In this document: positions 1 through 64,000 of the stretch, in pieces
Numbering within the stretch: position 1 is the first letter of the stretch
Layout: every line of letters starts with the position of its first letter
NCBI RefSeq assembly: GCF_000422565.1
Contig: NZ_AUMA01000015.1
Span: forward strand, 1 to 64,000
DNA from: Desulfovibrio aminophilus DSM 12254
GTDB lineage: Bacteria; Desulfobacterota; Desulfovibrionia; Desulfovibrionales; Desulfovibrionaceae
Direction: 5' to 3'
Length of the DNA: 64,000 bases
Made by a program: the position numbers and the translations under genes
Notes under the pieces: model-generated
Seen by the model: the letters and a program-made list of their open reading frames with translations, nothing else
Told to the model about the DNA's origin: nothing
Database searches by the model: none

Positions 1-149
1 ATCGTTTGTGTGTTGTCAAGCGATGGCCATGGTGCGCCCTTGGCATGGAGACTAGCCAACCGTGCAAGCTTAGCAGGTGGCATGAAGGACGCGATGCTCC
101 TTGGGTTGCGCAGCTTGAACGTGACCTACTGACAAAGGGAATTGGCAGG

Positions 150-1031
150 TCATGTTTGGCTGAGGATGACACCGCTTAAGGTCAGGGCGGCGGCAAGATA
201 CTGTGTTGGGGTGAGGGTTTCGCCAAGTACGAACTGCCCCATGAGGACGGCAAACACAGGGATGAGGTTGGTGAAGGCGGCAGCCCTGCTTGCTGGGATG
301 CGGCTGACAGCCATGTTATAGAGGCTGTACCCGACAAGGGTGACAAAAACACCGAGGTAGATGATGGCTAAGGCCGGGGTCATCAGAGGGACATCCGGGC
401 TAACGGTGGAAGGAAAGGCGATGGCCAGGGGCAGGAAGAAAGCGATGCCGATATAGGCTTGCATGGCGGTCAAAACGAGCGGGGGGTAGCGGAGACAGAG
501 ACGCTTGAAAAGGACCGTATATCCTGCCACCGAGGCCACTGCGAGGAACTCTAACAAGTTGCCAAAGGCTGGGGCCGGGGCCGATTCGGTAGCTGCTCCC
601 GCAAGAGACAGCCAGATCGCTCCAGCGATGGCCAAGGCGAAGCCAAAGGCAGCTCGTGAGGTGATCTTTTCCTTGAGCAGTAATACTGCCGCACCTGCGA
701 CCATGAGGGGCTGTGTGGAAAAGATCATGCCAGCCTGGGAGGCGGAAGTATAAGTCAGCGCCAAGGTCTCGCATACGAAGCAGATACATGGCTGGAGCAG
801 GGCCATAAGGAACAACCATTTCCAGTCGCCGGGCAAGTAACGCACGTTCCCACGCCAACCCTTGAGTAGGGGCAGGAAACACAAACCGGCCACGACCATG
901 CGTCCAAAGACCACAGCCATGGGGTGAAACCCCTTAAGGGCGTACTTCAAGGCGACGAACGAACTCGCCCAGATAAGCATAGCTAGGACAAGCTTGGCCA
1001 ACGCTGCCCAGGAATTGGATGCCAATGTCAT
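150..1031 (-). CDS. EamA/DMT-family inner-membrane transporter
   Basis: A 293-residue protein made almost entirely of hydrophobic segments, about ten membrane helices in two repeated halves as in the EamA drug/metabolite transporter superfamily. The C-terminal half carries the family-typical stretch 'NLIPVFAVLMGQFVLGE'. These proteins usually export small metabolites or amino acids; the substrate cannot be read here. The open frame extends upstream to 1316, but the extension is not hydrophobic and the family start aligns with the ATG at 1031. A GGAGAA lies directly against that ATG, closer than usual, so the exact start is uncertain. The surrounding DNA is visibly less GC-rich than the rest of the window, which may indicate acquisition. 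Confidence 0.8.
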   Translation of the reverse strand: MTLASNSWAALAKLVLAMLIWASSFVALKYALKGFHPMAVVFGRMVVAGLCFLPLLKGWRGNVRYLPGDWKWLFLMALLQPCICFVCETLALTYTSASQAGMIFSTQPLMVAGAAVLLLKEKITSRAAFGFALAIAGAIWLSLAGAATESAPAPAFGNLLEFLAVASVAGYTVLFKRLCLRYPPLVLTAMQAYIGIAFFLPLAIAFPSTVSPDVPLMTPALAIIYLGVFVTLVGYSLYNMAVSRIPASRAAAFTNLIPVFAVLMGQFVLGETLTPTQYLAAALTLSGVILSQT

Positions 1032-1640
1032 TTCTCCATGAGAAGGATTTGACTTAATCCCCTGCCTGCCCAGGCTGCAAATATCAAGCTCAGTGGTCAA
1101 GCCTCTCGCATCGAGACGTGGGAGAGAGCGCCGCGTCCCGAACGCGGAGACCGGACACCACCCAAGCCCAGGAGAACTGAAGGACTTTGCTTGTCCTGTC
1201 CAGCACAGCAGGACGCACGGCATGATACGCAGTACAGGGCGCTTCTGTGGTGTCAGCGCCTCGGCATCATGCAGTGCGCGGAGGATTGCTTGACTTCGCC
1301 CCGAGGTTGCAGGCATGGTGCATCGTCACAAGGCACACCTACAGGACGTCACGGCACCACCACACAGGGCGAGGCCCCCGGCACGGGGTAACTGTGGGCA
1401 AAAAAGAGGTCGATATTGCCCTTTCACATTTCGACGGCAAAACTCGTGGCAACCCAGCAGGGCGAGACTCAACCCGCCGAGCTTGACCACGGGGCAACTT
1501 TCGGCCACAGGAAGGGCAGGGGGCAGGGCTGATCCTGGTCCCCTAAACTGGTACACCGAGGCATCCAGGGTAGGGAAGCAAGCTCAAGGATACCAGCGAG
1601 TTACACTAAGGGATAGGGCGGGGGGACCGCCCTCTGACGA
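1032..1640. other. Gene-poor stretch, about 600 bp
   Basis: No convincing gene. The open frames here overlap each other on both strands, lack ribosome binding sites and have no recognisable family. Base composition resembles the neighbouring DMT gene rather than the high-GC genes to the right. A sequence near 1543-1559 (CCTAAACTGGTACACC) faintly resembles transposon termini but has no partner repeat. Confidence 0.5.
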
Positions 1641-2102
1641 TCAGAGGTAGTCCCCCCGGTTGAACTTGACCCTTTCCGTGGCGGCCAGGATCTCCAGTTC
1701 GTCCGCGATGGGCTTGAGTCCCGGATCGTCCTGGGCCATTTCCTTGACCCGGCCGGTCTCGGCCTCGATGTCCTGGAGCGCGGCCTCGGCCTGCTTCAGG
1801 CTGCCCCCGGACCCGAGACCGGCGGCATAGTTTTCCCACCGGTCCATGAGCCCGTCCAGGGAGGCGGCGGCGTCGGCCGACCCCTCGCCCGTCTTCGCGG
1901 TCGCCGCGACCTCCTCGGTCCCGAAGACCCGTCCGACCAGGGGCGGCAAGATCGGGGCGGCAGGCTTCGCCTGTGATCCCGAGGTCTTGGACACCTCCTG
2001 ATCGAGCAGGCCCGCGAAGCCTTCGGCGGTGCGCGCGGCCTTGTCCGGCCTGGTCTGTTCGACCTGCCGGACTCCCTCGATGGAGTCAGGATGAATCTTC
2101 AT
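1641..2102 (-). CDS. Conserved-looking protein of unknown function, sigma-54 driven
   Basis: A 153-residue soluble, mostly helical protein beginning MKIHPDSIEG, with no signal peptide or membrane helix. I do not recognise the family. The start is supported by GAGGTGA seven bases before the ATG. A near-perfect sigma-54 promoter lies 31-48 bases upstream of the start codon. In Desulfovibrio such promoters often drive flagellar, nitrogen or stress genes, so a motility or stress link is possible but is only inference. The gene stands alone, divergent from the UspA gene. Confidence 0.75.
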   Translation of the reverse strand: MKIHPDSIEGVRQVEQTRPDKAARTAEGFAGLLDQEVSKTSGSQAKPAAPILPPLVGRVFGTEEVAATAKTGEGSADAAASLDGLMDRWENYAAGLGSGGSLKQAEAALQDIEAETGRVKEMAQDDPGLKPIADELEILAATERVKFNRGDYL

Positions 2103-2132
2103 CGTGTCACCTCATCCTGTTTTCGGCCATTT

Positions 2133-2150
2133 CTGCAAGGACTTTGCCAA
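2133..2150 (-). promoter_or_regulatory. Sigma-54 (RpoN) promoter for the 153-aa gene
   Basis: Minus strand reads TTGGCAAAGTCCTTGCAG, matching TGGCAC-N5-TTGCA with the invariant GG and GC separated by exactly 10 bases. The predicted transcript start is about 20 bases before the ATG at 2102. A GCACATTGC motif (minus strand) lies just upstream at 2165-2173. Confidence 0.7.
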
Positions 2151-2351
2151 CCAGGGGTGTTTTTGCAATGTGCTGAAAATGCGCCTTTTTTTATTCAGCC
2201 CGCCGGAAGAATCTGCCGCCGCTTCCGGGGGGTGGAGAAAAGCCTAGCCCAGGCCGGGGGTCTTGTCTATCCGGCCCGTTTCTGTCATGCATCTCTTAGA
2301 AAGCACTCACAATGCGCATAATCCGCCCTGGCGGAAGAGGAGGTAGGGATC

Positions 2352-2807
2352 ATGGCGAGCATCAAGAAGATTCTTTGCGCGGTGGACTTCTCCGAGCACA
2401 GCCCGATGGTCGCGGACTACGCCAAGACCATGGCCAAGGCCCTGGACGCCTCGGTGATCTGCCTGTACGTGGCCCCCTCGCTCAGCCAGTACGTGGGTTT
2501 CCACGTGCCGCCGAGCTCCATCGAGAACTTCGTCGGGGAGATCGTCTCCGGCGCGGACACCACCATGTCCGCCTTCCTGGCCGAGAACTTCGCGGGCGTT
2601 CCCGTGGAAGGCCGCGTGGTCACCGGCTACGCCGCCGAGGAAGTCCTGAACCTGGCCGAGGAGCATGGCGTGGACTGCATCATCATGGGCACCCACGGCC
2701 GCCGCGGCATCGACCGCATCCTCTTCGGCTCGGTGGCCGAGAAGGTGGTCAAGTCGGCCAAGTGCCCGGTGCTGACCATTCGGCCCAAGGTCGGCGCCGC
2801 CGCCTGA
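2352..2807 (+). CDS. Universal stress protein, UspA family
   Basis: A 151-residue single-domain Usp protein. The N-terminal 'KKILCAVDFSEHSPMV' strand-turn and the C-terminal ATP-binding motif G-x2-G-x9-G-S (GTHGRRGIDRILFGSV, about residues 115-130) are intact, so it belongs to the ATP-binding branch. Such proteins act in the cytoplasm during stress or growth arrest; the partner is unknown. The start follows GAGGAGG-type spacing (GGAGGTAGGATC then ATG). It is monocistronic, ending in a hairpin terminator at 2839-2866. Confidence 0.92.
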   Translation: MASIKKILCAVDFSEHSPMVADYAKTMAKALDASVICLYVAPSLSQYVGFHVPPSSIENFVGEIVSGADTTMSAFLAENFAGVPVEGRVVTGYAAEEVLNLAEEHGVDCIIMGTHGRRGIDRILFGSVAEKVVKSAKCPVLTIRPKVGAAA

Positions 2808-2838
2808 TCCGCTTGACCCGCAACGCGCACGACGTTGG

Positions 2839-2866
2839 AAGGGGGACGGCCTCGGCCGTCCCCTTT
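2839..2866 (+). terminator. Rho-independent terminator after uspA
   Basis: A twelve-base-pair stem with GGGGACGGC / GCCGTCCCC arms, flanked by AA and TTT. The T-run is short, so it is a moderately convincing terminator located 32 bases after the uspA stop. Confidence 0.6.
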
Positions 2867-2889
2867 GTCTGCAACATCGGAACGAGATC

Positions 2890-3987
2890 ATGAGCACACG
2901 CCGCCTCCGTCCGGAAATCCAGGACTTCAAGCCCTACGTCCCGGGCCTCTCCATCGACGAGATCAAGGCCCGCTACGGCCTGACCCGCGTGGTCAAGCTG
3001 GCCAGCAACGAGAACCCCCTGGGCACGTCGCCCCTGGCCCGCAAGGCCGCCGAGCGCGCCGCCGCCCTGGGCTTCCGCTACCCCCAGAACCACAACCCCG
3101 CCCTGGTGGCGGCCATCGCCGCCCGCCTGGGCGCGCCGGTGGAGAGCGTGGTGGCGGGCCACGGCTCGGACGAGATGATCGACCTCCTGCTGCGCGTGGT
3201 CGGCCGCGACGGCGACCACGTGCTCTGCTGGAGCCACGCCTTCAGCATGTACCGGCTCACGGCCAAGCTCTGCGGCCTGGAGTGCCGCGAGGTGCCTCGC
3301 GACCCGGACGCGCCCCTGCCGCTGGAGGCCCTGGCCCGGGCAGCGGACGAGAAAACCGCCGTGGTCTTCGTCACCAGCCCGGACAATCCCACGGGCCGCG
3401 CCGCCCGGCTGGACGAGCTGCGCGCCCTGGCCGACCGCCTGCCCGAGGACACGATCCTGGCCGTGGACGAGGCCTACGTGGACTTCGCCCGGCCCCTGGA
3501 GGAGCACAGCGGCCTGCCGCTGGCCCTGGAGCGCGACAACGTCATCGCCCTGCGGACCTTTTCCAAGGCCTACGGACTGGCCGGGTTCCGCCTGGGTTTC
3601 GGGGTCATGCCGCCCTGGCTGGCCCAGGCCATGACCCGCGCGCGCATCCCCTTCACCATCGGAGTGCTGGACGAGGCCGCGGGCATCGCCGGACTCACCG
3701 ACGACGCCTTCCTGGCCGCCACCCTGGAGACCGTGCACACGGGCATCGACCGGCTCGCCGCCGGGCTGACGGAACTGGGCTGCGCCGTGGGCCCGAGCCA
3801 GGCCAACTTCCTCATGTTCACTCCGCCGCGCCCGGGTCAGGACGTCTTCCAGGGCCTGCTGGAGCGCGGGGTCATCGTCCGGCCCCTGGCGAGCTTCGGC
3901 CTGCCGGAGCGCATCCGCGTGAGCGTGGGCACGGAGGAGGAGAATGAAATCTTCCTGCGCGAGCTGGCCGGGGTGCTGCATGGCTGA
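2890..3987 (+). CDS. hisC: Histidinol-phosphate aminotransferase
   Basis: A 365-residue fold-type I PLP aminotransferase that converts imidazole acetol-phosphate and glutamate to histidinol-phosphate in histidine synthesis. The N-terminal 'KLASNENPLG' signature, the aspartate/tyrosine PLP-site segment 'VDEAYVDF' and the Schiff-base lysine in 'TFSKAYGLAGFRLG' are all present. Length is normal for HisC. It overlaps cmk by 8 bases (cmk starts at 3980), so the two are translated from one message. This is the only his gene in the window, which is common in Desulfovibrio, where his genes are scattered. Confidence 0.93.
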   Translation: MSTRRLRPEIQDFKPYVPGLSIDEIKARYGLTRVVKLASNENPLGTSPLARKAAERAAALGFRYPQNHNPALVAAIAARLGAPVESVVAGHGSDEMIDLLLRVVGRDGDHVLCWSHAFSMYRLTAKLCGLECREVPRDPDAPLPLEALARAADEKTAVVFVTSPDNPTGRAARLDELRALADRLPEDTILAVDEAYVDFARPLEEHSGLPLALERDNVIALRTFSKAYGLAGFRLGFGVMPPWLAQAMTRARIPFTIGVLDEAAGIAGLTDDAFLAATLETVHTGIDRLAAGLTELGCAVGPSQANFLMFTPPRPGQDVFQGLLERGVIVRPLASFGLPERIRVSVGTEEENEIFLRELAGVLHG

Positions 3988-4651
3988 GCCGGTCATCGTC
4001 ACCCTGGACGGCCCGGCCGGGGTCGGCAAGTCCACCCTGGCCAAGATGCTGGCGGGCCGCCTGGGGCTGGCCTACCTGGACACCGGGGCCATGTTCCGGG
4101 CAGTGGGCTTTTTGCTCGGCCCGGGCTCCTGGGACTGGCCCGAGGAACGGCTGGCCGCCCGTCTGGAGGGCTTCCGCTTCGGACTGGAGGGGGCGGGCGC
4201 GCGGACCCGGCTCACGGTGGACGGCCGCGCCCTGGGCCCGGAAATCCGCACCGAGGACGTGGGCATGTGGGCCTCCAACGTGGCCAAGCTGCCGGTGGTC
4301 CGCGCCTTTCTCAAGAAGGCCCAGCAGGACCTGGCCCGGGGCACGTCCCTGGTGGCCGAGGGCCGGGACATGGGCAGCGTGGTCTTCCCGGCCGCACGGC
4401 ACAAGTTCTTCCTGGACGCGGACCCGGCCGAGCGCGCCCGGCGGCGCTTTCTTCAGCTCCAGGAACTGGGCCGACCGGCGGACCTGGCCGAACTCACGGC
4501 CCAGATCGAGGCCCGCGACCGCCAGGACCGCACCCGCGCCGAGGCCCCGCTCAAACCCGCGCCCGACGCCCTGATCGTGGACACCACCGACCTGGACCTG
4601 GAAGAGGTCTTCGAACACATCCTGGAAGCGATCATCACGAAGGCGGATTGA
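3980..4651 (+). CDS. cmk: Cytidylate kinase
   Basis: A 223-residue (d)CMP kinase that phosphorylates CMP/dCMP to the diphosphate. The P-loop GPAGVGKS is at residues 10-17, followed by 'AYLDTGAMFRAVG', the nucleotide-binding 'VAEGRDMGSVVFP' and the LID-type 'RRRFLQLQELG' region. Start chosen at the ATG overlapping the end of hisC; an upstream in-frame ATG at 3944 would add twelve non-homologous residues. The last ~26 codons occur again at 5047-5131, marking this 3' end as an integration or duplication boundary. Confidence 0.92.
   Translation: MAEPVIVTLDGPAGVGKSTLAKMLAGRLGLAYLDTGAMFRAVGFLLGPGSWDWPEERLAARLEGFRFGLEGAGARTRLTVDGRALGPEIRTEDVGMWASNVAKLPVVRAFLKKAQQDLARGTSLVAEGRDMGSVVFPAARHKFFLDADPAERARRRFLQLQELGRPADLAELTAQIEARDRQDRTRAEAPLKPAPDALIVDTTDLDLEEVFEHILEAIITKAD
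4570..4651 (+). repeat. cmk 3'-end direct repeat, copy A
   Basis: The final 82 bases of cmk, encoding LIVDTTDLDLEEVFEHIL onward to the stop, recur at 5047-5131 with four substitutions and a 3-base length change near the end. The two copies flank the XRE regulator and the tRNA-like remnant, as att-type repeats flank an integrated element. Confidence 0.85.
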
Positions 4652-4655
4652 GAAA

Positions 4656-4718
4656 TGCCCGTGAGAAAGAGCGACAGCCTCCTAAGCTGTAGGCCGTAGT
4701 TCTCCCGCACGCCGGGGG
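4656..4718 (+). pseudogene. Degenerate tRNA-Arg(CCU)-like remnant
   Basis: Bases 4674-4690 form a perfect anticodon arm: ACAGC, a seven-base loop CTCCTAA with anticodon CCT at 4681-4683 preceded by T and followed by A, then GCTGT. The preceding AGAGCG matches the 3' side of a tRNA D-arm. The D-arm 5' half and the T-arm are shortened and do not fold, so it is probably not functional. tRNA-Arg(CCU) genes are well-known integration sites, which fits the neighbouring duplication. Confidence 0.45.
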
Positions 4719-4725
4719 CGGTTTT

Positions 4726-5010
4726 TCAGCCCGGGATCAATTCCAGGTGAATCCTGCACCCCACTGCGGACGCATAACGCTTGAGGGTGTCCAGGTTCTT
4801 GACCTTTCCCGCCTCGATCTTCGCCACGGCGGGCTGGGAGACGCCCATGGCCTCCGCGACCTGCGCCTGCGTCTTTCCCGCGCGGGTCCGGGCGGCGACG
4901 GCCTGGGAAATGAGCGCGAACTCGTCGCCGAGGGCGTCGTATTCCTTGCGGAATTCCGGATCGTCCATGAGCTTCCCACGGGTCCGGGAGAAGGGGATCA
5001 TCGTCTTCAT
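4726..5010 (-). CDS. XRE-family helix-turn-helix protein (HigA-like antitoxin, orphan)
   Basis: A 94-residue protein whose C-terminal half is a Cro/CI-type helix-turn-helix ('KTQAQVAEAMGVSQPAVAKI', about residues 45-64) followed by 'LDTLKRYASAVGCRIHLEL', typical of HigA/RelB-type antitoxins and small autoregulators. Start at 5010 has a good Shine-Dalgarno (GGGAGG, seven bases upstream). The reading frame stays open to 5094, but that part is antisense to the cmk repeat copy B and is not coding. No toxin partner lies beside it: there are only 74 bases on its 3' side, and its 5' side is the repeat. It appears to be cargo of a small inserted element. Confidence 0.8.
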   Translation of the reverse strand: MKTMIPFSRTRGKLMDDPEFRKEYDALGDEFALISQAVAARTRAGKTQAQVAEAMGVSQPAVAKIEAGKVKNLDTLKRYASAVGCRIHLELIPG

Positions 5011-5046
5011 TTCAATTCCTCCCATCGGCTCCACGCCAGTTGAAGC

Positions 5047-5131
5047 CTGATCGTGGACACCACCCGCCTGGACCCGGAAGAGGTCTTCGAACACATCCTG
5101 GAAACGATCATCACGAAGGCGGGATATTGAA
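5047..5131 (+). repeat. cmk 3'-end direct repeat, copy B
   Basis: This copy keeps the cmk reading frame and stop codon, encoding LIVDTTRLDPEEVFEHIL and onward to KAGY-stop. Compared with copy A the amino-acid changes are D to R, L to P and A to T, with a different last residue pair. An intact frame is what one expects if an integrating element replaced the end of cmk and displaced the old end. Confidence 0.8.
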
Positions 5132-5188
5132 TTAGTGGTGTTTTTTTAATGAGTGACGGGCAGCATAATAGTATTATATATTAATAAG

Positions 5189-6136
5189 CTACCGGGTGTA
5201 TCTTTGAGACATAATAGAATCTGGTTTTAGATTTTTGCAATAAACATCAATGCGTTTACGTATTATATATGTTATTATACTTGCAGAGATTAAGGTGATC
5301 ATATGACCTATCTCTAGGTTTACTATTTCAGTTAGTATGATAGTTGATATTGTGTATGGGTTATGCGCAGCGTCAAGGATTTTTTTTACAGTACTGTCAT
5401 CAAGACATATTTTTGCCCAAATACGTCTTGAGATTCCAGAAAAAATTCTCTTTCCAAGGCAAATAAAATCTTGTGCTCCAGGCGCTGGAGGTAGCATGTA
5501 TCTTTCATTGTGTGTTAGTTGATTTTTTGCCATTGTATGAATGCGCTGCATAAATTCAATAGAGTGCGCTGGAATTGATTTTCCAATATTTTCAAAAAGT
5601 TGTTCGTCGCTTGTGTTCGCCATACAGTTTTGTTGAACTTCATTAATGATATCATCAGCATTAAAATTGAAAGCTTTAGACCCGAGAGACGCTAGAAGGG
5701 ACTCTTCCTCAAATCGTTCTGATATCCTTTTTATGAATTGGCGTCTTCTGTCAATATTAGTGATAGCTTTTGAAAGAAGAGCAGCCCTTAAGTGCTCTTC
5801 GGCGGCGTTCAATTCAGATAGGTGCAATTTTGCTATTGATAATAAGATACTGGACTCTTGAAATAGACGTGTATTTGAATCAGTATTTCGAATGATTGCG
5901 GTTAAAAATTTATCAGCGCTGCGATAGTCTTTTTTAAAGATTAATAGCTCGCAGTGATATAAAAGGACTTCATAGTATTTTGTATGGTGCCCAGTTGGCA
6001 GTAGCAAATTTTTCAAATCGAACATTATTGTTTTGCTACTATCTGTGTCACCTTGAATACAAGCGTCAAAAAGCTGCTGCCGCAGAACGCCAAACCTATT
6101 TTTTTGGGATTCAGTTAGTGATGGTGGACGTTTCAT
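5189..6136 (-). CDS. AT-rich orphan gene, helical repeat N-terminus and hydrophobic C-terminus
   Basis: A 315-residue protein I do not recognise. Residues about 20-150 look like TPR-type helical pairs ('YYEVLLYHCELLIFKKDYRS', 'HLSELNAAEEHLRAALLS'). Near the C-terminus 'LEIGHMITLISASIITYII' is a likely membrane segment followed by a basic tail. Codon use is strongly A/T-ending, unlike the surrounding genes, so it is almost certainly acquired. The start has GAGGA six bases upstream and a sigma-70 promoter at 6163-6191. It sits directly beyond the cmk repeat copy B, so it may belong to the same island. Function unknown; accessory or defence cargo is only a guess. Confidence 0.75.
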   Translation of the reverse strand: MKRPPSLTESQKNRFGVLRQQLFDACIQGDTDSSKTIMFDLKNLLLPTGHHTKYYEVLLYHCELLIFKKDYRSADKFLTAIIRNTDSNTRLFQESSILLSIAKLHLSELNAAEEHLRAALLSKAITNIDRRRQFIKRISERFEEESLLASLGSKAFNFNADDIINEVQQNCMANTSDEQLFENIGKSIPAHSIEFMQRIHTMAKNQLTHNERYMLPPAPGAQDFICLGKRIFSGISRRIWAKICLDDSTVKKILDAAHNPYTISTIILTEIVNLEIGHMITLISASIITYIIRKRIDVYCKNLKPDSIMSQRYTR

Positions 6137-6162
6137 TGTTATCCTCGGAGGTTATTTTTTGC

Positions 6163-6191
6163 TATATATCATAACGAGTAACGTTTGCCAA
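6163..6191 (-). promoter_or_regulatory. Sigma-70-type promoter of the AT-rich gene
   Basis: Minus strand has TTGGCA (6186-6191), a 17-base spacer and TATATA (6163-6168), ending 26 bases before the ATG at 6136. Confidence 0.55.
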
Positions 6192-6200
6192 GAATATGAA

Positions 6201-6248
6201 GAAAGACAAGGGCTGAAGCGAAAGCTTCAGCCCTTGTCTTTCTTTTTT
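6201..6248. terminator. Strong bidirectional hairpin terminator
   Basis: A perfect 19-base-pair stem (6201-6219 with 6224-6242) closed by a GAAA loop, followed on the plus strand by a T-run. On the minus strand it lies about 90 bases beyond the stop of the EFR1-type gene and is followed by a looser T-rich tract, so it most likely ends that transcript and insulates the AT-rich gene. Confidence 0.85.
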
Positions 6249-6330
6249 ACCTTTCCGTCTGGTCCAGGGCGAAGCCCTGGCGCGGGTCCAGGGGCGCGGA
6301 GCCCCTGGGCTATGTTCTTCGTTCTTCCCC

Positions 6331-7110
6331 CTACACGAACAGTTCCGGCTCCTTGCGGTCCATGAACTTGGTCTCCAGCAGGGTGGCGAAGCCCAGGAGC
6401 TTTTCGTCGTCGAAGTACTTGGCTCCCGCCGGGCAGTGCTTGACGCAGGCCATGCAGCGCAGGCAGCCGTCGCCCGCCTCGCGCGGGTTGTCGAAGCTGA
6501 TGACGCCCGCCGGGCAGCCCTCGGCGCAGGTCATGCATTCGGTGCAGTCGTCCGTGGTCTTGGGCTTCACCACCAGCCCGGGCCAGCGGTCCCGGTAGGG
6601 CCGATCGCCGCTGATCGCGACCTCGGCCGGTGCGCCTGTGGCGATTTTGGCCGCCGCGCGCTGGGCGAAGTCGCGGGCCAGGGCCAGATCCCCGGCGTCG
6701 GGGCGGCCCGCGGCCACCTTGCGCGAGAACGAGTGCTCGCCGATGAACGCGCCGCCCGCCGTGACCACGAACCCGTTGGCGGTCAGCATGTCCCGGGCCT
6801 CCAGCAGGGCGTCCTCATAGGCCCGGTTGCCGTACACCGCCGCCACCACGGCCGGGGTTCCCCGTCCGGTGAGCCCGGCCATGCTCGCCTCCAGCAGCTC
6901 GGGCATCCGGCCCGAGTAGACCGGAAAGCCCAGGACGAGCACGTCGTCCGGGCCCAGGGCGCGCGCGTGGCCGCGTCCGGCCGGGAGCGTCCAGTCCGTC
7001 TCCTCCACGGCCTTGCCGAGGCGCTGGGCCAACTCGGCGGCCAGGGTCCGGGCGATGGTCCGGCTGGTGTGGGTGGGGCTGAAAAAGGTGGAGCTGACGA
7101 TGCCGCTCAT
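6331..7110 (-). CDS. EFR1-type flavodoxin-ferredoxin fusion protein
   Basis: A 259-residue protein with an N-terminal flavodoxin-like domain ('STFFSPTHTSRTIARTL', residues 6-22, matches the phosphate-binding loop region) and a C-terminal 2[4Fe-4S] ferredoxin domain with CTECMTCAEGCPAG and CLRCMACVKHCPAG. This is the EFR1 family, thought to move electrons between flavin and Fe-S carriers in anaerobes; the specific partner is unknown. Start at 7110 follows GGAGG. Upstream in-frame codons (to 7272) lie in a repeat element and are rejected. Confidence 0.88.
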   Translation of the reverse strand: MSGIVSSTFFSPTHTSRTIARTLAAELAQRLGKAVEETDWTLPAGRGHARALGPDDVLVLGFPVYSGRMPELLEASMAGLTGRGTPAVVAAVYGNRAYEDALLEARDMLTANGFVVTAGGAFIGEHSFSRKVAAGRPDAGDLALARDFAQRAAAKIATGAPAEVAISGDRPYRDRWPGLVVKPKTTDDCTECMTCAEGCPAGVISFDNPREAGDGCLRCMACVKHCPAGAKYFDDEKLLGFATLLETKFMDRKEPELFV

Positions 7111-7189
7111 GGCGCCTCCGCGACGGAATATCATGGAAAAGCAGGATGTCGCGACCATCCCACAAGACCCGGGCGGCGGCAAGTGGGGG

Positions 7190-7332
7190 GGCCTTCGGCC
7201 CGTCCCAGAAAGGCGGGAGATGGGAGCCTCTCGGCGTTTCCATAGGCCCCCGAAGGGGGGCCTTCGGCCCATTGCGGAAAGGCGGGAGAGGCTTCCGCCT
7301 TTCTATGCACCCTCGAAGGGGGAGTCCGGCGG
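7190..7332. repeat. Dispersed palindromic repeat, tandem copies
   Basis: Two neighbouring units containing GAAAGGCGGGAGA and GGAAAGGCGGGAGAGG, GCCTTTC and CCCCCGAAGGGGG-type hairpins. The same elements recur near 12560, 15815, 18335, 20180, 20700, 24845, 46160 and 57515. Here the repeat encodes the last residues (PDSPFEGA) of the downstream-strand kinase. Confidence 0.7.
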
Positions 7333-8793
7333 ATGGGTGGCCAGGGCCGGGGGCAGGAGCAGGGTCACGGCGGTGCCTTCGCCCTCCTTGCTCTGGAGGT
7401 CCACGTTGCCGCCGATGTCGTCCATGATCTTGCGGATCATGGCCAGTCCCAGGCCCGAACCCTTGCCCTTGGTGGAGAAGAAGGGCGAGAAGACCTTGTC
7501 GCGCAGTTCCGGCGCGATGCCCTCGCCCGTGTCGCGGACCTCCAGGGTCACGTGGTCGCGGGTCATGCCGGTGCGGATGGTGATGTCGCCGCCGTCGGGC
7601 ATGGCCTCCACGGCGTTCTTGAGCAGGTTGATGAGGCACTGCTTGATGAGTTCCGGGTCGGCCTTGGCCCGGGCCAGGCCTTCGGCGGGCTGGAAGGCGA
7701 TCCTGGCTCCGGCGCGTTCGCAATCCCCGCGCATGAGTTCGATGGTCTGCTCCACCACCTGGTTCAGCTCCACGGCGGCCTCGCGGCCCTCGGTGGGGCG
7801 CGAGAAGTTGATGATGCTCTTGAGGATGGTGTCCAGGCGCTTGGACTCCTCCAGGATGATCCCGAGCTTTTCGCGCGCGGCCTGGTCCTGGTTGCCCTGG
7901 CGCATGAGCGAATTGGCGAAGCCGGAGATGGCGAACAGCGGGTTGCGGATTTCGTGGGCGATGTAGGTGGAGAGCTGGCCGATGGAGGCGAGTTTCTCCG
8001 ACTGCTGGAGGCGCTGCTCCATCTCGGTGCGCTTGGTGATGTCGCGGCGCATGGCCACCACGTTGACCAGCGTGGCCCCGTCGAAGATGGGGTAGGTGTA
8101 GATGCGGTAGTAACGCATGCGGCCCGTGTCGTCGACCTCGGTCTGGATGGCCTCCGAGGGTTCGCCGGTGCGGGCGGTGATGTCGAAGGGCGTCTCGCAG
8201 GGCGTGTCCGGCGGCGGGCAGTGCGGGCCGTAGAAGAATTCCAGGAAGGGGCGGCCCACGAAGTCCTTCTTGGACTTGCCCAGGCGTTTGCTGACGGTCT
8301 CGTTGACGTCCAGCACGTGGCCCTGGGGCGAGAGGAAGAAGATTTCGTCCGAGAGCTGGTCCGAGATGGATTTGAGCAGGGTCTGGGTGTGCATGAGGTC
8401 GACCTTGCAGGCCACCCACATCTGCTCGGTGGTCAGCAGGCGCACGAAGAACCCGGCCGCGTCGCGCTCCACCAGGGCCACCTCGGCGGGCAGTTCGCGG
8501 CGTAGGGCATGCAGGATGCCGGGGTCGCCGGTGGATTCCAGCACGAGGTTGATCTCGGGATGGGCGGCGAGCATGGCCTGATAGTCGGGGTAGATGGGCA
8601 GGCTCATGCCCGGCCCGAAGGGGTCGCCCTCCACGCCGTCGCCCGGCAGGGCCGCCGCCACGAGGCCCAGCTCGGTCAGGACGCGGCCGCTGCCCTGGCT
8701 CACGAACAGTTCCCAGAAGGGCATGAGCGAGGTCTTGTTGCCGATGACGCCGACCTTGTACCGCTTGCCCTCGTCCAACGCCCGGGGTTCCAT
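7303..8793 (-). CDS. PAS-domain sensor histidine kinase with N-terminal Rossmann-like domain
   Basis: A 496-residue cytoplasmic kinase without membrane helices. Residues 12-110 ('KVGVIGNKTSL', 'INLVLESTGD') look like a dinucleotide-binding Rossmann fold of the GFO/IDH type. A PAS domain follows (about 140-255), then HisKA with phospho-acceptor H280 in IAHEIRNP and an HATPase domain (about 375-490) with the GSGLGLAM box. No response regulator is adjacent. Start at 8793 has GAGGGAG upstream; the frame remains open to 11508 only as antisense of rimO and neighbours. A soluble nucleotide- or redox-sensing kinase is plausible. Confidence 0.87.
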   Translation of the reverse strand: MEPRALDEGKRYKVGVIGNKTSLMPFWELFVSQGSGRVLTELGLVAAALPGDGVEGDPFGPGMSLPIYPDYQAMLAAHPEINLVLESTGDPGILHALRRELPAEVALVERDAAGFFVRLLTTEQMWVACKVDLMHTQTLLKSISDQLSDEIFFLSPQGHVLDVNETVSKRLGKSKKDFVGRPFLEFFYGPHCPPPDTPCETPFDITARTGEPSEAIQTEVDDTGRMRYYRIYTYPIFDGATLVNVVAMRRDITKRTEMEQRLQQSEKLASIGQLSTYIAHEIRNPLFAISGFANSLMRQGNQDQAAREKLGIILEESKRLDTILKSIINFSRPTEGREAAVELNQVVEQTIELMRGDCERAGARIAFQPAEGLARAKADPELIKQCLINLLKNAVEAMPDGGDITIRTGMTRDHVTLEVRDTGEGIAPELRDKVFSPFFSTKGKGSGLGLAMIRKIMDDIGGNVDLQSKEGEGTAVTLLLPPALATHPPDSPFEGA

Positions 8794-8901
8794 CACGCGC
8801 TCCCTCTTTTCCTCTACAGGGCATATTGGCACGGACCGCGGCCCAGGGCAAGGGCGGGGGAAGGGCTTTGCGGCCGGGCTGATCCGGGATATGCTGGGGA
8901 G

Positions 8902-10209
8902 ATGACGACGATCAACGTGCATACCGTGAGCCTGGGCTGTCCCAAGAACCGCGTGGACACCGAGCGCATGCTCGGGGCCCTGGGCGCGGACATGGCGGCC
9001 GTGGACGATCCCCGGGCGGCGGATCTCATCCTGGTGAACACCTGCGGCTTCATCCGCCCGGCCGTGGAGGAGTCCGTGTCCACCGTCCTGGAACTGGCCG
9101 AGGCCGTGCGCGACGCCAAGCCCCGGCCCGTGCTGGCCGTCACCGGCTGCCTCGTCTCGCGCTACGGCGACGAGCTGCGAGCCGAGCTGCCCGAGGTGGA
9201 CCTCTGGCTCTCCACCCGCGAATTGACCCAGTGGCCCGCGCTGGCCGCCCAGGCCCTCGCGCGCCGGGGCTTCCGCGATCCGGCCGCTCGCCGTCTCTCC
9301 ACCGGCCCGGCCTACGCCTACCTGAAGATCTCCGAGGGCTGCTCCCACCGCTGCCGCTTCTGCACCATCCCCTCGATCCGGGGCCCGCACGTGAGCCGGA
9401 CCCTGGAGGAGATCGAGGCCGACGCCCGCGACATGCTGGCCCAGGGCGTGCCCGAGCTGGTGGTGGTGGGCCAGGACGTGACCGCCTGGGGCCACGACCT
9501 GGGCGAGAAGAACGGCCTGCGCCCCCTGCTGACGCGCCTGCTGCCCCTGCCGGGCTTGCGCCGCCTGCGGCTCATGTATCTCTACCCCGCCGGGCTGACG
9601 AACTCCGTGCTGGATTTCATGCGCCAGGCCGGGCCGCCCCTGCTGCCCTATTTCGACGTGCCGCTCCAGCACGCCCACCCGGACGTGCTCAAGAACATGG
9701 GCCGTCCCTTCGCCGCCGACCCCCGGCTGGTGGTCGAGCGCATCCGTTCCCGCTTCCCCGAGGCCGCCCTGCGCACCTCGATCATCGTCGGCTACCCCGG
9801 CGAGACCGAGAAGCGCTTCCGCGCCCTCATGGACTTCGTGGCCGAGGTCCGCTTCACCCACCTGGGCGTGTTCGCCTATCAGGCCGAGGAGGGCACCCCG
9901 GCGGCGGCCATGTCCTCCCAGGTCAGCGCCCGGGTCAAGGAGGAGCGCCGCGCCGCGCTCATGGAGCTTCAGGCCGGGATCAGCGCCGAGCACCTGCGCT
10001 GCTACGTGGGCGAGGAGATGGACGTGCTCATCGAGGGCCCGCATCCCGAATGGCCGGGGCTCTCCAGGGGCCGGGCCTGGTTCCAGGCCCCGGAGGTGGA
10101 CGGCCTGACCTTCGTCTCCGCCCCGCCGGAAAAGACCCTGCGGCCCGGCGCCATCGTCCGCGCCCGCGTGGAGTCGAGCACCGACTACGATCTGTCGGCG
10201 CTGGTCTAG
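8902..10209 (+). CDS. rimO: Ribosomal protein S12 methylthiotransferase RimO
   Basis: A 435-residue radical SAM enzyme that adds a methylthio group to an aspartate of ribosomal protein S12. The N-terminal UPF0004 domain has the three Fe-S cysteines (SLGCPKNRVD, NTCGF, TGCLVSRYG), the radical SAM domain has CSHRCRFC, and a C-terminal TRAM domain follows. 'GCSHRCRFCTIPSIRG' and the early 'SLGCPKNRVDTE' distinguish RimO from MiaB. Start at 8902 is preceded by GGGGAG at close spacing; the open frame upstream is antisense to the kinase. Divergent from the histidine kinase with a 108-base gap. Confidence 0.95.
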   Translation: MTTINVHTVSLGCPKNRVDTERMLGALGADMAAVDDPRAADLILVNTCGFIRPAVEESVSTVLELAEAVRDAKPRPVLAVTGCLVSRYGDELRAELPEVDLWLSTRELTQWPALAAQALARRGFRDPAARRLSTGPAYAYLKISEGCSHRCRFCTIPSIRGPHVSRTLEEIEADARDMLAQGVPELVVVGQDVTAWGHDLGEKNGLRPLLTRLLPLPGLRRLRLMYLYPAGLTNSVLDFMRQAGPPLLPYFDVPLQHAHPDVLKNMGRPFAADPRLVVERIRSRFPEAALRTSIIVGYPGETEKRFRALMDFVAEVRFTHLGVFAYQAEEGTPAAAMSSQVSARVKEERRAALMELQAGISAEHLRCYVGEEMDVLIEGPHPEWPGLSRGRAWFQAPEVDGLTFVSAPPEKTLRPGAIVRARVESSTDYDLSALV

Positions 10210-10224
10210 GCGGGACGGGAGGAA

Positions 10225-10243
10225 CCGGGGGCCCGCCCCCCGG
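10225..10243 (+). terminator. GC-rich hairpin after rimO
   Basis: Arms CCGGGGG and CCCCCGG with a five-base loop, 15 bases past the stop. No T-run, so it may be a rho-assisted or mRNA-protecting hairpin. Confidence 0.35.
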
Positions 10244-10390
10244 ACCTCGTCAAGGGAATGAATGCGATACCCGCTTGCGCAATATCCGTGAAGGGCCGGC
10301 GGGCATTGCGGTGGACGGGCATCCTGCATAGGCTGCGCGCAATCCAGGCCTTGACCCATATCCCGGCCGCCCAGCAGGGGCGGAGGAGAG

Positions 10391-11347
10391 ATGATGCCCG
10401 CACCGCGACAGCGCTTCACGCCATTGCTGCCTTGGCTTTTGTCCGCCCTGCTGCTGGCTTTGCTGGCCTGCGCCTCGGCCAAGCCCGCCGCCGGGCCGGA
10501 TTCCGCCCAGCCGGAAAGCCTGCCCGCCGCCTCCACCCTGCGCGCGGGAGACGTCATCCTGGCCTGGCGCGACCTGCCCGCGCCGCCGAAGCACAACGCC
10601 GCCCGGCCGCTGCTGCTGGTCACCGGCTTCGCTATGAGCGCCGAGGGCTGGAACAGGGAGTTCGTGCGCGGGCTGAACTCCGGCCGCCGGGTCATCCTCA
10701 TGGACAACCGGGGCATGGGCGCGGCCGCGGATTTGCCCGCCGGAGCGCCCGTGGACATGCCCGCCATGGCGGCGGACGCCGCGCGCCTGCTGGACGTCCT
10801 GGGCATCGCCAAGGCCGACGTGCTCGGTTGGTCCATGGGCGGTGGCGTCGCCCTGGAGCTTGCCCTGGCCCGGCCGGAGAGGGTGGGCGCGCTTGTGCTG
10901 TATGCGCCGCCGCTTTCCGGCGCGCGGGTGAAGCCCATGCTGGACCGCATGTTCGCCATGAGCCCGGCGGAGCTCAAGGAGGCGCTGTTCCCGCGGCAGT
11001 GGGCGGCGGCGCATCCGGAGGTCTGGGCCGCAATGCCGCCTCCCGTCGCGATTCCCGAGGGCATGGCCGCGCGGCAATACGCGGCGCTTTGCTCTTGGCC
11101 CGGCGTTGCCGCGCGCCTGCCGGGCCTGCGCGTTCCGGCGCTGTTCCTGGTCGGCGGAGATGACTGGGTATGCCCGCCGCTGGACGGGCGCGCCCAGGCC
11201 GCGGCGGTTCCCGGCGCGCGCTTTGAGCTGGTTCCCCAGGGCGGGCACTGGATGATGCACCAGAACCCGCGGGAACTGGCGCGGCTGGTGGATGCGTTTC
11301 TGCGCCGCGCTCCCCTGGACCCGCGCCCGGGCTCGGCCCGGGATTGA
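10391..11347 (+). CDS. Alpha/beta-hydrolase lipoprotein
   Basis: A 318-residue alpha/beta hydrolase with an N-terminal lipoprotein signal (hydrophobic run ending LLALLAC, lipobox cysteine near residue 27), so it is probably anchored in the outer or inner membrane facing the periplasm. The nucleophile elbow is GWSMGGG, and the catalytic histidine is in 'QGGHWMMH' near residue 280. 'VGGDDWVCPP' supplies the likely acid region. Substrate unknown. Start has GGAGGAG immediately upstream (two successive ATGs at 10391 and 10394). Confidence 0.85.
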   Translation: MMPAPRQRFTPLLPWLLSALLLALLACASAKPAAGPDSAQPESLPAASTLRAGDVILAWRDLPAPPKHNAARPLLLVTGFAMSAEGWNREFVRGLNSGRRVILMDNRGMGAAADLPAGAPVDMPAMAADAARLLDVLGIAKADVLGWSMGGGVALELALARPERVGALVLYAPPLSGARVKPMLDRMFAMSPAELKEALFPRQWAAAHPEVWAAMPPPVAIPEGMAARQYAALCSWPGVAARLPGLRVPALFLVGGDDWVCPPLDGRAQAAAVPGARFELVPQGGHWMMHQNPRELARLVDAFLRRAPLDPRPGSARD

Positions 11348-11371
11348 ACGGAAAGGCGGAAAGAGAGAGGC

Positions 11372-12556
11372 ATGAATCCCTGGCATGAAGAATCCACCGT
11401 TCTCGTGACCTGTCCCAAGGGCCTGCCGCCGTTTCTGGGCCGGGAGATGCGGGAATTGGGGCTGGAGGGAGTGCGGGAGCTGGTTTCGGGCGTGGAGGCC
11501 CGGGGCACGCTCCTCGACTGTCTGCGCCTGAGCCTGGAGGTCCGTACCGGCCACCGGGCGCTCTATGAACTGACGCGCTTCCGGGCCAAGGGGCCGGACG
11601 ATCTCTATCGGGAGGCCGGGACAATCCCCTGGGAGGAGCTGATTCCGGCCGACGGGTACGTCTCCGTGGCCTCGGCTTTGCGCACCGAGGCGGTCAACGA
11701 CTCGCGCTTCGCCAATCTCCGGCTCAAGGACGCCATCGTGGACCGCATCGCGGCCCGCATGGGTCGCCGCCCGGATTCCGGCCCGGACCAAAGCCGGGCC
11801 TGCGTGTTCTTGTACTGGCAGGGCACCGACGTGGCGGTCTACCTGGACGCCGGCGGCGACTCGCTTTCGCGCCGGGGCTGGCGCACCATGCCCGGCAAGG
11901 CCCCGCTCCAGGAGACCCTGGCCGCCGGGATGCTCCTGGCCGCCGGTTGGCCGGAGATCGCGGCCCGGGGCGGGCACCTCGTCTGCCCCATGTGCGGAGC
12001 GGGAACCCTGGCCATCGAGGGCGCGCTCATGGCCCTGAACCGCGCGCCGGGACTCGGCCGCGAGAACTTCGCGGCCATGCATCTGTTGGGGTACGACGAG
12101 GAGGCCTTCGAGGAGCTGCGCGACGCCGCCCTGACCCGGGCCCGCTCCACGCTGCCCGGCGGCCGCGTCCTGGCCTCGGACATCGATTCCGGCCAGATGA
12201 ACGCCGCCGCCACCAACGCGGCCCAGGCCGGGGTCGGGGCCCTGGTGGGCCGGGAGGTCCGCGACTTCCGGGAGCAGGAGATCCCGCCCGGAGCCGGGCT
12301 CGTCATCGTGAACCCGGAATACGGCGCGCGCCTGGGCGAGGTCGCGAAACTCCGGGAGACCTATAAGGCCCTGGGCGACTTCCTCAAGCAGCGCTGCCGG
12401 GGATACCGGGCCGCGATCCTCTGCGGCGAGCCGGACCTGGCCAAGTGCGTGGGCCTCAAGCCCTCGCGCCGCATCCCGTTCTGGAACGCCAAGATCGAGT
12501 GCCGTCTGCTGCTCTACGAGCTGTACGAGGGGAGCCGGAAGGCGCGGGAACGCTAG
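11372..12556 (+). CDS. RlmL/YpsC-like THUMP-domain 23S rRNA methyltransferase
   Basis: A 394-residue protein with an N-terminal THUMP-containing region (about 1-165) and a C-terminal N6-adenine/N2-guanine methyltransferase domain (UPF0020). Residues near 210 ('LVCPMCGAGTLAIEGALMA') are the SAM-binding loop. The catalytic motif is normally NPPYG; here it reads NPEYG ('VIVNPEYGARLGE', about residue 313). The rest of the fold appears intact. It follows the hydrolase gene by 24 bases and may share its message. Target is predicted to be 23S rRNA by family, but the altered motif makes specificity uncertain. Confidence 0.83.
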   Translation: MNPWHEESTVLVTCPKGLPPFLGREMRELGLEGVRELVSGVEARGTLLDCLRLSLEVRTGHRALYELTRFRAKGPDDLYREAGTIPWEELIPADGYVSVASALRTEAVNDSRFANLRLKDAIVDRIAARMGRRPDSGPDQSRACVFLYWQGTDVAVYLDAGGDSLSRRGWRTMPGKAPLQETLAAGMLLAAGWPEIAARGGHLVCPMCGAGTLAIEGALMALNRAPGLGRENFAAMHLLGYDEEAFEELRDAALTRARSTLPGGRVLASDIDSGQMNAAATNAAQAGVGALVGREVRDFREQEIPPGAGLVIVNPEYGARLGEVAKLRETYKALGDFLKQRCRGYRAAILCGEPDLAKCVGLKPSRRIPFWNAKIECRLLLYELYEGSRKARER

Positions 12557-12557
12557 A

Positions 12558-12600
12558 AGCCCTCTTTCGCCTTTCCGAGACGGGGCGAAGCCCCCTAGGC
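12558..12600. repeat. Dispersed palindromic repeat (short copy) between convergent genes
   Basis: Contains CTTTCGCCTTTCCGAGACGG and GGGCGAAGCCC, matching the repeat family seen at 7190 and elsewhere. It lies between two convergent stops, where it could act as a terminator for both. Confidence 0.6.
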
Positions 12601-15114
12601 GAGGCGTTCGGAAAGCACCCGCGCCAGTTCGCGTTCGAGTTCCGCGCGCTCCACGGGCTTGGAGAGGTAGCCGTCCATTCCGGCGGCCAGGAAGCGTTCG
12701 CGGTCGCCGGACATGGCGTGGGCCGTGAGGGCGATGATCGGCACGCGGGCCGCGTCGCCCAGGGAGGCGTCGGCCCGGATGGCCCGGGTGGCCGCCATGC
12801 CGTCCATGTCCGGCATCTGGATGTCCATGAACACCGCGTCCACGCTTTCGGCCTTCAGCGCCGCGAGGGCGCCGCGGCCGTCTCCGACCGCGATCACCGC
12901 GTGTCCGGCCTGTTCCAGCATCCGGCTCACGGCCAGCCGGTTGAGCCGCTCGTCCTCCACCAGGAGCAGCCGCAGGGGCGGAAGCGTCGGGACCGGATCA
13001 CCCTCCTGGGCCGCGGAGCCGGCCTCCGGTTCGGCGAAGGCCAGGGGCAGGGTGACGTGCACCTCGGTGCCCACCTCCGGTTCGGAGCAGACCGCCAGCG
13101 AACCGCCCATGAGATCCACCAGGCGTTTGACGATGTTCAGGCCGAGCCCCGCGCCGCCTTGCCGCCGGGTGTAGGGATTCTCGATCTGGGTGAACGGCTC
13201 GAAGATGATCTTCAATTTCTCGTCCGGGATGCCGATGCCCGTGTCGCGGATGGCGATGTGCAGGGCCAGGTCGGCCCCGGCGGGGACCACGGGCAGGGGG
13301 TAGGCCTCGATGTGGATTTCGCCGCGCTCGGTGTACTTCAGGGCGTTGCCCACCAGGTTGAAGACGATCTGGCGCAGGCGGCCCGCGTCGCCCAGCAGCG
13401 GCCGCGACAGTTCCGGCGCGACCTCGGTCGTGAGCGCGAGGCCCTTGGCCCGTGCGGATTCGGCCAGGGCTCCCAGGACCGGGGCGATGACGGATTTCGG
13501 CGTGAACGGGGTCCTGCGCAGATGCATCTTGCCGGACTCGATGCTGGAGATGTCCAGCACGTCGCTCAGGATCTGGTTCAGGTGGCGGCTGGCCTCCAGG
13601 GCGGCCCGCACCCATTCCGCCTGTTCGTTCTCGTGTCCGGGCTCCCGCAGGAGCTGGAGCATGCCCATGACGCCGCTCAGGGGCGTGCGGATTTCGTGGC
13701 TCATGATGGCCAGGAATTCCGACTTCGCCTTGCTGGCGGCCTCGGCGTCCTCCTTGGCCTGGCGCAGTTCGTCCTCGGCGTGCTTGCGGCTGGTGATGTC
13801 GCGCACCAGGACCACGAAGCGGCCCTGCCCGCCGATGACCGCGAAGCGGATGCTCACCTCGACCCAGAACAGGCTCCCGTCCTTCTTCTTGGCCAGCCAG
13901 GTGAAGGTCTGCGGTTTTTCCTCCCGGGCCTTGCGCAGCCACTCCAGGGCCTCGTTCTGGGAATAGGGAGGCTCGCCCAGGCTCAGATCCTCGACGGACA
14001 GGGCGAGAGCCTCCTCGCGGGAGTAGCCGTACATCTCGCACATGGCCCGGTTCACGTCGAGGATCGCGCCGGTGTCCGCGTCATCGACGAACACGGCGTC
14101 GTTGCTCGAATCCAGCACGTTCTTCAGGTAGCTTTCGCTGGCCCGCAGGGCCTCCTGCATCCGCTTGCTGTCCGAGATGTCGTGGACGATGGAATGGATG
14201 AGGTTGCGGCCCTTGTGCACGATGGCCCCGCTGAGGACTTCCACGTCCCGCTCCGTGCCGTCGGCCAGCCGATGCCGGAATTCGAAGCGCAGCCGCCGTG
14301 CGCTGAGGGCCTTGGCCATCTCCTCGCGCACCGCCTCCGGCGGGAGCGTGTTGATCTCCTGGATGCGCATGGACTGGAGCTGTTCCCTGGGCCAGCCGTA
14401 GAACTCCGCGGCGGCGCGGTTCGCGTCCATGATTTTGCCCGTCTCCGGGTCGAGGAGCAGCTTCACGGCCGCGTGGTCCTCGAAGAGCTTGCGGAACAGG
14501 GTTTCGCTTTCCTCCAGCTCCGCCCGCACGCGGGCGTTGCGCAGCCGTTTGACCAGCAGCACCCCGGTCAGGGCCGTGCCCAGGGGGTAGAGCAGAAGCA
14601 CGGGCAGGCTGATGCGGCGGAGGACGACGAGGGCCGTGTCCCAGGGCAGCGTGAGCATGAGCAGGAGCATGGCCGCGTGCACGGCCAGGCCGAAACGGTA
14701 CAGTTCGCCCCAGGAAGCGTCGTGCAGCGGCCGCTTGCGGCGGTAGCGCCAGGCCACGCCGATGAGGCCCGAGGCCAGGATGACCGAAACGCCGGTCCAG
14801 GCTCCCACCCCGCCCTGGTACAGCCGGTAGGCGGCGGCCATGAGCACGCAGACCGCCGTGGGGATGGTGCCGAAGAACAGGCCGGAAATGCCGATGAGCA
14901 CGGATCGGGTGTCGAAGACCAGCCCGGGCTGGAGCGTCCAGGGGGTGAGCATGATGACCACCACCAGCACGCCCAGGATCAGGCCCAGCGCGGCCCGGGC
15001 CGTCAGGGCGTCGCGGGGGCGGCCCCGGAGCGGGAAGAGGTCGAAGACGAGAATCGCCGCCAGAAGCAGGGAGATGTTCTGGATCAGGGGCAGAAGGGCT
15101 TCGATGGTATGCAC
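12595..15114 (-). CDS. Hybrid sensor histidine kinase: 5TMR-LYT, two PAS, HisKA, HATPase, receiver
   Basis: An 839-residue inner-membrane hybrid kinase. Residues 1-190 contain five or six hydrophobic segments of the 5TMR-LYT sensor type. PAS domains lie at about 203-325 and 328-450. HisKA has H473 in MSHEIRTP, the HATPase domain runs about 580-695, and a C-terminal receiver (about 715-835) has its phospho-acceptor in 'DAVFMDIQMPDMDGM'. It starts at a GTG (15114) with GGGGGA upstream. No DNA-binding partner is adjacent, so output is likely through a phosphorelay to a distant protein. Confidence 0.9.
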   Translation of the reverse strand: MHTIEALLPLIQNISLLLAAILVFDLFPLRGRPRDALTARAALGLILGVLVVVIMLTPWTLQPGLVFDTRSVLIGISGLFFGTIPTAVCVLMAAAYRLYQGGVGAWTGVSVILASGLIGVAWRYRRKRPLHDASWGELYRFGLAVHAAMLLLMLTLPWDTALVVLRRISLPVLLLYPLGTALTGVLLVKRLRNARVRAELEESETLFRKLFEDHAAVKLLLDPETGKIMDANRAAAEFYGWPREQLQSMRIQEINTLPPEAVREEMAKALSARRLRFEFRHRLADGTERDVEVLSGAIVHKGRNLIHSIVHDISDSKRMQEALRASESYLKNVLDSSNDAVFVDDADTGAILDVNRAMCEMYGYSREEALALSVEDLSLGEPPYSQNEALEWLRKAREEKPQTFTWLAKKKDGSLFWVEVSIRFAVIGGQGRFVVLVRDITSRKHAEDELRQAKEDAEAASKAKSEFLAIMSHEIRTPLSGVMGMLQLLREPGHENEQAEWVRAALEASRHLNQILSDVLDISSIESGKMHLRRTPFTPKSVIAPVLGALAESARAKGLALTTEVAPELSRPLLGDAGRLRQIVFNLVGNALKYTERGEIHIEAYPLPVVPAGADLALHIAIRDTGIGIPDEKLKIIFEPFTQIENPYTRRQGGAGLGLNIVKRLVDLMGGSLAVCSEPEVGTEVHVTLPLAFAEPEAGSAAQEGDPVPTLPPLRLLLVEDERLNRLAVSRMLEQAGHAVIAVGDGRGALAALKAESVDAVFMDIQMPDMDGMAATRAIRADASLGDAARVPIIALTAHAMSGDRERFLAAGMDGYLSKPVERAELERELARVLSERLA

Positions 15115-15318
15115 GGACGATCCCCCGGCGCGCGAATGGTTCTCGACTCTTCATGATCTAGCACGGCCGGCTCGGAATGGGGAGTATTTTCCCCCGACGG
15201 GTTCGGGGAGACGCGGAGCGGGTTCCCGTTTTCCCGCAATGCGGGGAAGCCGCTTGCAAGGGGTGGTGCAGCGCGGTACTTGGAAACGATTCGGAAACCT
15301 TTTCCCAAGGAGTTCTTC

Positions 15319-15741
15319 ATGAAACGGATCATGATCTTGCTGGTTGCAGCCTTGTGTCTGTGTCTCGGCGCGATCACGGCCCGGGCGGGCGGCCTGCCGG
15401 ACCTCAAGGGCGACTGGACCTGCGTGAGCAAGCCCGTGGTCATGGGCAAGCCGGGCCACCGGGAGCCCGCCACCTCGCCCGTCTTTTCCGAGGGCGTGGC
15501 CTTCACCCTGCGCATCACGGCCCAGGACGGCGAACGTTTCTATGGCGAGCGCTTTTCCGCCAAGCACAAGGAGACCGTGCTCGGCATGATCGACGAGGAC
15601 GGGACCATGACCCTGGTGGACGACGACGGCATCTTCATCGGCTCGTACGACAAGGCCACGGACCGCCTGAAGCTGCGCTACATGGAGCCGGGCAAGGACT
15701 CCAAGGTCGTGTCCGTGGGGATCTACACCCGCAAAAAGTAA
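15319..15741 (+). CDS. Small secreted protein of unknown function
   Basis: A 140-residue protein with a clear Sec signal peptide (MKRIMILLVAALCLCLGA, cleavage after ARA near residue 22). The mature part, about 118 residues, is beta-rich ('LKGDWTCVSKPVV', 'TMTLVDDDGIFIGSYD') and resembles small lipocalin-like or avidin-like barrels, but I cannot name a family. Start at 15319 is preceded by AAGGAG; an upstream in-frame ATG at 15280 is less likely. The gene is monocistronic and ends in a terminator. Confidence 0.75.
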   Translation: MKRIMILLVAALCLCLGAITARAGGLPDLKGDWTCVSKPVVMGKPGHREPATSPVFSEGVAFTLRITAQDGERFYGERFSAKHKETVLGMIDEDGTMTLVDDDGIFIGSYDKATDRLKLRYMEPGKDSKVVSVGIYTRKK

Positions 15742-15763
15742 GCCCCCTCGGGGCGTTTCGGAA

Positions 15764-15792
15764 ATACGGGGAGGCTCTGTGCCTCCCCGTAT
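15764..15792 (+). terminator. Hairpin terminator
   Basis: Perfect 12-base-pair stem ATACGGGGAGGC / GCCTCCCCGTAT with a five-base loop, 23 bases after the stop of the small secreted protein. The following CTT is a weak T-run. Confidence 0.65.
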
Positions 15793-15812
15793 CTTGCCTG
15801 GCGTGACCCTTT

Positions 15813-15885
15813 CCTGCCTTTCCATGAAGCGGCGAAGTCGCCTGCCTTTCCCTGATGGGGCGAAGCCCCCCTTCACTTTGGGGGG
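15813..15885. repeat. Dispersed palindromic repeat
   Basis: Contains GCCTTTCCATGAAGCGGCGAAG and GATGGGGCGAAGCCCCCC-type hairpins of the window-wide family, lying just before corA. Confidence 0.6.
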
Positions 15886-15919
15886 GATTTGTGGGACAGC
15901 GGGGACCGGGAGGTTCGTC

Positions 15920-16984
15920 ATGCGCGCATTCCATCGCCGCAAGCCGGAATCCGTGGGCCAATCCCCGGGACTGCTGGTCTACGTGGGCCAGGACCGGGAC
16001 TTCGCGCCCGCCGTCTCCTGCCTGACCTTCAACGCGGCCGAGGTGAGCGAGGCCTGCCGGGAGCTTCCGGCGCTCCCCCCGGAGCCCGAGGAGGGCCGGG
16101 TCCGGCTCATCAACGTCATGGGCGTGCACGAGCCCGACCTGGTGCGGCGCGTGGGCGAGCACTTCGGGCTCTCGCCCCTGACCCTGGAGGACGTCCTGGA
16201 CACCACCCAGCGGCCCAAGGCCGAGGAGCTGGACGGCGGGCTGGTCTTCCTGGTGCTCAAGAACGTGGACTACGTGATCGAGAAGTACGAGCTGCTGGAG
16301 GAGCAGGTCTGCGTGGTCTGGGGTCCGGACTACGTGCTCACCTTCCAGGAGAGCGCCCAGAACATCTGCGAGCCCATCATCCAGCGCCTGCGCCGGGGCC
16401 GGGGCCGCATCCGCACCTCCGGGCCGGGCTACATCGTCATCGCCCTGCTGGACTCGATCATGGACCGGGTCTCGGTGACGCTCGGCAAGATCGCGGCCGA
16501 GGCCGAGGAGTTGGAGGACGAGCTGGCCGAGAACCCGGACGAGAGCACCCTGCACGAGATCTACCGGCTCAAGCGCGAGATTCTCTTCCTGCGCAACGCG
16601 GTCTGGCCCATGCAGGAGGTCCTGGCCCAGCTCTCCAGCGAGGACGTGGGCGAATTCAACGAGGCCTGCGGCGCCTATCTGCGCGAGGTGAAGGACCACA
16701 CCGCCAAGGTTGTGGACGAGGTCAAGACCCTGCACGACCTGCTCACGGCCATGCTCGACCTGCACATCTCCCTGGCCGGGATGCGCATGAACCGGATCAT
16801 CAAGTTCCTCACCGGCATCGCCACGATCTTCATCCCCCTGACCTTCCTGGCCGGGGTCTACGGCATGAACTTCAAGCACATGCCCGAGCTGAACTGGGAA
16901 TACGGCTACTACGCCTCCCTGGGCCTCATGGCCGTGGTGGGCGTGGGCATGGCCGTGTTCTTCGCCAGGAGGAAATGGTTCTGA
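15920..16984 (+). CDS. corA: CorA-family divalent cation channel
   Basis: A 354-residue CorA protein for Mg2+ (and possibly Co2+/Ni2+) passage across the inner membrane. A large cytoplasmic domain and long helix are followed by two C-terminal membrane helices. The first ends in the diagnostic YGMNF, and the second is followed by the basic tail ARRKWF. Start at 15920 follows GGGAGG with seven-base spacing; upstream in-frame codons lie in a repeat element. 'LTLEDVLDTTQRPK' is the usual CorA N-domain signature. Confidence 0.93.
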   Translation: MRAFHRRKPESVGQSPGLLVYVGQDRDFAPAVSCLTFNAAEVSEACRELPALPPEPEEGRVRLINVMGVHEPDLVRRVGEHFGLSPLTLEDVLDTTQRPKAEELDGGLVFLVLKNVDYVIEKYELLEEQVCVVWGPDYVLTFQESAQNICEPIIQRLRRGRGRIRTSGPGYIVIALLDSIMDRVSVTLGKIAAEAEELEDELAENPDESTLHEIYRLKREILFLRNAVWPMQEVLAQLSSEDVGEFNEACGAYLREVKDHTAKVVDEVKTLHDLLTAMLDLHISLAGMRMNRIIKFLTGIATIFIPLTFLAGVYGMNFKHMPELNWEYGYYASLGLMAVVGVGMAVFFARRKWF

Positions 16985-17042
16985 TCTGACGAAAACGGCG
17001 GGTTTCCGGCCCGCCGGGCGAAACCTCATCCCCGGAGACCTC

Positions 17043-18452
17043 ATGCGCCCGCTTCGCCCGCTCCTTGGTTGTCTTTCCGCGTTCCTTTTCGTGCTGTCCA
17101 CCGCCGCCCCGGCCCTGGCCGGGCCGCTGGACGACGGCCTCGCGGCCTACAAGTCCGAGGACTACGCCACGGCCGCGCGGCTGCTCACACCCGAGGCCGA
17201 GGCCGGAGGAGTGGAGGCCCAGTACGTCCTGGGCATGATCCGCAAGTTCGGGCTGGGCCGGGACAAGGATCCGGCCGGCGCGGCGGAGTGGCTGCGCAAG
17301 GCGGCGGACCAGGGCCACGCCGGGGCGCGCTACGAACTGGCCCAGATGTGCCTGCACGGCAACGGCCTGCCCCAGGACGACGCCGAGGCCGCGAAGCTCT
17401 TCGAACTGGCCGCGAACCAGGGCCTGGCCCGGGCCCAGACCAACCTGGCCGGACTCTACGGCCTGGGCCGGGGCGTGCCCAAAAGCCAGGGCCGGATGCT
17501 CTACTGGTTCGAGCGGGCGGCCGGAAGCGGCGACACCCTGGCCATGGTCAACCTGGGCGACGTCTACGCCAACGGCGTGCACGCCCCGAAGAACACGGTG
17601 GTGGCCACGGGCTGGTACCGCAAGGCCGCCGAGGCGGGCGACGCCCTGGGCGAGTTCGCCCTGGCCGAGATGCTGCTCAAGGCCCCCACGGTCACGGAGC
17701 GCCGCAAGGGCATGACCTGGCTGCGCAAGGCCGCCGGGCACGACCAGCCGGACGCCCAGTACCGCCTGGGCCAGGCCTACGCCGCGGGCCAGGGAGTGAA
17801 GGCCGACGCCGAGACGGCCAATTCCTGGTGGCGCAAGGCCGCCGAACAGGGCCACTCCGGGGCGCAGTACAACCTCTGCATCTCCTACGACAAGGGCCTG
17901 GGCGCGCCGCGCGACCTGAAGAAGGCCTGGGAGTGGTGCAGGCGGTCCGCGAACCAGGGCGACCCCGCCGGGCAGTACGAGACGGCGGCCATGCTTCTTG
18001 CTGGCGAGGCTCCCCGCGAAGACCCCGAGCTGGCCGTCCGGCTCCTGGAGGCGGCGGCGGAGCAGGACTACGGCATGGCCTGGTACGGCCTGGGCGAACT
18101 GCAACGCCAGGGGCTGCACATGAAGAAGGACACGGAAAAGGCCCTGGCCTCCTACCGCCGGGCCCTGGAGCTGGGCTATCAACCGGCGGCCGAGCGTCTG
18201 CGCGGGATGGAGGCGGCCCCGGCGAAGAGGTGGGGGAGGCTTGCTTCCTGGACGTTCCGCGAAACAAAACGGCGGCCCCTCGCGGAGCCGCCGTGGCGTG
18301 ATCTGATTCGAGCCGGAGCGACCGCCCCTCCCGGCCTTTCTATGAAAGAGGCGAAGCCTCGTCCTCGTCCGGGTCCATTTCCGTGGGGTCGACCTCCGAG
18401 GCGTCGGTTTCGGGCAGGAGCAGGGGCTCGGGCTTCTCCATGTAGCGGGTGA
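17043..18452 (+). CDS. Secreted Sel1-repeat protein
   Basis: A 469-residue protein with a Sec signal peptide (cleavage after ALA near residue 26) and about nine Sel1-like repeats, each a helical pair of roughly 36 residues ('AAEWLRKAADQGHAGARYEL', 'ANSWWRKAAEQGHSGAQYNL'). These act as periplasmic protein-interaction scaffolds. The repeats end near residue 390. The last ~75 residues are arginine/proline-rich, pass through a hairpin at 18269-18294 and a repeat element, and overlap trmI on the other strand by 113 bases. That tail is probably recent run-on sequence or a sign that the native stop was lost. Confidence 0.82.
   Translation: MRPLRPLLGCLSAFLFVLSTAAPALAGPLDDGLAAYKSEDYATAARLLTPEAEAGGVEAQYVLGMIRKFGLGRDKDPAGAAEWLRKAADQGHAGARYELAQMCLHGNGLPQDDAEAAKLFELAANQGLARAQTNLAGLYGLGRGVPKSQGRMLYWFERAAGSGDTLAMVNLGDVYANGVHAPKNTVVATGWYRKAAEAGDALGEFALAEMLLKAPTVTERRKGMTWLRKAAGHDQPDAQYRLGQAYAAGQGVKADAETANSWWRKAAEQGHSGAQYNLCISYDKGLGAPRDLKKAWEWCRRSANQGDPAGQYETAAMLLAGEAPREDPELAVRLLEAAAEQDYGMAWYGLGELQRQGLHMKKDTEKALASYRRALELGYQPAAERLRGMEAAPAKRWGRLASWTFRETKRRPLAEPPWRDLIRAGATAPPGLSMKEAKPRPRPGPFPWGRPPRRRFRAGAGARASPCSG
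18269..18294. terminator. Hairpin inside the Sel1 gene tail
   Basis: ACGGCGGC / GCCGCCGT stem around a ten-base loop. It lies where a terminator would be expected if the Sel1 gene ended after its repeats. Confidence 0.4.
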
Positions 18453-19194
18453 AGATGAGGAAGCCGGTGTGGGCCACCATGCGGTCGTCGGGCCGCAGGC
18501 GGTCGGCCACGGGCTTGTAGCGCCGCACGAGGATCTCCAGCACCTCGGTCTCCACGAAGGGGCCCTCGTCCAGGCCGCGCAGCAGGTCGGAGACCTGATT
18601 CGTGGTCGGCAGGAGGAAGCCGCACATGGCCCCGGGCAGCACGGCCTTGGGGATGTGCTGGAGGTAGAGCCAGGGCTCGCGCACGTCCAGGAACAGGGCG
18701 TCCGCGCCGGTGTGCTTGAAGCCGTTCTCGATGTCCTGGTTGACCTGCTCCACGCGGTGGAGCAGCCCCACGCGGTCGAGGTTCTTCATGGCCAGCTTGA
18801 AGAAGTCCTCGCGGCGCTCGTAGGTGTAGACCTTGCCGGTGTCGCCCACGAACCAGGCCAGGGCCAGGGTCAGACCGGCCGAGCCCGTGCCGGACTCGAT
18901 GACCGTGCTGCCCGGGCCGATGCCGAGTTTGAGCAGCACATAGCCGATCTCCTTGGGGTACATGATCTGGGTCTGGCGCTTGACCCCCTTGATGAGGTCG
19001 TACACCGTGGGCTTGAGCACGAGATACGGCTTGCCCAGATGGGTGCGGGCGCAACCGCCGAACCCGGCCTCGGCCACGTCGTCCAGGAGGAGCTTGCCCT
19101 CCTGGGTATGGACCTCGTTGCCCGGGACGAGCTTGTGCATGTAGCGCTTGCCCTTGGGGCTGATGAGGATTACCAGTTGTCCAGGTTGAATCAT
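18340..19194 (-). CDS. trmI: tRNA (adenine-58-N1)-methyltransferase, TrmI family
   Basis: A 284-residue SAM-dependent enzyme that makes m1A in tRNA. The N-terminal beta domain (1-90) leads to 'QIMYPKEIGYVLLKLGIGPG' and the SAM motif 'VIESGTGSAGLTLALA', then 'YTYERREDF' and 'DALFLDVREPW'. All are typical of bacterial TrmI, and the length is normal. The C-terminal tail is acidic (DPTEMDPDEDEASPLS), and its last residues come from a copy of the palindromic repeat. Divergent from the radical SAM gene with 42 bases between starts. Confidence 0.92.
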   Translation of the reverse strand: MIQPGQLVILISPKGKRYMHKLVPGNEVHTQEGKLLLDDVAEAGFGGCARTHLGKPYLVLKPTVYDLIKGVKRQTQIMYPKEIGYVLLKLGIGPGSTVIESGTGSAGLTLALAWFVGDTGKVYTYERREDFFKLAMKNLDRVGLLHRVEQVNQDIENGFKHTGADALFLDVREPWLYLQHIPKAVLPGAMCGFLLPTTNQVSDLLRGLDEGPFVETEVLEILVRRYKPVADRLRPDDRMVAHTGFLIFTRYMEKPEPLLLPETDASEVDPTEMDPDEDEASPLS

Positions 19195-19236
19195 GCGCCC
19201 TGCCTACCGGCACGGCCTTCCGGAGTCAAGCCCGCC

Positions 19237-20196
19237 ATGTACCGCTACGTATTCGGACCCGTTCTCTCCGGCCGCCTGGGCCGTTCGCTGGGCCTGGACC
19301 TCCTGGGGTCCAAGGTCTGCTCCATGGACTGCGTCTACTGCGAGGTCGGCCCCACGACCATCCGCACCCGCGAACGCAAGCCCTGGGCCGCGCCCCGGGA
19401 CATCCTGGCCGAACTCCGCTCCTGGAAGGCCGAGGGCTTCGACGACCCCGACGTGGTCACGCTCGGCGGCTCGGGCGAGCCCACGCTCAACTCCGGGCTG
19501 CCCGAGATCATCGCGGGTTGCCGGAGCATCCTGCCCGGCGTGCCCGTGGCCGTGCTGACCAACTCCAGCCTGCTGCCCGACCCGCTCGTGCGCCGGGAAT
19601 TGGGCGCGGCGGACATGATCCTGCCCTCCCTGGACAGTCTGGTGGAGGAGGAGTTCCAGGCCGTGAACCGGCCGCACCGGTCCCTGCGCCTGGCCGAGAT
19701 CGCCCGGGGCATCCAGGATCTGCGTCGGGAGTTCCCCGGACGCCTCTGCCTGGAGGTGCTTCTGGTCAAGGGCTACAACGATTCCGGGAAGAATCTCGAC
19801 CTGCTGCGGGACTACTGCGCGGAGCTGAAGCCCGAACGGGTGGACGTGGTGACCCTGTCCCGGCCCGGCACCCTGGACTCGGCCGAGGCCGTGGACAGCC
19901 ACACCCTGGGACTCTGGCGCAAGGCCCTGGGGACGCAGGCCGCGCCTTCCAGCCCGGGCGCCAAGGCGTCGGCCTCGGCCCGGCTCACGGAGAACCGCCT
20001 GTGCGAGGCGCTCGCCGCCAGCCTGGCCCGTCGGCCGCAGACCCTGGCCCAGTTGGCCGGGGCCCTGGGCGCGGACCCGGGCGTGGTGCGCAAGGCCCTG
20101 GAACGCATGGTCCGCGAACGCGAGCTGGACGCGATCGAGTCCGACGGCCAGATCTTCTACTCCCGCCCCGGCGTCGCCCCCTTCGGGGGATTATAG
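19237..20196 (+). CDS. Radical SAM protein of the COG0731 (wyosine synthase-like) group
   Basis: A 319-residue protein with radical SAM cysteines in 'SKVCSMDCVYCEVG' (CxxxCxxC, about residues 28-35), a SAM-binding 'TLGGSGEPTLN' and a C-terminal winged-helix-like region ('TLAQLAGALGADPGVVRKAL', about 265-284). Bacterial members are related to archaeal tRNA-wybutosine enzymes but have no established substrate. The neighbouring trmI suggests, weakly, a tRNA role. The final residues (GVAPFGGL) are encoded by the start of a palindromic repeat. Confidence 0.82.
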   Translation: MYRYVFGPVLSGRLGRSLGLDLLGSKVCSMDCVYCEVGPTTIRTRERKPWAAPRDILAELRSWKAEGFDDPDVVTLGGSGEPTLNSGLPEIIAGCRSILPGVPVAVLTNSSLLPDPLVRRELGAADMILPSLDSLVEEEFQAVNRPHRSLRLAEIARGIQDLRREFPGRLCLEVLLVKGYNDSGKNLDLLRDYCAELKPERVDVVTLSRPGTLDSAEAVDSHTLGLWRKALGTQAAPSSPGAKASASARLTENRLCEALAASLARRPQTLAQLAGALGADPGVVRKALERMVRERELDAIESDGQIFYSRPGVAPFGGL

Positions 20197-20494
20197 AAAG
20201 ACGGGGGAGGGCGGCCGGAAAAGGATCGCCCATGTTCACGCTCGGCCGCCAAGAGTCGTTTCCGTTGGGACGTCTCCGCCCGCTGGAAATGAAAGAGCCG
20301 CTTTTCCCGAATCCCCGGGTCGCCCGCGTGAAGCGGCCCGGGATACTGCCCGCGCGCTTATCCTCTCGCTGCAACGGGAGTCGAAAAAAGCGGCAAAAAA
20401 ACGTAACGCGTGGGCGGGCCAACGTCAATGCGGCCCCCGCGCGCGTCGTCCCGTGGGGCCTCTCAGTTGTTCCGGCCGGAACGAGGGGAAAAAC
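20197..20494. other. Intergenic stretch, about 300 bp
   Basis: Starts with a palindromic repeat copy (20176-20215, CCCCTTCGGGGGATTATAGAA). The remainder has no convincing gene; I see no clear promoter motif in front of the small cysteine protein. Confidence 0.5.
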
Positions 20495-20782
20495 ATGCTG
20501 AACCGTGAAGACATCGCCCGCCGCAAGCGTCTGGGACTGCGCATGTGCCGCCTTCGTCAGTACGAGGAAGCCTGGATCACCCCCCGCGCCGTCGGCAAGG
20601 CCGGGCGCACCCGGGTGCCGTGTTCCTGCGCGATGTGCGGCAATCCGAGGCGCAACCGGAAGGGCAAGGACCGCCTGACCATCCAGGAAAGACGCTCCGC
20701 CCCCTTCGGGGGATTATGGAAGGGCGGGGGAGGGGTCATGGAAAGGCCCGGGAGGGACAGCGCCTTTCCGTCTTTCTCATGA
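20495..20782 (+). CDS. Small basic cysteine-rich protein with CSCAMCGNPRR motif
   Basis: A 95-residue protein with GAGGGG six bases before its ATG. The first ~65 residues (MLNREDIARRKRLGLRMCRL, then CSCAMCGNPRRNRKG and LTIQERRS) match a family of small basic proteins found in many bacteria, ending around 'LT-QE-R'; the C-x-C-x2-C cluster suggests metal or nucleic-acid binding. The last ~30 residues are encoded by the palindromic repeat array and are probably run-on, the family stop having been lost. Function unknown. Confidence 0.7.
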   Translation: MLNREDIARRKRLGLRMCRLRQYEEAWITPRAVGKAGRTRVPCSCAMCGNPRRNRKGKDRLTIQERRSAPFGGLWKGGGGVMERPGRDSAFPSFS

Positions 20783-20870
20783 GGGCCGAAGGCCCCCCCT
20801 TCGGGGGATTATGGAAAGACGGGGGAGGGGTCATGGAAAGGCGGGGGAGGGACAGCGCCTTTCCGTCTTT
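20701..20870. repeat. Tandem 95-bp palindromic repeat
   Basis: Two nearly identical units (20701-20775 and 20796-20870, period 95) each read CCCCTTCGGGGGATTATGGA, a G-rich stretch with GTCATGGAAAGG, then GACAGCGCCTTTCCGTCTTT. Each contains a TTCG-loop hairpin and a GGAAAGG...CCTTTCC stem. Confidence 0.85.
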
Positions 20871-20888
20871 TTGAAGAAGGGCGAAGCC

Positions 20889-22793
20889 CTACCAGCCGCC
20901 GCCACCGCCACCGCCACCACCGCCGCCGGAGCGGCCGCCGCCGAAGGAGCCGGAGCGTGAGCCCGGGGCCGAGCTTCGCGACGCGGCCGAGGCCGAGAGG
21001 GCCGGGCCCAGGGAGGAGGAGAGGTCGCGGGAGAGTCCGCCCGGTCCGCCGCGCCAGTGGCTTCCGGCCCAGGTGGGCGAGTAGTCGGCCGGGTTCCGCC
21101 CGGCGGCGCGCAGGCGGTCGGCGAAGCGCTCGGCCCACTCGTTTTCCACGTCCAGGGCCAGGGCGTGGGGCAGATACTTCTCGAACACTTCCGGGGTCAG
21201 GTCCGGGGGATTGAGCGCCTCCAGACGGTGCTGCTCGGCCACGGAGAGGAAGAGCCGGAAGCCCTCGATGCCGTCCATGAGCTTGCGGCCCGCCACGCTG
21301 GGGGCCTTGAGCAGATGGGCGAAGAGCACGTTCAGGCAGACGGCGGCCAGGAAGACGAGGGCCGTGGGGAGTCCGGCGGCCCGGGCCAGGATGCCGAGGC
21401 CGATCAGCTCCCCGGTCCAGAAGGGCAGGGCGAAGAGCAGCACGGGCAGCCCCTTGAGGAAGCCGACGCGGAAGGCGTCGCGGGCGCGCAGGGTGAGGGT
21501 CCAGACCCCGGCGGTCCAGCCGCCCAGCCAGAGGGCCAGGAATCCGGCCTGGATGCGTTCCTCGGCCGCGGGCAGGAACAGGATCACGGCCGCCAGGGTC
21601 GCCAGGGTCAGCCCCAGGCCGGGCAGGAGCCAGCGGCGATTCTCGCGGAACCCCAGGCGGGCGGAGACGCGGGACAGCTGGGAGCGCAGGACGGCCTCGG
21701 CCCCGCGCACGTCGGCGTTCTGGCCGCCCAGGGCCAGAGGGCCGGGGCCGCTTAGGAAGAGCCGGTCGAGCACGGCGCGTTCCTCGGGGGGCAGGTCGGC
21801 GGGCGTGTCGGGGGAGCGGACCAGGGACCAGGGGGCCGGGCCGTCGATGCTCAGGGCCTTTTTCGCCGCCAGCGAGAGCACCGTGACCGCCAGACAGGCG
21901 CGGTCGCAGCCCATGCGCCAGAGCACGCGGCAGGCCGCCGGGGAGAGCCCGGCCGGGGGCTCGAAGAGCGGCGCGATGGGGCCTTTGGCCGGGTCGCGGC
22001 CGACCATGTTCCAGGCCATGAGATAGTAGATGAGCACCGCGACGAATCCGGCCAGGGCGGCGCCCGCCGAGGCGTCGGCGGCCAGCAGGTCGCGGACCTG
22101 TTCACGGGTCGTGGGTTCGGCGACGAAACCCTTGGGCCAGGCCGTGGTCACGGTCAGGCCCTCGCCCGGCGGCAGGGGGCGGAGGGTTTCGAAGACCGCC
22201 CGGCCGGGCTCGAGACCCACGCGGGCGTCCTGTGCCGTGGAGCCCTCGGGGCCGGTGTAGGCCTGGGCGTCGAGGATTTCCGCCCCGGCGGGCGGCTCCA
22301 CCACGGCCCGGGCCGAGAGGATCGGGAAGAGCCAGCCGTTGCCGGTGACGTTCCAGTAGATCTCGTCGTATTCCTTGAAGAAGCCGATCTGGCGGTCGGT
22401 GACGTAGCGCAGCACCCAGACGCGTGTGCCGCGTTTGACCAGGGTGTCCTTGGAGCCCAGGTACACGCGGCGGCCGCCGGGGATGCGCTCTTCATGCCAG
22501 GACTCGGGCCGCCCGTCGCGCTCGGCGGATTTGACCGCGAAGCCCACCCGCGCCGCCCGGCCCCGTGGACCGGCGTAGTCCGTGGGAAAGTCGCGGTAGA
22601 TCCCGTGGCGGATGCGCTCGCCCTCGACGCGCACGCGCAGGGTCTCGGTGACGTCCAGGGAACCGTTCTCCAGGACACGGACCCGGCTCTCGTAGGAGAG
22701 GATGGCCTCCTCGGCGTGGGCCGGGAGCGCGTGAAGCAAAGACAGGGAGAGGGCCGCCAGGGCGGCGAGGGAGAGGAACAGGACGCGCCGCAC
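20889..22793 (-). CDS. DUF2207 membrane protein
   Basis: A 634-residue DUF2207 protein. It has a Sec signal peptide (cleaved after AHA near residue 27), an extracytoplasmic beta-rich domain of about 210 residues ('RIRHGIYRDFPTDY'), then several membrane helices and a glycine-rich C-terminus (GGGRSGGGGGGGGGGGW). Such proteins usually occur next to LemA, as here. Their role is unknown; envelope maintenance has been suggested. It starts at a GTG directly after the lemA stop (10 bases), so translation is coupled. Confidence 0.87.
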   Translation of the reverse strand: MRRVLFLSLAALAALSLSLLHALPAHAEEAILSYESRVRVLENGSLDVTETLRVRVEGERIRHGIYRDFPTDYAGPRGRAARVGFAVKSAERDGRPESWHEERIPGGRRVYLGSKDTLVKRGTRVWVLRYVTDRQIGFFKEYDEIYWNVTGNGWLFPILSARAVVEPPAGAEILDAQAYTGPEGSTAQDARVGLEPGRAVFETLRPLPPGEGLTVTTAWPKGFVAEPTTREQVRDLLAADASAGAALAGFVAVLIYYLMAWNMVGRDPAKGPIAPLFEPPAGLSPAACRVLWRMGCDRACLAVTVLSLAAKKALSIDGPAPWSLVRSPDTPADLPPEERAVLDRLFLSGPGPLALGGQNADVRGAEAVLRSQLSRVSARLGFRENRRWLLPGLGLTLATLAAVILFLPAAEERIQAGFLALWLGGWTAGVWTLTLRARDAFRVGFLKGLPVLLFALPFWTGELIGLGILARAAGLPTALVFLAAVCLNVLFAHLLKAPSVAGRKLMDGIEGFRLFLSVAEQHRLEALNPPDLTPEVFEKYLPHALALDVENEWAERFADRLRAAGRNPADYSPTWAGSHWRGGPGGLSRDLSSSLGPALSASAASRSSAPGSRSGSFGGGRSGGGGGGGGGGGW

Positions 22794-22803
22794 GGGGGCC
22801 CGC

Positions 22804-23361
22804 CTACTTGAAGGACACGTCCGGGACCGCGCGGTCGGCCGCGTCCTCCAGCTCGAAATATTCCACGGTCTGGAAGCCGAAGGCCCCGGCCACGAGGTTG
22901 TTGGGGAAGGACTCCACGGCGATGTTCAGGTCGCGGGCCGCGCCGTTGTAGTAGCGCCGGGCCAGCTGGACATGCTCCTCCACGTTGGTCAGCTCGCCCT
23001 GGAGCTGGCGGAAGGAGGCGTCGGCCTTGAGCTCGGGGTAGGCCTCGGCCACGGCGAAGAGCCCGGTGAGGGCCCGGCCCAGCTCGGCCTGCACGCGGCC
23101 CTGCTCGGCCGCGCCGCCGCCGGAAAGGCTTTTGGCGCGCAGTTCCGTGACCCGGGCCAGGGCGGCCTGCTCGTGCCCGGCGTAGCCCTTGACCGTCTCC
23201 ACGAGGTTGGGAATGAGGTCCGCGCGCCGCTTGAGCTGCACGTCGATGCCGCTCCAGGCCTCGCGGACCATGTTCCGGCCGCGCACGAGCCGGTTGTAGA
23301 CGAACACGAGCCAGAGCAGCACCAGGCCGGTGGCGCCCAGCAGGATATACAGGATGGTCAT
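22804..23361 (-). CDS. lemA: LemA family protein
   Basis: A 185-residue LemA protein: one N-terminal membrane helix ('ILYILLGATGLVLLWLVFVY'), then a long helical bundle with the family marker 'WSGIDVQLKRRADLIPNLV' and 'YNGAARDLNIAVESFPNNLV'. Start at 23361 is preceded by GGAGGGG; a longer frame to 23397 lacks support. First gene of a lemA-DUF2207 pair. Confidence 0.9.
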   Translation of the reverse strand: MTILYILLGATGLVLLWLVFVYNRLVRGRNMVREAWSGIDVQLKRRADLIPNLVETVKGYAGHEQAALARVTELRAKSLSGGGAAEQGRVQAELGRALTGLFAVAEAYPELKADASFRQLQGELTNVEEHVQLARRYYNGAARDLNIAVESFPNNLVAGAFGFQTVEYFELEDAADRAVPDVSFK

Positions 23362-23424
23362 GGCCCCTCCGACGGTTCCGGCCCCGTTATCCGCCATACG
23401 CGGCGGGGTGTCAAACGCGGCGGC

Positions 23425-24276
23425 TCAGGCGCGCGCCGCCTCCGTCCCGTCCTCGCCCCAGGTCCGGCGGCTGCGCAGGGCCTTCTTGCGCGGTCCCTCC
23501 CAGGACTGGTGGGCCAGGAAGGAGTCGGGCCAGGCGTCGAGCATCTTGCGGAACAGGGACCAGGGCGCGGCGAAGGTCAGCTCGTCCACCTTGAGGAACT
23601 TGCGGCAGGACGGGTCCGGGCCGCCGACCACCGCGCGCTCGCGGCCCTGCTCCAGGTAGCGCAGGGGCCAGGCCAGGATGCTCGCGCAGCCCGCGCCGAA
23701 GGGCAGGGCCACGGCCTCCACGTCGCCGGTGGCGAAGCAGGCCAGTTGGCAGAGACCGCCGAGCACCTCGCCCCGGGCGAAGAAGACGACCACCTCGGGC
23801 TCCTCGCCGGGCTCCAGCAGGGACAGGGGCTTGAACACGCAGACGCGGGCGGGCGCGGGCCGGGGCGAGAGGGCGTCGAAGTAGCCGCGCACGGCCTCGG
23901 GCGAGGGCAGGTAGCGTTCGCCGGGGGCCGCCTGGGGCGCGCCCGTGGACACGTAGCGGGCGATGAATTCCAGTTGGGGCGCATGGAAGCCGCAGTGGAA
24001 CGAGGCCCCGGGACAACCGTAGCGCTCGGCCGTGAGCCAGGCGGGCAGGCCCTTCTTGCGGGACATCCAGACATTGCCCAGGACGCAGGAGAAATTCTCG
24101 AACACGGCCTTGAAGTCGATGGCCCCGGCCTGTTCCAGCTCGGCGGAGATGGGCGGGCCGGGCTTGGGCGCGAAACCCAGGGCCGGTTCGCGGTCGGAGT
24201 AGAACACGCCGACGGGCTCCTCGGCCCCGCCCAGGGCCTCCAGCAGTCCGTCGAGCCGTTCGCGCAGGTCGTTCAT
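23425..24276 (-). CDS. DUF169 family protein
   Basis: A 283-residue DUF169 protein, recognised by 'EEPVGVFYSD', 'SCVLGNVWMSRKKGLPAW' and 'YGCPGASFHCGF'. The family is common in strict anaerobes and has no defined reaction. Conserved cysteines (NFSCVLG, YGCPG, FGAGCASI) suggest metal or cofactor binding. Start at 24276 has GAGGAG upstream. It lies 57 bases downstream of the MarR gene in the same direction and is probably co-transcribed and controlled by it. Confidence 0.83.
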   Translation of the reverse strand: MNDLRERLDGLLEALGGAEEPVGVFYSDREPALGFAPKPGPPISAELEQAGAIDFKAVFENFSCVLGNVWMSRKKGLPAWLTAERYGCPGASFHCGFHAPQLEFIARYVSTGAPQAAPGERYLPSPEAVRGYFDALSPRPAPARVCVFKPLSLLEPGEEPEVVVFFARGEVLGGLCQLACFATGDVEAVALPFGAGCASILAWPLRYLEQGRERAVVGGPDPSCRKFLKVDELTFAAPWSLFRKMLDAWPDSFLAHQSWEGPRKKALRSRRTWGEDGTEAARA

Positions 24277-24333
24277 GGCCGTTCTCCTCAAGGGGTTCAA
24301 GGACTGTTCGACGTCCGCCGCGACGGGAGGGCC

Positions 24334-24804
24334 TCAGGTCCAGCCCGTGGGCGGGCCCGGCGGCCCCTCCAGTCGGTCCAGCAGGTTCTCCAGCACTCCG
24401 CAGGCCCCGTCCAGGCCCGCGTCGTCAAGGCCCTTGGCCAGGGTCGTGCCGCGCCGGGACCAGACCGCGCCGATCTCCTCCAGGGTCGCCCGGCCCAGCG
24501 GAGTCAGGGAATAGACCGGGGCCCGGGCGTCCGCCGGGTTCTCCCGGCGCTCCAGCAGGCCGCGCTCCGCGAGGATTCGGGCCTGCTTGGCCGCGGCCTG
24601 GCGGCTCATGCCCATGCGCCGCCCCACTGCCGCCGCCGTGGCGGAACCTTCGGCCAGGCTCACCGCGCCAAGCGCCTTCCATTGCGCGGCCGTGACGCCC
24701 CAGGGCGCGGCCAGCCGGTCGCCGTCGCGGGTGATGGCCTGCTGCGCCCGGAAGACCAGCAGGGTCAGCCGCGACAGCGGGGTGAGGGATGCCGTCGGTT
24801 GCAT
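24334..24804 (-). CDS. MarR-family transcriptional regulator
   Basis: A 156-residue winged-helix regulator. Recognition region 'MGMSRQAAAKQARILAERGL' (about residues 64-83) and wing 'RRENPADARAPVYSLTPLG' are typical of MarR. Members are usually dimeric repressors released by small ligands or oxidants. A palindromic operator at 24825-24838 lies 20 bases upstream of its ATG, so it probably controls its own message and the DUF169 gene behind it. Confidence 0.87.
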   Translation of the reverse strand: MQPTASLTPLSRLTLLVFRAQQAITRDGDRLAAPWGVTAAQWKALGAVSLAEGSATAAAVGRRMGMSRQAAAKQARILAERGLLERRENPADARAPVYSLTPLGRATLEEIGAVWSRRGTTLAKGLDDAGLDGACGVLENLLDRLEGPPGPPTGWT

Positions 24805-24824
24805 GGTTTTGACACTGCCTTATC

Positions 24825-24838
24825 GACAACCAGTTGTC
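24825..24838. promoter_or_regulatory. Probable MarR operator
   Basis: Perfect inverted repeat GACAAC-CA-GTTGTC, flanked by T and A, immediately upstream of the MarR gene. Confidence 0.6.
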
Positions 24839-24840
24839 AA

Positions 24841-24949
24841 CCGGCTTCGCCGGTTTTCAGAAAGGCGAAGAGGGACGAATACAAGAGCTTCTCCACCTTT
24901 CCATGAATCGACGAAGCCGGGGGCCGCATCGGACGGATGCGGCCCCCGG
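24841..24949. repeat. Palindromic repeat plus GC hairpin at the end of the ABC operon
   Basis: A repeat copy (GGCTTCGCCGG, CAGAAAGGCGAAGAGGG, CACCTTTCCATGAA) is followed by a perfect 14-base-pair stem CCGGGGGCCGCATC / GATGCGGCCCCCGG at 24917-24949. The hairpin likely terminates the leftward ABC operon. Confidence 0.65.
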
Positions 24950-25039
24950 TTGCGGAGGGGAGGGGGAGAGGAGATTTTGTCGCGGCCGGGGACGCGGCCC
25001 GGTGTTCAGAGAGGCGGAACAGCCCAGCCGCCCTCTTTC

Positions 25040-25720
<681 letters not shown>

Positions 25721-25732
25721 GGGTCGGACCTC

Positions 25733-26908
25733 CTAGAGGGACACCAGGGCCTGGGAGGGGTCCACGCGCGACGCCTTCCAGGCCGGGAAGAGGGACGAAA
25801 GCACGCTGACCAGGGAGATGGCCGCCGCGGTCAGGGCCAGGGCCGCGAGGCTGAAGCCCGGGGTCACGCCCTCGGCGTGCAGGGCCGAGAGGATCGGCCC
25901 GGTGGCCGTGAAGCCGAACAGGTGGCCCGCCAGTCCCGAGGCCAGGCCCAGGAGCAGGGCCTCGAAGCTGAACAGGGAGAACACCGCCCCCCGGGAGAAA
26001 CCCAGGGAGCGCAGCAGGCCGATCTCGCGCACCCGCTCGTTGACCGAGGAGAGCATGCTGGCCGCGACCATGGCGCAGGCCGTGAGCAGGATGACCAAGC
26101 TCACCGCCAGGGCCATGTTCTTCACGAAGTGCACGGAATACATGCGCTGCTCCACCACCTGGCGCAGGGCCTTGACCTCGGTGTGGGGCAGGGCGGCGGC
26201 GAGCTGGGCCACGATGTCCTCGATGGGGCACCCGGCGCAGAGCGCGGCCACCTCCAGGAGGTTGGCCTTGCCCGGCAGCCCGGCCAGGGACTGGGCCAGG
26301 GGCAGGGTGGCGAAGGCCGCGTTGTCGTCGTCCCCGCCGGTTTCGGCCAGCACGCCGGACACGGTCAGGTCGCGGCCGGATATGCGCACCGCGCCGCCCG
26401 GGGCCAGGGGCCCGGCGGCTCCGCCCAGGCGGACGGCCGCATGGGAGCCGAGCAGGATCTGGGAGTCCGAGGCGGGCCAAGTCCCGGTCAGGCTCCAGTA
26501 GCCCTTGAGCAGCCGCTCCCGGTCGAAACGCACGCCGACCACGGCCAGGGCCGTGCCGTCGGACTCGGCCGGGACCACCAGCTTGGGCGCGACCACGCTC
26601 ACGTTCTCGCGCAGGGCGAGGCCGTCGATGGCCTTCTGGGCGGCGGCCTCGTCCAGGTACTCCAGGCCGTAGAGCATGTCGCCCAGGGCCAGGCCGCCGT
26701 AGCTCACGGTGAGCTTTTCCGATCGCGGGGTCACGAGGATGTTCGCGCCGTAGGCCGTGAGCTTTTTTTCGAGACTTTCGCCGACCACCCGGGAAACCCC
26801 GAAGAGGGCCGTGATGGCCGCCACGCCCAGGGTCAGGACCAGGGCCAGGAGCAGGTTCTTGAGCGGTTTGCGCCGCAGGTTGCGCAGCGGGATGGTGCAG
26901 AGGTTCAT
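25733..26908 (-). CDS. FtsX/MacB-type ABC permease
   Basis: A 391-residue permease with one N-terminal helix (about 17-38), a large periplasmic MacB-type domain (40-255) and three C-terminal helices, ending in 'SRVDPSQALVSL', a typical FtsX-family tail. The periplasmic domain carries 'ALCAGCPIEDIV', a C-x2-C pair that could bind metal or form a disulfide. Similar permeases accompany DUF2318 proteins in the P19 iron-uptake locus of Campylobacter. It follows the DUF2318 gene by 12 bases. Confidence 0.88.
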   Translation of the reverse strand: MNLCTIPLRNLRRKPLKNLLLALVLTLGVAAITALFGVSRVVGESLEKKLTAYGANILVTPRSEKLTVSYGGLALGDMLYGLEYLDEAAAQKAIDGLALRENVSVVAPKLVVPAESDGTALAVVGVRFDRERLLKGYWSLTGTWPASDSQILLGSHAAVRLGGAAGPLAPGGAVRISGRDLTVSGVLAETGGDDDNAAFATLPLAQSLAGLPGKANLLEVAALCAGCPIEDIVAQLAAALPHTEVKALRQVVEQRMYSVHFVKNMALAVSLVILLTACAMVAASMLSSVNERVREIGLLRSLGFSRGAVFSLFSFEALLLGLASGLAGHLFGFTATGPILSALHAEGVTPGFSLAALALTAAAISLVSVLSSLFPAWKASRVDPSQALVSL

Positions 26909-26920
26909 CTGTGCGCGGTC

Positions 26921-27379
26921 CTAGAAGTATCCGGCTCCGGCGGCGATGTCCGCGACCCTGATGACCAGATCGCCGCCCTCCACCGTCCGGTGCAGGGGCG
27001 CGGGATTGCAGCCGCCCTTGACCTCGTTGATGCGCGCGATGTGGAAGCGTTGGCCGCAGTTGTTGCAGACCATGTGTTCGCCGTCCTGGGAATAGCCCTT
27101 GCGCTCGGCGTAGCACACGTCGCAGGCGTCGAAGGCCGCCCGGGTCACGCCGTCGCGGCTCTGGACCACGAAGAAGGGCACGTTCTTGCCGTCCAGGTTC
27201 AGGGCGTAGCGACGGGCCGCGCCGTCTCGGAACTGGTCCAGGGACAGGCGCACCACGCCGTTGTCGGGCTGGACCATGCGCGGGCCGGTTTCGAAGAGGC
27301 CGAAAAAGGCGTGGGCCACGCCCGCCATCCCGAGGATGAGCAGGAGCAGGGTGAAGCGGAGGAGAAAACGTTTGGTCAT
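26921..27379 (-). CDS. DUF2318 exported cysteine-rich protein
   Basis: A 152-residue exported protein with a signal peptide (cleaved after AHA near residue 24) and the DUF2318 signature 'CDVCYAERKGYSQDGEHMVC' continuing to NNCG-RF. These cysteines are predicted to bind a metal. In other bacteria DUF2318 occurs in iron/copper P19-FTR1 loci with FtsX permeases and an ATPase, exactly the two genes downstream here, but no FTR1 or P19 gene is visible. Role in periplasmic iron handling is inferred from that context. Confidence 0.87.
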   Translation of the reverse strand: MTKRFLLRFTLLLLILGMAGVAHAFFGLFETGPRMVQPDNGVVRLSLDQFRDGAARRYALNLDGKNVPFFVVQSRDGVTRAAFDACDVCYAERKGYSQDGEHMVCNNCGQRFHIARINEVKGGCNPAPLHRTVEGGDLVIRVADIAAGAGYF

Positions 27380-27417
27380 CTGACGCCTCCGGGGGCGGGG
27401 GGGGAGATGTGGACGGA

Positions 27418-27437
27418 GGCCGGGAAAGCTCCCGGCC
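27418..27437 (-). terminator. Hairpin after zraP-like gene
   Basis: GGCCGGGA / TCCCGGCC stem with a four-base AAGC loop, 19 bases beyond the stop. No T-run. Confidence 0.4.
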
Positions 27438-27455
27438 CGCCGTCCGAAGGGGCGT

Positions 27456-27962
27456 CTACCAGCGGCCGCAACCGCCGCCGGCGCCCATGCCGTAACCGTG
27501 GCCGTAGCCGTGGCCGTAGCCCATGCCGGAGCCGCGACCGTAACCCATGCCGTAGCCGCGGCCGGGGCCCATCTCGATGCCGGTCTCCTTCTCGACCTTG
27601 GCCCGGAAGGCCTCGCCCTGGTCGAAGAGCTTGCCGCGCAGGGTGGTGATGTCCTTGGCCAGGGTGCGCACGGCGTTCAGGTCCGGGCTCTGCTGACGCT
27701 CAACGGCGTCCAGCTCGGCCTGCTTGACGAAGAGTTCGTCGCGCAGGGGCTGCACGGCCTTGCGGTGCTCGGCGAAGAGCTTGTCCACGGCGGCTCGCTT
27801 CTCGGGGGTGAGCTGTGTGTACTGGTCCATCATGCCGTAGCCGGGGCCTCTTCCGTACATGCCGTGTCCAGGGCCTCCGAAGGCGTAGGAAGCGGCGGCC
27901 AGGCCGAGCACCATGCTCAGGGCCAAACCCACGTACCAGGCGGAACGGGTGGCGGTCTTCAT
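27456..27962 (-). CDS. zraP: ZraP-like periplasmic metal-binding chaperone
   Basis: A 168-residue exported protein of the Spy/CpxP/ZraP class: signal peptide cleaved after SYA, a helical LTxxQ-like core ('YTQLTPEKRAAVDKLFAEHR') and a histidine/glycine/methionine-rich C-terminus (MGYGHGYGHGYGMGAGGG) suited to binding Zn or Cu. ZraP buffers periplasmic zinc and damps the ZraS kinase. Start has AAGGAGG upstream. A sigma-54 promoter 51-68 bases upstream matches the sigma-54 control known for zraP in enterobacteria. No zraSR genes are in the window. Confidence 0.85.
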   Translation of the reverse strand: MKTATRSAWYVGLALSMVLGLAAASYAFGGPGHGMYGRGPGYGMMDQYTQLTPEKRAAVDKLFAEHRKAVQPLRDELFVKQAELDAVERQQSPDLNAVRTLAKDITTLRGKLFDQGEAFRAKVEKETGIEMGPGRGYGMGYGRGSGMGYGHGYGHGYGMGAGGGCGRW

Positions 27963-28012
27963 CGTGAAATCCTCCTTGGCCGGGTGAGCGGCCGTTTGTT
28001 TTGTCCTGGATG

Positions 28013-28030
28013 AAGCATGGACCGTGCCAA
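28013..28030 (-). promoter_or_regulatory. Sigma-54 promoter of the zraP-like gene
   Basis: Minus strand TTGGCACGGTCCATGCTT has TGGCAC, five bases, then ATGC, with GG and GC exactly 10 bases apart. Confidence 0.75.
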
Positions 28031-28081
28031 CGATAAAAATTAAATAATATCAATGGATAAGAATATCATATGCGAAGCACG

Positions 28082-28128
28082 ATGTGCAATATCCAGCACA
28101 TGAATTCATGCAACATTCTGCACATTGC
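28082..28128. promoter_or_regulatory. Palindromic upstream activator sites for the zraP promoter
   Basis: ATGTGC-N8-GCACAT (28082-28101), an overlapping perfect CATGAATTCATG (28099-28110) and a further CTGCACATTGC (28118-28128). They lie about 55-100 bases upstream of the -24 element, the usual position for a sigma-54 activator. Confidence 0.5.
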
Positions 28129-28500
28129 GCTGGTTCGGACGGGAACGGGCGAAGAAGGGGAGGACGGCGCTCCGGAGGACGTGGGAGGAAAGACGCATGC
28201 CGATGGTCCTTAGCGGCCGCGACGCGGGCGGCCGGGGAGGTGCGCCCCAGGGGTGACGAACGATGTTCACGTCCCGGGGACGTCCGGCCGGAGCCCACCG
28301 TCTCGGGGGCTCGGGAAGAATGACGCTCGCGGCTCGGAATCCCTCCCGCACCATCGGGAAATCCCGGAAAACGGATTGACCTTTTGCCTTTCGTCTGAAA
28401 TAAGGGCGGTGTTCAACCGTGTGAGATTTCACGACCTCCGACACGAAAAATACTGACGACGCGGACGCGGGCCTTCGGGCGCCGCGGCTGCGGTGGCGCG
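28129..28500. other. Divergent regulatory region between zraP and the dsr locus
   Basis: About 370 bases without a believable gene. Open frames on the minus strand (to 28106) have no start signal or family. The right half holds a candidate sigma-70 promoter at 28376-28404 and a small inverted repeat GTGAGATTTCAC at 28421-28432. Confidence 0.5.
28376..28404 (+). promoter_or_regulatory. Candidate sigma-70 promoter for the dsr operon
   Basis: TTGACC (28376-28381), 17-base spacer, AATAAG (28399-28404), about 100 bases before the RsbRD-like gene. This is the only promoter-like motif seen upstream of the operon. Confidence 0.4.
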
Positions 28501-28502
28501 AT

Positions 28503-29060
28503 ATGGCACGGACCGAGGATCAACGGCGTTTGCCCCTCCTGGAGCAGCTCGCATCCCAGGAGGAGCCGCTGGTGACCCGCTGGGTGGAGCTTATTTTCGG
28601 CACCTACCCGGCGGAGACGCAGAAGGTCTGGAAGGCCAACCGGGATCTCTTCGAGAATCCGGTGGGCCAGGCCATCCGGGCGACCGCGGCCGAGGTCTTC
28701 TCCCTGCTTCTGTCCTGGGAGGACGCCGACGCCCTGTGCGCCGCGCTGGACCGTCTGGTGAAGATCCGGGCGGTGCAGGATTTCGCGCCGTCGGAAGCCT
28801 TGAGTTTCGTTTTTCTGTTGAAGAAGGCCCTGCGCGAGGCCCTGGCCGACGAACTGTCGGCCCAGGGGCGGCTGGCCGAGCTTCTGGCCTTCGAGACCCG
28901 GGTGGACAACATGGCCCTGCTGGCCTTCGACGTCTACTTCCGGGACCGCAAGCAGATCTATGAGCTGCGGGTGAAGGAGATCAAGCTCGCCCACCGCAAC
29001 ATCATGCGCAAGGCGGGTCTCGTGCTGGACGTCGCGGCCGAAGAGGCCGTCAAGGCATAA
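28503..29060 (+). CDS. RsbRD N-terminal-domain protein, first gene of dsr locus
   Basis: A 185-residue soluble helical protein resembling the N-terminal non-haem globin domain of RsbR paralogues ('RLPLLEQLASQEEPLVTRWV', 'GQAIRATAAEVFSLLLSWED'). It lacks the STAS domain that full RsbR proteins carry. It lies 46 bases upstream of dsrM in the same direction; as I recall, such a gene precedes dsrM in many Desulfovibrio genomes, which points to a role in regulating or assembling the Dsr membrane complex. No canonical Shine-Dalgarno is evident at its ATG. Confidence 0.82.
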   Translation: MARTEDQRRLPLLEQLASQEEPLVTRWVELIFGTYPAETQKVWKANRDLFENPVGQAIRATAAEVFSLLLSWEDADALCAALDRLVKIRAVQDFAPSEALSFVFLLKKALREALADELSAQGRLAELLAFETRVDNMALLAFDVYFRDRKQIYELRVKEIKLAHRNIMRKAGLVLDVAAEEAVKA

Positions 29061-29106
29061 GTGGAGGGCCCGGGGCGGGCCGAACACTCAAACGAGGTGA
29101 CGGGAG

Positions 29107-30141
29107 ATGAATGCATTGTACTCGCTGGTTTTCGTCTTTGCCTTGGTGCTGATCCCGTTGATCGGGGTCGGGGCGGCAAAGCTGAACGTCTTCTTCGGCA
29201 TTTGCATCCCCTCGACGGCGCTCCTCGTCTTTTTGGCGGGGTTCGTCTGGAAGGTGTATGGCTGGGCCAAACGCCCGGTGCCGTTCCGCATCCCCACCAC
29301 CGGCGGCCAGCAGGAACCCTATGACCCCACGCTGTTCAAGCAGAACAAGTGGGACAACCCCTCCACGGGTCCGCAGACGTTCATGCGGATGCTCCTGGAG
29401 GTGCTCTGCTTCCGTTCGCTGTTCCGCAACACGGCCGTGAAGCTGGACGTGAAGAACAACGTCGTGGCCTACGCCTCTTCCAAGTGGCTCTGGCTCTTCG
29501 CCATCTTCTTCCACTACTCCTTCTTCATCATCGTGGCCCGGCACATGCGACTGTTCCTGGCCTCCGTGCCGCTGCCCATCGAGTGGCTGGAGTTCGGCGA
29601 CGGCATCATGCAGATCGGCATTCCCCGGATGTACATGAGCGACATCCTCATCCTGGCCGGCCTGTTCTTTCTCCTGGCCCGCCGCCTGGCCGATCCGAAG
29701 ATCCGCTACATCTCCCTGGTCAACGACTTCTTCCCGCTGTTCCTGCTCCTGGGCATCTCGCTCTCGGGCATCTACATGCGCTACTTCGCCAAGGTCGACG
29801 TCGTGGCCATCAAGGAGCTGGTGGTCAGCGCCCTGCAGTTCAACTACAAGATTCCCGCGGGCATCGACAACAGCTTCTACGTCCATCTCTTCCTGGTGAG
29901 CGTGCTGCTGGCTTACTTCCCCTTCTCCAAGCTCATGCACGCGGGCGGCGTCTTCCTCTCGCCCACGCGCAACCTGCCCAACGACACGCGCATGAAGCAC
30001 CACGAGAATCCCTGGAACGACAAGGGCATCATGCCGCACAGCTACGAACACTACGAGGACGACTTCCGCGAGCCCATGTACGAGGCCGGCCTGCCCCTGG
30101 AGAAGCTGCCCGAGGGCGCCGAGGAAGAGGCCAAGGCTTAA
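29107..30141 (+). CDS. dsrM: Sulfite reduction-associated complex membrane protein DsrM
   Basis: A 344-residue b-type cytochrome of the NarI family, with about six membrane helices (near residues 1-25, 27-50, 120-145, 175-195, 210-232 and 258-278) and histidines suited to bind haem ('IFFHYSFFIIVARH', 'YVHLFLVSVL'). It exchanges electrons with menaquinone and passes them to DsrK. The C-terminal tail is soluble and rich in acidic residues. First of five contiguous genes dsrMKJOP; GAGGTGACGGGAG precedes the ATG. Confidence 0.97.
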   Translation: MNALYSLVFVFALVLIPLIGVGAAKLNVFFGICIPSTALLVFLAGFVWKVYGWAKRPVPFRIPTTGGQQEPYDPTLFKQNKWDNPSTGPQTFMRMLLEVLCFRSLFRNTAVKLDVKNNVVAYASSKWLWLFAIFFHYSFFIIVARHMRLFLASVPLPIEWLEFGDGIMQIGIPRMYMSDILILAGLFFLLARRLADPKIRYISLVNDFFPLFLLLGISLSGIYMRYFAKVDVVAIKELVVSALQFNYKIPAGIDNSFYVHLFLVSVLLAYFPFSKLMHAGGVFLSPTRNLPNDTRMKHHENPWNDKGIMPHSYEHYEDDFREPMYEAGLPLEKLPEGAEEEAKA

Positions 30142-30177
30142 GCGAAGCTCAACACAGCACCCGGAGAGAGAAACGAT

Positions 30178-31824
30178 ATGGCCAAGTTCTCCAAGAAACC
30201 GATCGAGTTGTTGCAAAGCATCGACTACACGCCGCCGCGCACGGACTGGATGTCGACGCCCAATGACTTTTCCATGGGCCGCTGGGCCTACCCGGCCAAG
30301 CCCGAGAAAGTCGAATACCTCATGCACGAGCTGCCCGGAGTGTTCGCCAACCCGCGCGAGTGGAGCCCGGGCGACGTGGACTGGAAGCTGCCCTCCAACT
30401 GGAAGGACATCGTCCACGAGGGCTTCAAGGAACGCCTGGACAAGTACCGCTCCCTCAAGCTCTTCATGGACGTCTGCGTGCGCTGCGGGGCCTGCGCCGA
30501 CAAGTGCCACTTCTTCATCGGCTCCGGCGACCCGAAGAACATGCCCGTGCTGCGCGCCGAGCTGATGCGCTCGGTCTACCGCAAGGACTTCACCCTGGCG
30601 GGCAAGATCCTCGGCAAGCTCACCGGCGCCCGGGTCATGGAAGAGGACGTGCTCAAGGAGTGGTTCCTCTACTTCTACCAGTGCACCGAGTGCCGCCGCT
30701 GCTCGCTCTTCTGCCCCTACGGCATCGACACGGCCGAAGTGACCATGATGGCCCGCGAGCTGCTGCACCTCTGCGGCATCAACATCAACTGGATCCTCGA
30801 GCCGGTGGCCAACTGCAACCGCACCGGCAACCACCTCGGCATCCAGCCCCACGCCTTCAAGGACATCGTCGACTTCATGCTCGACGACATCGAGACCATC
30901 ACCGGCAAGCGCGTGAAGTGCCCGCTGAACGAGAAGGGTCATGAGGTCATCTTCATCACCCCCTCCGGCGACGTGTTCGCCGACCCGGGCATATACACCT
31001 TCATGGGCTACCTGATGCTCTTCGACGCCATCGGGCTCGACTTCACCATGAGCACGTACGCCTCCGAGGGCGGCAACTTCGGCCTGTTCACCAACGCCGA
31101 CATGATGAAGAAGCTCAACGCCAAGATGTACGCCGAGGCCAACCGCCTGGGCGCCAAGTGGATTCTGGGCGGCGAGTGCGGACACATGTGGCGCGTGATC
31201 AACCAGTACATGGACACCATGAACGGCTACCTGCAGGGCCCCCAGATGCGCACCCCGGTGAACCCGATCACCGGCACGGTGTTCAACAACGCCAAGCAGA
31301 CCAAGATGGTGCACATCGCCGAGTTCACCGCCGACCTCATCAAGCACGGCAAGCTGAACCTGGACAAGAAGCGCAACGACTACATCCGGGCCACCTTCCA
31401 CGACTCCTGCAACCCCGCGCGCGGCATGGGCATGCTGGAAGAGCCCCGCTACGTGCTGAAGAACGTCTGCAACCACTTCTACGAAATGCCCGAGAACACC
31501 ATCCGCGAGCAGACCTTCTGCTGCGCGGGCGGTTCGGGCCTGAACACCGACGAGATCATGGAAATCCGTCTGCGCGGCGGCCTGCCGAGAGGCAACGCCC
31601 TGCGCTACGTGCAGGAGAAGCACGGGGTGAACACCATGGCCTGCGTCTGCGCCATCGACCGCGCCACCCTGATCCCCCTGGCCGACTACTGGGCCCCGGG
31701 CGTGCGCATCTCCGGCCTGCATGAGCTGGTGGCCAACGCCCTCATCCTGGACGGCGAGAGCGAGCGGACCATGAACCTCCGCCAGGAGGAATTCGAGGAA
31801 CTGTTTGCCCAGGAGGAGGAATAA
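30178..31824 (+). CDS. dsrK: DsrK, HdrD-like Fe-S subunit
   Basis: A 548-residue cytoplasmic Fe-S protein related to heterodisulfide reductase HdrD. Two [4Fe-4S] ferredoxin motifs (CVRCGACADKC at 100-110 and CTECRRCSLFC at 169-179) and the CCG-type cysteines (CNPARG near 411, FCCAGGSG near 450) bind the special cubane used for disulfide chemistry. It is thought to reduce the DsrC trisulfide/disulfide, linking menaquinol to sulfite reduction. Separated from dsrM by 36 bases with GGAGAG. Confidence 0.97.
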   Translation: MAKFSKKPIELLQSIDYTPPRTDWMSTPNDFSMGRWAYPAKPEKVEYLMHELPGVFANPREWSPGDVDWKLPSNWKDIVHEGFKERLDKYRSLKLFMDVCVRCGACADKCHFFIGSGDPKNMPVLRAELMRSVYRKDFTLAGKILGKLTGARVMEEDVLKEWFLYFYQCTECRRCSLFCPYGIDTAEVTMMARELLHLCGININWILEPVANCNRTGNHLGIQPHAFKDIVDFMLDDIETITGKRVKCPLNEKGHEVIFITPSGDVFADPGIYTFMGYLMLFDAIGLDFTMSTYASEGGNFGLFTNADMMKKLNAKMYAEANRLGAKWILGGECGHMWRVINQYMDTMNGYLQGPQMRTPVNPITGTVFNNAKQTKMVHIAEFTADLIKHGKLNLDKKRNDYIRATFHDSCNPARGMGMLEEPRYVLKNVCNHFYEMPENTIREQTFCCAGGSGLNTDEIMEIRLRGGLPRGNALRYVQEKHGVNTMACVCAIDRATLIPLADYWAPGVRISGLHELVANALILDGESERTMNLRQEEFEELFAQEEE

Positions 31825-32214
31825 ATGAAACTGTACAACGGCGGGAGCATCCTGGCCGGCCTGGTCGTCTTCCTGGGCCTGGTCACCATCCCCCTCTGGT
31901 TCAACGTCGGCGCCAAGGCGTACTCCCAGCCCCAGGTGAAGCTGCCGGCCAAGGAAAAGGAATGCATCGAGTCCAAGGAGTTCATGCGCAAGGAGCACAT
32001 GCAGCTGCTCAACGACTGGCGCGACTGGGCGCTGCGCGAGGGCAAGCGCACCTACATCAACTCCAAGGGCAAGGAATACAACATCAGCCTCCAGAACACC
32101 TGCATGAAGTGTCACGACAACAAGGCGGAGTTCTGCGACAAGTGCCACAATGACCAGGCGGTCGTCCCTTACTGCTGGGACTGCCATACTCAGCCGGAGG
32201 GGTTGAAGAAATGA
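31825..32214 (+). CDS. dsrJ: DsrJ triheme cytochrome c
   Basis: A 129-residue periplasmic triheme cytochrome anchored by an uncleaved N-terminal helix ('ILAGLVVFLGLVTIPLWF'). Haem motifs are CMKCH (93-97), CDKCH (104-108) and CWDCH (117-121). Cysteine 47 (KEKECIES) corresponds to the unusual cysteine haem ligand described in Allochromatium DsrJ. The ATG directly abuts the dsrK stop, and the gene ends overlapping dsrO by four bases. Confidence 0.96.
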   Translation: MKLYNGGSILAGLVVFLGLVTIPLWFNVGAKAYSQPQVKLPAKEKECIESKEFMRKEHMQLLNDWRDWALREGKRTYINSKGKEYNISLQNTCMKCHDNKAEFCDKCHNDQAVVPYCWDCHTQPEGLKK

Positions 32215-32984
32215 ACCAGAGCAGAAGACACTTCCTCAAGTTCGCGGGACTGACCGCCGTGGGGCTGTGCGCTGGCGCCTCCGGCGTGCTGGCCTCCTCG
32301 GGCGGCGGCTCCCCGGCCAAGCCGAACAAGGAGACCCTGCACGCCACGCAGTGGGCCATGGTCATCGACACCCGCAAGCTGAACACGGACGAAGCCATCG
32401 CCCCCCTGGCCGCGGCCTGCCACGCCCTGCACAACGTGCCCGACGTGCCCACCAGACAGAACGTGAAGTGGCTCTGGGCCGCATCCATGGAGGAAGCCTT
32501 CCCGGACTTCCCCAACAAGTATCAGAGCCCCGAGGTGGAGCACCGGCGCGTGATGCTGCTGTGCAACCACTGCGAGAACCCTCCCTGCGTCCGCGTCTGC
32601 CCCACCCAGGCCACCTACAAGCGGCCCGACGGCATCGTGACCATGGACTACCACCGCTGCATCGGCTGCCGCTACTGCATGGCGGGCTGCCCCTTCGGCG
32701 CGCGCAGCTTCAACTTCGGCGAGCCCCGGGAACACCTGGACCTGGCCAAGCTGAACAAGGAATACCCCACGCGGATGCGCGGCGTGGTCGAGAAGTGCAC
32801 GTTCTGCGTGGAGCGTCTGGAAGTGGGCAAGCTGCCCGCCTGCGTGGAGGCCTCCAACGGCGCCATCCACTTCGGCGACCTGTCCGACGAGAACTCCCCG
32901 GCCCGCAAGGCGCTCCGGGAGAACTACACCATCCGTCGCAAACCTTCCCTCGGCACCGAGCCGAGCGTGTACTACATCATTTAG
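32211..32984 (+). CDS. dsrO: DsrO periplasmic ferredoxin-like subunit
   Basis: A 257-residue protein exported by the Tat route (RRHFLKFAG near residue 5). Cysteine clusters CNHCENPPCVRVCP, CIGCRYCMAGCPFG and CTFCVERLEVGKLPAC bind [4Fe-4S] centres as in DmsB/NrfC proteins. It relays electrons between DsrJ and DsrP on the periplasmic face. Start ATGA overlaps the dsrJ stop. Confidence 0.96.
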   Translation: MNQSRRHFLKFAGLTAVGLCAGASGVLASSGGGSPAKPNKETLHATQWAMVIDTRKLNTDEAIAPLAAACHALHNVPDVPTRQNVKWLWAASMEEAFPDFPNKYQSPEVEHRRVMLLCNHCENPPCVRVCPTQATYKRPDGIVTMDYHRCIGCRYCMAGCPFGARSFNFGEPREHLDLAKLNKEYPTRMRGVVEKCTFCVERLEVGKLPACVEASNGAIHFGDLSDENSPARKALRENYTIRRKPSLGTEPSVYYII

Positions 32985-32993
32985 GGGGCGGCT

Positions 32994-34220
32994 ATGCTGG
33001 AACGTGTTCTCAAGGGAAGTCCCAAATACTACGGCTGGGTGGCCCTGCTGCTCGCCATCATCGGCGTCGGCGGCGCGGTCTACGTGATGCAGCTCATGCA
33101 AGGCCTGAAGATCACCGGCATGAGCCGCGACGTGTCCTGGGGATTCTACATCGCCCAGTTCACCTACCTCGTCGGCCTGGCCGCCTCGGGCGTCATGATC
33201 GTGCTGCCCTACTACTTCCATCACTATAAGAAATTCAAGCACATGGTCATCTTCGGCGAGTTCATGGCCATCGGCGCCGTGGTCATGTGCCTTGGCTTCA
33301 TCGTGGTCGACATCGGCCAGCCGCAGCGGATGCTCAACGTGCTCCTGCATCCCACGCCGAACTCCATCCTGTTCTGGGACATGGTCGTGCTCAACGGCTA
33401 CCTGCTCCTGAACATCGTGGCCGGCTGGGTCAGCCTGGAGTCCGACCGCCTGCGCCTGCCGCATCCCAAGTGGCTCAAGCCCGTGGTCTACGTCTCCATC
33501 ATCTGGGCCTTCTCCATCCACACGGTGACGGCCTTCCTGTACCAGGGCCTCCCGGGCCGCCACTACTGGCTCACCGCCATCCTGGCCGCCCGCTTCCTGG
33601 CCTCGGCGTTCTGCTCCGGCCCCGCCATCCTGATGCTGGTCATGCTCGTCACCGAGCGGGTGACCAGCTTCAAGATGCCCAAGGACGGCATCCGCACCCT
33701 GGCCAAGATCATCACCTACGCCATGTGCGTGAACGTCTTCTTCTTCCTGTTGGAAGTGTTCACGGCGTTCTACTCCAACATCCCGGGCCACATGCACTCC
33801 ATCGCCTACCTCTTCGTGGGCGCGCATGGGCACACCGAGTTGGTGCCCTGGATGTGGACCTTCGCGATCCTGGCGGTGACCAGCCTGGCGCTGCTCATCC
33901 CGCCGCAGCTTCGCGACAACCACAAGCTGCTGCCGTACTCCCTGGCCATCCTGGTGGTCGCCACCTGGATCGACAAGGGCCTGGGCCTCTTGATCGGCGG
34001 CTTCAACCCCAACCCCTTCGAGCAGATCTCGCCCTACTGGCCCACCGGCCCCGAGCTGATGATCTCGCTCATGGTCTACGCCACCGGCGCGCTCGTGGTG
34101 ACCTTCCTGTTCAAGATCGCCACGGACGTGAAGAAGGAACTGGGCGTGGCCCAGAAGCTGCCCTGTGGCTGCTCCTCCGAGGACGGCTGCAAGTGCGCCG
34201 GCGAGGCCGAGGCCGCCTAG
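32994..34220 (+). CDS. dsrP: DsrP NrfD-like quinone-interacting membrane subunit
   Basis: A 408-residue integral protein of the NrfD/PsrC family with about ten membrane helices and no haem. It is the second quinone-reactive subunit of the DsrMKJOP complex. The cytoplasmic tail ends in a cysteine cluster (CGCSSEDGCKC, residues about 393-403), an unusual extra that could bind metal or be regulatory. GGGGG precedes the ATG nine bases after dsrO. Confidence 0.95.
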   Translation: MLERVLKGSPKYYGWVALLLAIIGVGGAVYVMQLMQGLKITGMSRDVSWGFYIAQFTYLVGLAASGVMIVLPYYFHHYKKFKHMVIFGEFMAIGAVVMCLGFIVVDIGQPQRMLNVLLHPTPNSILFWDMVVLNGYLLLNIVAGWVSLESDRLRLPHPKWLKPVVYVSIIWAFSIHTVTAFLYQGLPGRHYWLTAILAARFLASAFCSGPAILMLVMLVTERVTSFKMPKDGIRTLAKIITYAMCVNVFFFLLEVFTAFYSNIPGHMHSIAYLFVGAHGHTELVPWMWTFAILAVTSLALLIPPQLRDNHKLLPYSLAILVVATWIDKGLGLLIGGFNPNPFEQISPYWPTGPELMISLMVYATGALVVTFLFKIATDVKKELGVAQKLPCGCSSEDGCKCAGEAEAA

Positions 34221-34246
34221 CCGCCCCGACCCCGACGCCTGAAACG

Positions 34247-34280
34247 AAAAGGCCCGCTCCGAAAGGAGCGGGCCTTTTTT
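34247..34280. terminator. Bidirectional terminator between dsrP and the GNAT gene
   Basis: AAAA, then GGCCCGCTCC-GAAA-GGAGCGGGCC, then TTTTTT. Ten-base-pair perfect stem with A-tract and T-tract, so it works for both convergent transcripts. Confidence 0.95.
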
Positions 34281-34311
34281 CGGTCATGGGAGTGATGATT
34301 TTTCCGGGGGC

Positions 34312-35100
34312 TCAGCCCTGGTCCAGGTCCACCAAATGCACGGGGTAGTCGCACTCGTGCCGATAGCCGAGCTTGAGCGCCAAGGCCAGGGATTCGGGAT
34401 TGGCCGCATCCCAGCCGGGGAAGATTCCCCGCTCGCGGCAGGCGAGGATGAGCCGGGCCGCGCAGGCCGCGGCCAAGCCCCGGCGGCGGTACCCGGGCAA
34501 CGTGGCGATCTCGATTTCGATGCCGTCGTCGAACACGGTGTACGACGACGCCCCGCACACCGGGCGGCCGTTGTCCAGAACCAGAAAACCGATGCCGCGC
34601 AGCGCGTAATCCTCCCAGGAGGTGAACTGGGAGCAGAAGTCGGCGGACCAAGGCTCCCGAAGCACGCATGCGTGGTGCTCCCGGCCTAGGGGCGCCAGTT
34701 CAAGCCCTTCGGGCAGTCGCGCGATGCAGGCCCGCAAACGTTCAGGGTCGAAGAACCCCCAGTCGTGCCTCAGGGCGTGGCGCAGGCTCCGCTGGAAACG
34801 GCCGGGATGCGCCGCCTCGATGAGCGCGGCCCAGTCCGGGGCCGGCGGGATCATGATGCAGAACGGCGTCGTGTAGGAGGCGGGCAGCGCGCGCACCATG
34901 CACCCGGCGTCCGGGGAGCGGCTGTCCCCGGCGAAGAGCGCGACATCACCGGTCAGGATGCGGGCGCAGGTGGGGTTCGGCAGGCGGTCGGCCCAAGCCT
35001 TGCCCATGTGCCCTTGCAGGCAGGTCCAGGTGAAGGTGTGCCGGTTTGCGGCGAAGAGCGGGGCGAGAGCGGGCAGGTCCGGCGGGTCGACCAGGAGCAT
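34312..35100 (-). CDS. GNAT-family N-acetyltransferase
   Basis: A 262-residue acetyltransferase of the GNAT fold. The acetyl-CoA-binding loop is in 'EIATLPGYRRRGLAAACAAR' (about residues 201-220), followed by 'ANPESLALALKLGY'. The N-terminal ~120 residues are a lineage-specific extension. Substrate unknown. Start at 35100 has GAGGGA upstream, and it lies 5 bases beyond the nrdG stop, so it is the last gene of the nrdD-nrdG-GNAT message. Confidence 0.85.
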   Translation of the reverse strand: MLLVDPPDLPALAPLFAANRHTFTWTCLQGHMGKAWADRLPNPTCARILTGDVALFAGDSRSPDAGCMVRALPASYTTPFCIMIPPAPDWAALIEAAHPGRFQRSLRHALRHDWGFFDPERLRACIARLPEGLELAPLGREHHACVLREPWSADFCSQFTSWEDYALRGIGFLVLDNGRPVCGASSYTVFDDGIEIEIATLPGYRRRGLAAACAARLILACRERGIFPGWDAANPESLALALKLGYRHECDYPVHLVDLDQG

Positions 35101-35105
35101 GTTGG

Positions 35106-35828
35106 TTATTCCCTCACCCCGACCGTGAATCCCGGCAGGATGCTCCGCATCCTTTCCAGGAGCTCTGCTGGCATGTGGGCCCGGCCCGAGGCGGACAGGG
35201 CCTCGTCCTCGCAGCCCGTGGGCTGGAAGGCCTGGATGATCCATTCGCCGCTCTTCAGGGGCGACAGTTCGCGGGCCAGGTCCAGGAGCTCGTCCTCCGA
35301 AAGAACGTCCGGATGCCAGGTGGTGCGGAGTTCGAGCGCGGCTGGACTCCGGCGCAGCAGCCCGAGGCTTTCCCAGGCGGCGTCCGCGCTGCCGTCCTGG
35401 CCCGTGATGCGGGCGTAGGCCGCGCGCGGGGCCTTCAGGTCGAGCCCGGCCCAGTCCACCAGCGGCAGGACGTGTTCCAGGGCCGCCGGGGCCATGCCCG
35501 AGGTGTGCAGGCCCACGCGGAAGCCCAGGCCGCGCGCTTCGCGCATGGCCTCCAGCAGGCCGGGCCAGAGTAGGGGCTCGCCGCCGGAAAAGACCACCGC
35601 ATCCAGCAGACCGCTACGGGTGCGCAGCCAGTCGAGGACGTGGCCCCAGGTCCGTTCGTCGGGGTCGCGCGCGCCCGCGTCGCGCAGGGCCGCGTTTTGG
35701 CAGTAGGGGCAGCGCCAGGGACAGCCGCGCAGAAAGACCACGGCGGCCAAAACGCCGCCGGGATAGTCCACGCTGCTGAGCGGCGTGACCCCGGCCACCG
35801 TCAGTCCGGCCGCCGGGGGGTGACTCAC
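35106..35828 (-). CDS. nrdG: Anaerobic ribonucleotide reductase activase
   Basis: A 240-residue radical SAM activase that generates the glycyl radical on NrdD. The radical SAM cluster is CPWRCPYC, and 'VVFSGGEPLLWPGL' is the SAM-binding GGE motif. It begins at a GTG that overlaps the nrdD stop (GTGA), giving coupled translation. It contains 'SSVDYPGGVLAAVVFLRGC', typical of the NrdG group from strict anaerobes. Confidence 0.92.
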   Translation of the reverse strand: MSHPPAAGLTVAGVTPLSSVDYPGGVLAAVVFLRGCPWRCPYCQNAALRDAGARDPDERTWGHVLDWLRTRSGLLDAVVFSGGEPLLWPGLLEAMREARGLGFRVGLHTSGMAPAALEHVLPLVDWAGLDLKAPRAAYARITGQDGSADAAWESLGLLRRSPAALELRTTWHPDVLSEDELLDLARELSPLKSGEWIIQAFQPTGCEDEALSASGRAHMPAELLERMRSILPGFTVGVRE

Positions 35829-38014
35829 GCAAGGGCCTCCTGGGCGGGCTCGTTGAAGCAGACCCGCTCGTCGTACTCGCCCTTCTTGCCGATGTTGAAG
35901 GCCGAGCGCGGCCGGTAGTAGCCCATCACCCGGGTCCATATCTCGCAGGGCTGGATCGTGCCCGCGGCCTTGCAGGTGGGGCAGGTCTCCTGCTCCCCGT
36001 TCAGGTAGCCGTGGGAGGGGCAGATGGAGAAGGTCGGCGTGATCGTGATGTAGGGCAGGGCGAAGCGCGCCAGGGACTTGCGCACCAGGGCCTTGCAGGC
36101 CGCCGCGCTGGAGATCCGCTCACCCATGTAGAGGTGCAGCACCGTGCCGCCGGTGTACTTGCGCTGGAGCGTCTCCTGGCGGGACAGGGCCTCGAAGGGA
36201 TCGTCGGTGAAACCCACGGGCAGCTGGCTGGAGTTGGTGTAGTAGGGCTGGTCCTCGGTTCCGGCCTGGAGGATGTCCGGGTAGCGGCGGCGGTCCTCCT
36301 TGGCGAAGCGGTAGGTGGTGCCCTCGGCCGGGGTGGCCTCCAGGTTGAAGAGGTGTCCGGTCTCCTCCTGGAAGGTGGTGATCCGCGCCCGCACGTGATC
36401 CAGGAAGCGCACGGCCATTTCGTAGCCCGCCTCGGTGGTGATGTCCTCGGCGTCGTCGGTGAAGTTGCGGACCATCTCGTTCACGCCGTTGATGCCGATG
36501 GTCGAGAAGTGGTTGCGCAGCGAACCCAGGTAGCGCTTGGTGTAGGGGAAGAGCCCGGCGTCCATGCGGCGCTGGATCTCCTTGCGCTTGATCTCCAGGC
36601 TCACGCGGGAGGTTTCCAGCAGGGCGTCCAGGGCGGCGTAGAGGCCCACGCGGTCGCCCTTGTGGCGGTAGCCCAGGCGCGCGCAGTTGATCGTGACCAC
36701 GCCCAGGGAGCCGGTCTGCTCGGCGCTGCCGAAGAGGCCGTTGCCGCGCTTGAGGAGTTCGCGCAGGTCGAGCTGGAGGCGGCAGCACATGGAGCGGACC
36801 ATGTTCGGCTCCAGGTCGGAGTTCACGAAGTTCTGGAAGTAGGGCAGGCCGTACTTGGCGGTCATCTCGAAGAGCAGGTCGACGTTGGGCCCGTCCCAGG
36901 GGAAGTCCTTGGTGATGTTGTATGTCGGGATGGGGAAGGTGAAGACCCGGCCCTTGGCGTCGCCCGCGGTCATGACTTCGATGTAGGCCCGGTTGATCAT
37001 GTCCATCTCGGGCTGGAGATCGCCGTAGGTGAAGGGCATCTCCTGGCCGCCGATGACCGGGTGCTGGTCCTTGAGGTCGTCGGGACAGGTCCAGTCGAAG
37101 GTCAGGTTGGTGAACGGGGTCTGGGTGCCCCAGCGCGAGGGCACGTTCAGGTTGTAGATCAGCTCCTGGATGCACTGGAGCACGTCGTCATAGGGCAGTT
37201 TGTCCTTGCGCAGGAAGGGGGCCATGTAGGTGTCGAAGGAGCTGAAGGCCTGGGCCCCGGCCCATTCGTTCTGGAGCGTGCCGAGGAAGTTGACGATCTG
37301 GCCCACGGCGCTGGAGAGGTGCCGGGGCGCGGTGGCCTCCACCTTGCCGGGCACGCCGTTGAGTCCCTCGGTGAGCAGGGTGCGCAGGGACCAGCCCGCG
37401 CAGTAGCCGGAGAGCATGTCCAGGTCGTGGATGTGCAGGTCGCCGTCGCGGTGGGCCCGGCCGACCTCCGGGGGATAGACGTGGTTCAGCCAGTAGTTGG
37501 CCGTGACCTTGCCGGAGACGTTCAGGATCAGCCCGCCCAGGGAATAGCCCTGGTTGGCGTTGGCGTTCACGCGCCAGTCGTGGCGGTCGAGATATTCGTT
37601 CACCGAGGCGGCCACGTCCACCACGGTCTTCTTGTCCTGGCGCAGCTTGGCTCGCTGCTCGCGATAGACGCTGTAGGAGCGCATGGTCTTGAAGTGGTTG
37701 GCCGAGATGAGGGCCTGCTCCACGGCGTCCTGGATGCGCTCGATGTCCGGCGTGCCGCCCGCGTAGCGGTGGGAGAGCACCTTGACCACCTGCGCGGTGA
37801 GCAGCCGGGCCTCGTCCTCGGCGAACTCGCCGGTGGCCGCGCCCGCGCGGCGGATGGCCGAGACGATCTTGTCGGCGTTGAAGGGGATCACCGAGCCGTT
37901 GCGCTTGCGGACGTGGGTGGGCGGGGTCACCGGGCGCAGGGGCACGAGCCCGGCCGCGCGGACGGCTTCGAGGTTGGGGGTGTCGGAGGCGAGGATTTCA
38001 GCGGATTGCGGCAT
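35825..38014 (-). CDS. nrdD: Anaerobic (class III) ribonucleoside-triphosphate reductase
   Basis: A 729-residue oxygen-sensitive reductase that makes dNTPs. An N-terminal ATP-cone (about 35-125, 'VRKRNGSVIPFNADKIVSAI') gives allosteric control; the large barrel follows. The C-terminal zinc site is built by CPSHGYLNGEQETCPTC, and the glycyl-radical glycine is in 'RVMGYYRPRSAFNIG'. Start at 38014 has TGGAG upstream; the frame upstream to 38305 crosses the riboswitch and is not coding. Expression is predicted to be controlled by the cobalamin riboswitch at 38194-38376. Confidence 0.95.
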   Translation of the reverse strand: MPQSAEILASDTPNLEAVRAAGLVPLRPVTPPTHVRKRNGSVIPFNADKIVSAIRRAGAATGEFAEDEARLLTAQVVKVLSHRYAGGTPDIERIQDAVEQALISANHFKTMRSYSVYREQRAKLRQDKKTVVDVAASVNEYLDRHDWRVNANANQGYSLGGLILNVSGKVTANYWLNHVYPPEVGRAHRDGDLHIHDLDMLSGYCAGWSLRTLLTEGLNGVPGKVEATAPRHLSSAVGQIVNFLGTLQNEWAGAQAFSSFDTYMAPFLRKDKLPYDDVLQCIQELIYNLNVPSRWGTQTPFTNLTFDWTCPDDLKDQHPVIGGQEMPFTYGDLQPEMDMINRAYIEVMTAGDAKGRVFTFPIPTYNITKDFPWDGPNVDLLFEMTAKYGLPYFQNFVNSDLEPNMVRSMCCRLQLDLRELLKRGNGLFGSAEQTGSLGVVTINCARLGYRHKGDRVGLYAALDALLETSRVSLEIKRKEIQRRMDAGLFPYTKRYLGSLRNHFSTIGINGVNEMVRNFTDDAEDITTEAGYEMAVRFLDHVRARITTFQEETGHLFNLEATPAEGTTYRFAKEDRRRYPDILQAGTEDQPYYTNSSQLPVGFTDDPFEALSRQETLQRKYTGGTVLHLYMGERISSAAACKALVRKSLARFALPYITITPTFSICPSHGYLNGEQETCPTCKAAGTIQPCEIWTRVMGYYRPRSAFNIGKKGEYDERVCFNEPAQEALA

Positions 38015-38193
38015 TCGTACAGCTCCAAGTTGTTCGTGCGATGAGGATGCCTGTTCGTGTCGGTCGGCGGACCGGGCGCGGACTCGGCCGGAAGGTCGGA
38101 GGAGGTGACGGAGGGTGGCCGCCGGAAGCGGTTCGTCCGCCGCAACGCCCCCTCGGGCCTTCGCGCCGCGCCGTCCGCGCCGGGCGCGAACGG

Positions 38194-38376
38194 AAACCGG
38201 CAGGTCTTCGGACTCGCGGGCGTTGCGGCCTTCCGCCGCCTTCCTCCTCCCCGGACTTCCCGGCCAAGGCCAGTGTCGTTCGAGCGGGGAGTCGTTCCCG
38301 TTCACCGCTGCGGGGCAGTCCCGGAGTTGCGCCGGGTTCCCTTTTCACCCGGAGGTCATCCGGGCACCGATTCGGA
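38194..38376 (-). promoter_or_regulatory. Cobalamin (B12) riboswitch upstream of nrdDG
   Basis: On the minus strand the landmarks appear in the right order: GGTGCCCGGAT at the 5' end, GAAAAGGGAACCCGGCGCAA, the B12 box region ACTGCCCCGCAGCGGTGA, CACTGGCC, GGGAAG and, at the 3' end, GAGTCCGAAGACCTGCCGG. These are the conserved elements of the cobalamin riboswitch. It lies 180 bases before nrdD, in the leader. Binding of adenosylcobalamin is expected to turn nrdDG off. Confidence 0.92.
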
Positions 38377-38654
38377 TCGCAGTATGGAAGGAGACGTGGT
38401 TTTTGTCAACTGAGACTGGTTCCTAACTAATTATTTAACATGCTTATATTATAGAATTAATTTTTATCACCAGAGCAGTGGAAAAGCCCCTCCGAGCGGC
38501 TCGGCTCCTGGCTTGTCGGACTTCACGGTTGCGGGCCGCAAATTTTCTAGAGAAAATTTGGAAATCGATACGGAGGCTCGTGGAGGCGATATTCCGGAGC
38601 GGACGGCGGCGGCATTGTTGCTACGAATTTAAAATTCGTATACGAAAATTGCGC
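38377..38654. promoter_or_regulatory. AT-rich divergent control region with two perfect palindromes
   Basis: An AT-rich stretch between nrdD and the hydrogenase protease. It holds a 20-base palindrome (38540-38559, AAATTTTCT-AG-AGAAAATTT) and a 19-base one (38622-38640, TACGAATTT-A-AAATTCGTA) followed by a third TACGAA half-site. TATTAT/TATAGA motifs near 38447-38455 could be -10 elements for either direction. Confidence 0.5.
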
Positions 38655-39176
38655 ATGAAAAACACAAATAATCGTATCCTGGTGCTGGGAGTGGGCAACA
38701 TCCTGCGCAGCGACGAAGGGGTGGGCGTGCGCGCCGTGGAGAAGCTGGCGCGGGAGTATGTCTTCTCGGAGAACGTGACGCTTCTGGACGGCGGCACCCA
38801 GGGCATGCTGCTCATGGGCCCGATCATGGAGGCCGACGTTCTGGTGGTGGCCGACGCCGTGCTCGGCGGCGGGGAGCCCGGCTCCATCTACCGGCTCACG
38901 GGCGCGGACCTGCCGCTGCGCATCGATCCGGGCAAATCCCCGCACCAAGCCGATCTCCTGGACACCCTGACCTACTGCGACGTGCTCGGCGCGCTGCCGG
39001 AGCTGGTGGTCCTGGGCGTGGAGCCCCAGGACATGGACGGCGTGGGCCTGGAACTGACGCCCGTGGTGGCCCGTCGGCTGCCGGACCTAGTCCGTCTTCT
39101 GCTGCGCGAGATCGAGCGCCTGGGCGGGGCCTGGTCCCCGGCGGAGCGCGATGCCGAGGCCTTGGGCGCGGGCTGA
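38655..39176 (+). CDS. [NiFe]-hydrogenase maturation protease, HyaD/HycI type
   Basis: A 173-residue endopeptidase that trims the C-terminus of a [NiFe]-hydrogenase large subunit after nickel insertion. 'ILVLGVGNILRSDEGVGVRA' holds the nickel-sensing glutamate, and 'ADVLVVADAVLGGGEPGSIY' the conserved aspartate. No hydrogenase structural gene is in the window, so it is orphaned here. The ATG at 38655 lacks a clear Shine-Dalgarno; the open frame upstream runs through AT-rich palindromes and is not family-like. Confidence 0.87.
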   Translation: MKNTNNRILVLGVGNILRSDEGVGVRAVEKLAREYVFSENVTLLDGGTQGMLLMGPIMEADVLVVADAVLGGGEPGSIYRLTGADLPLRIDPGKSPHQADLLDTLTYCDVLGALPELVVLGVEPQDMDGVGLELTPVVARRLPDLVRLLLREIERLGGAWSPAERDAEALGAG

Positions 39177-39208
39177 TGATCCGGTCCCGCCGAGACTGGT
39201 TGCACAAA

Positions 39209-39239
39209 TAAGAAGGGGCCCTTTTGGGGCCCCTTCTTA
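39209..39239 (-). terminator. Hairpin terminator, leftward
   Basis: Stem TAAGAAGGGGCCC / GGGCCCCTTCTTA with a five-base loop. Minus-strand continuation TTTG is U-rich; the plus strand has none. It could also protect the 3' end of the hydrogenase protease message. Confidence 0.7.
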
Positions 39240-39305
39240 CGGAGAGAGAGGAGTTTGGGAAGGAAACGTGTGACTGGGTGAGGCTCGCTGTGCTGTGCCT
39301 GTTGA
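39209..39305 (-). ncRNA. Candidate sigma-54-dependent small RNA, about 100 nt
   Basis: No gene is annotated between the hydrogenase protease and the nucleoside-recognition gene, yet a sigma-54 promoter (39314-39332) fires leftward into a segment ending in a 13-base-pair hairpin (39209-39239) followed by TTTG. The intervening RNA is C/U-rich and unstructured, with CUCCUCUCUCUCC and UUUCCUUCCC, which are complementary to Shine-Dalgarno sequences, as in many base-pairing sRNAs. This is prediction only; the start (near 39303-39306) and end are estimates. Confidence 0.5.
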
Positions 39306-39313
39306 TTCGAAGA

Positions 39314-39332
39314 TATGCGAGTCCCGTGCCAA
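39314..39332 (-). promoter_or_regulatory. Sigma-54 promoter of the candidate small RNA
   Basis: Minus strand TTGGCACGGGACTCGCATA has TGGCAC, then GC exactly 10 bases after GG. It points away from any neighbouring gene start. Confidence 0.65.
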
Positions 39333-39397
39333 AATATGCTAAACACTGGAATAATTGGATTTCACAAATTATTGTGTGTTGCCGACCTGCGCTGTGC

Positions 39398-39445
39398 GTG
39401 CAATGTGCTGCACAAGTGTTGCACTTGTGTCTGCACATATGTGCA
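39398..39445. promoter_or_regulatory. Cluster of TGCACA palindromes upstream of the small-RNA promoter
   Basis: GCAATGTGC (39400-39408), CACAAGTG-TTG-CACTTGTG (39411-39429) and the perfect TGCACATATGTGCA (39432-39445). They sit about 70-115 bases upstream of the -24 element, as enhancer sites of a sigma-54 activator do. Confidence 0.5.
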
Positions 39446-39479
39446 ACCGGATCGGCTTCATTGCACGGACGACGGGCCG

Positions 39480-40436
39480 TCAACCCAGGAGGGCGTAGAG
39501 CGCGGCCACCAGGGCCAGGGTCGCGGCGCGCAGGGCCTGGTTGTGCAGGATGAGGCGCACGGCCAGGCGGGTCTTGAAGATTCCGGCGTAGTAGGGGAAC
39601 TGGTGGCGCACCGCGCGCATGGGCGTGGAGAGGATGGCTCCCACCAGGAGCGCCAGGACCATCTCCTTGACGCTCAGGGCCCCGGCGGTGAGCAGGGCCC
39701 CGGCCGCGGCGAAGCCCGCCGTGGTCTCCGCCGCCAGTTGGAAGGCCACCACGCCCACGGCCTCGGGCGGCAGCCAGGAGAGCAGCGCGCTGTGGCTCAT
39801 GGCCGACTCGACCATGTCGAACACTCCCCAACGCTTGAGGAAGAAGAACAGCGTGTAGACCGGCACGGTGATGAAGATGAGCCGGGGCAGGCGCTTCTTG
39901 AAGCGCTCCACTGTCTTGCGCAGGGCCGGTCCCAGGCCCTTGAAGCCGCCGTCGTTGAGCAGGCAGACCACACAGCCCTCGGGCAGGGGGGGCAGGGTGA
40001 GCCGTCCCCAACCCACGATGACCGCCGTGCGGATGAGCGCCGAGAGCACGGTCAGGCCCACGTAGACGAAGGCCGCCTCGCGCAGGAAGGGCACGGCCAG
40101 GGCCAGCACCGTGGGCAGGTGCAGGAAGTTGGTGGGCAGGCTGTTGAAGAGGTTGGAGAGAATCACCTCCCGCTCGTTCATCTTGCCCTGCTCGTAGGCT
40201 TCCGCCAGCATGGAGTTGGCCGCCGCGCCGGAGAAGAAGGCCATGCTGAAGCTGGCCCCGGAGATGTCCTGGAGCCGGGCCAGACGGATGAGCGGCGCGG
40301 CCACCTTGGCCACGGCCCGGGTCCAGTTCAGGGACTCGATGAGGTTGCCCACGAAGAGACCCACGCTCACCGCGGCGCAGAGGCGGAGGAGCGGCCAGGC
40401 CAGCCCGTTCCAGAGGACGTGTGCGTTCAGTTCCAT
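39480..40436 (-). CDS. Nucleoside-recognition (Gate) domain membrane protein
   Basis: A 318-residue membrane protein with about eight helices and two Gate-type segments ('GASFSMAFFSGAAANSMLAE' and 'AFQLAAETTAGFAAAGALLT'), related to SpmA/SpmB and nucleoside transporters. Function is not established. It starts 10 bases beyond the panB stop and is probably translated from the panB message. Confidence 0.82.
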   Translation of the reverse strand: MELNAHVLWNGLAWPLLRLCAAVSVGLFVGNLIESLNWTRAVAKVAAPLIRLARLQDISGASFSMAFFSGAAANSMLAEAYEQGKMNEREVILSNLFNSLPTNFLHLPTVLALAVPFLREAAFVYVGLTVLSALIRTAVIVGWGRLTLPPLPEGCVVCLLNDGGFKGLGPALRKTVERFKKRLPRLIFITVPVYTLFFFLKRWGVFDMVESAMSHSALLSWLPPEAVGVVAFQLAAETTAGFAAAGALLTAGALSVKEMVLALLVGAILSTPMRAVRHQFPYYAGIFKTRLAVRLILHNQALRAATLALVAALYALLG

Positions 40437-40446
40437 GCGCGGCGGG

Positions 40447-41280
40447 TCAGTCCGTGAGCCGTTCCAGCTCCTTGGGGTCCATGCCGGTGGTCTGCTCCGG
40501 GCCCGGGAAGGCTCCCCGGCGGACCTCCTCGGCGTAGGCCCGCACGGCCTCCACCGCCGGCCCGAAGAGCTGGGCGTACTGTTTGACGAACTTGGGCACG
40601 AAGCGGTCGAACAGGCCGAGCAGGTCGTGGAAGACCAGAACCTGGCCGTCGGTGTCCGGACCCGCGCCGATGCCGATGGTCGGGACGGGCACGGCCTCGG
40701 TGATCCGCGCGGCCACCTCCCGGGGCATGGCCTCCAGGGTCAGGGCGAAGCAGCCCGCGTCGGCCAGGGCTCGGGCGTCCTCCAGGAGGATGCGCGCGGC
40801 CTCGGCGGTCTTGCCCTGGGCCTTGAATCCGCCGAAACCGGCGACGTGCTGGGGCGTGAGTCCGATGTGCCCCACCACCGGGATGCCCGAGGCGACGATG
40901 CCCCGCACCTGGGGCAGCACGGCCCGCCCGCCCTCCAGCTTCACGGCCCGGGTGTTTCCTTCCTTGAGGAAGCGCCCGGCGTTCAGCACGGCCTGCTCCA
41001 CTCCCGCATGGTAGGACAGGAAGGGCATGTCGCCCACCAGCAGGGCGTGGCGCACGGCGCGCGCGGTGCAGCGGCAGTGATGGAGCATGTCCTCCATGGT
41101 CACGCCCAGGGTGTCGGGCAGGCCCATGACGACCATGCCCAGGGAGTCGCCCACGAGCACGAGGTCCGGCTCGGCGGCGTCCGCGATGCAGCCGGTGGCG
41201 TAGTCGTAGGCGGTGACGGCGACGATTTTCTCGCGGCCCTTGAGGGCCTGGATGTCGGGTGCGGTGAGTTGCTTGGACAT
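40447..41280 (-). CDS. panB: 3-methyl-2-oxobutanoate hydroxymethyltransferase
   Basis: A 277-residue PanB, the first enzyme of pantothenate synthesis, which transfers a hydroxymethyl group from methylene-THF to 2-oxoisovalerate. 'VAVTAYDYATGCIADAA', the metal-site 'LVGDSLGMVVMG' and 'VVGHIGLTPQHV' followed by the catalytic glutamate in 'ALTLEAMPREVA' are all present. Length is normal. Start has AAGGAG. Confidence 0.95.
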   Translation of the reverse strand: MSKQLTAPDIQALKGREKIVAVTAYDYATGCIADAAEPDLVLVGDSLGMVVMGLPDTLGVTMEDMLHHCRCTARAVRHALLVGDMPFLSYHAGVEQAVLNAGRFLKEGNTRAVKLEGGRAVLPQVRGIVASGIPVVGHIGLTPQHVAGFGGFKAQGKTAEAARILLEDARALADAGCFALTLEAMPREVAARITEAVPVPTIGIGAGPDTDGQVLVFHDLLGLFDRFVPKFVKQYAQLFGPAVEAVRAYAEEVRRGAFPGPEQTTGMDPKELERLTD

Positions 41281-41359
41281 GTGGCGTTCTCCTTCGGCCT
41301 GAAGGCCGGACCCGAAGCGTAGGTCCTGGGAAACCCCGCGTCAAGCGGGCGGAGGGCGC

Positions 41360-41390
41360 AAAAAAGGCCCGAACGCCGCGCGTCCGAGCC
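41360..41390 (-). terminator. Terminator after the CI/S24-like gene
   Basis: Minus strand GGCTCGGACGC-GCG-GCGTTCGGGCC followed by TTTTTT; 11-base-pair stem including two G-T pairs, 28 bases past the stop. Confidence 0.8.
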
Positions 41391-41418
41391 TGTGGGGGCT
41401 GGGAAACAGCCCTGAAGG

Positions 41419-42138
41419 TCACATGGGGGTGATGTTCTGGAGCACCCAGGCCACGCGGCCCACGATGCGGTCCTTCATGTCTCCCGCCGGGATGACGATG
41501 TCGGAATAGTCCTTCTCGGCGCGCAGGACGTACTCGCCGTTCTGGAAGTAGACCCGCCGGACGAGCAGGCCCTGCTTGGGGAAGTAGACGGCGCTGAAGT
41601 CGCCGTCCGGGCACTGCTTCTGGGCCGTGTCGATGCCCACGAAGGCGCCCCGGCAGATGATCGGCTCCATGCCGGTGGAGTCCATCTTGATGACCACGAG
41701 GCTGTCGCGGTGGAAGCTCTCGGGAATGGCCAGGTCGTCAACGGGCATGGGCTCCCAGGTCGGGCCGCCGTCCTTGGGCGCGGCCATGGAGCAGACCGGC
41801 ACAACGCGGCTGCGGGAATGGGGCTTGCCGTAGGGAGCGGGAGCTTCGCGCAGCAGGGTGTCGGCGGCCACCTTGCCGCGGGTGGGGTTCAGGTAGACCG
41901 GTTCCGTGCCCTGGGCCAGCCAGTCGGGCGAGAGCCCGTGGCTGCGGAAGAGCTTGAGGAACCAGTCGGCGGGCACCGAGCAGCGGCGCTTGGCGTCCGA
42001 TATGCTCGACTGCCGGACGTCCAGAACCTCCGCCAGCTGCACCTGGGTCCGCGCCCCGGTGGCCTTCTTGATGCGTTCGAGAACCTCGTTGAACCAGCGC
42101 TCGAGGTTTTCGTCGCACTTCTTCTTGTTCTTGGGCAT
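41419..42138 (-). CDS. CI-like repressor with S24 domain lacking catalytic residues
   Basis: A 239-residue protein with a CI-type helix-turn-helix (about 25-75, 'RTQVQLAEVLDVRQSSISDA') and a C-terminal S24/LexA-like domain (about 110-235). The usual SMxP motif reads G156-M-E-P (in KMDSTGMEP), and the lysine position reads LLVRRVYF. Both serine and lysine of the self-cleavage dyad therefore seem absent, so it probably acts as a stable repressor. It resembles phage repressors, but no phage genes are nearby. Start at 42138 has AAGGGAG. Confidence 0.82.
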   Translation of the reverse strand: MPKNKKKCDENLERWFNEVLERIKKATGARTQVQLAEVLDVRQSSISDAKRRCSVPADWFLKLFRSHGLSPDWLAQGTEPVYLNPTRGKVAADTLLREAPAPYGKPHSRSRVVPVCSMAAPKDGGPTWEPMPVDDLAIPESFHRDSLVVIKMDSTGMEPIICRGAFVGIDTAQKQCPDGDFSAVYFPKQGLLVRRVYFQNGEYVLRAEKDYSDIVIPAGDMKDRIVGRVAWVLQNITPM

Positions 42139-42708
42139 ATGCGCTCCCTTATCAGGTGGTGAATACTTGGTCACAACTAAATGCGTTGTTATATCTACCA
42201 ACTTATAGTGCTTCTCTGTTGGTTGAAGCCCGTTGTTCCATCGATATGAATGCTTCCCCCTCTGTTGATTCCCAGCAAATGAGCTCACGCGAGACAGCAA
42301 ACCCCTTCACTGTGATCCCCTCGCGCCTCTGCTTCCATCCGAATCTTTTGTCTGCTTCGTGTTCTCCTTCGCGAAAATAGAGGTCTAGTAGACAGAGCCT
42401 GTCCGAATGTCAAGAAAGCATTCGGGAACCGGCGGCGCGCCTTGCTCGAGCCGTTCCCATGAGAAAGAATATAGCAGATTTTTGAAGAGGGAAGTGAGCA
42501 CCCGCTCAAATTCATGAAAAAATAATGTCCCCGGTAGTTGCTGGGAAATACGTGGCAAATGAGCCCGGCCAGGGCGCGGGGGCCGAACCGTGCTGTCGGA
42601 GGGGGGTGGGCCCGCGCCGCCCGCGCGCGGGGCGGGGGGAGCGCCTACATTCATGCCGTGCGAGGGCAGGGATGCCCGCGTTTGATGGAGAGAGGCTGGG
42701 AAGGGTTG
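42139..42708. other. AT-rich to mixed non-coding stretch with inverted repeats
   Basis: About 570 bases without a credible gene. Near the CI-like gene, ACCAAC and GTTGGT (42197-42202, 42218-42223) form an inverted repeat that could be its operator. Further right are CCGAATG/CATTCGG (42403-42425), GACAG-AGC-CTGTC (42391-42403) and a minus-strand TTGACA at 42409-42414 with only a poor -10. Confidence 0.5.
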
Positions 42709-42749
42709 AAAAAAGCCGCGCACCGTCCTTTGGTGAGCACGGTGCGCGG
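42709..42749 (-). terminator. Terminator of the hflKC operon
   Basis: Minus strand CCGCGCACCGT / ACGGTGCGCGG stem of 11 base pairs, then CTTTTTTC, 32 bases after the hflC stop. Confidence 0.88.
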
Positions 42750-42780
42750 CGGAGAGGTGTTGGAATGCGTGTTCGTGCGG

Positions 42781-43629
42781 CTACTGGAAGTAGCGCAGGA
42801 ACGGGCTGCCGGGAGTCAGGACCAGACGCGTGTTGTCCTTGAGCGAGGACTCGTACGCCTCGAGACTGCGCTTGAAGGCGTAGAACTCCGGCGACTGGCC
42901 GTAGGCCTCGGCGTAGGTCCGGGTGGCCTTGGCGTCGCCCTCGCCGCGGATGGTCGAGGCCTGGCGCTCGGCCTCGGCCAGGAGCACCGTGCGCTCCTTG
43001 TCGGCCTGGGCCCGGATCTTGGCGGCTTCCTCCTGGCCCTCGGAGCGGTACTGCTTGGCTTGGCGTTCGCGTTCGGCCTGCATGCGGCCGAAGATGGCCC
43101 GCTCGTTTTCGGGCGGCAGGTCGGTGCGTTTGATGCGCACGTCCACCACCAGGATGCCGTAGGGCGAGAGGAGTTCCTGCGACTGTCTGACCACCTGCTC
43201 CATGATCTCGGTGCGTTTCTCGGAAACCACCTCGATGAGCGTGTGGCGGCCCAGAGCCTCGCGCAGCGCGGCGTAGGTGATGTCGTCCAGCCGGGCCTGG
43301 GCCCCGGCCTCGGTGCGCACGGTCTGGTAGAAGAGCAGCGGGTCGGTGATGCGCCACTTGGTGTAGTGGTCCACCACCATGGCCTTCTTGTCTTCGGTGA
43401 GGATCTCCGCGCGCTTGGCGTCGTAGTCCAGGACGCGGGCGTCGAAGAAGGTCACGCTCTGCACCAGGGGCAGCTTGAAGTGCAGGCCGGGCTTGAGCGC
43501 GCCGGTCACGGGCTTGCCCAGTTGGACCACGATGGCCGTCTCGGTCTGATGCACCACGAAGGCGGTCTGGGTCAGAACCAGGAGCAGGAGGACCGCTCCG
43601 GCCACAAGGGCGATCTGTTTGTTGGTCAT
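42781..43629 (-). CDS. hflC: HflC, FtsH-associated SPFH protein
   Basis: A 282-residue band-7/SPFH protein with an N-terminal membrane helix ('IALVAGAVLLLLVLTQTAFV') and large periplasmic domain. It forms a cage with HflK that surrounds the FtsH protease and modulates membrane-protein degradation. Its ATG overlaps the hflK stop by four bases, and the operon ends in a terminator just downstream. Confidence 0.93.
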   Translation of the reverse strand: MTNKQIALVAGAVLLLLVLTQTAFVVHQTETAIVVQLGKPVTGALKPGLHFKLPLVQSVTFFDARVLDYDAKRAEILTEDKKAMVVDHYTKWRITDPLLFYQTVRTEAGAQARLDDITYAALREALGRHTLIEVVSEKRTEIMEQVVRQSQELLSPYGILVVDVRIKRTDLPPENERAIFGRMQAERERQAKQYRSEGQEEAAKIRAQADKERTVLLAEAERQASTIRGEGDAKATRTYAEAYGQSPEFYAFKRSLEAYESSLKDNTRLVLTPGSPFLRYFQ

Positions 43630-44708
43630 TGCTTCTTGCCTCCTTCCGGGGCGGGCGCGGGCCTGGCCGGCGAGAGGGCGGGCAGGGGCAGATAGGGAAC
43701 GGTCTTCTCCAACGCCTTGTCCGTGAGCACGAGCTTTTCCGTGGCCGGATTGGCGAGAACGCGCTGCATGGTCTCCAGGTACAGGCGCTGGCGGGTCACG
43801 TCCTTGGCCTTGTTGTATTCGGTGAGCACGGCCAGAAAGCGCGAGGCCTCGCCCTGGGAGGTGCGGGTCACGCTTTCGCGGTAGGCCTCGGCCTCGTTGA
43901 CGACGACCGCCGCCTGGCCCCTGGCCTTGGGCAGGATGTCGTTGCGGTAGGCGTCGGCCTCGTTGATGAAGCGGCTCTTGTCCTCGCGGGCGCTGGCCAC
44001 GTCCTTGAAGGCCTCGATGACCTCGGCCGGGGGATGCACGTATTGCAGCTGCGCGGCCACCACCTTGATGCCCGCCTTGTAGCGGTCCAGGATGTCCTGC
44101 ATGAGGTCGCGGGTCTGGATCTGGATTTCATCCTTGCCCGAGGTGAGCGCCGCGTCGATCTTGCTCTTGCCCATGATCTCGCGCATGGCCGCCTCGGCCG
44201 CGCCCCTGACCGCGCCCTCGGGGTCGGCCACGTTGAACAGGTAGGCCACGGGGTCGTTGACCAGGAACTGCACCGTGAACTGCACGTCCACGATGTTCTC
44301 GTCCCCGGTGAGCATGAGCGATTCCTCGGTCACCGGGCGGGTGGCCATCTGGGAGTCGCCCTGACGGCCGATGCTGCGGTAGCCGAACTCCAGCCTGCGG
44401 ATGCGGGTGGTCTTGGGCGTCTGCGCGCTTTCCACGGGGAAGGGGATGTGGTAGTGCGGCCCAGGATCGGCCACGCGGTCGAAGGATCCGAAGCGGGTCA
44501 CCACGCCCACTTCGTCCGGCTCCACGATGTAGATGCCGGAAAGCAGCCAAAGGCCCAGCACCACGAGCGCCAGTATTCGCGCCCCTGGAAGGCGGAACCC
44601 TTTGAACTGTTTGAATTTGTCGGTGATGTTACCCAGCTCGGGGCCCACGGGGCCGCCTCCGCGCTGACGCCGCTGTTGCTCTTGCAGTTTTTCCCAGTCC
44701 CAGCTCAT
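43626..44708 (-). CDS. hflK: HflK, FtsH-associated SPFH protein
   Basis: A 360-residue SPFH protein. A short Gly/Arg-rich N-terminal cytoplasmic tail (QRRQRGGG) precedes the membrane helix near residue 45 and the SPFH domain ('IVEPDEVGVVTRFG'). It partners HflC. The C-terminus is proline/alanine-rich (SPARPAPAPEGG). Divergent from the phosphomannomutase gene with 81 bases between starts; no clear Shine-Dalgarno. Confidence 0.93.
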   Translation of the reverse strand: MSWDWEKLQEQQRRQRGGGPVGPELGNITDKFKQFKGFRLPGARILALVVLGLWLLSGIYIVEPDEVGVVTRFGSFDRVADPGPHYHIPFPVESAQTPKTTRIRRLEFGYRSIGRQGDSQMATRPVTEESLMLTGDENIVDVQFTVQFLVNDPVAYLFNVADPEGAVRGAAEAAMREIMGKSKIDAALTSGKDEIQIQTRDLMQDILDRYKAGIKVVAAQLQYVHPPAEVIEAFKDVASAREDKSRFINEADAYRNDILPKARGQAAVVVNEAEAYRESVTRTSQGEASRFLAVLTEYNKAKDVTRQRLYLETMQRVLANPATEKLVLTDKALEKTVPYLPLPALSPARPAPAPEGGKKQ

Positions 44709-44789
44709 AATGCGTCCATGCTAGCCACGGATGGCGGTCCAGGTCAAGGAAAGTCGTTCCGACCGCCTCCGAAACACGAGGATGACGGC

Positions 44790-46181
44790 ATGATCGCTCT
44801 CAATCCCGGCGTGTTCCGCGCCTACGACATCCGGGGCCTGGTGGGCCGGGACCTGGACCCCGACTTCGCCGAGGAGCTGGGCCGCGCCTGCGGCACGCTC
44901 TTCACCCGCCGGGGGCTGACCCGGGCCGTCGCCGGTCATGACTGCCGCGCCACCTCGCCCGAGTACCTCGACCGTCTCTGCCTGGGGCTTTCCTCCGCCG
45001 GGGTGGACGTGATCACCCTGGGCCTGATCTCCACGCCGGTGCTCTATTACGCGGTGAAGCACTTCGGCCTCGAGGCCGGGGTCATGGTCACGGCCAGCCA
45101 CAACCCGCCGGAGTACAACGGCTTCAAGGTCTGGTGCGGGGCCACCACCCTGCACGGCGAAGGCGTGACCGCCTTGTACGACCTCATGGCCGCCCGCGAT
45201 TTCGTCCGGGCCGAGCGCCCCGGGCTGGTCTCGCGCCACGACGTGGTGCCCGCCTATCTGGAAGAGTTGTCGTCCCAGCTGACCCTCTCCCGGCCCCTCA
45301 AGGTCGTGGTGGACGGCGGCAACGGCGCGGCCGGGGAGATCACCGCGAGCCTGCTGGAATGCGTGGGCTGCGAGGTGATCCGCCTGTTCTGCGAGCCCGA
45401 CGGAACCTTTCCCAACCACCACCCCGACCCCGTGGTGGAGGAGAACGCCCGCCGGCTCTCCGAGCTGGTTCGGCGCTCCGGCGCGGACCTCGGCGTGGGC
45501 CTGGACGGCGACGGCGACCGCATCGGGGCCGTGGACGAGACCGGGCGGCTCCTGTACGGCGACCAGGTTCTGACCCTCTACGCCCGGAGTCTGCTCCGTC
45601 GGCGGCCCGGCCAGACGGTCATCGGCGACGTGAAGTGTTCGCACCTGCTTTTCCGGGACATCGAGGAGCACGGCGGCGTGCCGGTCATGGCCGCCACGGG
45701 CCACTCGCTCATGAAGGCCAAGCTCATCGAGACCGGCGCGGCCCTGGCCGGGGAGATGAGCGGACACATGTTCTTCTCCGACCGTTTCTTCGGCTTCGAC
45801 GACGCCTCCTACGCGGCCTTGCGGCTGGTGGAGGTGCTCGACGAGAACCCCGGCGTCCCCTTGTCGCGGCTCCTGGGCTGGCCGCGCACGGCCAACACCC
45901 CGGAGATGCGCGTGGACTGCCCCGAAGAGATCAAGTTCGCCGTGGTGGCCAAGGCCCTGGAGCACTTCCGCGACCTGGCCGCGCGCCACGGCTGGCGCCT
46001 GGACGACACCGACGGCGTGCGCCTGACCCTGCCCCGGGCCTGGGGTCTCGTGCGCGCCTCCAACACCCAGGCCGCCCTGGTCCTGCGCTTCGAGGGCGAG
46101 GACGCCCAGGCCCTGGCCCATGTCCGCGGAATCATGGAACCCGCCATCTCCGGCTTCGTCTCCGGCTTCGCCGGTTCATAG
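44790..46181 (+). CDS. Phosphomannomutase/phosphoglucomutase
   Basis: A 463-residue alpha-D-phosphohexomutase interconverting hexose 1- and 6-phosphates for polysaccharide or LPS precursors. The phosphoserine loop is 'VTASHNPPEYNGFK', the metal loop is DGDGDR and the sugar-binding loop is 'GEMSGHMFF'. Length fits the PMM/PGM group (AlgC-like). Start at 44790 has GAGGA eight bases upstream. The last residues run into a palindromic repeat that supplies the stop. Confidence 0.92.
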   Translation: MIALNPGVFRAYDIRGLVGRDLDPDFAEELGRACGTLFTRRGLTRAVAGHDCRATSPEYLDRLCLGLSSAGVDVITLGLISTPVLYYAVKHFGLEAGVMVTASHNPPEYNGFKVWCGATTLHGEGVTALYDLMAARDFVRAERPGLVSRHDVVPAYLEELSSQLTLSRPLKVVVDGGNGAAGEITASLLECVGCEVIRLFCEPDGTFPNHHPDPVVEENARRLSELVRRSGADLGVGLDGDGDRIGAVDETGRLLYGDQVLTLYARSLLRRRPGQTVIGDVKCSHLLFRDIEEHGGVPVMAATGHSLMKAKLIETGAALAGEMSGHMFFSDRFFGFDDASYAALRLVEVLDENPGVPLSRLLGWPRTANTPEMRVDCPEEIKFAVVAKALEHFRDLAARHGWRLDDTDGVRLTLPRAWGLVRASNTQAALVLRFEGEDAQALAHVRGIMEPAISGFVSGFAGS

Positions 46182-46312
46182 AAAGGCGAAGAGGCTTTTG
46201 CCTTTCTGGAAACCCCCGAAGGGGGCCGGCTTCGCCGGTTCATGGAAAGGCGAAGAGGCTTTTGCCTTTCTGAAGGGGGCTATGAATCACCCGAAGGGGG
46301 CAGGATGAGGAG
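46152..46312. repeat. Dispersed palindromic repeat, two tandem copies
   Basis: GGCTTCGCCGGTTCAT, then (A/G)GAAAGGCGAAGAGGCT, then TTTGCCTTTCTG occurs twice with a 64-base period, followed by CCCGAAGGGGG. It separates the convergent phosphomannomutase and kinase genes and contributes the final codons of both. Confidence 0.85.
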
Positions 46313-49078
46313 ATGGACGCCCTGGAGCGCCGCCAGGCGTTTCATGTCCAGCTGCTCCACGGCCCAGGGCGGCAGGAGAATGGTGCCCTGGAAGCCCTGT
46401 TCGATGCGCCGCCACATCTCGGTCTCGTCGCAGTGCAGGATGCTCTCGGCCGGGCAGAGGGCGAAGAACGGGCCGGGCACGGTCTCGCCGTTCCGGCGCA
46501 GCGCCAGCACGGGCCGTCCGCCGTGCGCGCGGTTGAGCAGGCAGTTCACCGCCTCGATGAAGGCGGCCTCGTCCACGGGTTTCTTCAGGGCCGCGTCGCC
46601 GCCCATGTCCGAGAGATCCGGCAGGGCCGAGACGACCATCACCGGGATGCCCGCGGTGCGGGGGTCGCGGCGCAGCAGGGCGATGGCCGTGCGGCCGTCC
46701 ATGCCGGGCATCATGATGTCCATGATGATCAGGTCGGGCTGGTAGGCCCCGGCCTTCTTCACCGCCGACTCGCCGTCGAAGGCCTGGACCACCTCCAGAC
46801 TCTGGGCTTCCAGGAGCTGGGTCAGGTAGGAGTTGACCGCGGGCTCGTCGTCGGCCACCAGGACCAGGGCCTTGTCCGTGCGCGCCCGGGTCTCCGCGGG
46901 AGGCGCGGGCTCGGGCTGGGTCTCGCGGGGAACGGGGTTGAGGGGCATCTCGATGATGAAGGTGCTGCCCCGGCCCACCTCGGACTCCACGTGGATGGTC
47001 CCGCCGTAGCGTTCCACGATCTGGCGGCAGATGGCCAGTCCGAGGCCCGTGCCCTGGGGCTTCTCGCGCAGGGTGTCGCTCAGGCGCACCTGATGGAACT
47101 TGTCGAAGATGCGTTCGCGGTCGACCTCGGGAACGCCCACGCCGGTGTCCTGGACCTCGGCGCGCAGGGTGTCGCCCGCGCGGAACACGCGCACCGTCAC
47201 CGAGCCCGCGCGGGTGAACTTGGCGGCGTTGTGCAGGAGGTTGAGGAAGACCTGGACCATGCGGTCGAAGTCCAGGCGCATGGGCGGCAGGCCGGGCTCC
47301 ACCTCGACCCGCAGCTCGAGGTTCGGGTTCTCCGCGAACTGGCCGCGCACGGCGGTCACGGCCCGCTCCACCACGGCCCCGATGAGGATGTCCGCGTCGC
47401 GCCAGTCCACGCGGCCGGACTCGATCTTGTTCAGGTCGAGCACGTCGTTGATGAGCCGGGTCAGGCGCTCGCCCTCGGAGCGGATGATCTCCAGGTTGTC
47501 CAGGATGCGGCGGCCCCGGCGGACGAGCTTGTCCTCGTTTCCGGCCAGGGCCTGGAAGTGGTTGGCGAAGTCGCGGCTGATGAGCTTGGCGAAGCCGAGC
47601 ACCGAGGTGAGCGGGGTGCGCAGCTCGTGGGAGACCGAGGAGAGGAAGGCGGACTTCATGGTGTCCAGTTCCTTCAGGCTCCGGTTGGCCTCCTCAAGGG
47701 TGTGGGCCTTGCGTTTGAGGGCCCGGGTGCGCACGTCCACGACCTTCTCCAGCTCGCGGTTCAGAGCCTCCAGGTCCAGGCGGCGGCGCTCCTCCTTCTT
47801 GCGCAGGCCGCGCAGCCTGCGGATCATGAAGTTGAAGTGCCGGGCCAGGAAGCCCATCTCGCCGGGGGAATCCTCCGGGGCCATGACCTCCAGTTCGCCC
47901 CGGCTCACGGCCTGGCACACGGCGATGAGGTCGCGCACGGGGCGGATGAGGTTGCGGAAGAGCAGAGCCAGGGCTCCGGCGAGGATGAGGATGGCCCCCA
48001 GGGAGGGCAGGAAGATGGACAGGGCCAGGCGCGGCAGCTCGGCCTCCATGTCCTTCACGTAGGCCGTGGCGGCCACGTACCAGCCGGTGGTGGGCTCGCG
48101 GATGCACCAGGCGATCTTCTCGTTGGAGAAGTCGCCCCGGTCGTCGGGCCGTTCCCAGAAATAGCGGAAGCTGTTTTTGCCGAAAGGCCGTTCGGCGGCC
48201 TCGCGGAAGAGTTCGCCCAGCGGGCGGTCGTCGCGGTCCGTGAGCTGGAACATGTTCTGGCCGGTGAGCACGGGGTGGGCGATCATGGTCCCGTTCTGGT
48301 CCATGACGAGCATGTAGCCGGTCTTGGCCACCATGATTTCGCGGATGCGGGCCTGGAGTTCGCCCAGGTTGGCCAGGCGGCGCGGGGCCAGGTCCTGCTC
48401 CACGTCGCCCATGAACATGTCCGCGCAGACGGTCAGCTCCCAGGGCGGGAAGTAGCGCGCGGCCAGGAGCTTGAGCTCCATGCGCAGGGTCTTGGGGTTG
48501 ACCCAGGGGTAGAGCCCGAAGACCGACTGCCCGGACCGGGCGTGGCGGGCGGCCTCCAGGGTCTCCTCGAACAGGGGGCGGCCCAGGGTGTCTCGGAACT
48601 CCAGGCTGGACCGGCCCACGAATTCCGGGTTGGGGTGGACCAGCATGAGGCGGTCCGGGCCGATGATGAACACGGGATGGTCCAGGCCGGACGAGACCTC
48701 GCCCAGGCGGGCCAGGGCCGTGGCCCGGGCCTCCCCGGACTTGCGGCCCAGGAGGCGGATCTGGCGCTCGTAGGTCTGGAGCACGTTCACGGTGTAGTCG
48801 TTGGTGCTGCGCAGGGCCTCGCGGCGCTGGTCCATGTAGAAGGCCCGCATCTGCTCGTCGGCGATGCGCGTGCGGCCCACCAGGTCCACGGCGCTGCGCA
48901 GCACGGCCAGGCTGCCTTCCTCCTGGATGTCGTGCACGATGTTGCGGCCGAGCACCCAGGCCACGCCCATGGCCGCCGCGGCCGTGACCACGGCGATGAC
49001 CGAGCTGATGAGCAGGAAGCGCCAGAAGGTGCCCTGGGGCAGGGGCAGGAAGGAGGATGCCTGTCCGGTCTTTTTCAC
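46280..49078 (-). CDS. Cache-domain hybrid histidine kinase
   Basis: A 932-residue inner-membrane kinase. One membrane helix at about 19-43 and another at 350-373 enclose a periplasmic dCache domain (about 50-345). HAMP (374-425) is followed by HisKA with H484 (SVSHELRTP), HATPase (about 590-715) and a receiver (about 735-850, LIIMDIMMPGMDG). A final ~85 residues match nothing I know. The GTG start overlaps the stop of the upstream binding-protein gene (GTGA), implying that the binding protein presents a ligand to this sensor. Confidence 0.92.
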   Translation of the reverse strand: MKKTGQASSFLPLPQGTFWRFLLISSVIAVVTAAAAMGVAWVLGRNIVHDIQEEGSLAVLRSAVDLVGRTRIADEQMRAFYMDQRREALRSTNDYTVNVLQTYERQIRLLGRKSGEARATALARLGEVSSGLDHPVFIIGPDRLMLVHPNPEFVGRSSLEFRDTLGRPLFEETLEAARHARSGQSVFGLYPWVNPKTLRMELKLLAARYFPPWELTVCADMFMGDVEQDLAPRRLANLGELQARIREIMVAKTGYMLVMDQNGTMIAHPVLTGQNMFQLTDRDDRPLGELFREAAERPFGKNSFRYFWERPDDRGDFSNEKIAWCIREPTTGWYVAATAYVKDMEAELPRLALSIFLPSLGAILILAGALALLFRNLIRPVRDLIAVCQAVSRGELEVMAPEDSPGEMGFLARHFNFMIRRLRGLRKKEERRRLDLEALNRELEKVVDVRTRALKRKAHTLEEANRSLKELDTMKSAFLSSVSHELRTPLTSVLGFAKLISRDFANHFQALAGNEDKLVRRGRRILDNLEIIRSEGERLTRLINDVLDLNKIESGRVDWRDADILIGAVVERAVTAVRGQFAENPNLELRVEVEPGLPPMRLDFDRMVQVFLNLLHNAAKFTRAGSVTVRVFRAGDTLRAEVQDTGVGVPEVDRERIFDKFHQVRLSDTLREKPQGTGLGLAICRQIVERYGGTIHVESEVGRGSTFIIEMPLNPVPRETQPEPAPPAETRARTDKALVLVADDEPAVNSYLTQLLEAQSLEVVQAFDGESAVKKAGAYQPDLIIMDIMMPGMDGRTAIALLRRDPRTAGIPVMVVSALPDLSDMGGDAALKKPVDEAAFIEAVNCLLNRAHGGRPVLALRRNGETVPGPFFALCPAESILHCDETEMWRRIEQGFQGTILLPPWAVEQLDMKRLAALQGVHLLILPPSGDS

Positions 49079-50373
49079 GGCCGGTCGCCCTCCAGGGGCT
49101 CCAGACGCGGCGGAAGGCCGTGCTCCAGGCGCAGCTCCCGCCATTCCTCCTCGCTCAGGGCGATCCCGGGGCCCGGCCGGGCCTCCAGAATTTCGAAATA
49201 GTCCAGGCGCAGGGGGTCGGCCAGAACCTTTTCCGGCGGATTGCCGCGCACGAGGAAGACGGTCTGGATGTTCTGATGGTCCAGGGCGCGCCAGGTCTGG
49301 TCGTCCTTGAGCAGCCGGAAGGTGCGGCCCTCCAGGGCCCGGACCACGTCGGCGGGCTCCAGGGACTGGGCGGCCTCGGCGGCGGCCTTGTATTCGTGGA
49401 CGATGGTGTAGGCGCTGGCCCCGGGAGTGCTCGGGTAGCGGCGGTAGCGGCGCACGAATTCGTCCACGAAGGCCTGTCCGCGCGTCTGGCCGAGCAGCGC
49501 TGGGGCCTTCCAGGTCCAGGGAGTGGTCCCCACGACCCCGTGCATGGCCACGGCCCCGGCGCGCTCGGCCATGCCCAGGGTCAGGTTCGGGACCACGATC
49601 TGGCAGAAGCGCGGCAGGCCCATCTCCACGGCCTTTTCCAGGGCGTAGGCCATGTCCTTGCCGAACAGGGCCAGCACGAGCACGGCGGGTTGGGCGTCGC
49701 GGGCCTGCTCCAGTTCGACGGTGTAGTCCGTGGCCCCCAGGGGGGTGAGCAGGCCGGGATGGGCCTCGGAGTCGAGGGTGCCGGTGGCCCGGCGCAGGGC
49801 CGCCTCGGTGCTCCAGCCCCAGGTGTAGTCGGCGGTGATGTAGAAGTACTTTTTCCCGGCGAAGCGGGCGTTGAGCCAGGGCCCAAGCACTCCGGCGGTC
49901 ATCCGGGCGTCGGAGCACTCCCGGAAGGCCATGCGGTTGCCGTGCTCCACGCTGAAGGACATCGAATAGGTCAGGGTTCCGAAGAAGGGCACCCCGGCCT
50001 CGGCGCAGAGCCGCGAGGCCTCGATGGCCACGGCGCTGGAGGCCCCGCCGAAGATCATCCGGCAGCCCGCGTCCAGCAGGTTGCGCACGTTGAGCCGGGT
50101 TTGGAGCACGTCCGAGGCCGAGTCGCGCGGCGCCAGCTCCACGCGGCGGCCGAGGATGCCGCCCTGGGCGTTGATTTCGTCCACGGCCATGCGGGCGGCC
50201 CGGATCTCGTCCAGGCCCTCCACGGAATAGGGGCCGGTGAGGGGGTAGTTCATGCCCAGGAGGATGTCGTCGGCGGCCCGGGCCGGCAACGCGGCCAGGG
50301 TCAGGCAGAGGGCCAGGACCAGGATGGCGGCGCGGCGCGAGACCCCTGCCCGGAAAATGCCCGCTGCGCCCAT
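49075..50373 (-). CDS. Branched-chain-type periplasmic binding protein, sensor partner
   Basis: A 432-residue type I periplasmic binding protein (Leu/Ile/Val-binding fold) with a signal peptide cleaved after ARA near residue 34; the mature protein begins ADDILLGMNYPLTGPYSVEG. No ABC permease or ATPase is nearby. It is instead translationally coupled to the Cache kinase, so it probably acts as a ligand-loaded sensor accessory, as in other PBP-dependent two-component systems. The ligand cannot be predicted (amino acids, amides or urea are typical for the fold). Confidence 0.88.
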   Translation of the reverse strand: MGAAGIFRAGVSRRAAILVLALCLTLAALPARAADDILLGMNYPLTGPYSVEGLDEIRAARMAVDEINAQGGILGRRVELAPRDSASDVLQTRLNVRNLLDAGCRMIFGGASSAVAIEASRLCAEAGVPFFGTLTYSMSFSVEHGNRMAFRECSDARMTAGVLGPWLNARFAGKKYFYITADYTWGWSTEAALRRATGTLDSEAHPGLLTPLGATDYTVELEQARDAQPAVLVLALFGKDMAYALEKAVEMGLPRFCQIVVPNLTLGMAERAGAVAMHGVVGTTPWTWKAPALLGQTRGQAFVDEFVRRYRRYPSTPGASAYTIVHEYKAAAEAAQSLEPADVVRALEGRTFRLLKDDQTWRALDHQNIQTVFLVRGNPPEKVLADPLRLDYFEILEARPGPGIALSEEEWRELRLEHGLPPRLEPLEGDRP

Positions 50374-50539
50374 GCCGTTCGTCCCCCCTGATGGAATGCC
50401 GCCGTCCCTGAAAAGGCGGCCGGTCCCTTTGCATAGCATGGATTTTCCTGAATTTGAAGGCCATTGTGACGCGAGCCCTTGTCTGTGCCGGAAGTTTGTG
50501 TCAAAAGAAGAGCAATTGTCTCGCGCGGGGGAATGGCCG

Positions 50540-50926
50540 ATGGCCGGGAAGATTCTCATCGTGGACGACGAGGTCCATATCCGCATGCTCCTGGTCCAGG
50601 CCCTGGAAGAGCTCGAAGACGTCCACGGCGTGACCATCCTCACCGCCTCCAACGGCATCGAGGGCCTGGAGACCATCCGCCGGGAACGCCCGGACCTGGT
50701 CTTCCTGGACATCATGATGCCGCGCATGAACGGTTACGAGGTCTGCGAGGCCGTGACCCGCGACCCGGGCCTCAAGGGCGTGCGCATCATCCTGCTCACG
50801 GCCAAGGGGCAGGAGACCGACCGCCGCCAGGGGCTGGAGTCCGGCGCGGGACAATACATGACCAAACCCTTCGATCCCGACGAGGTGGTGGACGCCGCGC
50901 GGGAGATCCTGGGCCTGCCCTCCTGA
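50540..50926 (+). CDS. Single-domain response regulator (CheY-like)
   Basis: A 128-residue stand-alone receiver. The acidic pair is in 'ILIVDDEVHIR', the phospho-acceptor aspartate in 'LVFLDIMMPRMNGYE', with the threonine/serine in 'IILLTAKG' and the lysine in 'YMTKPF'. No output domain. Divergent from the binding-protein/kinase operon and 14 bases upstream of the HD-GYP gene, so it likely transfers signal between them. Start chosen at 50540 with GGGGGAA upstream. Confidence 0.9.
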   Translation: MAGKILIVDDEVHIRMLLVQALEELEDVHGVTILTASNGIEGLETIRRERPDLVFLDIMMPRMNGYEVCEAVTRDPGLKGVRIILLTAKGQETDRRQGLESGAGQYMTKPFDPDEVVDAAREILGLPS

Positions 50927-50939
50927 CGCCGGAGAGTCC

Positions 50940-52685
50940 ATGTCCCGGCTCAAGAAGCACCTCCCGGCGGACTTTCTGCGCGATTTCCTGGAGCGCTCCC
51001 TCGTGCTTCTGCCGCCCGGCGCGGCTCTGTACGTGATCCTCGGCTCCGAGGCCGAGGCCGCCGCCGGGGGCCGGCTGGAGCGGTACAGCCCCACCTGTCC
51101 GGACAACCTTTCGGTGCCCCTGTTCTTCGAGGAGGGCCCCCCGGCCTGCCTGACGCTCTGCCTGGACGGTCTCTCCTCCCGGTCCAGCGAGGACCGTCTG
51201 GCCTGGCGGCGCATCCTGGATTTCCTGGCCTTCTCGCTGCACGCCGCCTCCCAGGCCGAGGCCGCCCGCCGAGCCATCGCCGACGAGACCCTGCAGAAAT
51301 ACCGAGAGCTGGCCCTGCTGCACCGCTCGGTCTTCGCCCTGAACAACACCCTGCGCCTGCGCGACACCACCCGGGCTCTGCTGGAGGAGTGCCGGGAGGG
51401 CGCGGTGCCCGCGGACATGGGCTGCGTGTTCCTGGAGTCCGGGGGAGCGTTCACCTCGGCCGGATGCTTCGGCGCGCCGCCTTCGGGCCTGGACGGCCTG
51501 CCCGCCAGCCGCCTGTTCCGGGAGGTGGTCGAGAGCGGCCGGGGCGAGATCGTCAACGACCTGTCCCGCGACCCGCGCTGGGCCGGGGAGACGCCGGACA
51601 TCCGTTCCATGCTCGTGCTGCCGGTGCTTTCGCCGGTGCGCCTGGTGGGGGTGCTCGTCCTGGCCTCCCGCGAACCCGGGCCGTTCAAGGCCGCGCACCT
51701 GAAGCACCTCTCCACCCTGGCCTCGGTGGCCGGGATCGCGGTGAGCAACGCCCAGAACTTCGAGGGCATCCAGGTGCTCATGGAGGCCCTGCTTCAGGCC
51801 CTGGCCGAGGCCATCGACGCCCGCGACCCCTTCACGGCCGGACACTCCGAGCGCGTGGCCAGCCTGGCGGCGGCCTTCGCCCAGGTGGTGGACGCCGACG
51901 AGACCCGTTTCCCGCACGTGACCTTCTCCGAGGAGGAGATCAACGAGGTCTACTACGCGGGCATCCTCCACGACATCGGCAAGATCGGCATCAAGGAGGA
52001 GGTTCTGACCAAGGACACCCGCCTGCCCGAGAAGCTCCTGGAGATCATCGGCCTGCGCCTGGAACTCTTCGGCTCCTGCGCGGACTATCCCTGGCGCAAG
52101 GCCTACGAGCGGTTGCGGGCCATCAACTCCACGGTGACGCCCTCGCGGGAGGATCTGGAGTTCGTGCGCACCCTGGCGGGCACGGCCTGGAACGTGGAGG
52201 GCCGCCCCGTGCCGCTCCTGCGCGAGGACGAGCAGCGTTGCCTGCTCCTGGCCTACGGCAACCTGACCCCGGAGGAGCGCCACGAGATCGAGCGCCACCC
52301 GGCCGAGAGCCACCGCATCCTGCAACACATCCCGTTCAAGAACGGCCTGTCCCGGCTGCGGACCATCGTGCGCCAGCACCATGAGCGCCTGGACGGCTCG
52401 GGCTATCCCGACGGCGCGCGCGGCGAGGACATCCTCTTCCAGAGCCGCCTGCTGGCCATCGTGGACATCTACGACGCCATCACCCAGGAGCGGCACTACA
52501 AACCCGCCTCCTCCAGCCAGGCGGCCCTGAACATCCTGCGCGACGAGGCCCGGGGCGGACGGCTGGACCGCGACCTCGTGGAACTTTTCTGCCAGAACGT
52601 GGAGACCGTGTGCGAACAGGCGTCCTACATGCGTTTTCGCCGCCGCCGGGGCATGCCGGACGGTTCCCAGGAACAGCGCCAGTAG
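50940..52685 (+). CDS. GAF/HD-GYP domain phosphodiesterase
   Basis: A 581-residue cytoplasmic protein with a GAF domain (about 140-280) and a C-terminal HD-GYP domain predicted to hydrolyse cyclic di-GMP. The catalytic motifs are AGHSERV, LHDIGKIG and HHERLDGSGYPDG, so the HD-GYP centre looks intact. An insertion of about 110 residues between the HD and GYP parts is longer than usual. It follows the receiver gene directly. Confidence 0.9.
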   Translation: MSRLKKHLPADFLRDFLERSLVLLPPGAALYVILGSEAEAAAGGRLERYSPTCPDNLSVPLFFEEGPPACLTLCLDGLSSRSSEDRLAWRRILDFLAFSLHAASQAEAARRAIADETLQKYRELALLHRSVFALNNTLRLRDTTRALLEECREGAVPADMGCVFLESGGAFTSAGCFGAPPSGLDGLPASRLFREVVESGRGEIVNDLSRDPRWAGETPDIRSMLVLPVLSPVRLVGVLVLASREPGPFKAAHLKHLSTLASVAGIAVSNAQNFEGIQVLMEALLQALAEAIDARDPFTAGHSERVASLAAAFAQVVDADETRFPHVTFSEEEINEVYYAGILHDIGKIGIKEEVLTKDTRLPEKLLEIIGLRLELFGSCADYPWRKAYERLRAINSTVTPSREDLEFVRTLAGTAWNVEGRPVPLLREDEQRCLLLAYGNLTPEERHEIERHPAESHRILQHIPFKNGLSRLRTIVRQHHERLDGSGYPDGARGEDILFQSRLLAIVDIYDAITQERHYKPASSSQAALNILRDEARGGRLDRDLVELFCQNVETVCEQASYMRFRRRRGMPDGSQEQRQ

Positions 52686-52792
52686 CCGGTCCGCGGCCTT
52701 TACCATCTGAAAACAAATTAGAAATTGCGTTTCCCGGGCGCACTGGTGTAAGGCTGGACGAAAGAGACGGATCCCCCCTCATGAGGTGTGCC

Positions 52793-53944
52793 ATGAAAGT
52801 CCACGGCGTCCGGTTCGATTCCCTCAGGATGATGTTCTTCGCGGCGGCCTTCGTGGCCGCTTTCCTCTCCCTGGCCTGCGATCGCGGCAAATCCGACGCG
52901 CCGCCGCCGACCCCGGTGCGGGTGCTGGCCGTGCAGCCCGGGAGCATGACCTCCGGATTCAAGTATTCCGCCAGCTTCGTGCCTCGGGCCCAGGTGGAGA
53001 TGGCCTTCAAGGTCGGCGGCTACGTGGAGGCCATCCTCCAGGTTCCCGGCCCGGACGGCAAGGCCCGCGATGTGCAGCCCGGCGACATGGTCAAGGCCGG
53101 GGCCCTGCTGGCCCGGGTGCGGGTCAGCGACTACGTGGCCCAGTCCAGCCAGGCCCGCGGCGTCCTGGGCGAGGCCCAGGCCCAGATGCGCCAGGCCCAG
53201 CTCGACTACCAGCGGGCCGCCGAGTTGGTGAAGGGCGGCTACATCTCCCAGAGCGAATTCGACCGGGCCACCGAGATGCTCTCCGTGGCCAAGTCCAAGG
53301 TGGAGCAGACCCGCTCGGCCCTGGAGTCGGCGGACATCCAGCTCGGCGACACGGAACTCAAGTCCCCGATGGACTGCTTCGTGGTCAAGCGCCAGGTGGA
53401 GCTGGGCACCCTGGTCAAGGCCGGAACCCTGGCCTTCGTGCTTTCGGACCTCTCCTCGGTGAAGGCCCAGTTCGGCGTGCCGGACACGGCGCTCTCCCTG
53501 GTCAAGGCCGGCGACGCCCTGAGCGTGACCGTGGAGGCCCTGGGCAACAAGAGCTTCCAGGGCACGGTGCTCTCGGTCTCGCCCTCGGCCGACGCCAAGA
53601 GCCGGGTCTTCAACGTGGACGTGGAGGTCCAGAACCCGGGCTTCGAACTCAAGGAGGGCATGATCGCCCAGGTGACGCTGGGCGACGGCAAGAGCGCCGC
53701 CCCGGCGGGCATGGTCGTGCCGCTCTCGGCCGTGGTCCGTCCCCCGGACGGGGCCGACGGCTACATGGTCTGGCTGGTGAGCGAGAAGGACGGCAAGCCC
53801 GTCGTCACGGGCCGCAAGGTCCAGCTCGGCGCGGTCAAGGGCGACGCGGTGGCCATCACCGAGGGCGTCGCCGCCGGTGAGCGGGTGGTCGTCTCCGGGG
53901 CCAGCCAGGTCTTCGAGGGCCAGACCGTGAACATCATCCCGTGA
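52793..53944 (+). CDS. RND efflux periplasmic adaptor (membrane fusion protein)
   Basis: A 383-residue lipoprotein-type adaptor: the N-terminal signal ends at the lipobox LSLAC, followed by the HlyD/AcrA-like lipoyl halves, an alpha-hairpin ('SSQARGVLGEAQAQMRQAQL', about 125-200) and beta-barrel domains. It bridges the inner-membrane pump to an outer-membrane channel. Start at 52793 has GAGGTG; an ATG four codons earlier is possible. No TolC-like gene is nearby. It precedes the pump by seven bases. Confidence 0.9.
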   Translation: MKVHGVRFDSLRMMFFAAAFVAAFLSLACDRGKSDAPPPTPVRVLAVQPGSMTSGFKYSASFVPRAQVEMAFKVGGYVEAILQVPGPDGKARDVQPGDMVKAGALLARVRVSDYVAQSSQARGVLGEAQAQMRQAQLDYQRAAELVKGGYISQSEFDRATEMLSVAKSKVEQTRSALESADIQLGDTELKSPMDCFVVKRQVELGTLVKAGTLAFVLSDLSSVKAQFGVPDTALSLVKAGDALSVTVEALGNKSFQGTVLSVSPSADAKSRVFNVDVEVQNPGFELKEGMIAQVTLGDGKSAAPAGMVVPLSAVVRPPDGADGYMVWLVSEKDGKPVVTGRKVQLGAVKGDAVAITEGVAAGERVVVSGASQVFEGQTVNIIP

Positions 53945-53951
53945 GGCCGAA

Positions 53952-56900
53952 ATGAGCCACGAACCCCGCGACGAGGCCAAACTGCTGGCCTCGCACAACA
54001 CGGCCCGCTACTTCGTCGAGAACCGGCACATCTCCTGGGTGCTCCTGGCCGCGGTGATGCTCTGGGGCGTCTACGGCTACCTGCACATGCCCCAGCGCAA
54101 GGATCCGGACATCCCGGTGCGCGAGGCCGTGGCCCTCTGCCCCTGGCCGGGGATCCCCTCGGAGAAGGTCGAGCAGCTCGTGACCCGCAAGATCGAGCAG
54201 GCCATCTCGGCCAACGACGAGGTGGACCGCATCGAGGCCACCACCCGCACGGGCCTCTCCGTGGTCAAGGTCAAGCTCCAGGACGACCTGGACTCCACCG
54301 GCGAGACCTTCGACGACATCAACAACAAGCTCATGGCCATCGCCGGGCTGCCCGAGGGCGCGGGGCCGGTGCAGTTCATCAAGGACTTCGGCGACACCGC
54401 CACCCTCATGCTCACCGTGGCCTCGCCGCCGGTGAGCGAAGTGGAGGTGGACCTGCGCGCCCGCGACGCCGAGAAGGCCATCCGCGAGCTGCGCGGCGAC
54501 GCCCAGGAGCCGCGCGTCAGCGTGGTGGTGGTCTATCCCGAGACGAGCGCCCTGTCCCTGATCCGGCGCAAGGCCGAACTGCTGCGCGAATACCTGCTCG
54601 CCCAGGGGCTGGCCGAGGACGTGCGCGTGAGCGCCGGTCCCTGGCTGGCCGTGTTCGACATGCGGACCACACTCTCCGACGCCGAGGTGCTGAACAACCT
54701 GCGGGTCTTCGCCAACAACCGCCTGCGGGCCTCGGAGTTCAGCCCGGACATGTGGTTCCCGGCCCTGGTCCACGACCCGGCCGAGACCCGGGCCAAGCTC
54801 GGCGCCGTGGCCGGCAACCGCTACACCTACAAGCAGCTCGAGGATTTCACCGAGACCATCCAGCGCACCCTGCTGACCCTGCCCATCGTGAGCAAGATCT
54901 CCCGCTGGGGCGTGGTCAACGAGACGGTCTACCTGGAGTATTCCCAGCCGCGTCTGGCGGCCTACGGCCTGAACCCCTGGGATCTCCAGAACGTGCTGGC
55001 CGCGCGCAACATCGCCCTGCCCGGCGGCATCATCGAGGCCCAGGGCAAGAACCTGCTCATCAACCCCTCGGGCGAGTTCAAGAACGCGTCCGAGCTGGCC
55101 TCGGCGGTCATCACGGTGAGCAAGAACGGCGCGCCGGTCTACCTGCGCGACATCGTGGACATCAACCGGGACTACGAGAACCCCAAGACCAACCTGAACT
55201 ACCACGTCTGGCGCGACCCCAAGGGCGAGTGGCAGCGCTGCCGGGCCATCACCCTGGCCATCAACATGCGTTCGGGCGAGCAGATCGCGGACTTCTCCGA
55301 GCAGGTGGACGGCGTGCTGGCCGGACTCAAGGCCCGCCTGCCCGACGACCTGATCCTGGCCCGGACCTCGGACCAGCCCCGGCAGGTGGTGGAGAAGATC
55401 GACCTGTTCATGGACAGCATCTACGAGGCCATCGCCCTGGTGGTCATCGTGGCCTTCATCGGCTTCCGCGAATGGCGCTCGGCCCTGCTCATGGCCATGT
55501 CCATTCCCATCACCCTGGCCATGACCTTCGGCATGATGCATCTCGTGGGCATCGACCTCCAGCAGGTCTCCCTGGCCGCGCTCATCATCGCCCTGGGGCT
55601 CCTGGTGGACGACCCCGTGGTGGCCAACGACGCCATCAAGCACGAGCTGCGGGCGGGCAAGCCCGCCGACGTGGCCGCCTGGCTCGGGCCGGTGAAGCTG
55701 GCCAAGGCCATCATGTACGCCACGGTGACGAACATCGTGGCCTACCTGCCCTATCTCATGCTCCAGGGCGACAAGGGCCGCTTCCTGTATTCCCTGCCCA
55801 TCGTGGTCACCTGCGCCCTGATCGCCTCGCGCATCGTCTCCATGACCTTCATCCCGCTCATCGGCCGTTCCCTGCTGCGCCCCGGCAGGAACGAGGCCGC
55901 CAGCATGGAGGAGATGCGCTCCCGGGGCTTCTTCAAGTACTACAGCAGGCTGGTGAGCTTCTGCATCGACCACCGCTGGAAGACCCTGGCCGCGTCCCTG
56001 GTCATCGTGGTGGCGGGCTTCTGGATGCAAAGCAAGCTCAATCCGCAGTACTTCCCCAACGACCTGTCCTACCTCTTCTACCTGGACGTCTGGCTGCCGG
56101 AGGACGCGCCCGTGAGCGCCACGGACCAGGTCACCCGCCAGGTGGAGGCCGTGGTGCGCGAGGCGGCCGCGGAATACGGCAAGACCATCGGCAAGCCGGG
56201 CAAGCCCGCGGACGTGCTCACCTCGGTGACGAGCTTCGTGGGCGGCGGCGGGCCGCGCTTCTGGTTCTCGGTCTCGCCCGAGCTGTCCCAGCCGAACTAC
56301 GCCCAGGTGCTGGTGGAGGTGAAGGACAACCACTACACCGGCGGGCTCATTCCTCCGTTGCAGGAGGCCCTTTCGGCCAAGATCGTCGGGGCCCGGGTGG
56401 ACACCCGCAAGCTGGAGACCGGCTCGCCCATCGGCATCCCGGTGCAGATCCGCATCTACGGCGAGGACATGCGCGCCCTGCGCCAGAACGCCGAGAAGCT
56501 CAAGACCCTGCTGCGCGCCGCGCCCTACGGCGAGCGCATCCAGGACAACTGGGGCGCGGAGATCTTCCGCGTGCGCCTGGACATCGACTCGGACAAGGCC
56601 AACATGGCCGGGGTCACGAACATGGACGTGGCCCAGTCCTCGGCCGCGGCCATGAACGGCTTCGAGGTCACCACCCTGCGCGAGGGACGCCTGACCATTC
56701 CGATCAGGGCGCGGCTGCGCATGGAGGAGCGCGCGGGCATCGAGGACGTGCAGAGCGTCTACGTGACCTCCGAGGCCACGGGCTCGCACGTGCCCCTGCA
56801 CCAGATCTCGCGTCTGGAATACGGCATGGAGTCGGAGAAGATCTTCCGGCGCAACCAGTTCCGCTGCATCATCCCGGCCTGCTTCCCGCAGCAGGGGGCC

Positions 56901-57509
56901 CTGGCCTCGCAGGTCATGGCCAACATCAACCCGATCCTGCCCCAGTTCGAGAAGGAACTGCCCCCGGGCTTCCGGCTTGAGGTGGGCGGCGAACAGTACG
57001 AGCAGGTCAAGGGCTTCGGCGAGATGACCCTGGTGCTGCTTATCTCCGTGGCGGCCATCTACCTGGCCCTGCTCATGCAGTTCAAGAACGCGGTCAAGCC
57101 GCTGATCGTCTTCGCGGCCATCCCCTACGGCATGTCCGGGGCCTTCGCGGTGCTCTACGCCACGTACTCGCCCTTCGGGTTCATGGCCTACCTGGGCATC
57201 GTGAGCCTCATCGGCGTCATCGTCAGCCACATCATCGTGCTCTTCGACTTCATCGAGGAGCGCCGGGCCGAGGGCGACGACCTGCGCATGGCCCTCATCG
57301 ACGCGGGCGTCATGCGCCTGCGGCCCGTGCTCATCACTGTGGGCGCGACCGTGACGGCCCTGTTCCCGCTCTCCTGGCACGGCGGCCCGCTCTGGGAACC
57401 GCTGTGCTACGCCCAGATCGGCGGCCTGCTGATCGCCACCATGACGACCCTGCTCATGGTGCCGACGCTGTATGCGATTGCCGCGTTTGACTTGAAGGTG
57501 GTGGATTAG
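53952..57509 (+). CDS. RND-family multidrug efflux pump
   Basis: A 1185-residue AcrB-like proton-driven transporter with twelve predicted helices and two large periplasmic loops. The membrane motif 'ALGLLVDDPVVANDAIKHEL' (about 548-567) carries the aspartate pair needed for proton relay. It is longer than the usual ~1030-1050 residues, the extra length being in the periplasmic loops. Substrates unknown. GAGG precedes the ATG. Confidence 0.92.
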   Translation: MSHEPRDEAKLLASHNTARYFVENRHISWVLLAAVMLWGVYGYLHMPQRKDPDIPVREAVALCPWPGIPSEKVEQLVTRKIEQAISANDEVDRIEATTRTGLSVVKVKLQDDLDSTGETFDDINNKLMAIAGLPEGAGPVQFIKDFGDTATLMLTVASPPVSEVEVDLRARDAEKAIRELRGDAQEPRVSVVVVYPETSALSLIRRKAELLREYLLAQGLAEDVRVSAGPWLAVFDMRTTLSDAEVLNNLRVFANNRLRASEFSPDMWFPALVHDPAETRAKLGAVAGNRYTYKQLEDFTETIQRTLLTLPIVSKISRWGVVNETVYLEYSQPRLAAYGLNPWDLQNVLAARNIALPGGIIEAQGKNLLINPSGEFKNASELASAVITVSKNGAPVYLRDIVDINRDYENPKTNLNYHVWRDPKGEWQRCRAITLAINMRSGEQIADFSEQVDGVLAGLKARLPDDLILARTSDQPRQVVEKIDLFMDSIYEAIALVVIVAFIGFREWRSALLMAMSIPITLAMTFGMMHLVGIDLQQVSLAALIIALGLLVDDPVVANDAIKHELRAGKPADVAAWLGPVKLAKAIMYATVTNIVAYLPYLMLQGDKGRFLYSLPIVVTCALIASRIVSMTFIPLIGRSLLRPGRNEAASMEEMRSRGFFKYYSRLVSFCIDHRWKTLAASLVIVVAGFWMQSKLNPQYFPNDLSYLFYLDVWLPEDAPVSATDQVTRQVEAVVREAAAEYGKTIGKPGKPADVLTSVTSFVGGGGPRFWFSVSPELSQPNYAQVLVEVKDNHYTGGLIPPLQEALSAKIVGARVDTRKLETGSPIGIPVQIRIYGEDMRALRQNAEKLKTLLRAAPYGERIQDNWGAEIFRVRLDIDSDKANMAGVTNMDVAQSSAAAMNGFEVTTLREGRLTIPIRARLRMEERAGIEDVQSVYVTSEATGSHVPLHQISRLEYGMESEKIFRRNQFRCIIPACFPQQGALASQVMANINPILPQFEKELPPGFRLEVGGEQYEQVKGFGEMTLVLLISVAAIYLALLMQFKNAVKPLIVFAAIPYGMSGAFAVLYATYSPFGFMAYLGIVSLIGVIVSHIIVLFDFIEERRAEGDDLRMALIDAGVMRLRPVLITVGATVTALFPLSWHGGPLWEPLCYAQIGGLLIATMTTLLMVPTLYAIAAFDLKVVD

Positions 57510-57511
57510 GC

Positions 57512-57540
57512 GGGCTTCGCCCGGTTATAGAAAGGCAAAA
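57512..57540. repeat. Dispersed palindromic repeat (short copy)
   Basis: GGGCTTCGCCCGGTTATAGA followed by AAGGC, the left half of the repeat family, just after the RND pump stop. Confidence 0.65.
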
Positions 57541-57541
57541 T

Positions 57542-57579
57542 GAGAGCCGGGGGCGCAAGCCTCCGGCTCTCGTGGTTTT
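57542..57579 (+). terminator. Terminator of the RND operon
   Basis: GAGAGCCGG / CCGGCTCTC stem around GGGCGCAAGCCT (itself nearly paired), followed by GTGGTTTT. Confidence 0.75.
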
Positions 57580-57589
57580 GAATGCGATA

Positions 57590-58096
57590 TTATAAGTTAT
57601 AGGATTCTAATTTTTTATACAGCAATTCACTTGTGATGGTTGCTTCCCAATGAATTTCTTTATTTCTTTTAATTACTTCTTCTTTTGATTGATTTGGTCG
57701 GAGAGGCTTGAAGGATAGACGGCCATCTACTTTGCCATTAATGTATATTAGTTCATTATATAAAGAAAAAAGTTTGCTAACTGCTTTTTCAAATTCATTG
57801 TCGAAATAGTGAAGAAGATTTGATTTATCAGATAATAAATTTAATTCATTTGGGCTAATAAACTGAAATATGTCATTTTTAAAATAATATATTAAAATTC
57901 TTACTTGCCCGGCGATAGCTTTCTTAAATTGAAACTGTTCATTGGCAAGAATTTTATCTTGTATTTTATTTTGATATTTCTGTAATTTAAAAGTTTGTAT
58001 GGCTATAAATAGAGTTGCTATAACAGCTAAGAGAGAGATCAAATCACTTAATGTGAAAGAAAAATTCCAAGTGTAGCTATCAGTGAATAATGGCAT
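57590..58096 (-). CDS. AT-rich orphan membrane-anchored protein
   Basis: A 168-residue protein with one N-terminal membrane helix ('LISLLAVIATLFIAIQTF', about residues 17-34) and a lysine-rich helical cytoplasmic part ('QKYQNKIQDKILANEQFQFK'). I do not recognise the family. Codon use is extremely AT-rich, in sharp contrast to neighbours, so it is acquired DNA. GAGG lies upstream of the ATG at 58096; an earlier ATG at 58129 is less likely. A perfect palindrome (58141-58158) lies 45 bases upstream. Possible accessory/defence gene, unproven. Confidence 0.7.
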   Translation of the reverse strand: MPLFTDSYTWNFSFTLSDLISLLAVIATLFIAIQTFKLQKYQNKIQDKILANEQFQFKKAIAGQVRILIYYFKNDIFQFISPNELNLLSDKSNLLHYFDNEFEKAVSKLFSLYNELIYINGKVDGRLSFKPLRPNQSKEEVIKRNKEIHWEATITSELLYKKLESYNL

Positions 58097-58140
58097 GAAA
58101 ATAACCTCGGACTTTTCGCCGGGTATCACATATTGGAACC

Positions 58141-58158
58141 AATGGTGACCTCACCATT
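58141..58158. promoter_or_regulatory. Perfect 18-base palindrome upstream of the AT-rich gene
   Basis: AATGGTGA-CC-TCACCATT, arms of eight bases. Position suggests an operator. A second inverted repeat, ATTTGCAA/TTGCAAAT, is at 58272-58292. Confidence 0.5.
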
Positions 58159-58333
58159 TTACCCCCGCTTCGATTATCTTACCCTTCTCAAGTGCTCTTT
58201 TGATTTTGGCCGTTGCAGCCTAGCGAGAACAACCCCAAACGTTTCCTGAACTGTAGGACCGCTACCGGCTAATTTGCAATCTCATTGCAAATCTGCCGCT
58301 GCCGCCAGGAAATCCTGCCCCGACGCGGTTTCC

Positions 58334-59959
58334 CTAGCCTTCCTTCCCCGCCCCTTTGACCGCCTCGGCCACGTGGCCGTGGAGGCGGTGTTCCCCCAGT
58401 TCCTTCAGCAGTCCCGAGCGGTCCAGGTTTTCCAGGGCCGTATCCGAGATGTCGGTGAGCAGCAGGGCCGCGCCCGTCTCGCGGACTTCCGCCAGAATCT
58501 TGCGCAGGGTCCGGCAGGTGGTGATGTCCAGGGTCGGGTTGACCTTGAGGTCCAGGATCACGGCCCGGGGCTTGTCGGCTAGGGCCTCGCGCACCGCCGC
58601 GCGCAGCCGCTCGGCATTGGCGAAGAACACCGTGGACTCCGGCCGCAGCAGGGCCAGACCGGGCACGGCCCGGGCCTCGGGATGGCGCTCCAGGCTCAGG
58701 AACGTTTCCGGCGCGCAAGGTGAGACGCCCAGCCGCGAGACGTTGAGCCGCGTGGCGTTGAACAGCAGGAGCGCGGCGCAGAGCTTGAGCGTCACGAGCA
58801 GGCCCGTGAGCAGGCCGAAGGCCAGCACGCCCAGGAAGGCGGCCGCGGCCAGGGCGAACTCCATGCGGCTCTGGCGCAGGAAGCCCCAGACCTCGCGGGC
58901 CTTGAGCATCCGCGCCACGGCGTGCAGGACCACCGCGCCGAGCACGGGCTCGGGCAGGTCGCGGAACAGCGGGGTGAGGAAGAAGAGGGTCAGCACGACC
59001 ATGACCGCGGCCGTGATTCCGGCGGCTTGGCTGCGCGCCCCGGCCCGCTCGTTCACCGCCGTGGAGGACATGCTTCCGCCGTTGGCCAGCCCGCCCATGA
59101 TCCCGCAGGCCGCGTTGGCCGCGCCCATGGCCAGCAGCTCGCGGTTCGGGTCCACTTCGTAGCCGTATTTGTCCGCGAAGGTCTTGGCCGTGCCCAGGGC
59201 CTGGGAAAAGGCCACCAGGGCGATGCCCGCCGCGCCGGGGAGCAGGTCCGTGAGCGTGGCCAGGGACAGGCGCGGGACGACCAGCTGCGGCAGGCCCGTG
59301 GGGATGACCCCGGCCAGGGCCAGGGCCGCGTGGCCGTCGCGGTTGAGCCAGGTTCCGGCCAGCACGCCGAGCACGAGCACCACCAGGGCCCCGGGCACGC
59401 GCGGAGCCAGCCGCTCCAGGGCGAAGAGCAGGACCAGCGCGCCCAGGCCGACCGCCGCCGCCTCGGGCCGCGTCTGGGGCAGGCGTTCCACGAGACCCCA
59501 GAGCTGCATGAACACGTCGCCCGGGGCCTTGTGCAGGCCGAGCAGCTTGGGGGCCTGGCTGGCGGCGATGAACACGGCCAGCCCGCAGACGTAGCCGGTC
59601 ATCACCGGATAGGACAGGAACGAGGCCACGAAGCCCAGGCGGCAGAAGCCCGCCAGCAGGAACAGCGCGCCCACCAGCAGGACCAGGGCGGCCATGGTCC
59701 CGGCGAAGAGCGCCGGGTCGTTGCCCGTGGCCTGGGCCAGCACGGCGGCCATCATGATCGAGGAGGCCGAGGTGGAGGCGCAGACGAGCTGGCGGCTCGT
59801 GCCGAGCAGGGCGTAGATCGGCAGGGAGGCCAGCAGGGTGTACAGGCCCGCCTGGGCCGGGGCCCCGGCCATGCCCGCGTAGGCGATGGCCTCGGGCACG
59901 AGCAGGCCCCAGAGGGTCAGCCCGGCCGGGATGTCCTTTCCGAGGGTGGACGGCCGCAT
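58334..59959 (-). CDS. SulP-family anion transporter with STAS domain
   Basis: A 541-residue SulP transporter: about eleven to twelve membrane helices ('LVPEAIAYAGMAGAPAQAGL', 'GLANGGSMSSTAVNERAGA') and a C-terminal STAS domain (about 440-535, 'ILDLKVNPTLDITTCRTL'). These proteins take up sulfate or other anions. Its ATG shares one base with the stop of the cytochrome gene, so the two are coupled. With a sulfatase upstream, sulfate is the likely substrate. Confidence 0.92.
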   Translation of the reverse strand: MRPSTLGKDIPAGLTLWGLLVPEAIAYAGMAGAPAQAGLYTLLASLPIYALLGTSRQLVCASTSASSIMMAAVLAQATGNDPALFAGTMAALVLLVGALFLLAGFCRLGFVASFLSYPVMTGYVCGLAVFIAASQAPKLLGLHKAPGDVFMQLWGLVERLPQTRPEAAAVGLGALVLLFALERLAPRVPGALVVLVLGVLAGTWLNRDGHAALALAGVIPTGLPQLVVPRLSLATLTDLLPGAAGIALVAFSQALGTAKTFADKYGYEVDPNRELLAMGAANAACGIMGGLANGGSMSSTAVNERAGARSQAAGITAAVMVVLTLFFLTPLFRDLPEPVLGAVVLHAVARMLKAREVWGFLRQSRMEFALAAAAFLGVLAFGLLTGLLVTLKLCAALLLFNATRLNVSRLGVSPCAPETFLSLERHPEARAVPGLALLRPESTVFFANAERLRAAVREALADKPRAVILDLKVNPTLDITTCRTLRKILAEVRETGAALLLTDISDTALENLDRSGLLKELGEHRLHGHVAEAVKGAGKEG

Positions 59960-62283
59960 CAGCTCTTGCCCCGCGTCTTCAGCTCCTCCAGCTTGTTGCG
60001 CAGCATGGCCTTGACCAGCGGGTTGAGCCCCGGCGCGGTCTGGGCGTCCTCGCAGAGGTCGTGGAGCTTCTTGGTTTCGCCCCGGGCCTCGTAGATCGCG
60101 GCCAGGAGCCGGTAGCTCTCGGCCGCGTCCGGGTGGGCGTGGATCACGGCCGCCAGGGTCCGGGCGGCGGACGCGCCGTCGCCGCGCTGGTGCTGGGCGT
60201 AGCCCAGGGCGTGGCCGTAGCGCGGGTCGTCGGGCCGCAGCCGGGCCGCGCGGGCCAGGAGCTTGAGGCCCTCGCCCGGGTTCTTCTTCTCCAGCATGAG
60301 CCCCAGGTTGAAGGCCGCCTCGGCCATGTGCTGGTCGTTGGTCAGCGCGGCCCGCAACTCCTTCTCGGCTTCGGCCTCGCGTTTGGTTTCGGCCAGGAGC
60401 AGGCCCAGGTTGAAGTGCGCGGCGGCGCTGGCTGGATCGGCCTCCAAGGCCTGGCGCAGGGAGGCCTCGGCCCCGGGCAGGTCGTGCCGCCGGGCCAGGA
60501 TCAGGGCCGCGTTGATCCGGGGCGGGGCCGCGTCGGGCCGCAGGGCCACGGCCTGGCCGTAGGCCGCCAGGGCCCCGGCGTCGTCGCCGCGCTGGAAGAG
60601 CAGGTTGCCCAGGTTGTAGCGGCCGCTCCAGTCGTCGGGCCGGGCGTTCAGGCTCTGCTCCAGTTCGTCCAGGGCGGCCCGGGCGGCGGTCAGCTCGGCC
60701 GGGTTCAGGGCCGAGGCCGGGGCTCCGGCCAGGGATTCGGCCGCGCGCACGCGCACGAGCCGCACCGGGTCGGCGGCGGCCTTGGCCAGGGCCTGGAACG
60801 AGCGCTGGTCGCGGTTCCCGGCCAAGGCCGTGGCGGCCGCCGCGCGCACCAGGGGCGAGGGGTCGGAGAGCCGCTCGCGCAGCGCGGGCCACTTGGTCGG
60901 GTCCGGGCAGGTCCGCAGGAGCCGGATGAGCGAGGCGGCGGTGACTTCCTCGCGGTCCGGGCGGCCGAGATAGGCCAGCATGTCGGGCAGCTTGTCGAAG
61001 TTGCGGTTGCGGGCCCGGCGCACGAGTTCGGCCCGCTCCAGCACCGGGGCCTGGTAGTCCCGCGAGCGCCAGGAGCGGACCATCTTGTCGGCCCAGGCCG
61101 CGCCCTTGTTCGTGTGGCAGCCGTTGCAGGCGTTGGGCGAGCCGAAGCGCTGGGTGGCCGCCGGGGTGGGCGGGAGCATGGAGTGGTCGCTCCGGGCCAT
61201 GCGCGCGAACCAGGTCTTGGGCATGTGGCAGGAGACGCAGCGGCTGCCGGGGCTCGCCGCCGGGTGATGGGTGTGCGCGGACGGGTTGTCGACCTTGTCC
61301 TGGTGGCAGGGCGCGCAGGCCGTGTCCGGCGCGTTCTTCTGGCGGAAGCGGCCGCTGGAGGTGTGGCAGTGCAGGCAGCCGAGCCTGCCGGAGCGGGCGC
61401 AGGGGCTCATGCGCCAGAAGGTGGCGGTGTAGTTCTCGCCCAGGTCGCGGCCGTCGGGGTGGTAGTCCGGGCTCTCCAGGGTCACGAGGTCGAAGTGGTC
61501 GAAGAATTTTCCGCCCGGCGGGTAGGAGGCCGAGAGCGGGATCATCTTGGCGTGGCAGGAGTTGCAGGTGTCGTCGTGCTGCTCCGTGGTGAAGAACCGG
61601 CCGCCGGTGATCTTCAGGTCCGTGGGCGTGGGCGCGCCCGCGTCCTTGGCCTCTTGGCAGACGCGGTTGTGCTCGGCGCTCGGGCCGTGGCAGGTCTCGC
61701 AATTGATGCCCGGCTCGGTCCAGGTGCTGGAATAGCTGTCCGTGGCCGGATCGTAGTTCGTGGACAGCTGGCTCACGTGGCAGCCGTGGCAGGAGGTGTT
61801 GAAGGTGAAGGCCGGGTCGCGCCAGGTCAGGCCCCGGCCCTCGCCGGGCAAGTGGCGGATGCCGCTTTTGGCCGTGTCGAACCACTGGCCCGAGTTGACG
61901 TCGAAGGCCAGGGGCAGGGTCTGGAGGCGGCCGCGTTCCAGGGGCGTGAGGAAATAGTAGACGTTCTTGCCGCCCAGGGCGTGGAGCATGGGGTACTCGC
62001 GCGCGCCGTCGGGCCCGCGTTCGGTCATGACCCCGCGCGCCACGTCCGCGCGGTAGGAATACCGGCCCACGGCGATCTCGCGGGGCTGGGGCTTGAGCGC
62101 CTGCCCGGCCCACCCTGCCTCGTAGGGCCGCATGGCCAGGCCGTGGCGCGAGGTGCTCCAGAGCTGGTGGAACTTCTCGTGGCAGGAGCGGCAGGAGGCG
62201 CTGCCCGCGTAGCCGGATTCGGCGGCGGAGAGCGGCGCGGCCCAGAGCAGGAGGACCAGGAGCAAGGCGAGACGGCGGATCAT
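59959..62283 (-). CDS. Octaheme c-type cytochrome with TPR repeats
   Basis: A 774-residue exported protein (signal peptide cleaved after SAA). The N-terminal half contains eight CxxCH haem motifs: CRSCH, CHGCH, CETCH, CNSCH, CLHCH, CAPCH, CVSCH and CNGCH. The middle has HEAT-like helices and the C-terminal ~300 residues are TPR repeats ('GRYNLGNLLFQRGDDAGALA', 'AAFNLGLMLEKKNPGEGLKL'). The haem part resembles cytochrome c554-type domains. It likely passes electrons in the periplasm while binding partners through TPRs; the substrate is unknown. Start has GGGAG. Confidence 0.9.
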   Translation of the reverse strand: MIRRLALLLVLLLWAAPLSAAESGYAGSASCRSCHEKFHQLWSTSRHGLAMRPYEAGWAGQALKPQPREIAVGRYSYRADVARGVMTERGPDGAREYPMLHALGGKNVYYFLTPLERGRLQTLPLAFDVNSGQWFDTAKSGIRHLPGEGRGLTWRDPAFTFNTSCHGCHVSQLSTNYDPATDSYSSTWTEPGINCETCHGPSAEHNRVCQEAKDAGAPTPTDLKITGGRFFTTEQHDDTCNSCHAKMIPLSASYPPGGKFFDHFDLVTLESPDYHPDGRDLGENYTATFWRMSPCARSGRLGCLHCHTSSGRFRQKNAPDTACAPCHQDKVDNPSAHTHHPAASPGSRCVSCHMPKTWFARMARSDHSMLPPTPAATQRFGSPNACNGCHTNKGAAWADKMVRSWRSRDYQAPVLERAELVRRARNRNFDKLPDMLAYLGRPDREEVTAASLIRLLRTCPDPTKWPALRERLSDPSPLVRAAAATALAGNRDQRSFQALAKAAADPVRLVRVRAAESLAGAPASALNPAELTAARAALDELEQSLNARPDDWSGRYNLGNLLFQRGDDAGALAAYGQAVALRPDAAPPRINAALILARRHDLPGAEASLRQALEADPASAAAHFNLGLLLAETKREAEAEKELRAALTNDQHMAEAAFNLGLMLEKKNPGEGLKLLARAARLRPDDPRYGHALGYAQHQRGDGASAARTLAAVIHAHPDAAESYRLLAAIYEARGETKKLHDLCEDAQTAPGLNPLVKAMLRNKLEELKTRGKS

Positions 62284-62305
62284 GGGACTCCCTGCGCGCG
62301 GGCGC

Positions 62306-62338
62306 AAAAAAAACCCGCCCCGCTCGCGGCGGGGCGGG
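62306..62338 (-). terminator. Hairpin terminator or attenuator between sulfatase and cytochrome
   Basis: Minus strand CCCGCCCCGC / GCGGGGCGGG perfect stem, then eight Ts, located between the sulfatase stop and the cytochrome start (65-base gap). It should cut most read-through. Confidence 0.9.
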
Positions 62339-62347
62339 CCGTCGGAC

Positions 62348-64000
62348 CTATCTGCGGGCCATGTCGAACTTGGGCGGGAACTTCTTGAGCACGGCCGCGT
62401 AGCGCTTCATCTCCTGCTCCAGGAAGCTTTCGATGGGCAGGTGGCGGATGCCCACGCTCGCGTCCTCCTGGGGGTTGGCATAGAGGTTGTACATCACCAC
62501 GCCCCCGGTCTTGGTGACCGTGCCGCTGAACCCGCCGTTCCAACCCTTCGTGTTGATGCCGTCGGTGATCTGGACCACGCGGTGGAGCTTGAACTCGTCC
62601 ATGCGCACGGCCGCGAACTCGGCCATCATCCAGTAGAACACGCTGCGGCGGTTGGAGAGCTTCTGGTCGCCCAGGAGGAAGGACGCCTGGTCGATGCCGT
62701 CGATGTAGCGGTCCTTGGGCACGAGCTTGCCGATGTCCGCGCCGCTGACGCCCGCCAGGGACAGGGCCGTGGGGAAGAGGTCGGCCAGATCGAAGAGGCC
62801 TTCGCTCTTGCCGGGGGTGATCATGCCCTTCCAGTAGACGAAGGTGGGCACGCGCACGCCGCCTTCCCAGGTCGTGCCCTTGTAGCCCCGGAACGGGGTG
62901 CGGCCGTAGGGATCGACCTCGCCCTCGGGGCCGTTGTCCGAGGTGAAGAAGACCAGGGTGTTCTCCAGCTGGCCCGTCTCCTCCAGGGTCTTGACCAGCC
63001 GCCCGACTACGTCGTCCATCTCGACCATGCAGTCGCTGTAGACCGTGCGCGCGGCGGACTTCCCGGCGTAGCGGTCGCTGGGATAGTTGTCGAAGTGGCA
63101 GCCGCGCGTGCCGTGGTAGAGGAAGAACGGCTTGGGATTCTTGGCCATCTTGCGGATGAAGTTCTCGCTGTAGGTCAGCCAGTCCTCGTCCAGATCCTTG
63201 ATGGCGTTCAGGTCGATGAGCCGGACGTTCTTGCAGCCGCCCTTCTCGCAATGCACCACGTTGGGATTGAAAGGCAGCTTCTGCATGGCCGCGAAGCGGT
63301 CGGGCGAGAGCGCGATCTCGGGGTTGAAATAGACGTCGCGCCACTCGGAGTACATGTCCGAGACCGAGAGGAAGCCGTAGAAGTCGTCGAATCCCACGTT
63401 CTGGGGCAGGGAGCCGTCGTTCTCGCCCATATGCCACTTGCCCACGCCCTGGGTCACGTAGCCCTGGTCGCGCAGGAGCTGGGCGATGGTCACGGCCCCG
63501 TCCAGGCCGCCGGGCTGGCCGTACATCGGCGGGTAGAGCACGCCGTGGTGGCAGGGCAGCTGGCCGGTGAGGATGGTGGCCCGGGTGGGCGAGCAGGAGG
63601 GCTGGGAATAGGCCGAGGTCAGGACGAGGCCCTCGGAGGCCAGCTTGTCCATGTTCGGGGTGGCGTTGCCCACGGCCACGCCGCCGCCGTTGAAGCCCGG
63701 GTCCATCCAGCCCACGTCGTCCAGGACCACGATGAGGATGTTCGGTTTCTTGCCGGTCTTCTTCCGCAGGGCGTCCAGCTTGGCGCGGGCCTCCTTGTCC
63801 TGGTCCGCGTGCGGGATCACCGGCTCCATGTTCGGGGCGATCTGGGTCGGCTGGAGATGGACGTACTGGTTCGGGTGGTTGTAGCCCTTGGCCGTGGTCG
63901 GGCCGGTGGTCGCCCCCCGGATGTTCTCGGCGGCCCAGGCCGGTGCGGCGAGCAGGATCGCCAGGACCAGGGTGGAGAGGAACGTTGGGAACGGGAGCGA
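62348..64000 (-). CDS. Arylsulfatase-type sulfatase, 5' end outside window
   Basis: At least 550 residues; the frame stays open to the window edge. The visible N-terminus is a signal peptide ([16 protein letters not shown]), so only a few residues are missing. The formylglycine motif is [11 protein letters not shown], with metal ligands in '[14 protein letters not shown]' and '[11 protein letters not shown]', and 'GVGKWHMG' as the conserved lysine/histidine region. It should hydrolyse sulfate esters in the periplasm. The cysteine needs an anaerobic or FGE-type maturase, not seen here. Confidence 0.9.

Follow-up and report, generated by a model that had tools for sequence, protein, structure and literature searches.

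Several noncoding RNAs under the control of sigma-54 have been described in the order to which the organism studied here belongs. The published account of Desulfovibrio vulgaris Hildenborough lists four ncRNAs under sigma-54 activators, including one upstream of DVU3282 whose response regulator, DVU1419, is listed for both envelope stress and posttranscriptional regulation; it also lists the regulator DVU3381 for envelope stress, and the motifs that it gives have TGT and ACA half-sites 9, 11 or 12 bp apart (PMC4641369). An expressed sRNA under DVU0679 is described elsewhere (PMC3333781), and for Oleidesulfovibrio alaskensis G20 a computational survey of ncRNAs gives a list of Rfam families (PMC11124144). 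The window, by which we mean the whole 64,000-nucleotide stretch analysed here, carries on its minus strand a unit with a TGT-N12-ACA arrangement, which falls within the published D. vulgaris half-site spacings (PMC4641369). The window's host and D. vulgaris belong to the same order, and the likeness is one of published descriptions rather than of compared ncRNA sequences. Two of the D. vulgaris ncRNAs are described as lying downstream of a regulator gene, whereas no activator gene is seen beside the RNA unit in the window.

Among more distant systems, GlmY of the enterobacteria, which is controlled by QseE/QseF (GlrR), is likewise described as a sigma-54 small RNA with two-component upstream sites and a tie to the cell envelope (PMC6075780, PMC8745638), though it differs in regulator, RNA and host and acts via RapZ and GlmZ (PMC7073468). 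The Qrr RNAs under LuxO are similar in combining sigma-54 with response-regulator enhancer control of an approximately 100-nt RNA (PMC10162802). Pxr of Myxococcus is a 108-nt RNA gene with a sigma-54 promoter that keeps its place in the genome while other neighbours change, but according to the same description it lies beside the sigma-54 response regulator gene nla19, folds as a triple stem-loop and has a developmental role (PMC5568312). As far as these accounts go, the closest systems that have been studied are Pxr and the QseEF-controlled GlmY. In the literature on sigma-54 and small RNAs in Desulfovibrio and its relatives, represented mostly by titles and abstracts, no paper on the unit was among the matches listed.

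Architecture of the minus-strand unit

The unit extends from 39446 to 39202 on the minus strand, with its parts in the order enhancer cluster, sigma-54 promoter, C/U-rich stretch and 14-bp hairpin:

39394..39446, minus strand: predicted enhancer cluster (UAS), with the palindrome TGCACATATGTGCA, GTGCA half-sites and TTGTGCA-N6-TGCAC
39316..39331, minus strand: sigma-54 promoter TGGCACGGGACTCGCA (GG-N10-GC), with the same spacing in the genus relatives G001 and G002
39202..39305, minus strand: predicted small RNA of about 100 nt, its start inferred from the promoter and its end from the hairpin
39241..39292, minus strand: unpaired, conserved C/U-rich RNA core with TTTCCTTCCC (39266-39257) and CTCCTCTCTCTCC (39253-39241)
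39208..39240, minus strand: terminator-type hairpin of 14 pairs with an A-rich 5' arm and a U-rich 3' arm

The sequence-only reading had placed a sigma-54-dependent small RNA with its own enhancers in a gap between convergent genes, and what it observed there holds. The gap lies between the 3' end, at 39176, of a plus-strand hydrogenase maturation protease gene and the end, at 39480, of a minus-strand gene (39480-40436) upstream of the RNA unit for a nucleoside-recognition-type membrane protein, whose Pfam Gate score of 26.4 bits is slightly under the cut-off of 29.6. At gathering score Rfam has no family at 39202-39446; its sole match in the window is a cobalamin riboswitch (RF00174, 38182-38386, minus strand, 110.8 bits) preceding a large gene, also on the minus strand, that we take to resemble anaerobic ribonucleotide reductase, and its sole match across ten related loci is a glycine riboswitch in Halodesulfovibrio (L227, 174-274, plus strand), away from the unit.

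The palindromic TGCACA enhancer-like sites are present as claimed. TGCACATATGTGCA at 39432-39445 is a perfect palindrome with a single match at up to 1 mismatch across the 3.42 Mb genome, and it was not detected in G001. Within the 148 bases ahead of the promoter there are 6 GTGCA/TGCAC half-sites, a count reached by 6 of 1000 dinucleotide shuffles, and half-site density across the window peaks in these bases. At 39415-39396 on the minus strand stands TTGTGCA-N6-TGCAC, an arrangement common to the zraP promoters discussed below. Its full form, TTGTGCA-N6-TGCACAA, has 5 matches at up to 3 mismatches in the window, compared with 1.3 expected and with 1 of 100 shuffles reaching 5; two are at 28082-28125, one is at the RNA gene, and the others are at 39541 and 47229.

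The promoter, at 39331-39316, has the exact GG-N10-GC spacing predicted and differs from the consensus TGGCACRNNNNTTGCW by 1 mismatch, although taken alone this match is within chance, as the window has 8 matches at up to 2 mismatches versus 13.8 expected. Sigma-54 transcripts start 12 nt after the C of the -12 element, and this rule gives a predicted start of 39305, inside the interval 39303-39306 that had been proposed. Downstream, both of the anti-Shine-Dalgarno stretches named by the earlier reading are present in the C/U-rich core, the hairpin that it counted as 13 bp has 14 pairs, and the whole-RNA folding z-score is -3.7. The claim that U-rich bases follow the hairpin stands if they are counted from the GC core (UUCUUAUUU) but is weak after the full stem (AUUUGUGC); a simple terminator scan leaves the hairpin unreported, its U-rich part overlapping the stem. 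The view that no protein gene follows the promoter agrees with the positions of the start-type triplets in 39305-39201, which are two, TTG and GTG, both within the 3' tail UUUGUGC, with none ahead of it. This tail (39202-39208, minus strand) is invariant in the three species of the genus and resembles an enhancer half-site, and a GCACA close to the RNA 5' end is a possible pairing partner for it in G002.

Conservation in the genus and units in other genera

Of 99 genomes searched at the DNA level (the organism's own and others of its genus, family and order), 4 gave a match, namely the window's own genome (G000), its two genus relatives (G001 and G002) and, over just 29 bases, G071, and the unit is present in 3/3 available genus genomes. 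Identity is highest in the RNA core (39292-39241), at 52/52 positions to G002 (100%) and 50/53 columns to G001 (94%). For G002 and G001, respectively, it is 89% and 83% in the promoter (39333-39316), 81% and 64% in the enhancer cluster, 62% and 40% in the enhancer-promoter spacer, and 50% and 40% in the 3' flank. The promoter is kept in all three species, as is TTGTGCA-N6-TGCACAA at the RNA gene, with 2, 1 and 2 mismatches in G000, G002 and G001 and scores that shuffles reach 3, 0 and 0 times in 300. In G002 one base is added per arm, which lengthens the hairpin by a G-C pair, and the loops differ between species, so that the stem is kept through paired insertion and loop changes. Past the hairpin the three sequences do not align, and in G001 a PIN-domain frame follows. 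The outcome that would have counted against the sequence-only reading, a loss of promoter and hairpin between conserved flanks, is thus the reverse of what is seen: both stay while the sequence past the hairpin changes, which marks the RNA gene as a unit of its own, conserved above its surroundings. On this comparison it is highly probable that the locus is a small RNA gene, and we are a shade more confident still that such a gene would be under sigma-54 control.

A covariance model of 39292-39202 matched 34 of 288 family genomes at E <=0.01, with scores of 125, 119 and 112 bits in the three genus genomes and no more than 30.7 bits elsewhere. The 27 matches outside the genus that were read are mostly terminator-like hairpins and were not taken as relatives, and none has a promoter scoring at least 10/12 within 200 bases upstream; the match L029 in G275 lies within a syntenic unit, and its promoter is further upstream. 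L213 and L230 have terminator-like hairpins of the form CGCCGTCAT...CTGACGGCG with CCTTCCTCC in the loop, possibly an anti-Shine-Dalgarno loop.

Outside the genus, units of this kind can be found by position. The upstream membrane protein gene occurs in 96/119 sampled family genomes, and the DNA behind it was read in 70 of those 96 (30 + 40 places). A forward sigma-54 promoter with a TGTGCA/TGCACA cluster is present at 9 of the 70 (8/30 + 1/40), in 3 genera: 3/3 genomes of the window's genus, 2/3 of g14 and 4/6 of g5. In the remaining two g5 genomes the unit lies about 12 kb (G278) and about 72 kb (G270) from the upstream gene, and further cases behind the same gene are those of G275 and Salidesulfovibrio brasiliensis (L204). 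BLAST with the G275 unit matched 31/36 g5 genomes, G276 and G301 over short stretches only. G275 and a Pseudodesulfovibrio record (L229) have identical units, and g5 is therefore termed Pseudodesulfovibrio-type, whereas Salidesulfovibrio and G269 (g5) are counted as one genome because their regulator coordinates agree at two places. Nitratidesulfovibrio and similar records also have units (L194, L214, L228, L235, L262). The window unit and the Pseudodesulfovibrio-type units agree in genomic position, in their enhancer half-sites and promoter, and in the way they end. The comparison does not support homology between the window RNA and the 3' part of the Pseudodesulfovibrio-type units, whose similarity is no greater than composition gives (187/300 shuffles reach the score).

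In all 31 Pseudodesulfovibrio-type units that were read, an open frame of 62-68 codons begins at an ATG that stands 11-13 nt past the -12 GC, which by the 12-nt rule suggests a leaderless mRNA. These 31 units come from 29 g5 loci (L163-L191), one being at a contig edge (L181) and two holding tandem pairs (L187, L189), and 30 are distinct, L163 and L164 being identical. The frame begins MIDAVTVTLIILxxLLRRSLLTDPDA... and specifies a membrane protein of about 63 aa, one example of which has no Pfam or NCBIfam family; behind the frame come a CCUCC-rich 3' part and a hairpin of the GGCCGC type. Across 28 units (L181 being left out, as was the second unit of each tandem pair in L187 and L189) the frame has no stop in 1805 codons, compared with 63 and 31 stops in the other two frames of 1777 codons each. 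Median pN/pS in the same units is 0.81 overall versus 0.95 and 0.90 in the other frames, but it is 0.58 in the first 25 codons and 0.88 in the remainder, so only the N-terminal membrane segment shows clear protein constraint. A corresponding ATG is absent from the Salidesulfovibrio unit. L120 (G047) and L187 (G006) have two sigma-54 units in tandem within a single intergenic region, both units containing the microprotein frame.

The CcsR1-4 RNAs of Rhodobacter are processed by RNase E and have other promoters. As described, they arise from the ccaF1 3' UTR and resemble the Pseudodesulfovibrio-type units in joining a stress-related small-protein gene to 3' UTR RNA elements (PMC8625941). One rather speculative reading, to which we give limited credence, is that a single stress-controlled sigma-54 unit exists in two forms, a noncoding RNA of about 100 nt and a leaderless microprotein mRNA with a CCUCC-rich tail, the RNA gene having gained or lost its coding half, and that the C-rich part might, without Hfq, imitate the 16S rRNA tail and so damp translation in envelope stress.

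ZraP-like genes and the candidate activator

The window contains a second enhancer-promoter arrangement, which lies before a ZraP-like gene:

28082..28125, minus strand: second enhancer pair, ATGTGCA-N6-AGCACAT and TCATGCA-N6-TGCACAT (best N6 match 3 mismatches, 0/300 shuffles)
28014..28029, minus strand: sigma-54 promoter TGGCACGGTCCATGCT of the ZraP-like gene
27456..27962, minus strand: ZraP/Spy-like periplasmic protein (Pfam Metal_resist), a second ZraP-like gene, presumed co-regulated
26921-27379, minus strand: FtrD-like gene, behind the ZraP-like gene
25733-26908, minus strand: MacB/FtsX-like permease gene, behind the ZraP-like gene

An arrangement like that at 25733-28029, beside an RsbRD_N-like gene, is seemingly present in Humidesulfovibrio L199, as judged by eye.

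Desulfovibrionales and deltaproteobacteria make up a small part of bacterial species. A scan for enhancer-promoter arrays in genome_contigs, with one genome per species for 84,980 species, gave 70 loci, and 24 of these, all of which were read, have titles from one or the other group. Some of the 24 have apparent noncoding RNAs (Nitratidesulfovibrio, Humidesulfovibrio, Halodesulfovibrio and others), and other arrays drive proteins, including ZraP-like ones (L196, L212, L233) and, presumably, a SHOCT-type protein (L252). At L196 and L233 the ZraP-like gene is clustered with a kinase, in L196 containing Pfam HisKA and HATPase_c, and with a sigma-54 response regulator. Among 26 handles searched (two of which are the same genome), 22 further genomes have matches to this regulator at 62-72% identity; three matches are partial, and the one in the window's genome is G000:C5:31330-32679. 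The regulator was not found in the G001 draft, which is 87% complete, nor in G334, and it is present in G055, G276 and G301, none of which showed a full unit.

Eight zraP regions were fetched, of which contig L295 is too short, leaving seven. At all seven, including G000, the regulator gene is preceded at 2.4-3.6 kb by a ZraP-like gene with a half-site cluster and sigma-54 promoter, and a frame with histidine-kinase motifs stands between the two, as it also does at L196 and L233; ZraP-like gene, kinase and sigma-54 response regulator are thus found together in a ZraSR-type grouping. The N6 arrangement at zraP has 0 mismatches in G000 and G002, 1 in G015 and G275 and 2 in G006 (each 0/300 shuffles), and 4 in G278 and G268 (54 and 45 of 300), its score thereby beating shuffles in 5/7 loci. 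Among the units, it has 1-2 mismatches in g14, Nitratidesulfovibrio-like and Humidesulfovibrio cases (0-3 of 300 shuffles) and 3 mismatches in three g5 units (22, 9 and 4 of 300), and for Salidesulfovibrio (282 of 300) and Halodesulfovibrio (116 of 300), whose units do contain half-sites, it is at shuffle level.

Comparison thus reveals an enhancer-promoter arrangement common to the RNA gene and the ZraP-like genes, which points to a ZraSR-like system and, with it, to envelope or metal stress. The NCBIfam ZraP and ZraR models score 52.9 and 413.7 bits, under cut-offs of 200 and 760, and the regulator is therefore called ZraR-like and not ZraR. From the shared sites, the activator of the RNA gene is probably this ZraR-like response regulator.

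Pairing, targets and rival explanations

We lean toward a reading in which the locus is a sigma-54-dependent small RNA gene of an envelope-stress regulon, with ZraR-like control and Hfq-free pairing; its transcription, regulator, signal and base pairing we infer from sequence. A ZraS-like sensor kinase would phosphorylate the ZraR-like enhancer-binding response regulator, which would bind sites of the TTGTGCA-N6-TGCACAA type, placed about 90-140 bp ahead of the start, and drive sigma-54 RNA polymerase to make a noncoding RNA of about 100 nt ending at the GC hairpin, and which would also drive the genes for ZraP-like periplasmic proteins. The invariant single-stranded C/U-rich arm of the RNA might then pair, without Hfq, with purine-rich ribosome-binding regions, lowering the translation of some mRNAs during envelope repair.

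The arm is both unpaired and the most constrained part of the RNA, which suits such pairing, and CUCCUCUC and UUUCCUUCCC are candidate segments for it. Hfq (PF17209) was found in 0/8 genomes, with 5/14 for the control rings; the Qrr small RNAs of quorum sensing are Hfq-dependent. When the three genus genomes were searched with the complement of a 16-mer, allowing up to 3 mismatches, G000, G001 and G002 had 22, 11 and 21 sites (counts that include the RNA gene itself, once per genome), no clear excess over the 14, 17 and 14 sites of the reversed control. Among the 27 inspected of the 51 sites outside the RNA gene, five lie 3 to 18 nt before a possible start with a frame of at least 60 codons (L305, L310, L312, L317, L329), and only L317 (G002, 3 mismatches) has a true-looking gene start, with a plausible ribosome-binding site, making it a weak candidate; Pfam has no family for its protein, and the sites listed for G000 and G001 include no matching one. 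The partial complement of the RNA core in L317 is around position 1500 on the minus strand (G002:C7:33213-33228), and the gene starts MIERITWNNETLG. Of the earlier proposal of a base-pairing RNA under an activator, then, the conserved sigma-54 small RNA gene with its own enhancers is supported, and the pairing does not gain from either test, given no target excess and anti-Shine-Dalgarno 5-mers at shuffle level in the window RNA (2 vs 1.9 in shuffles, with 273/500 reaching it). Pairing at ribosome-binding sites is accordingly put at slightly under an even chance.

The main rival to such pairing is a C-rich decoy or rRNA-tail mimic, in which the RNA would sequester a protein or imitate the 16S rRNA tail for many mRNAs, without specific targets. 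C-rich stretches do recur, the eight genomes searched for Hfq yielded none, and with transcript lengths of 100-330 nt set by eye, anti-Shine-Dalgarno 5-mers exceed shuffles in 8/17 units: three of g5 (3, 0 and 0 of 500 shuffles reaching the count), Humidesulfovibrio (4), Salidesulfovibrio (1), E02 (3) and, with a weak excess, two of g14 (33 and 45). Enrichment is unsupported in the other 9/17, which are the three of the window's genus, two Nitratidesulfovibrio-like units, C06, TD116, Halodesulfovibrio and SRR6201695; five ZraP controls show no excess. Invariance, moreover, covers nearly the whole 52-nt core and not just the C-runs, and since CsrA targets are recognized by GGA, which the RNA lacks, a CsrA decoy is unlikely; overall, a decoy or mimic is an improbable alternative. 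We rate as equally improbable the same sigma-54 small RNA gene acting under a different enhancer-binding protein. The genome has 34 sigma-54 activator-domain matches to choose from, site spacing differs among units, and regulator and unit co-occur imperfectly, but TTGTGCA-N6-TGCACAA precedes both zraP (G000, G002, G015, G275, G006) and the RNA (G000, G002, G001) with 0-2 mismatches, and zraP is clustered with the ZraR-like regulator gene.

Two further explanations dispense with a small RNA altogether, and both are very unlikely. An unrecognised short peptide driven by the promoter would recall the open frame of 62-68 aa in 31/31 units of the sister genus, yet the window RNA offers no start codon before its 3' tail and reaches its hairpin about 65 nt after the start, with a convergent gene behind. 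The remaining suggestion is a chance promoter-like match in front of a hairpin that simply terminates the hydrogenase maturation protease gene; the promoter match is within chance by itself and a hairpin can act in both directions, but G001 and G002 keep promoter and hairpin together with other sequence past the hairpin, and on the three-species alignment we reject a chance hairpin or mere protease terminator.

The small RNA gene under ZraR-like control that we favour would thus give sulfate reducers a small RNA with a predicted promoter, activator, signal and set of co-regulated genes, and would do so in genomes that yielded no Hfq. Should the two forms, noncoding and microprotein, really descend from one unit, they would also provide a natural series on how RNAs gain or lose coding sequence.
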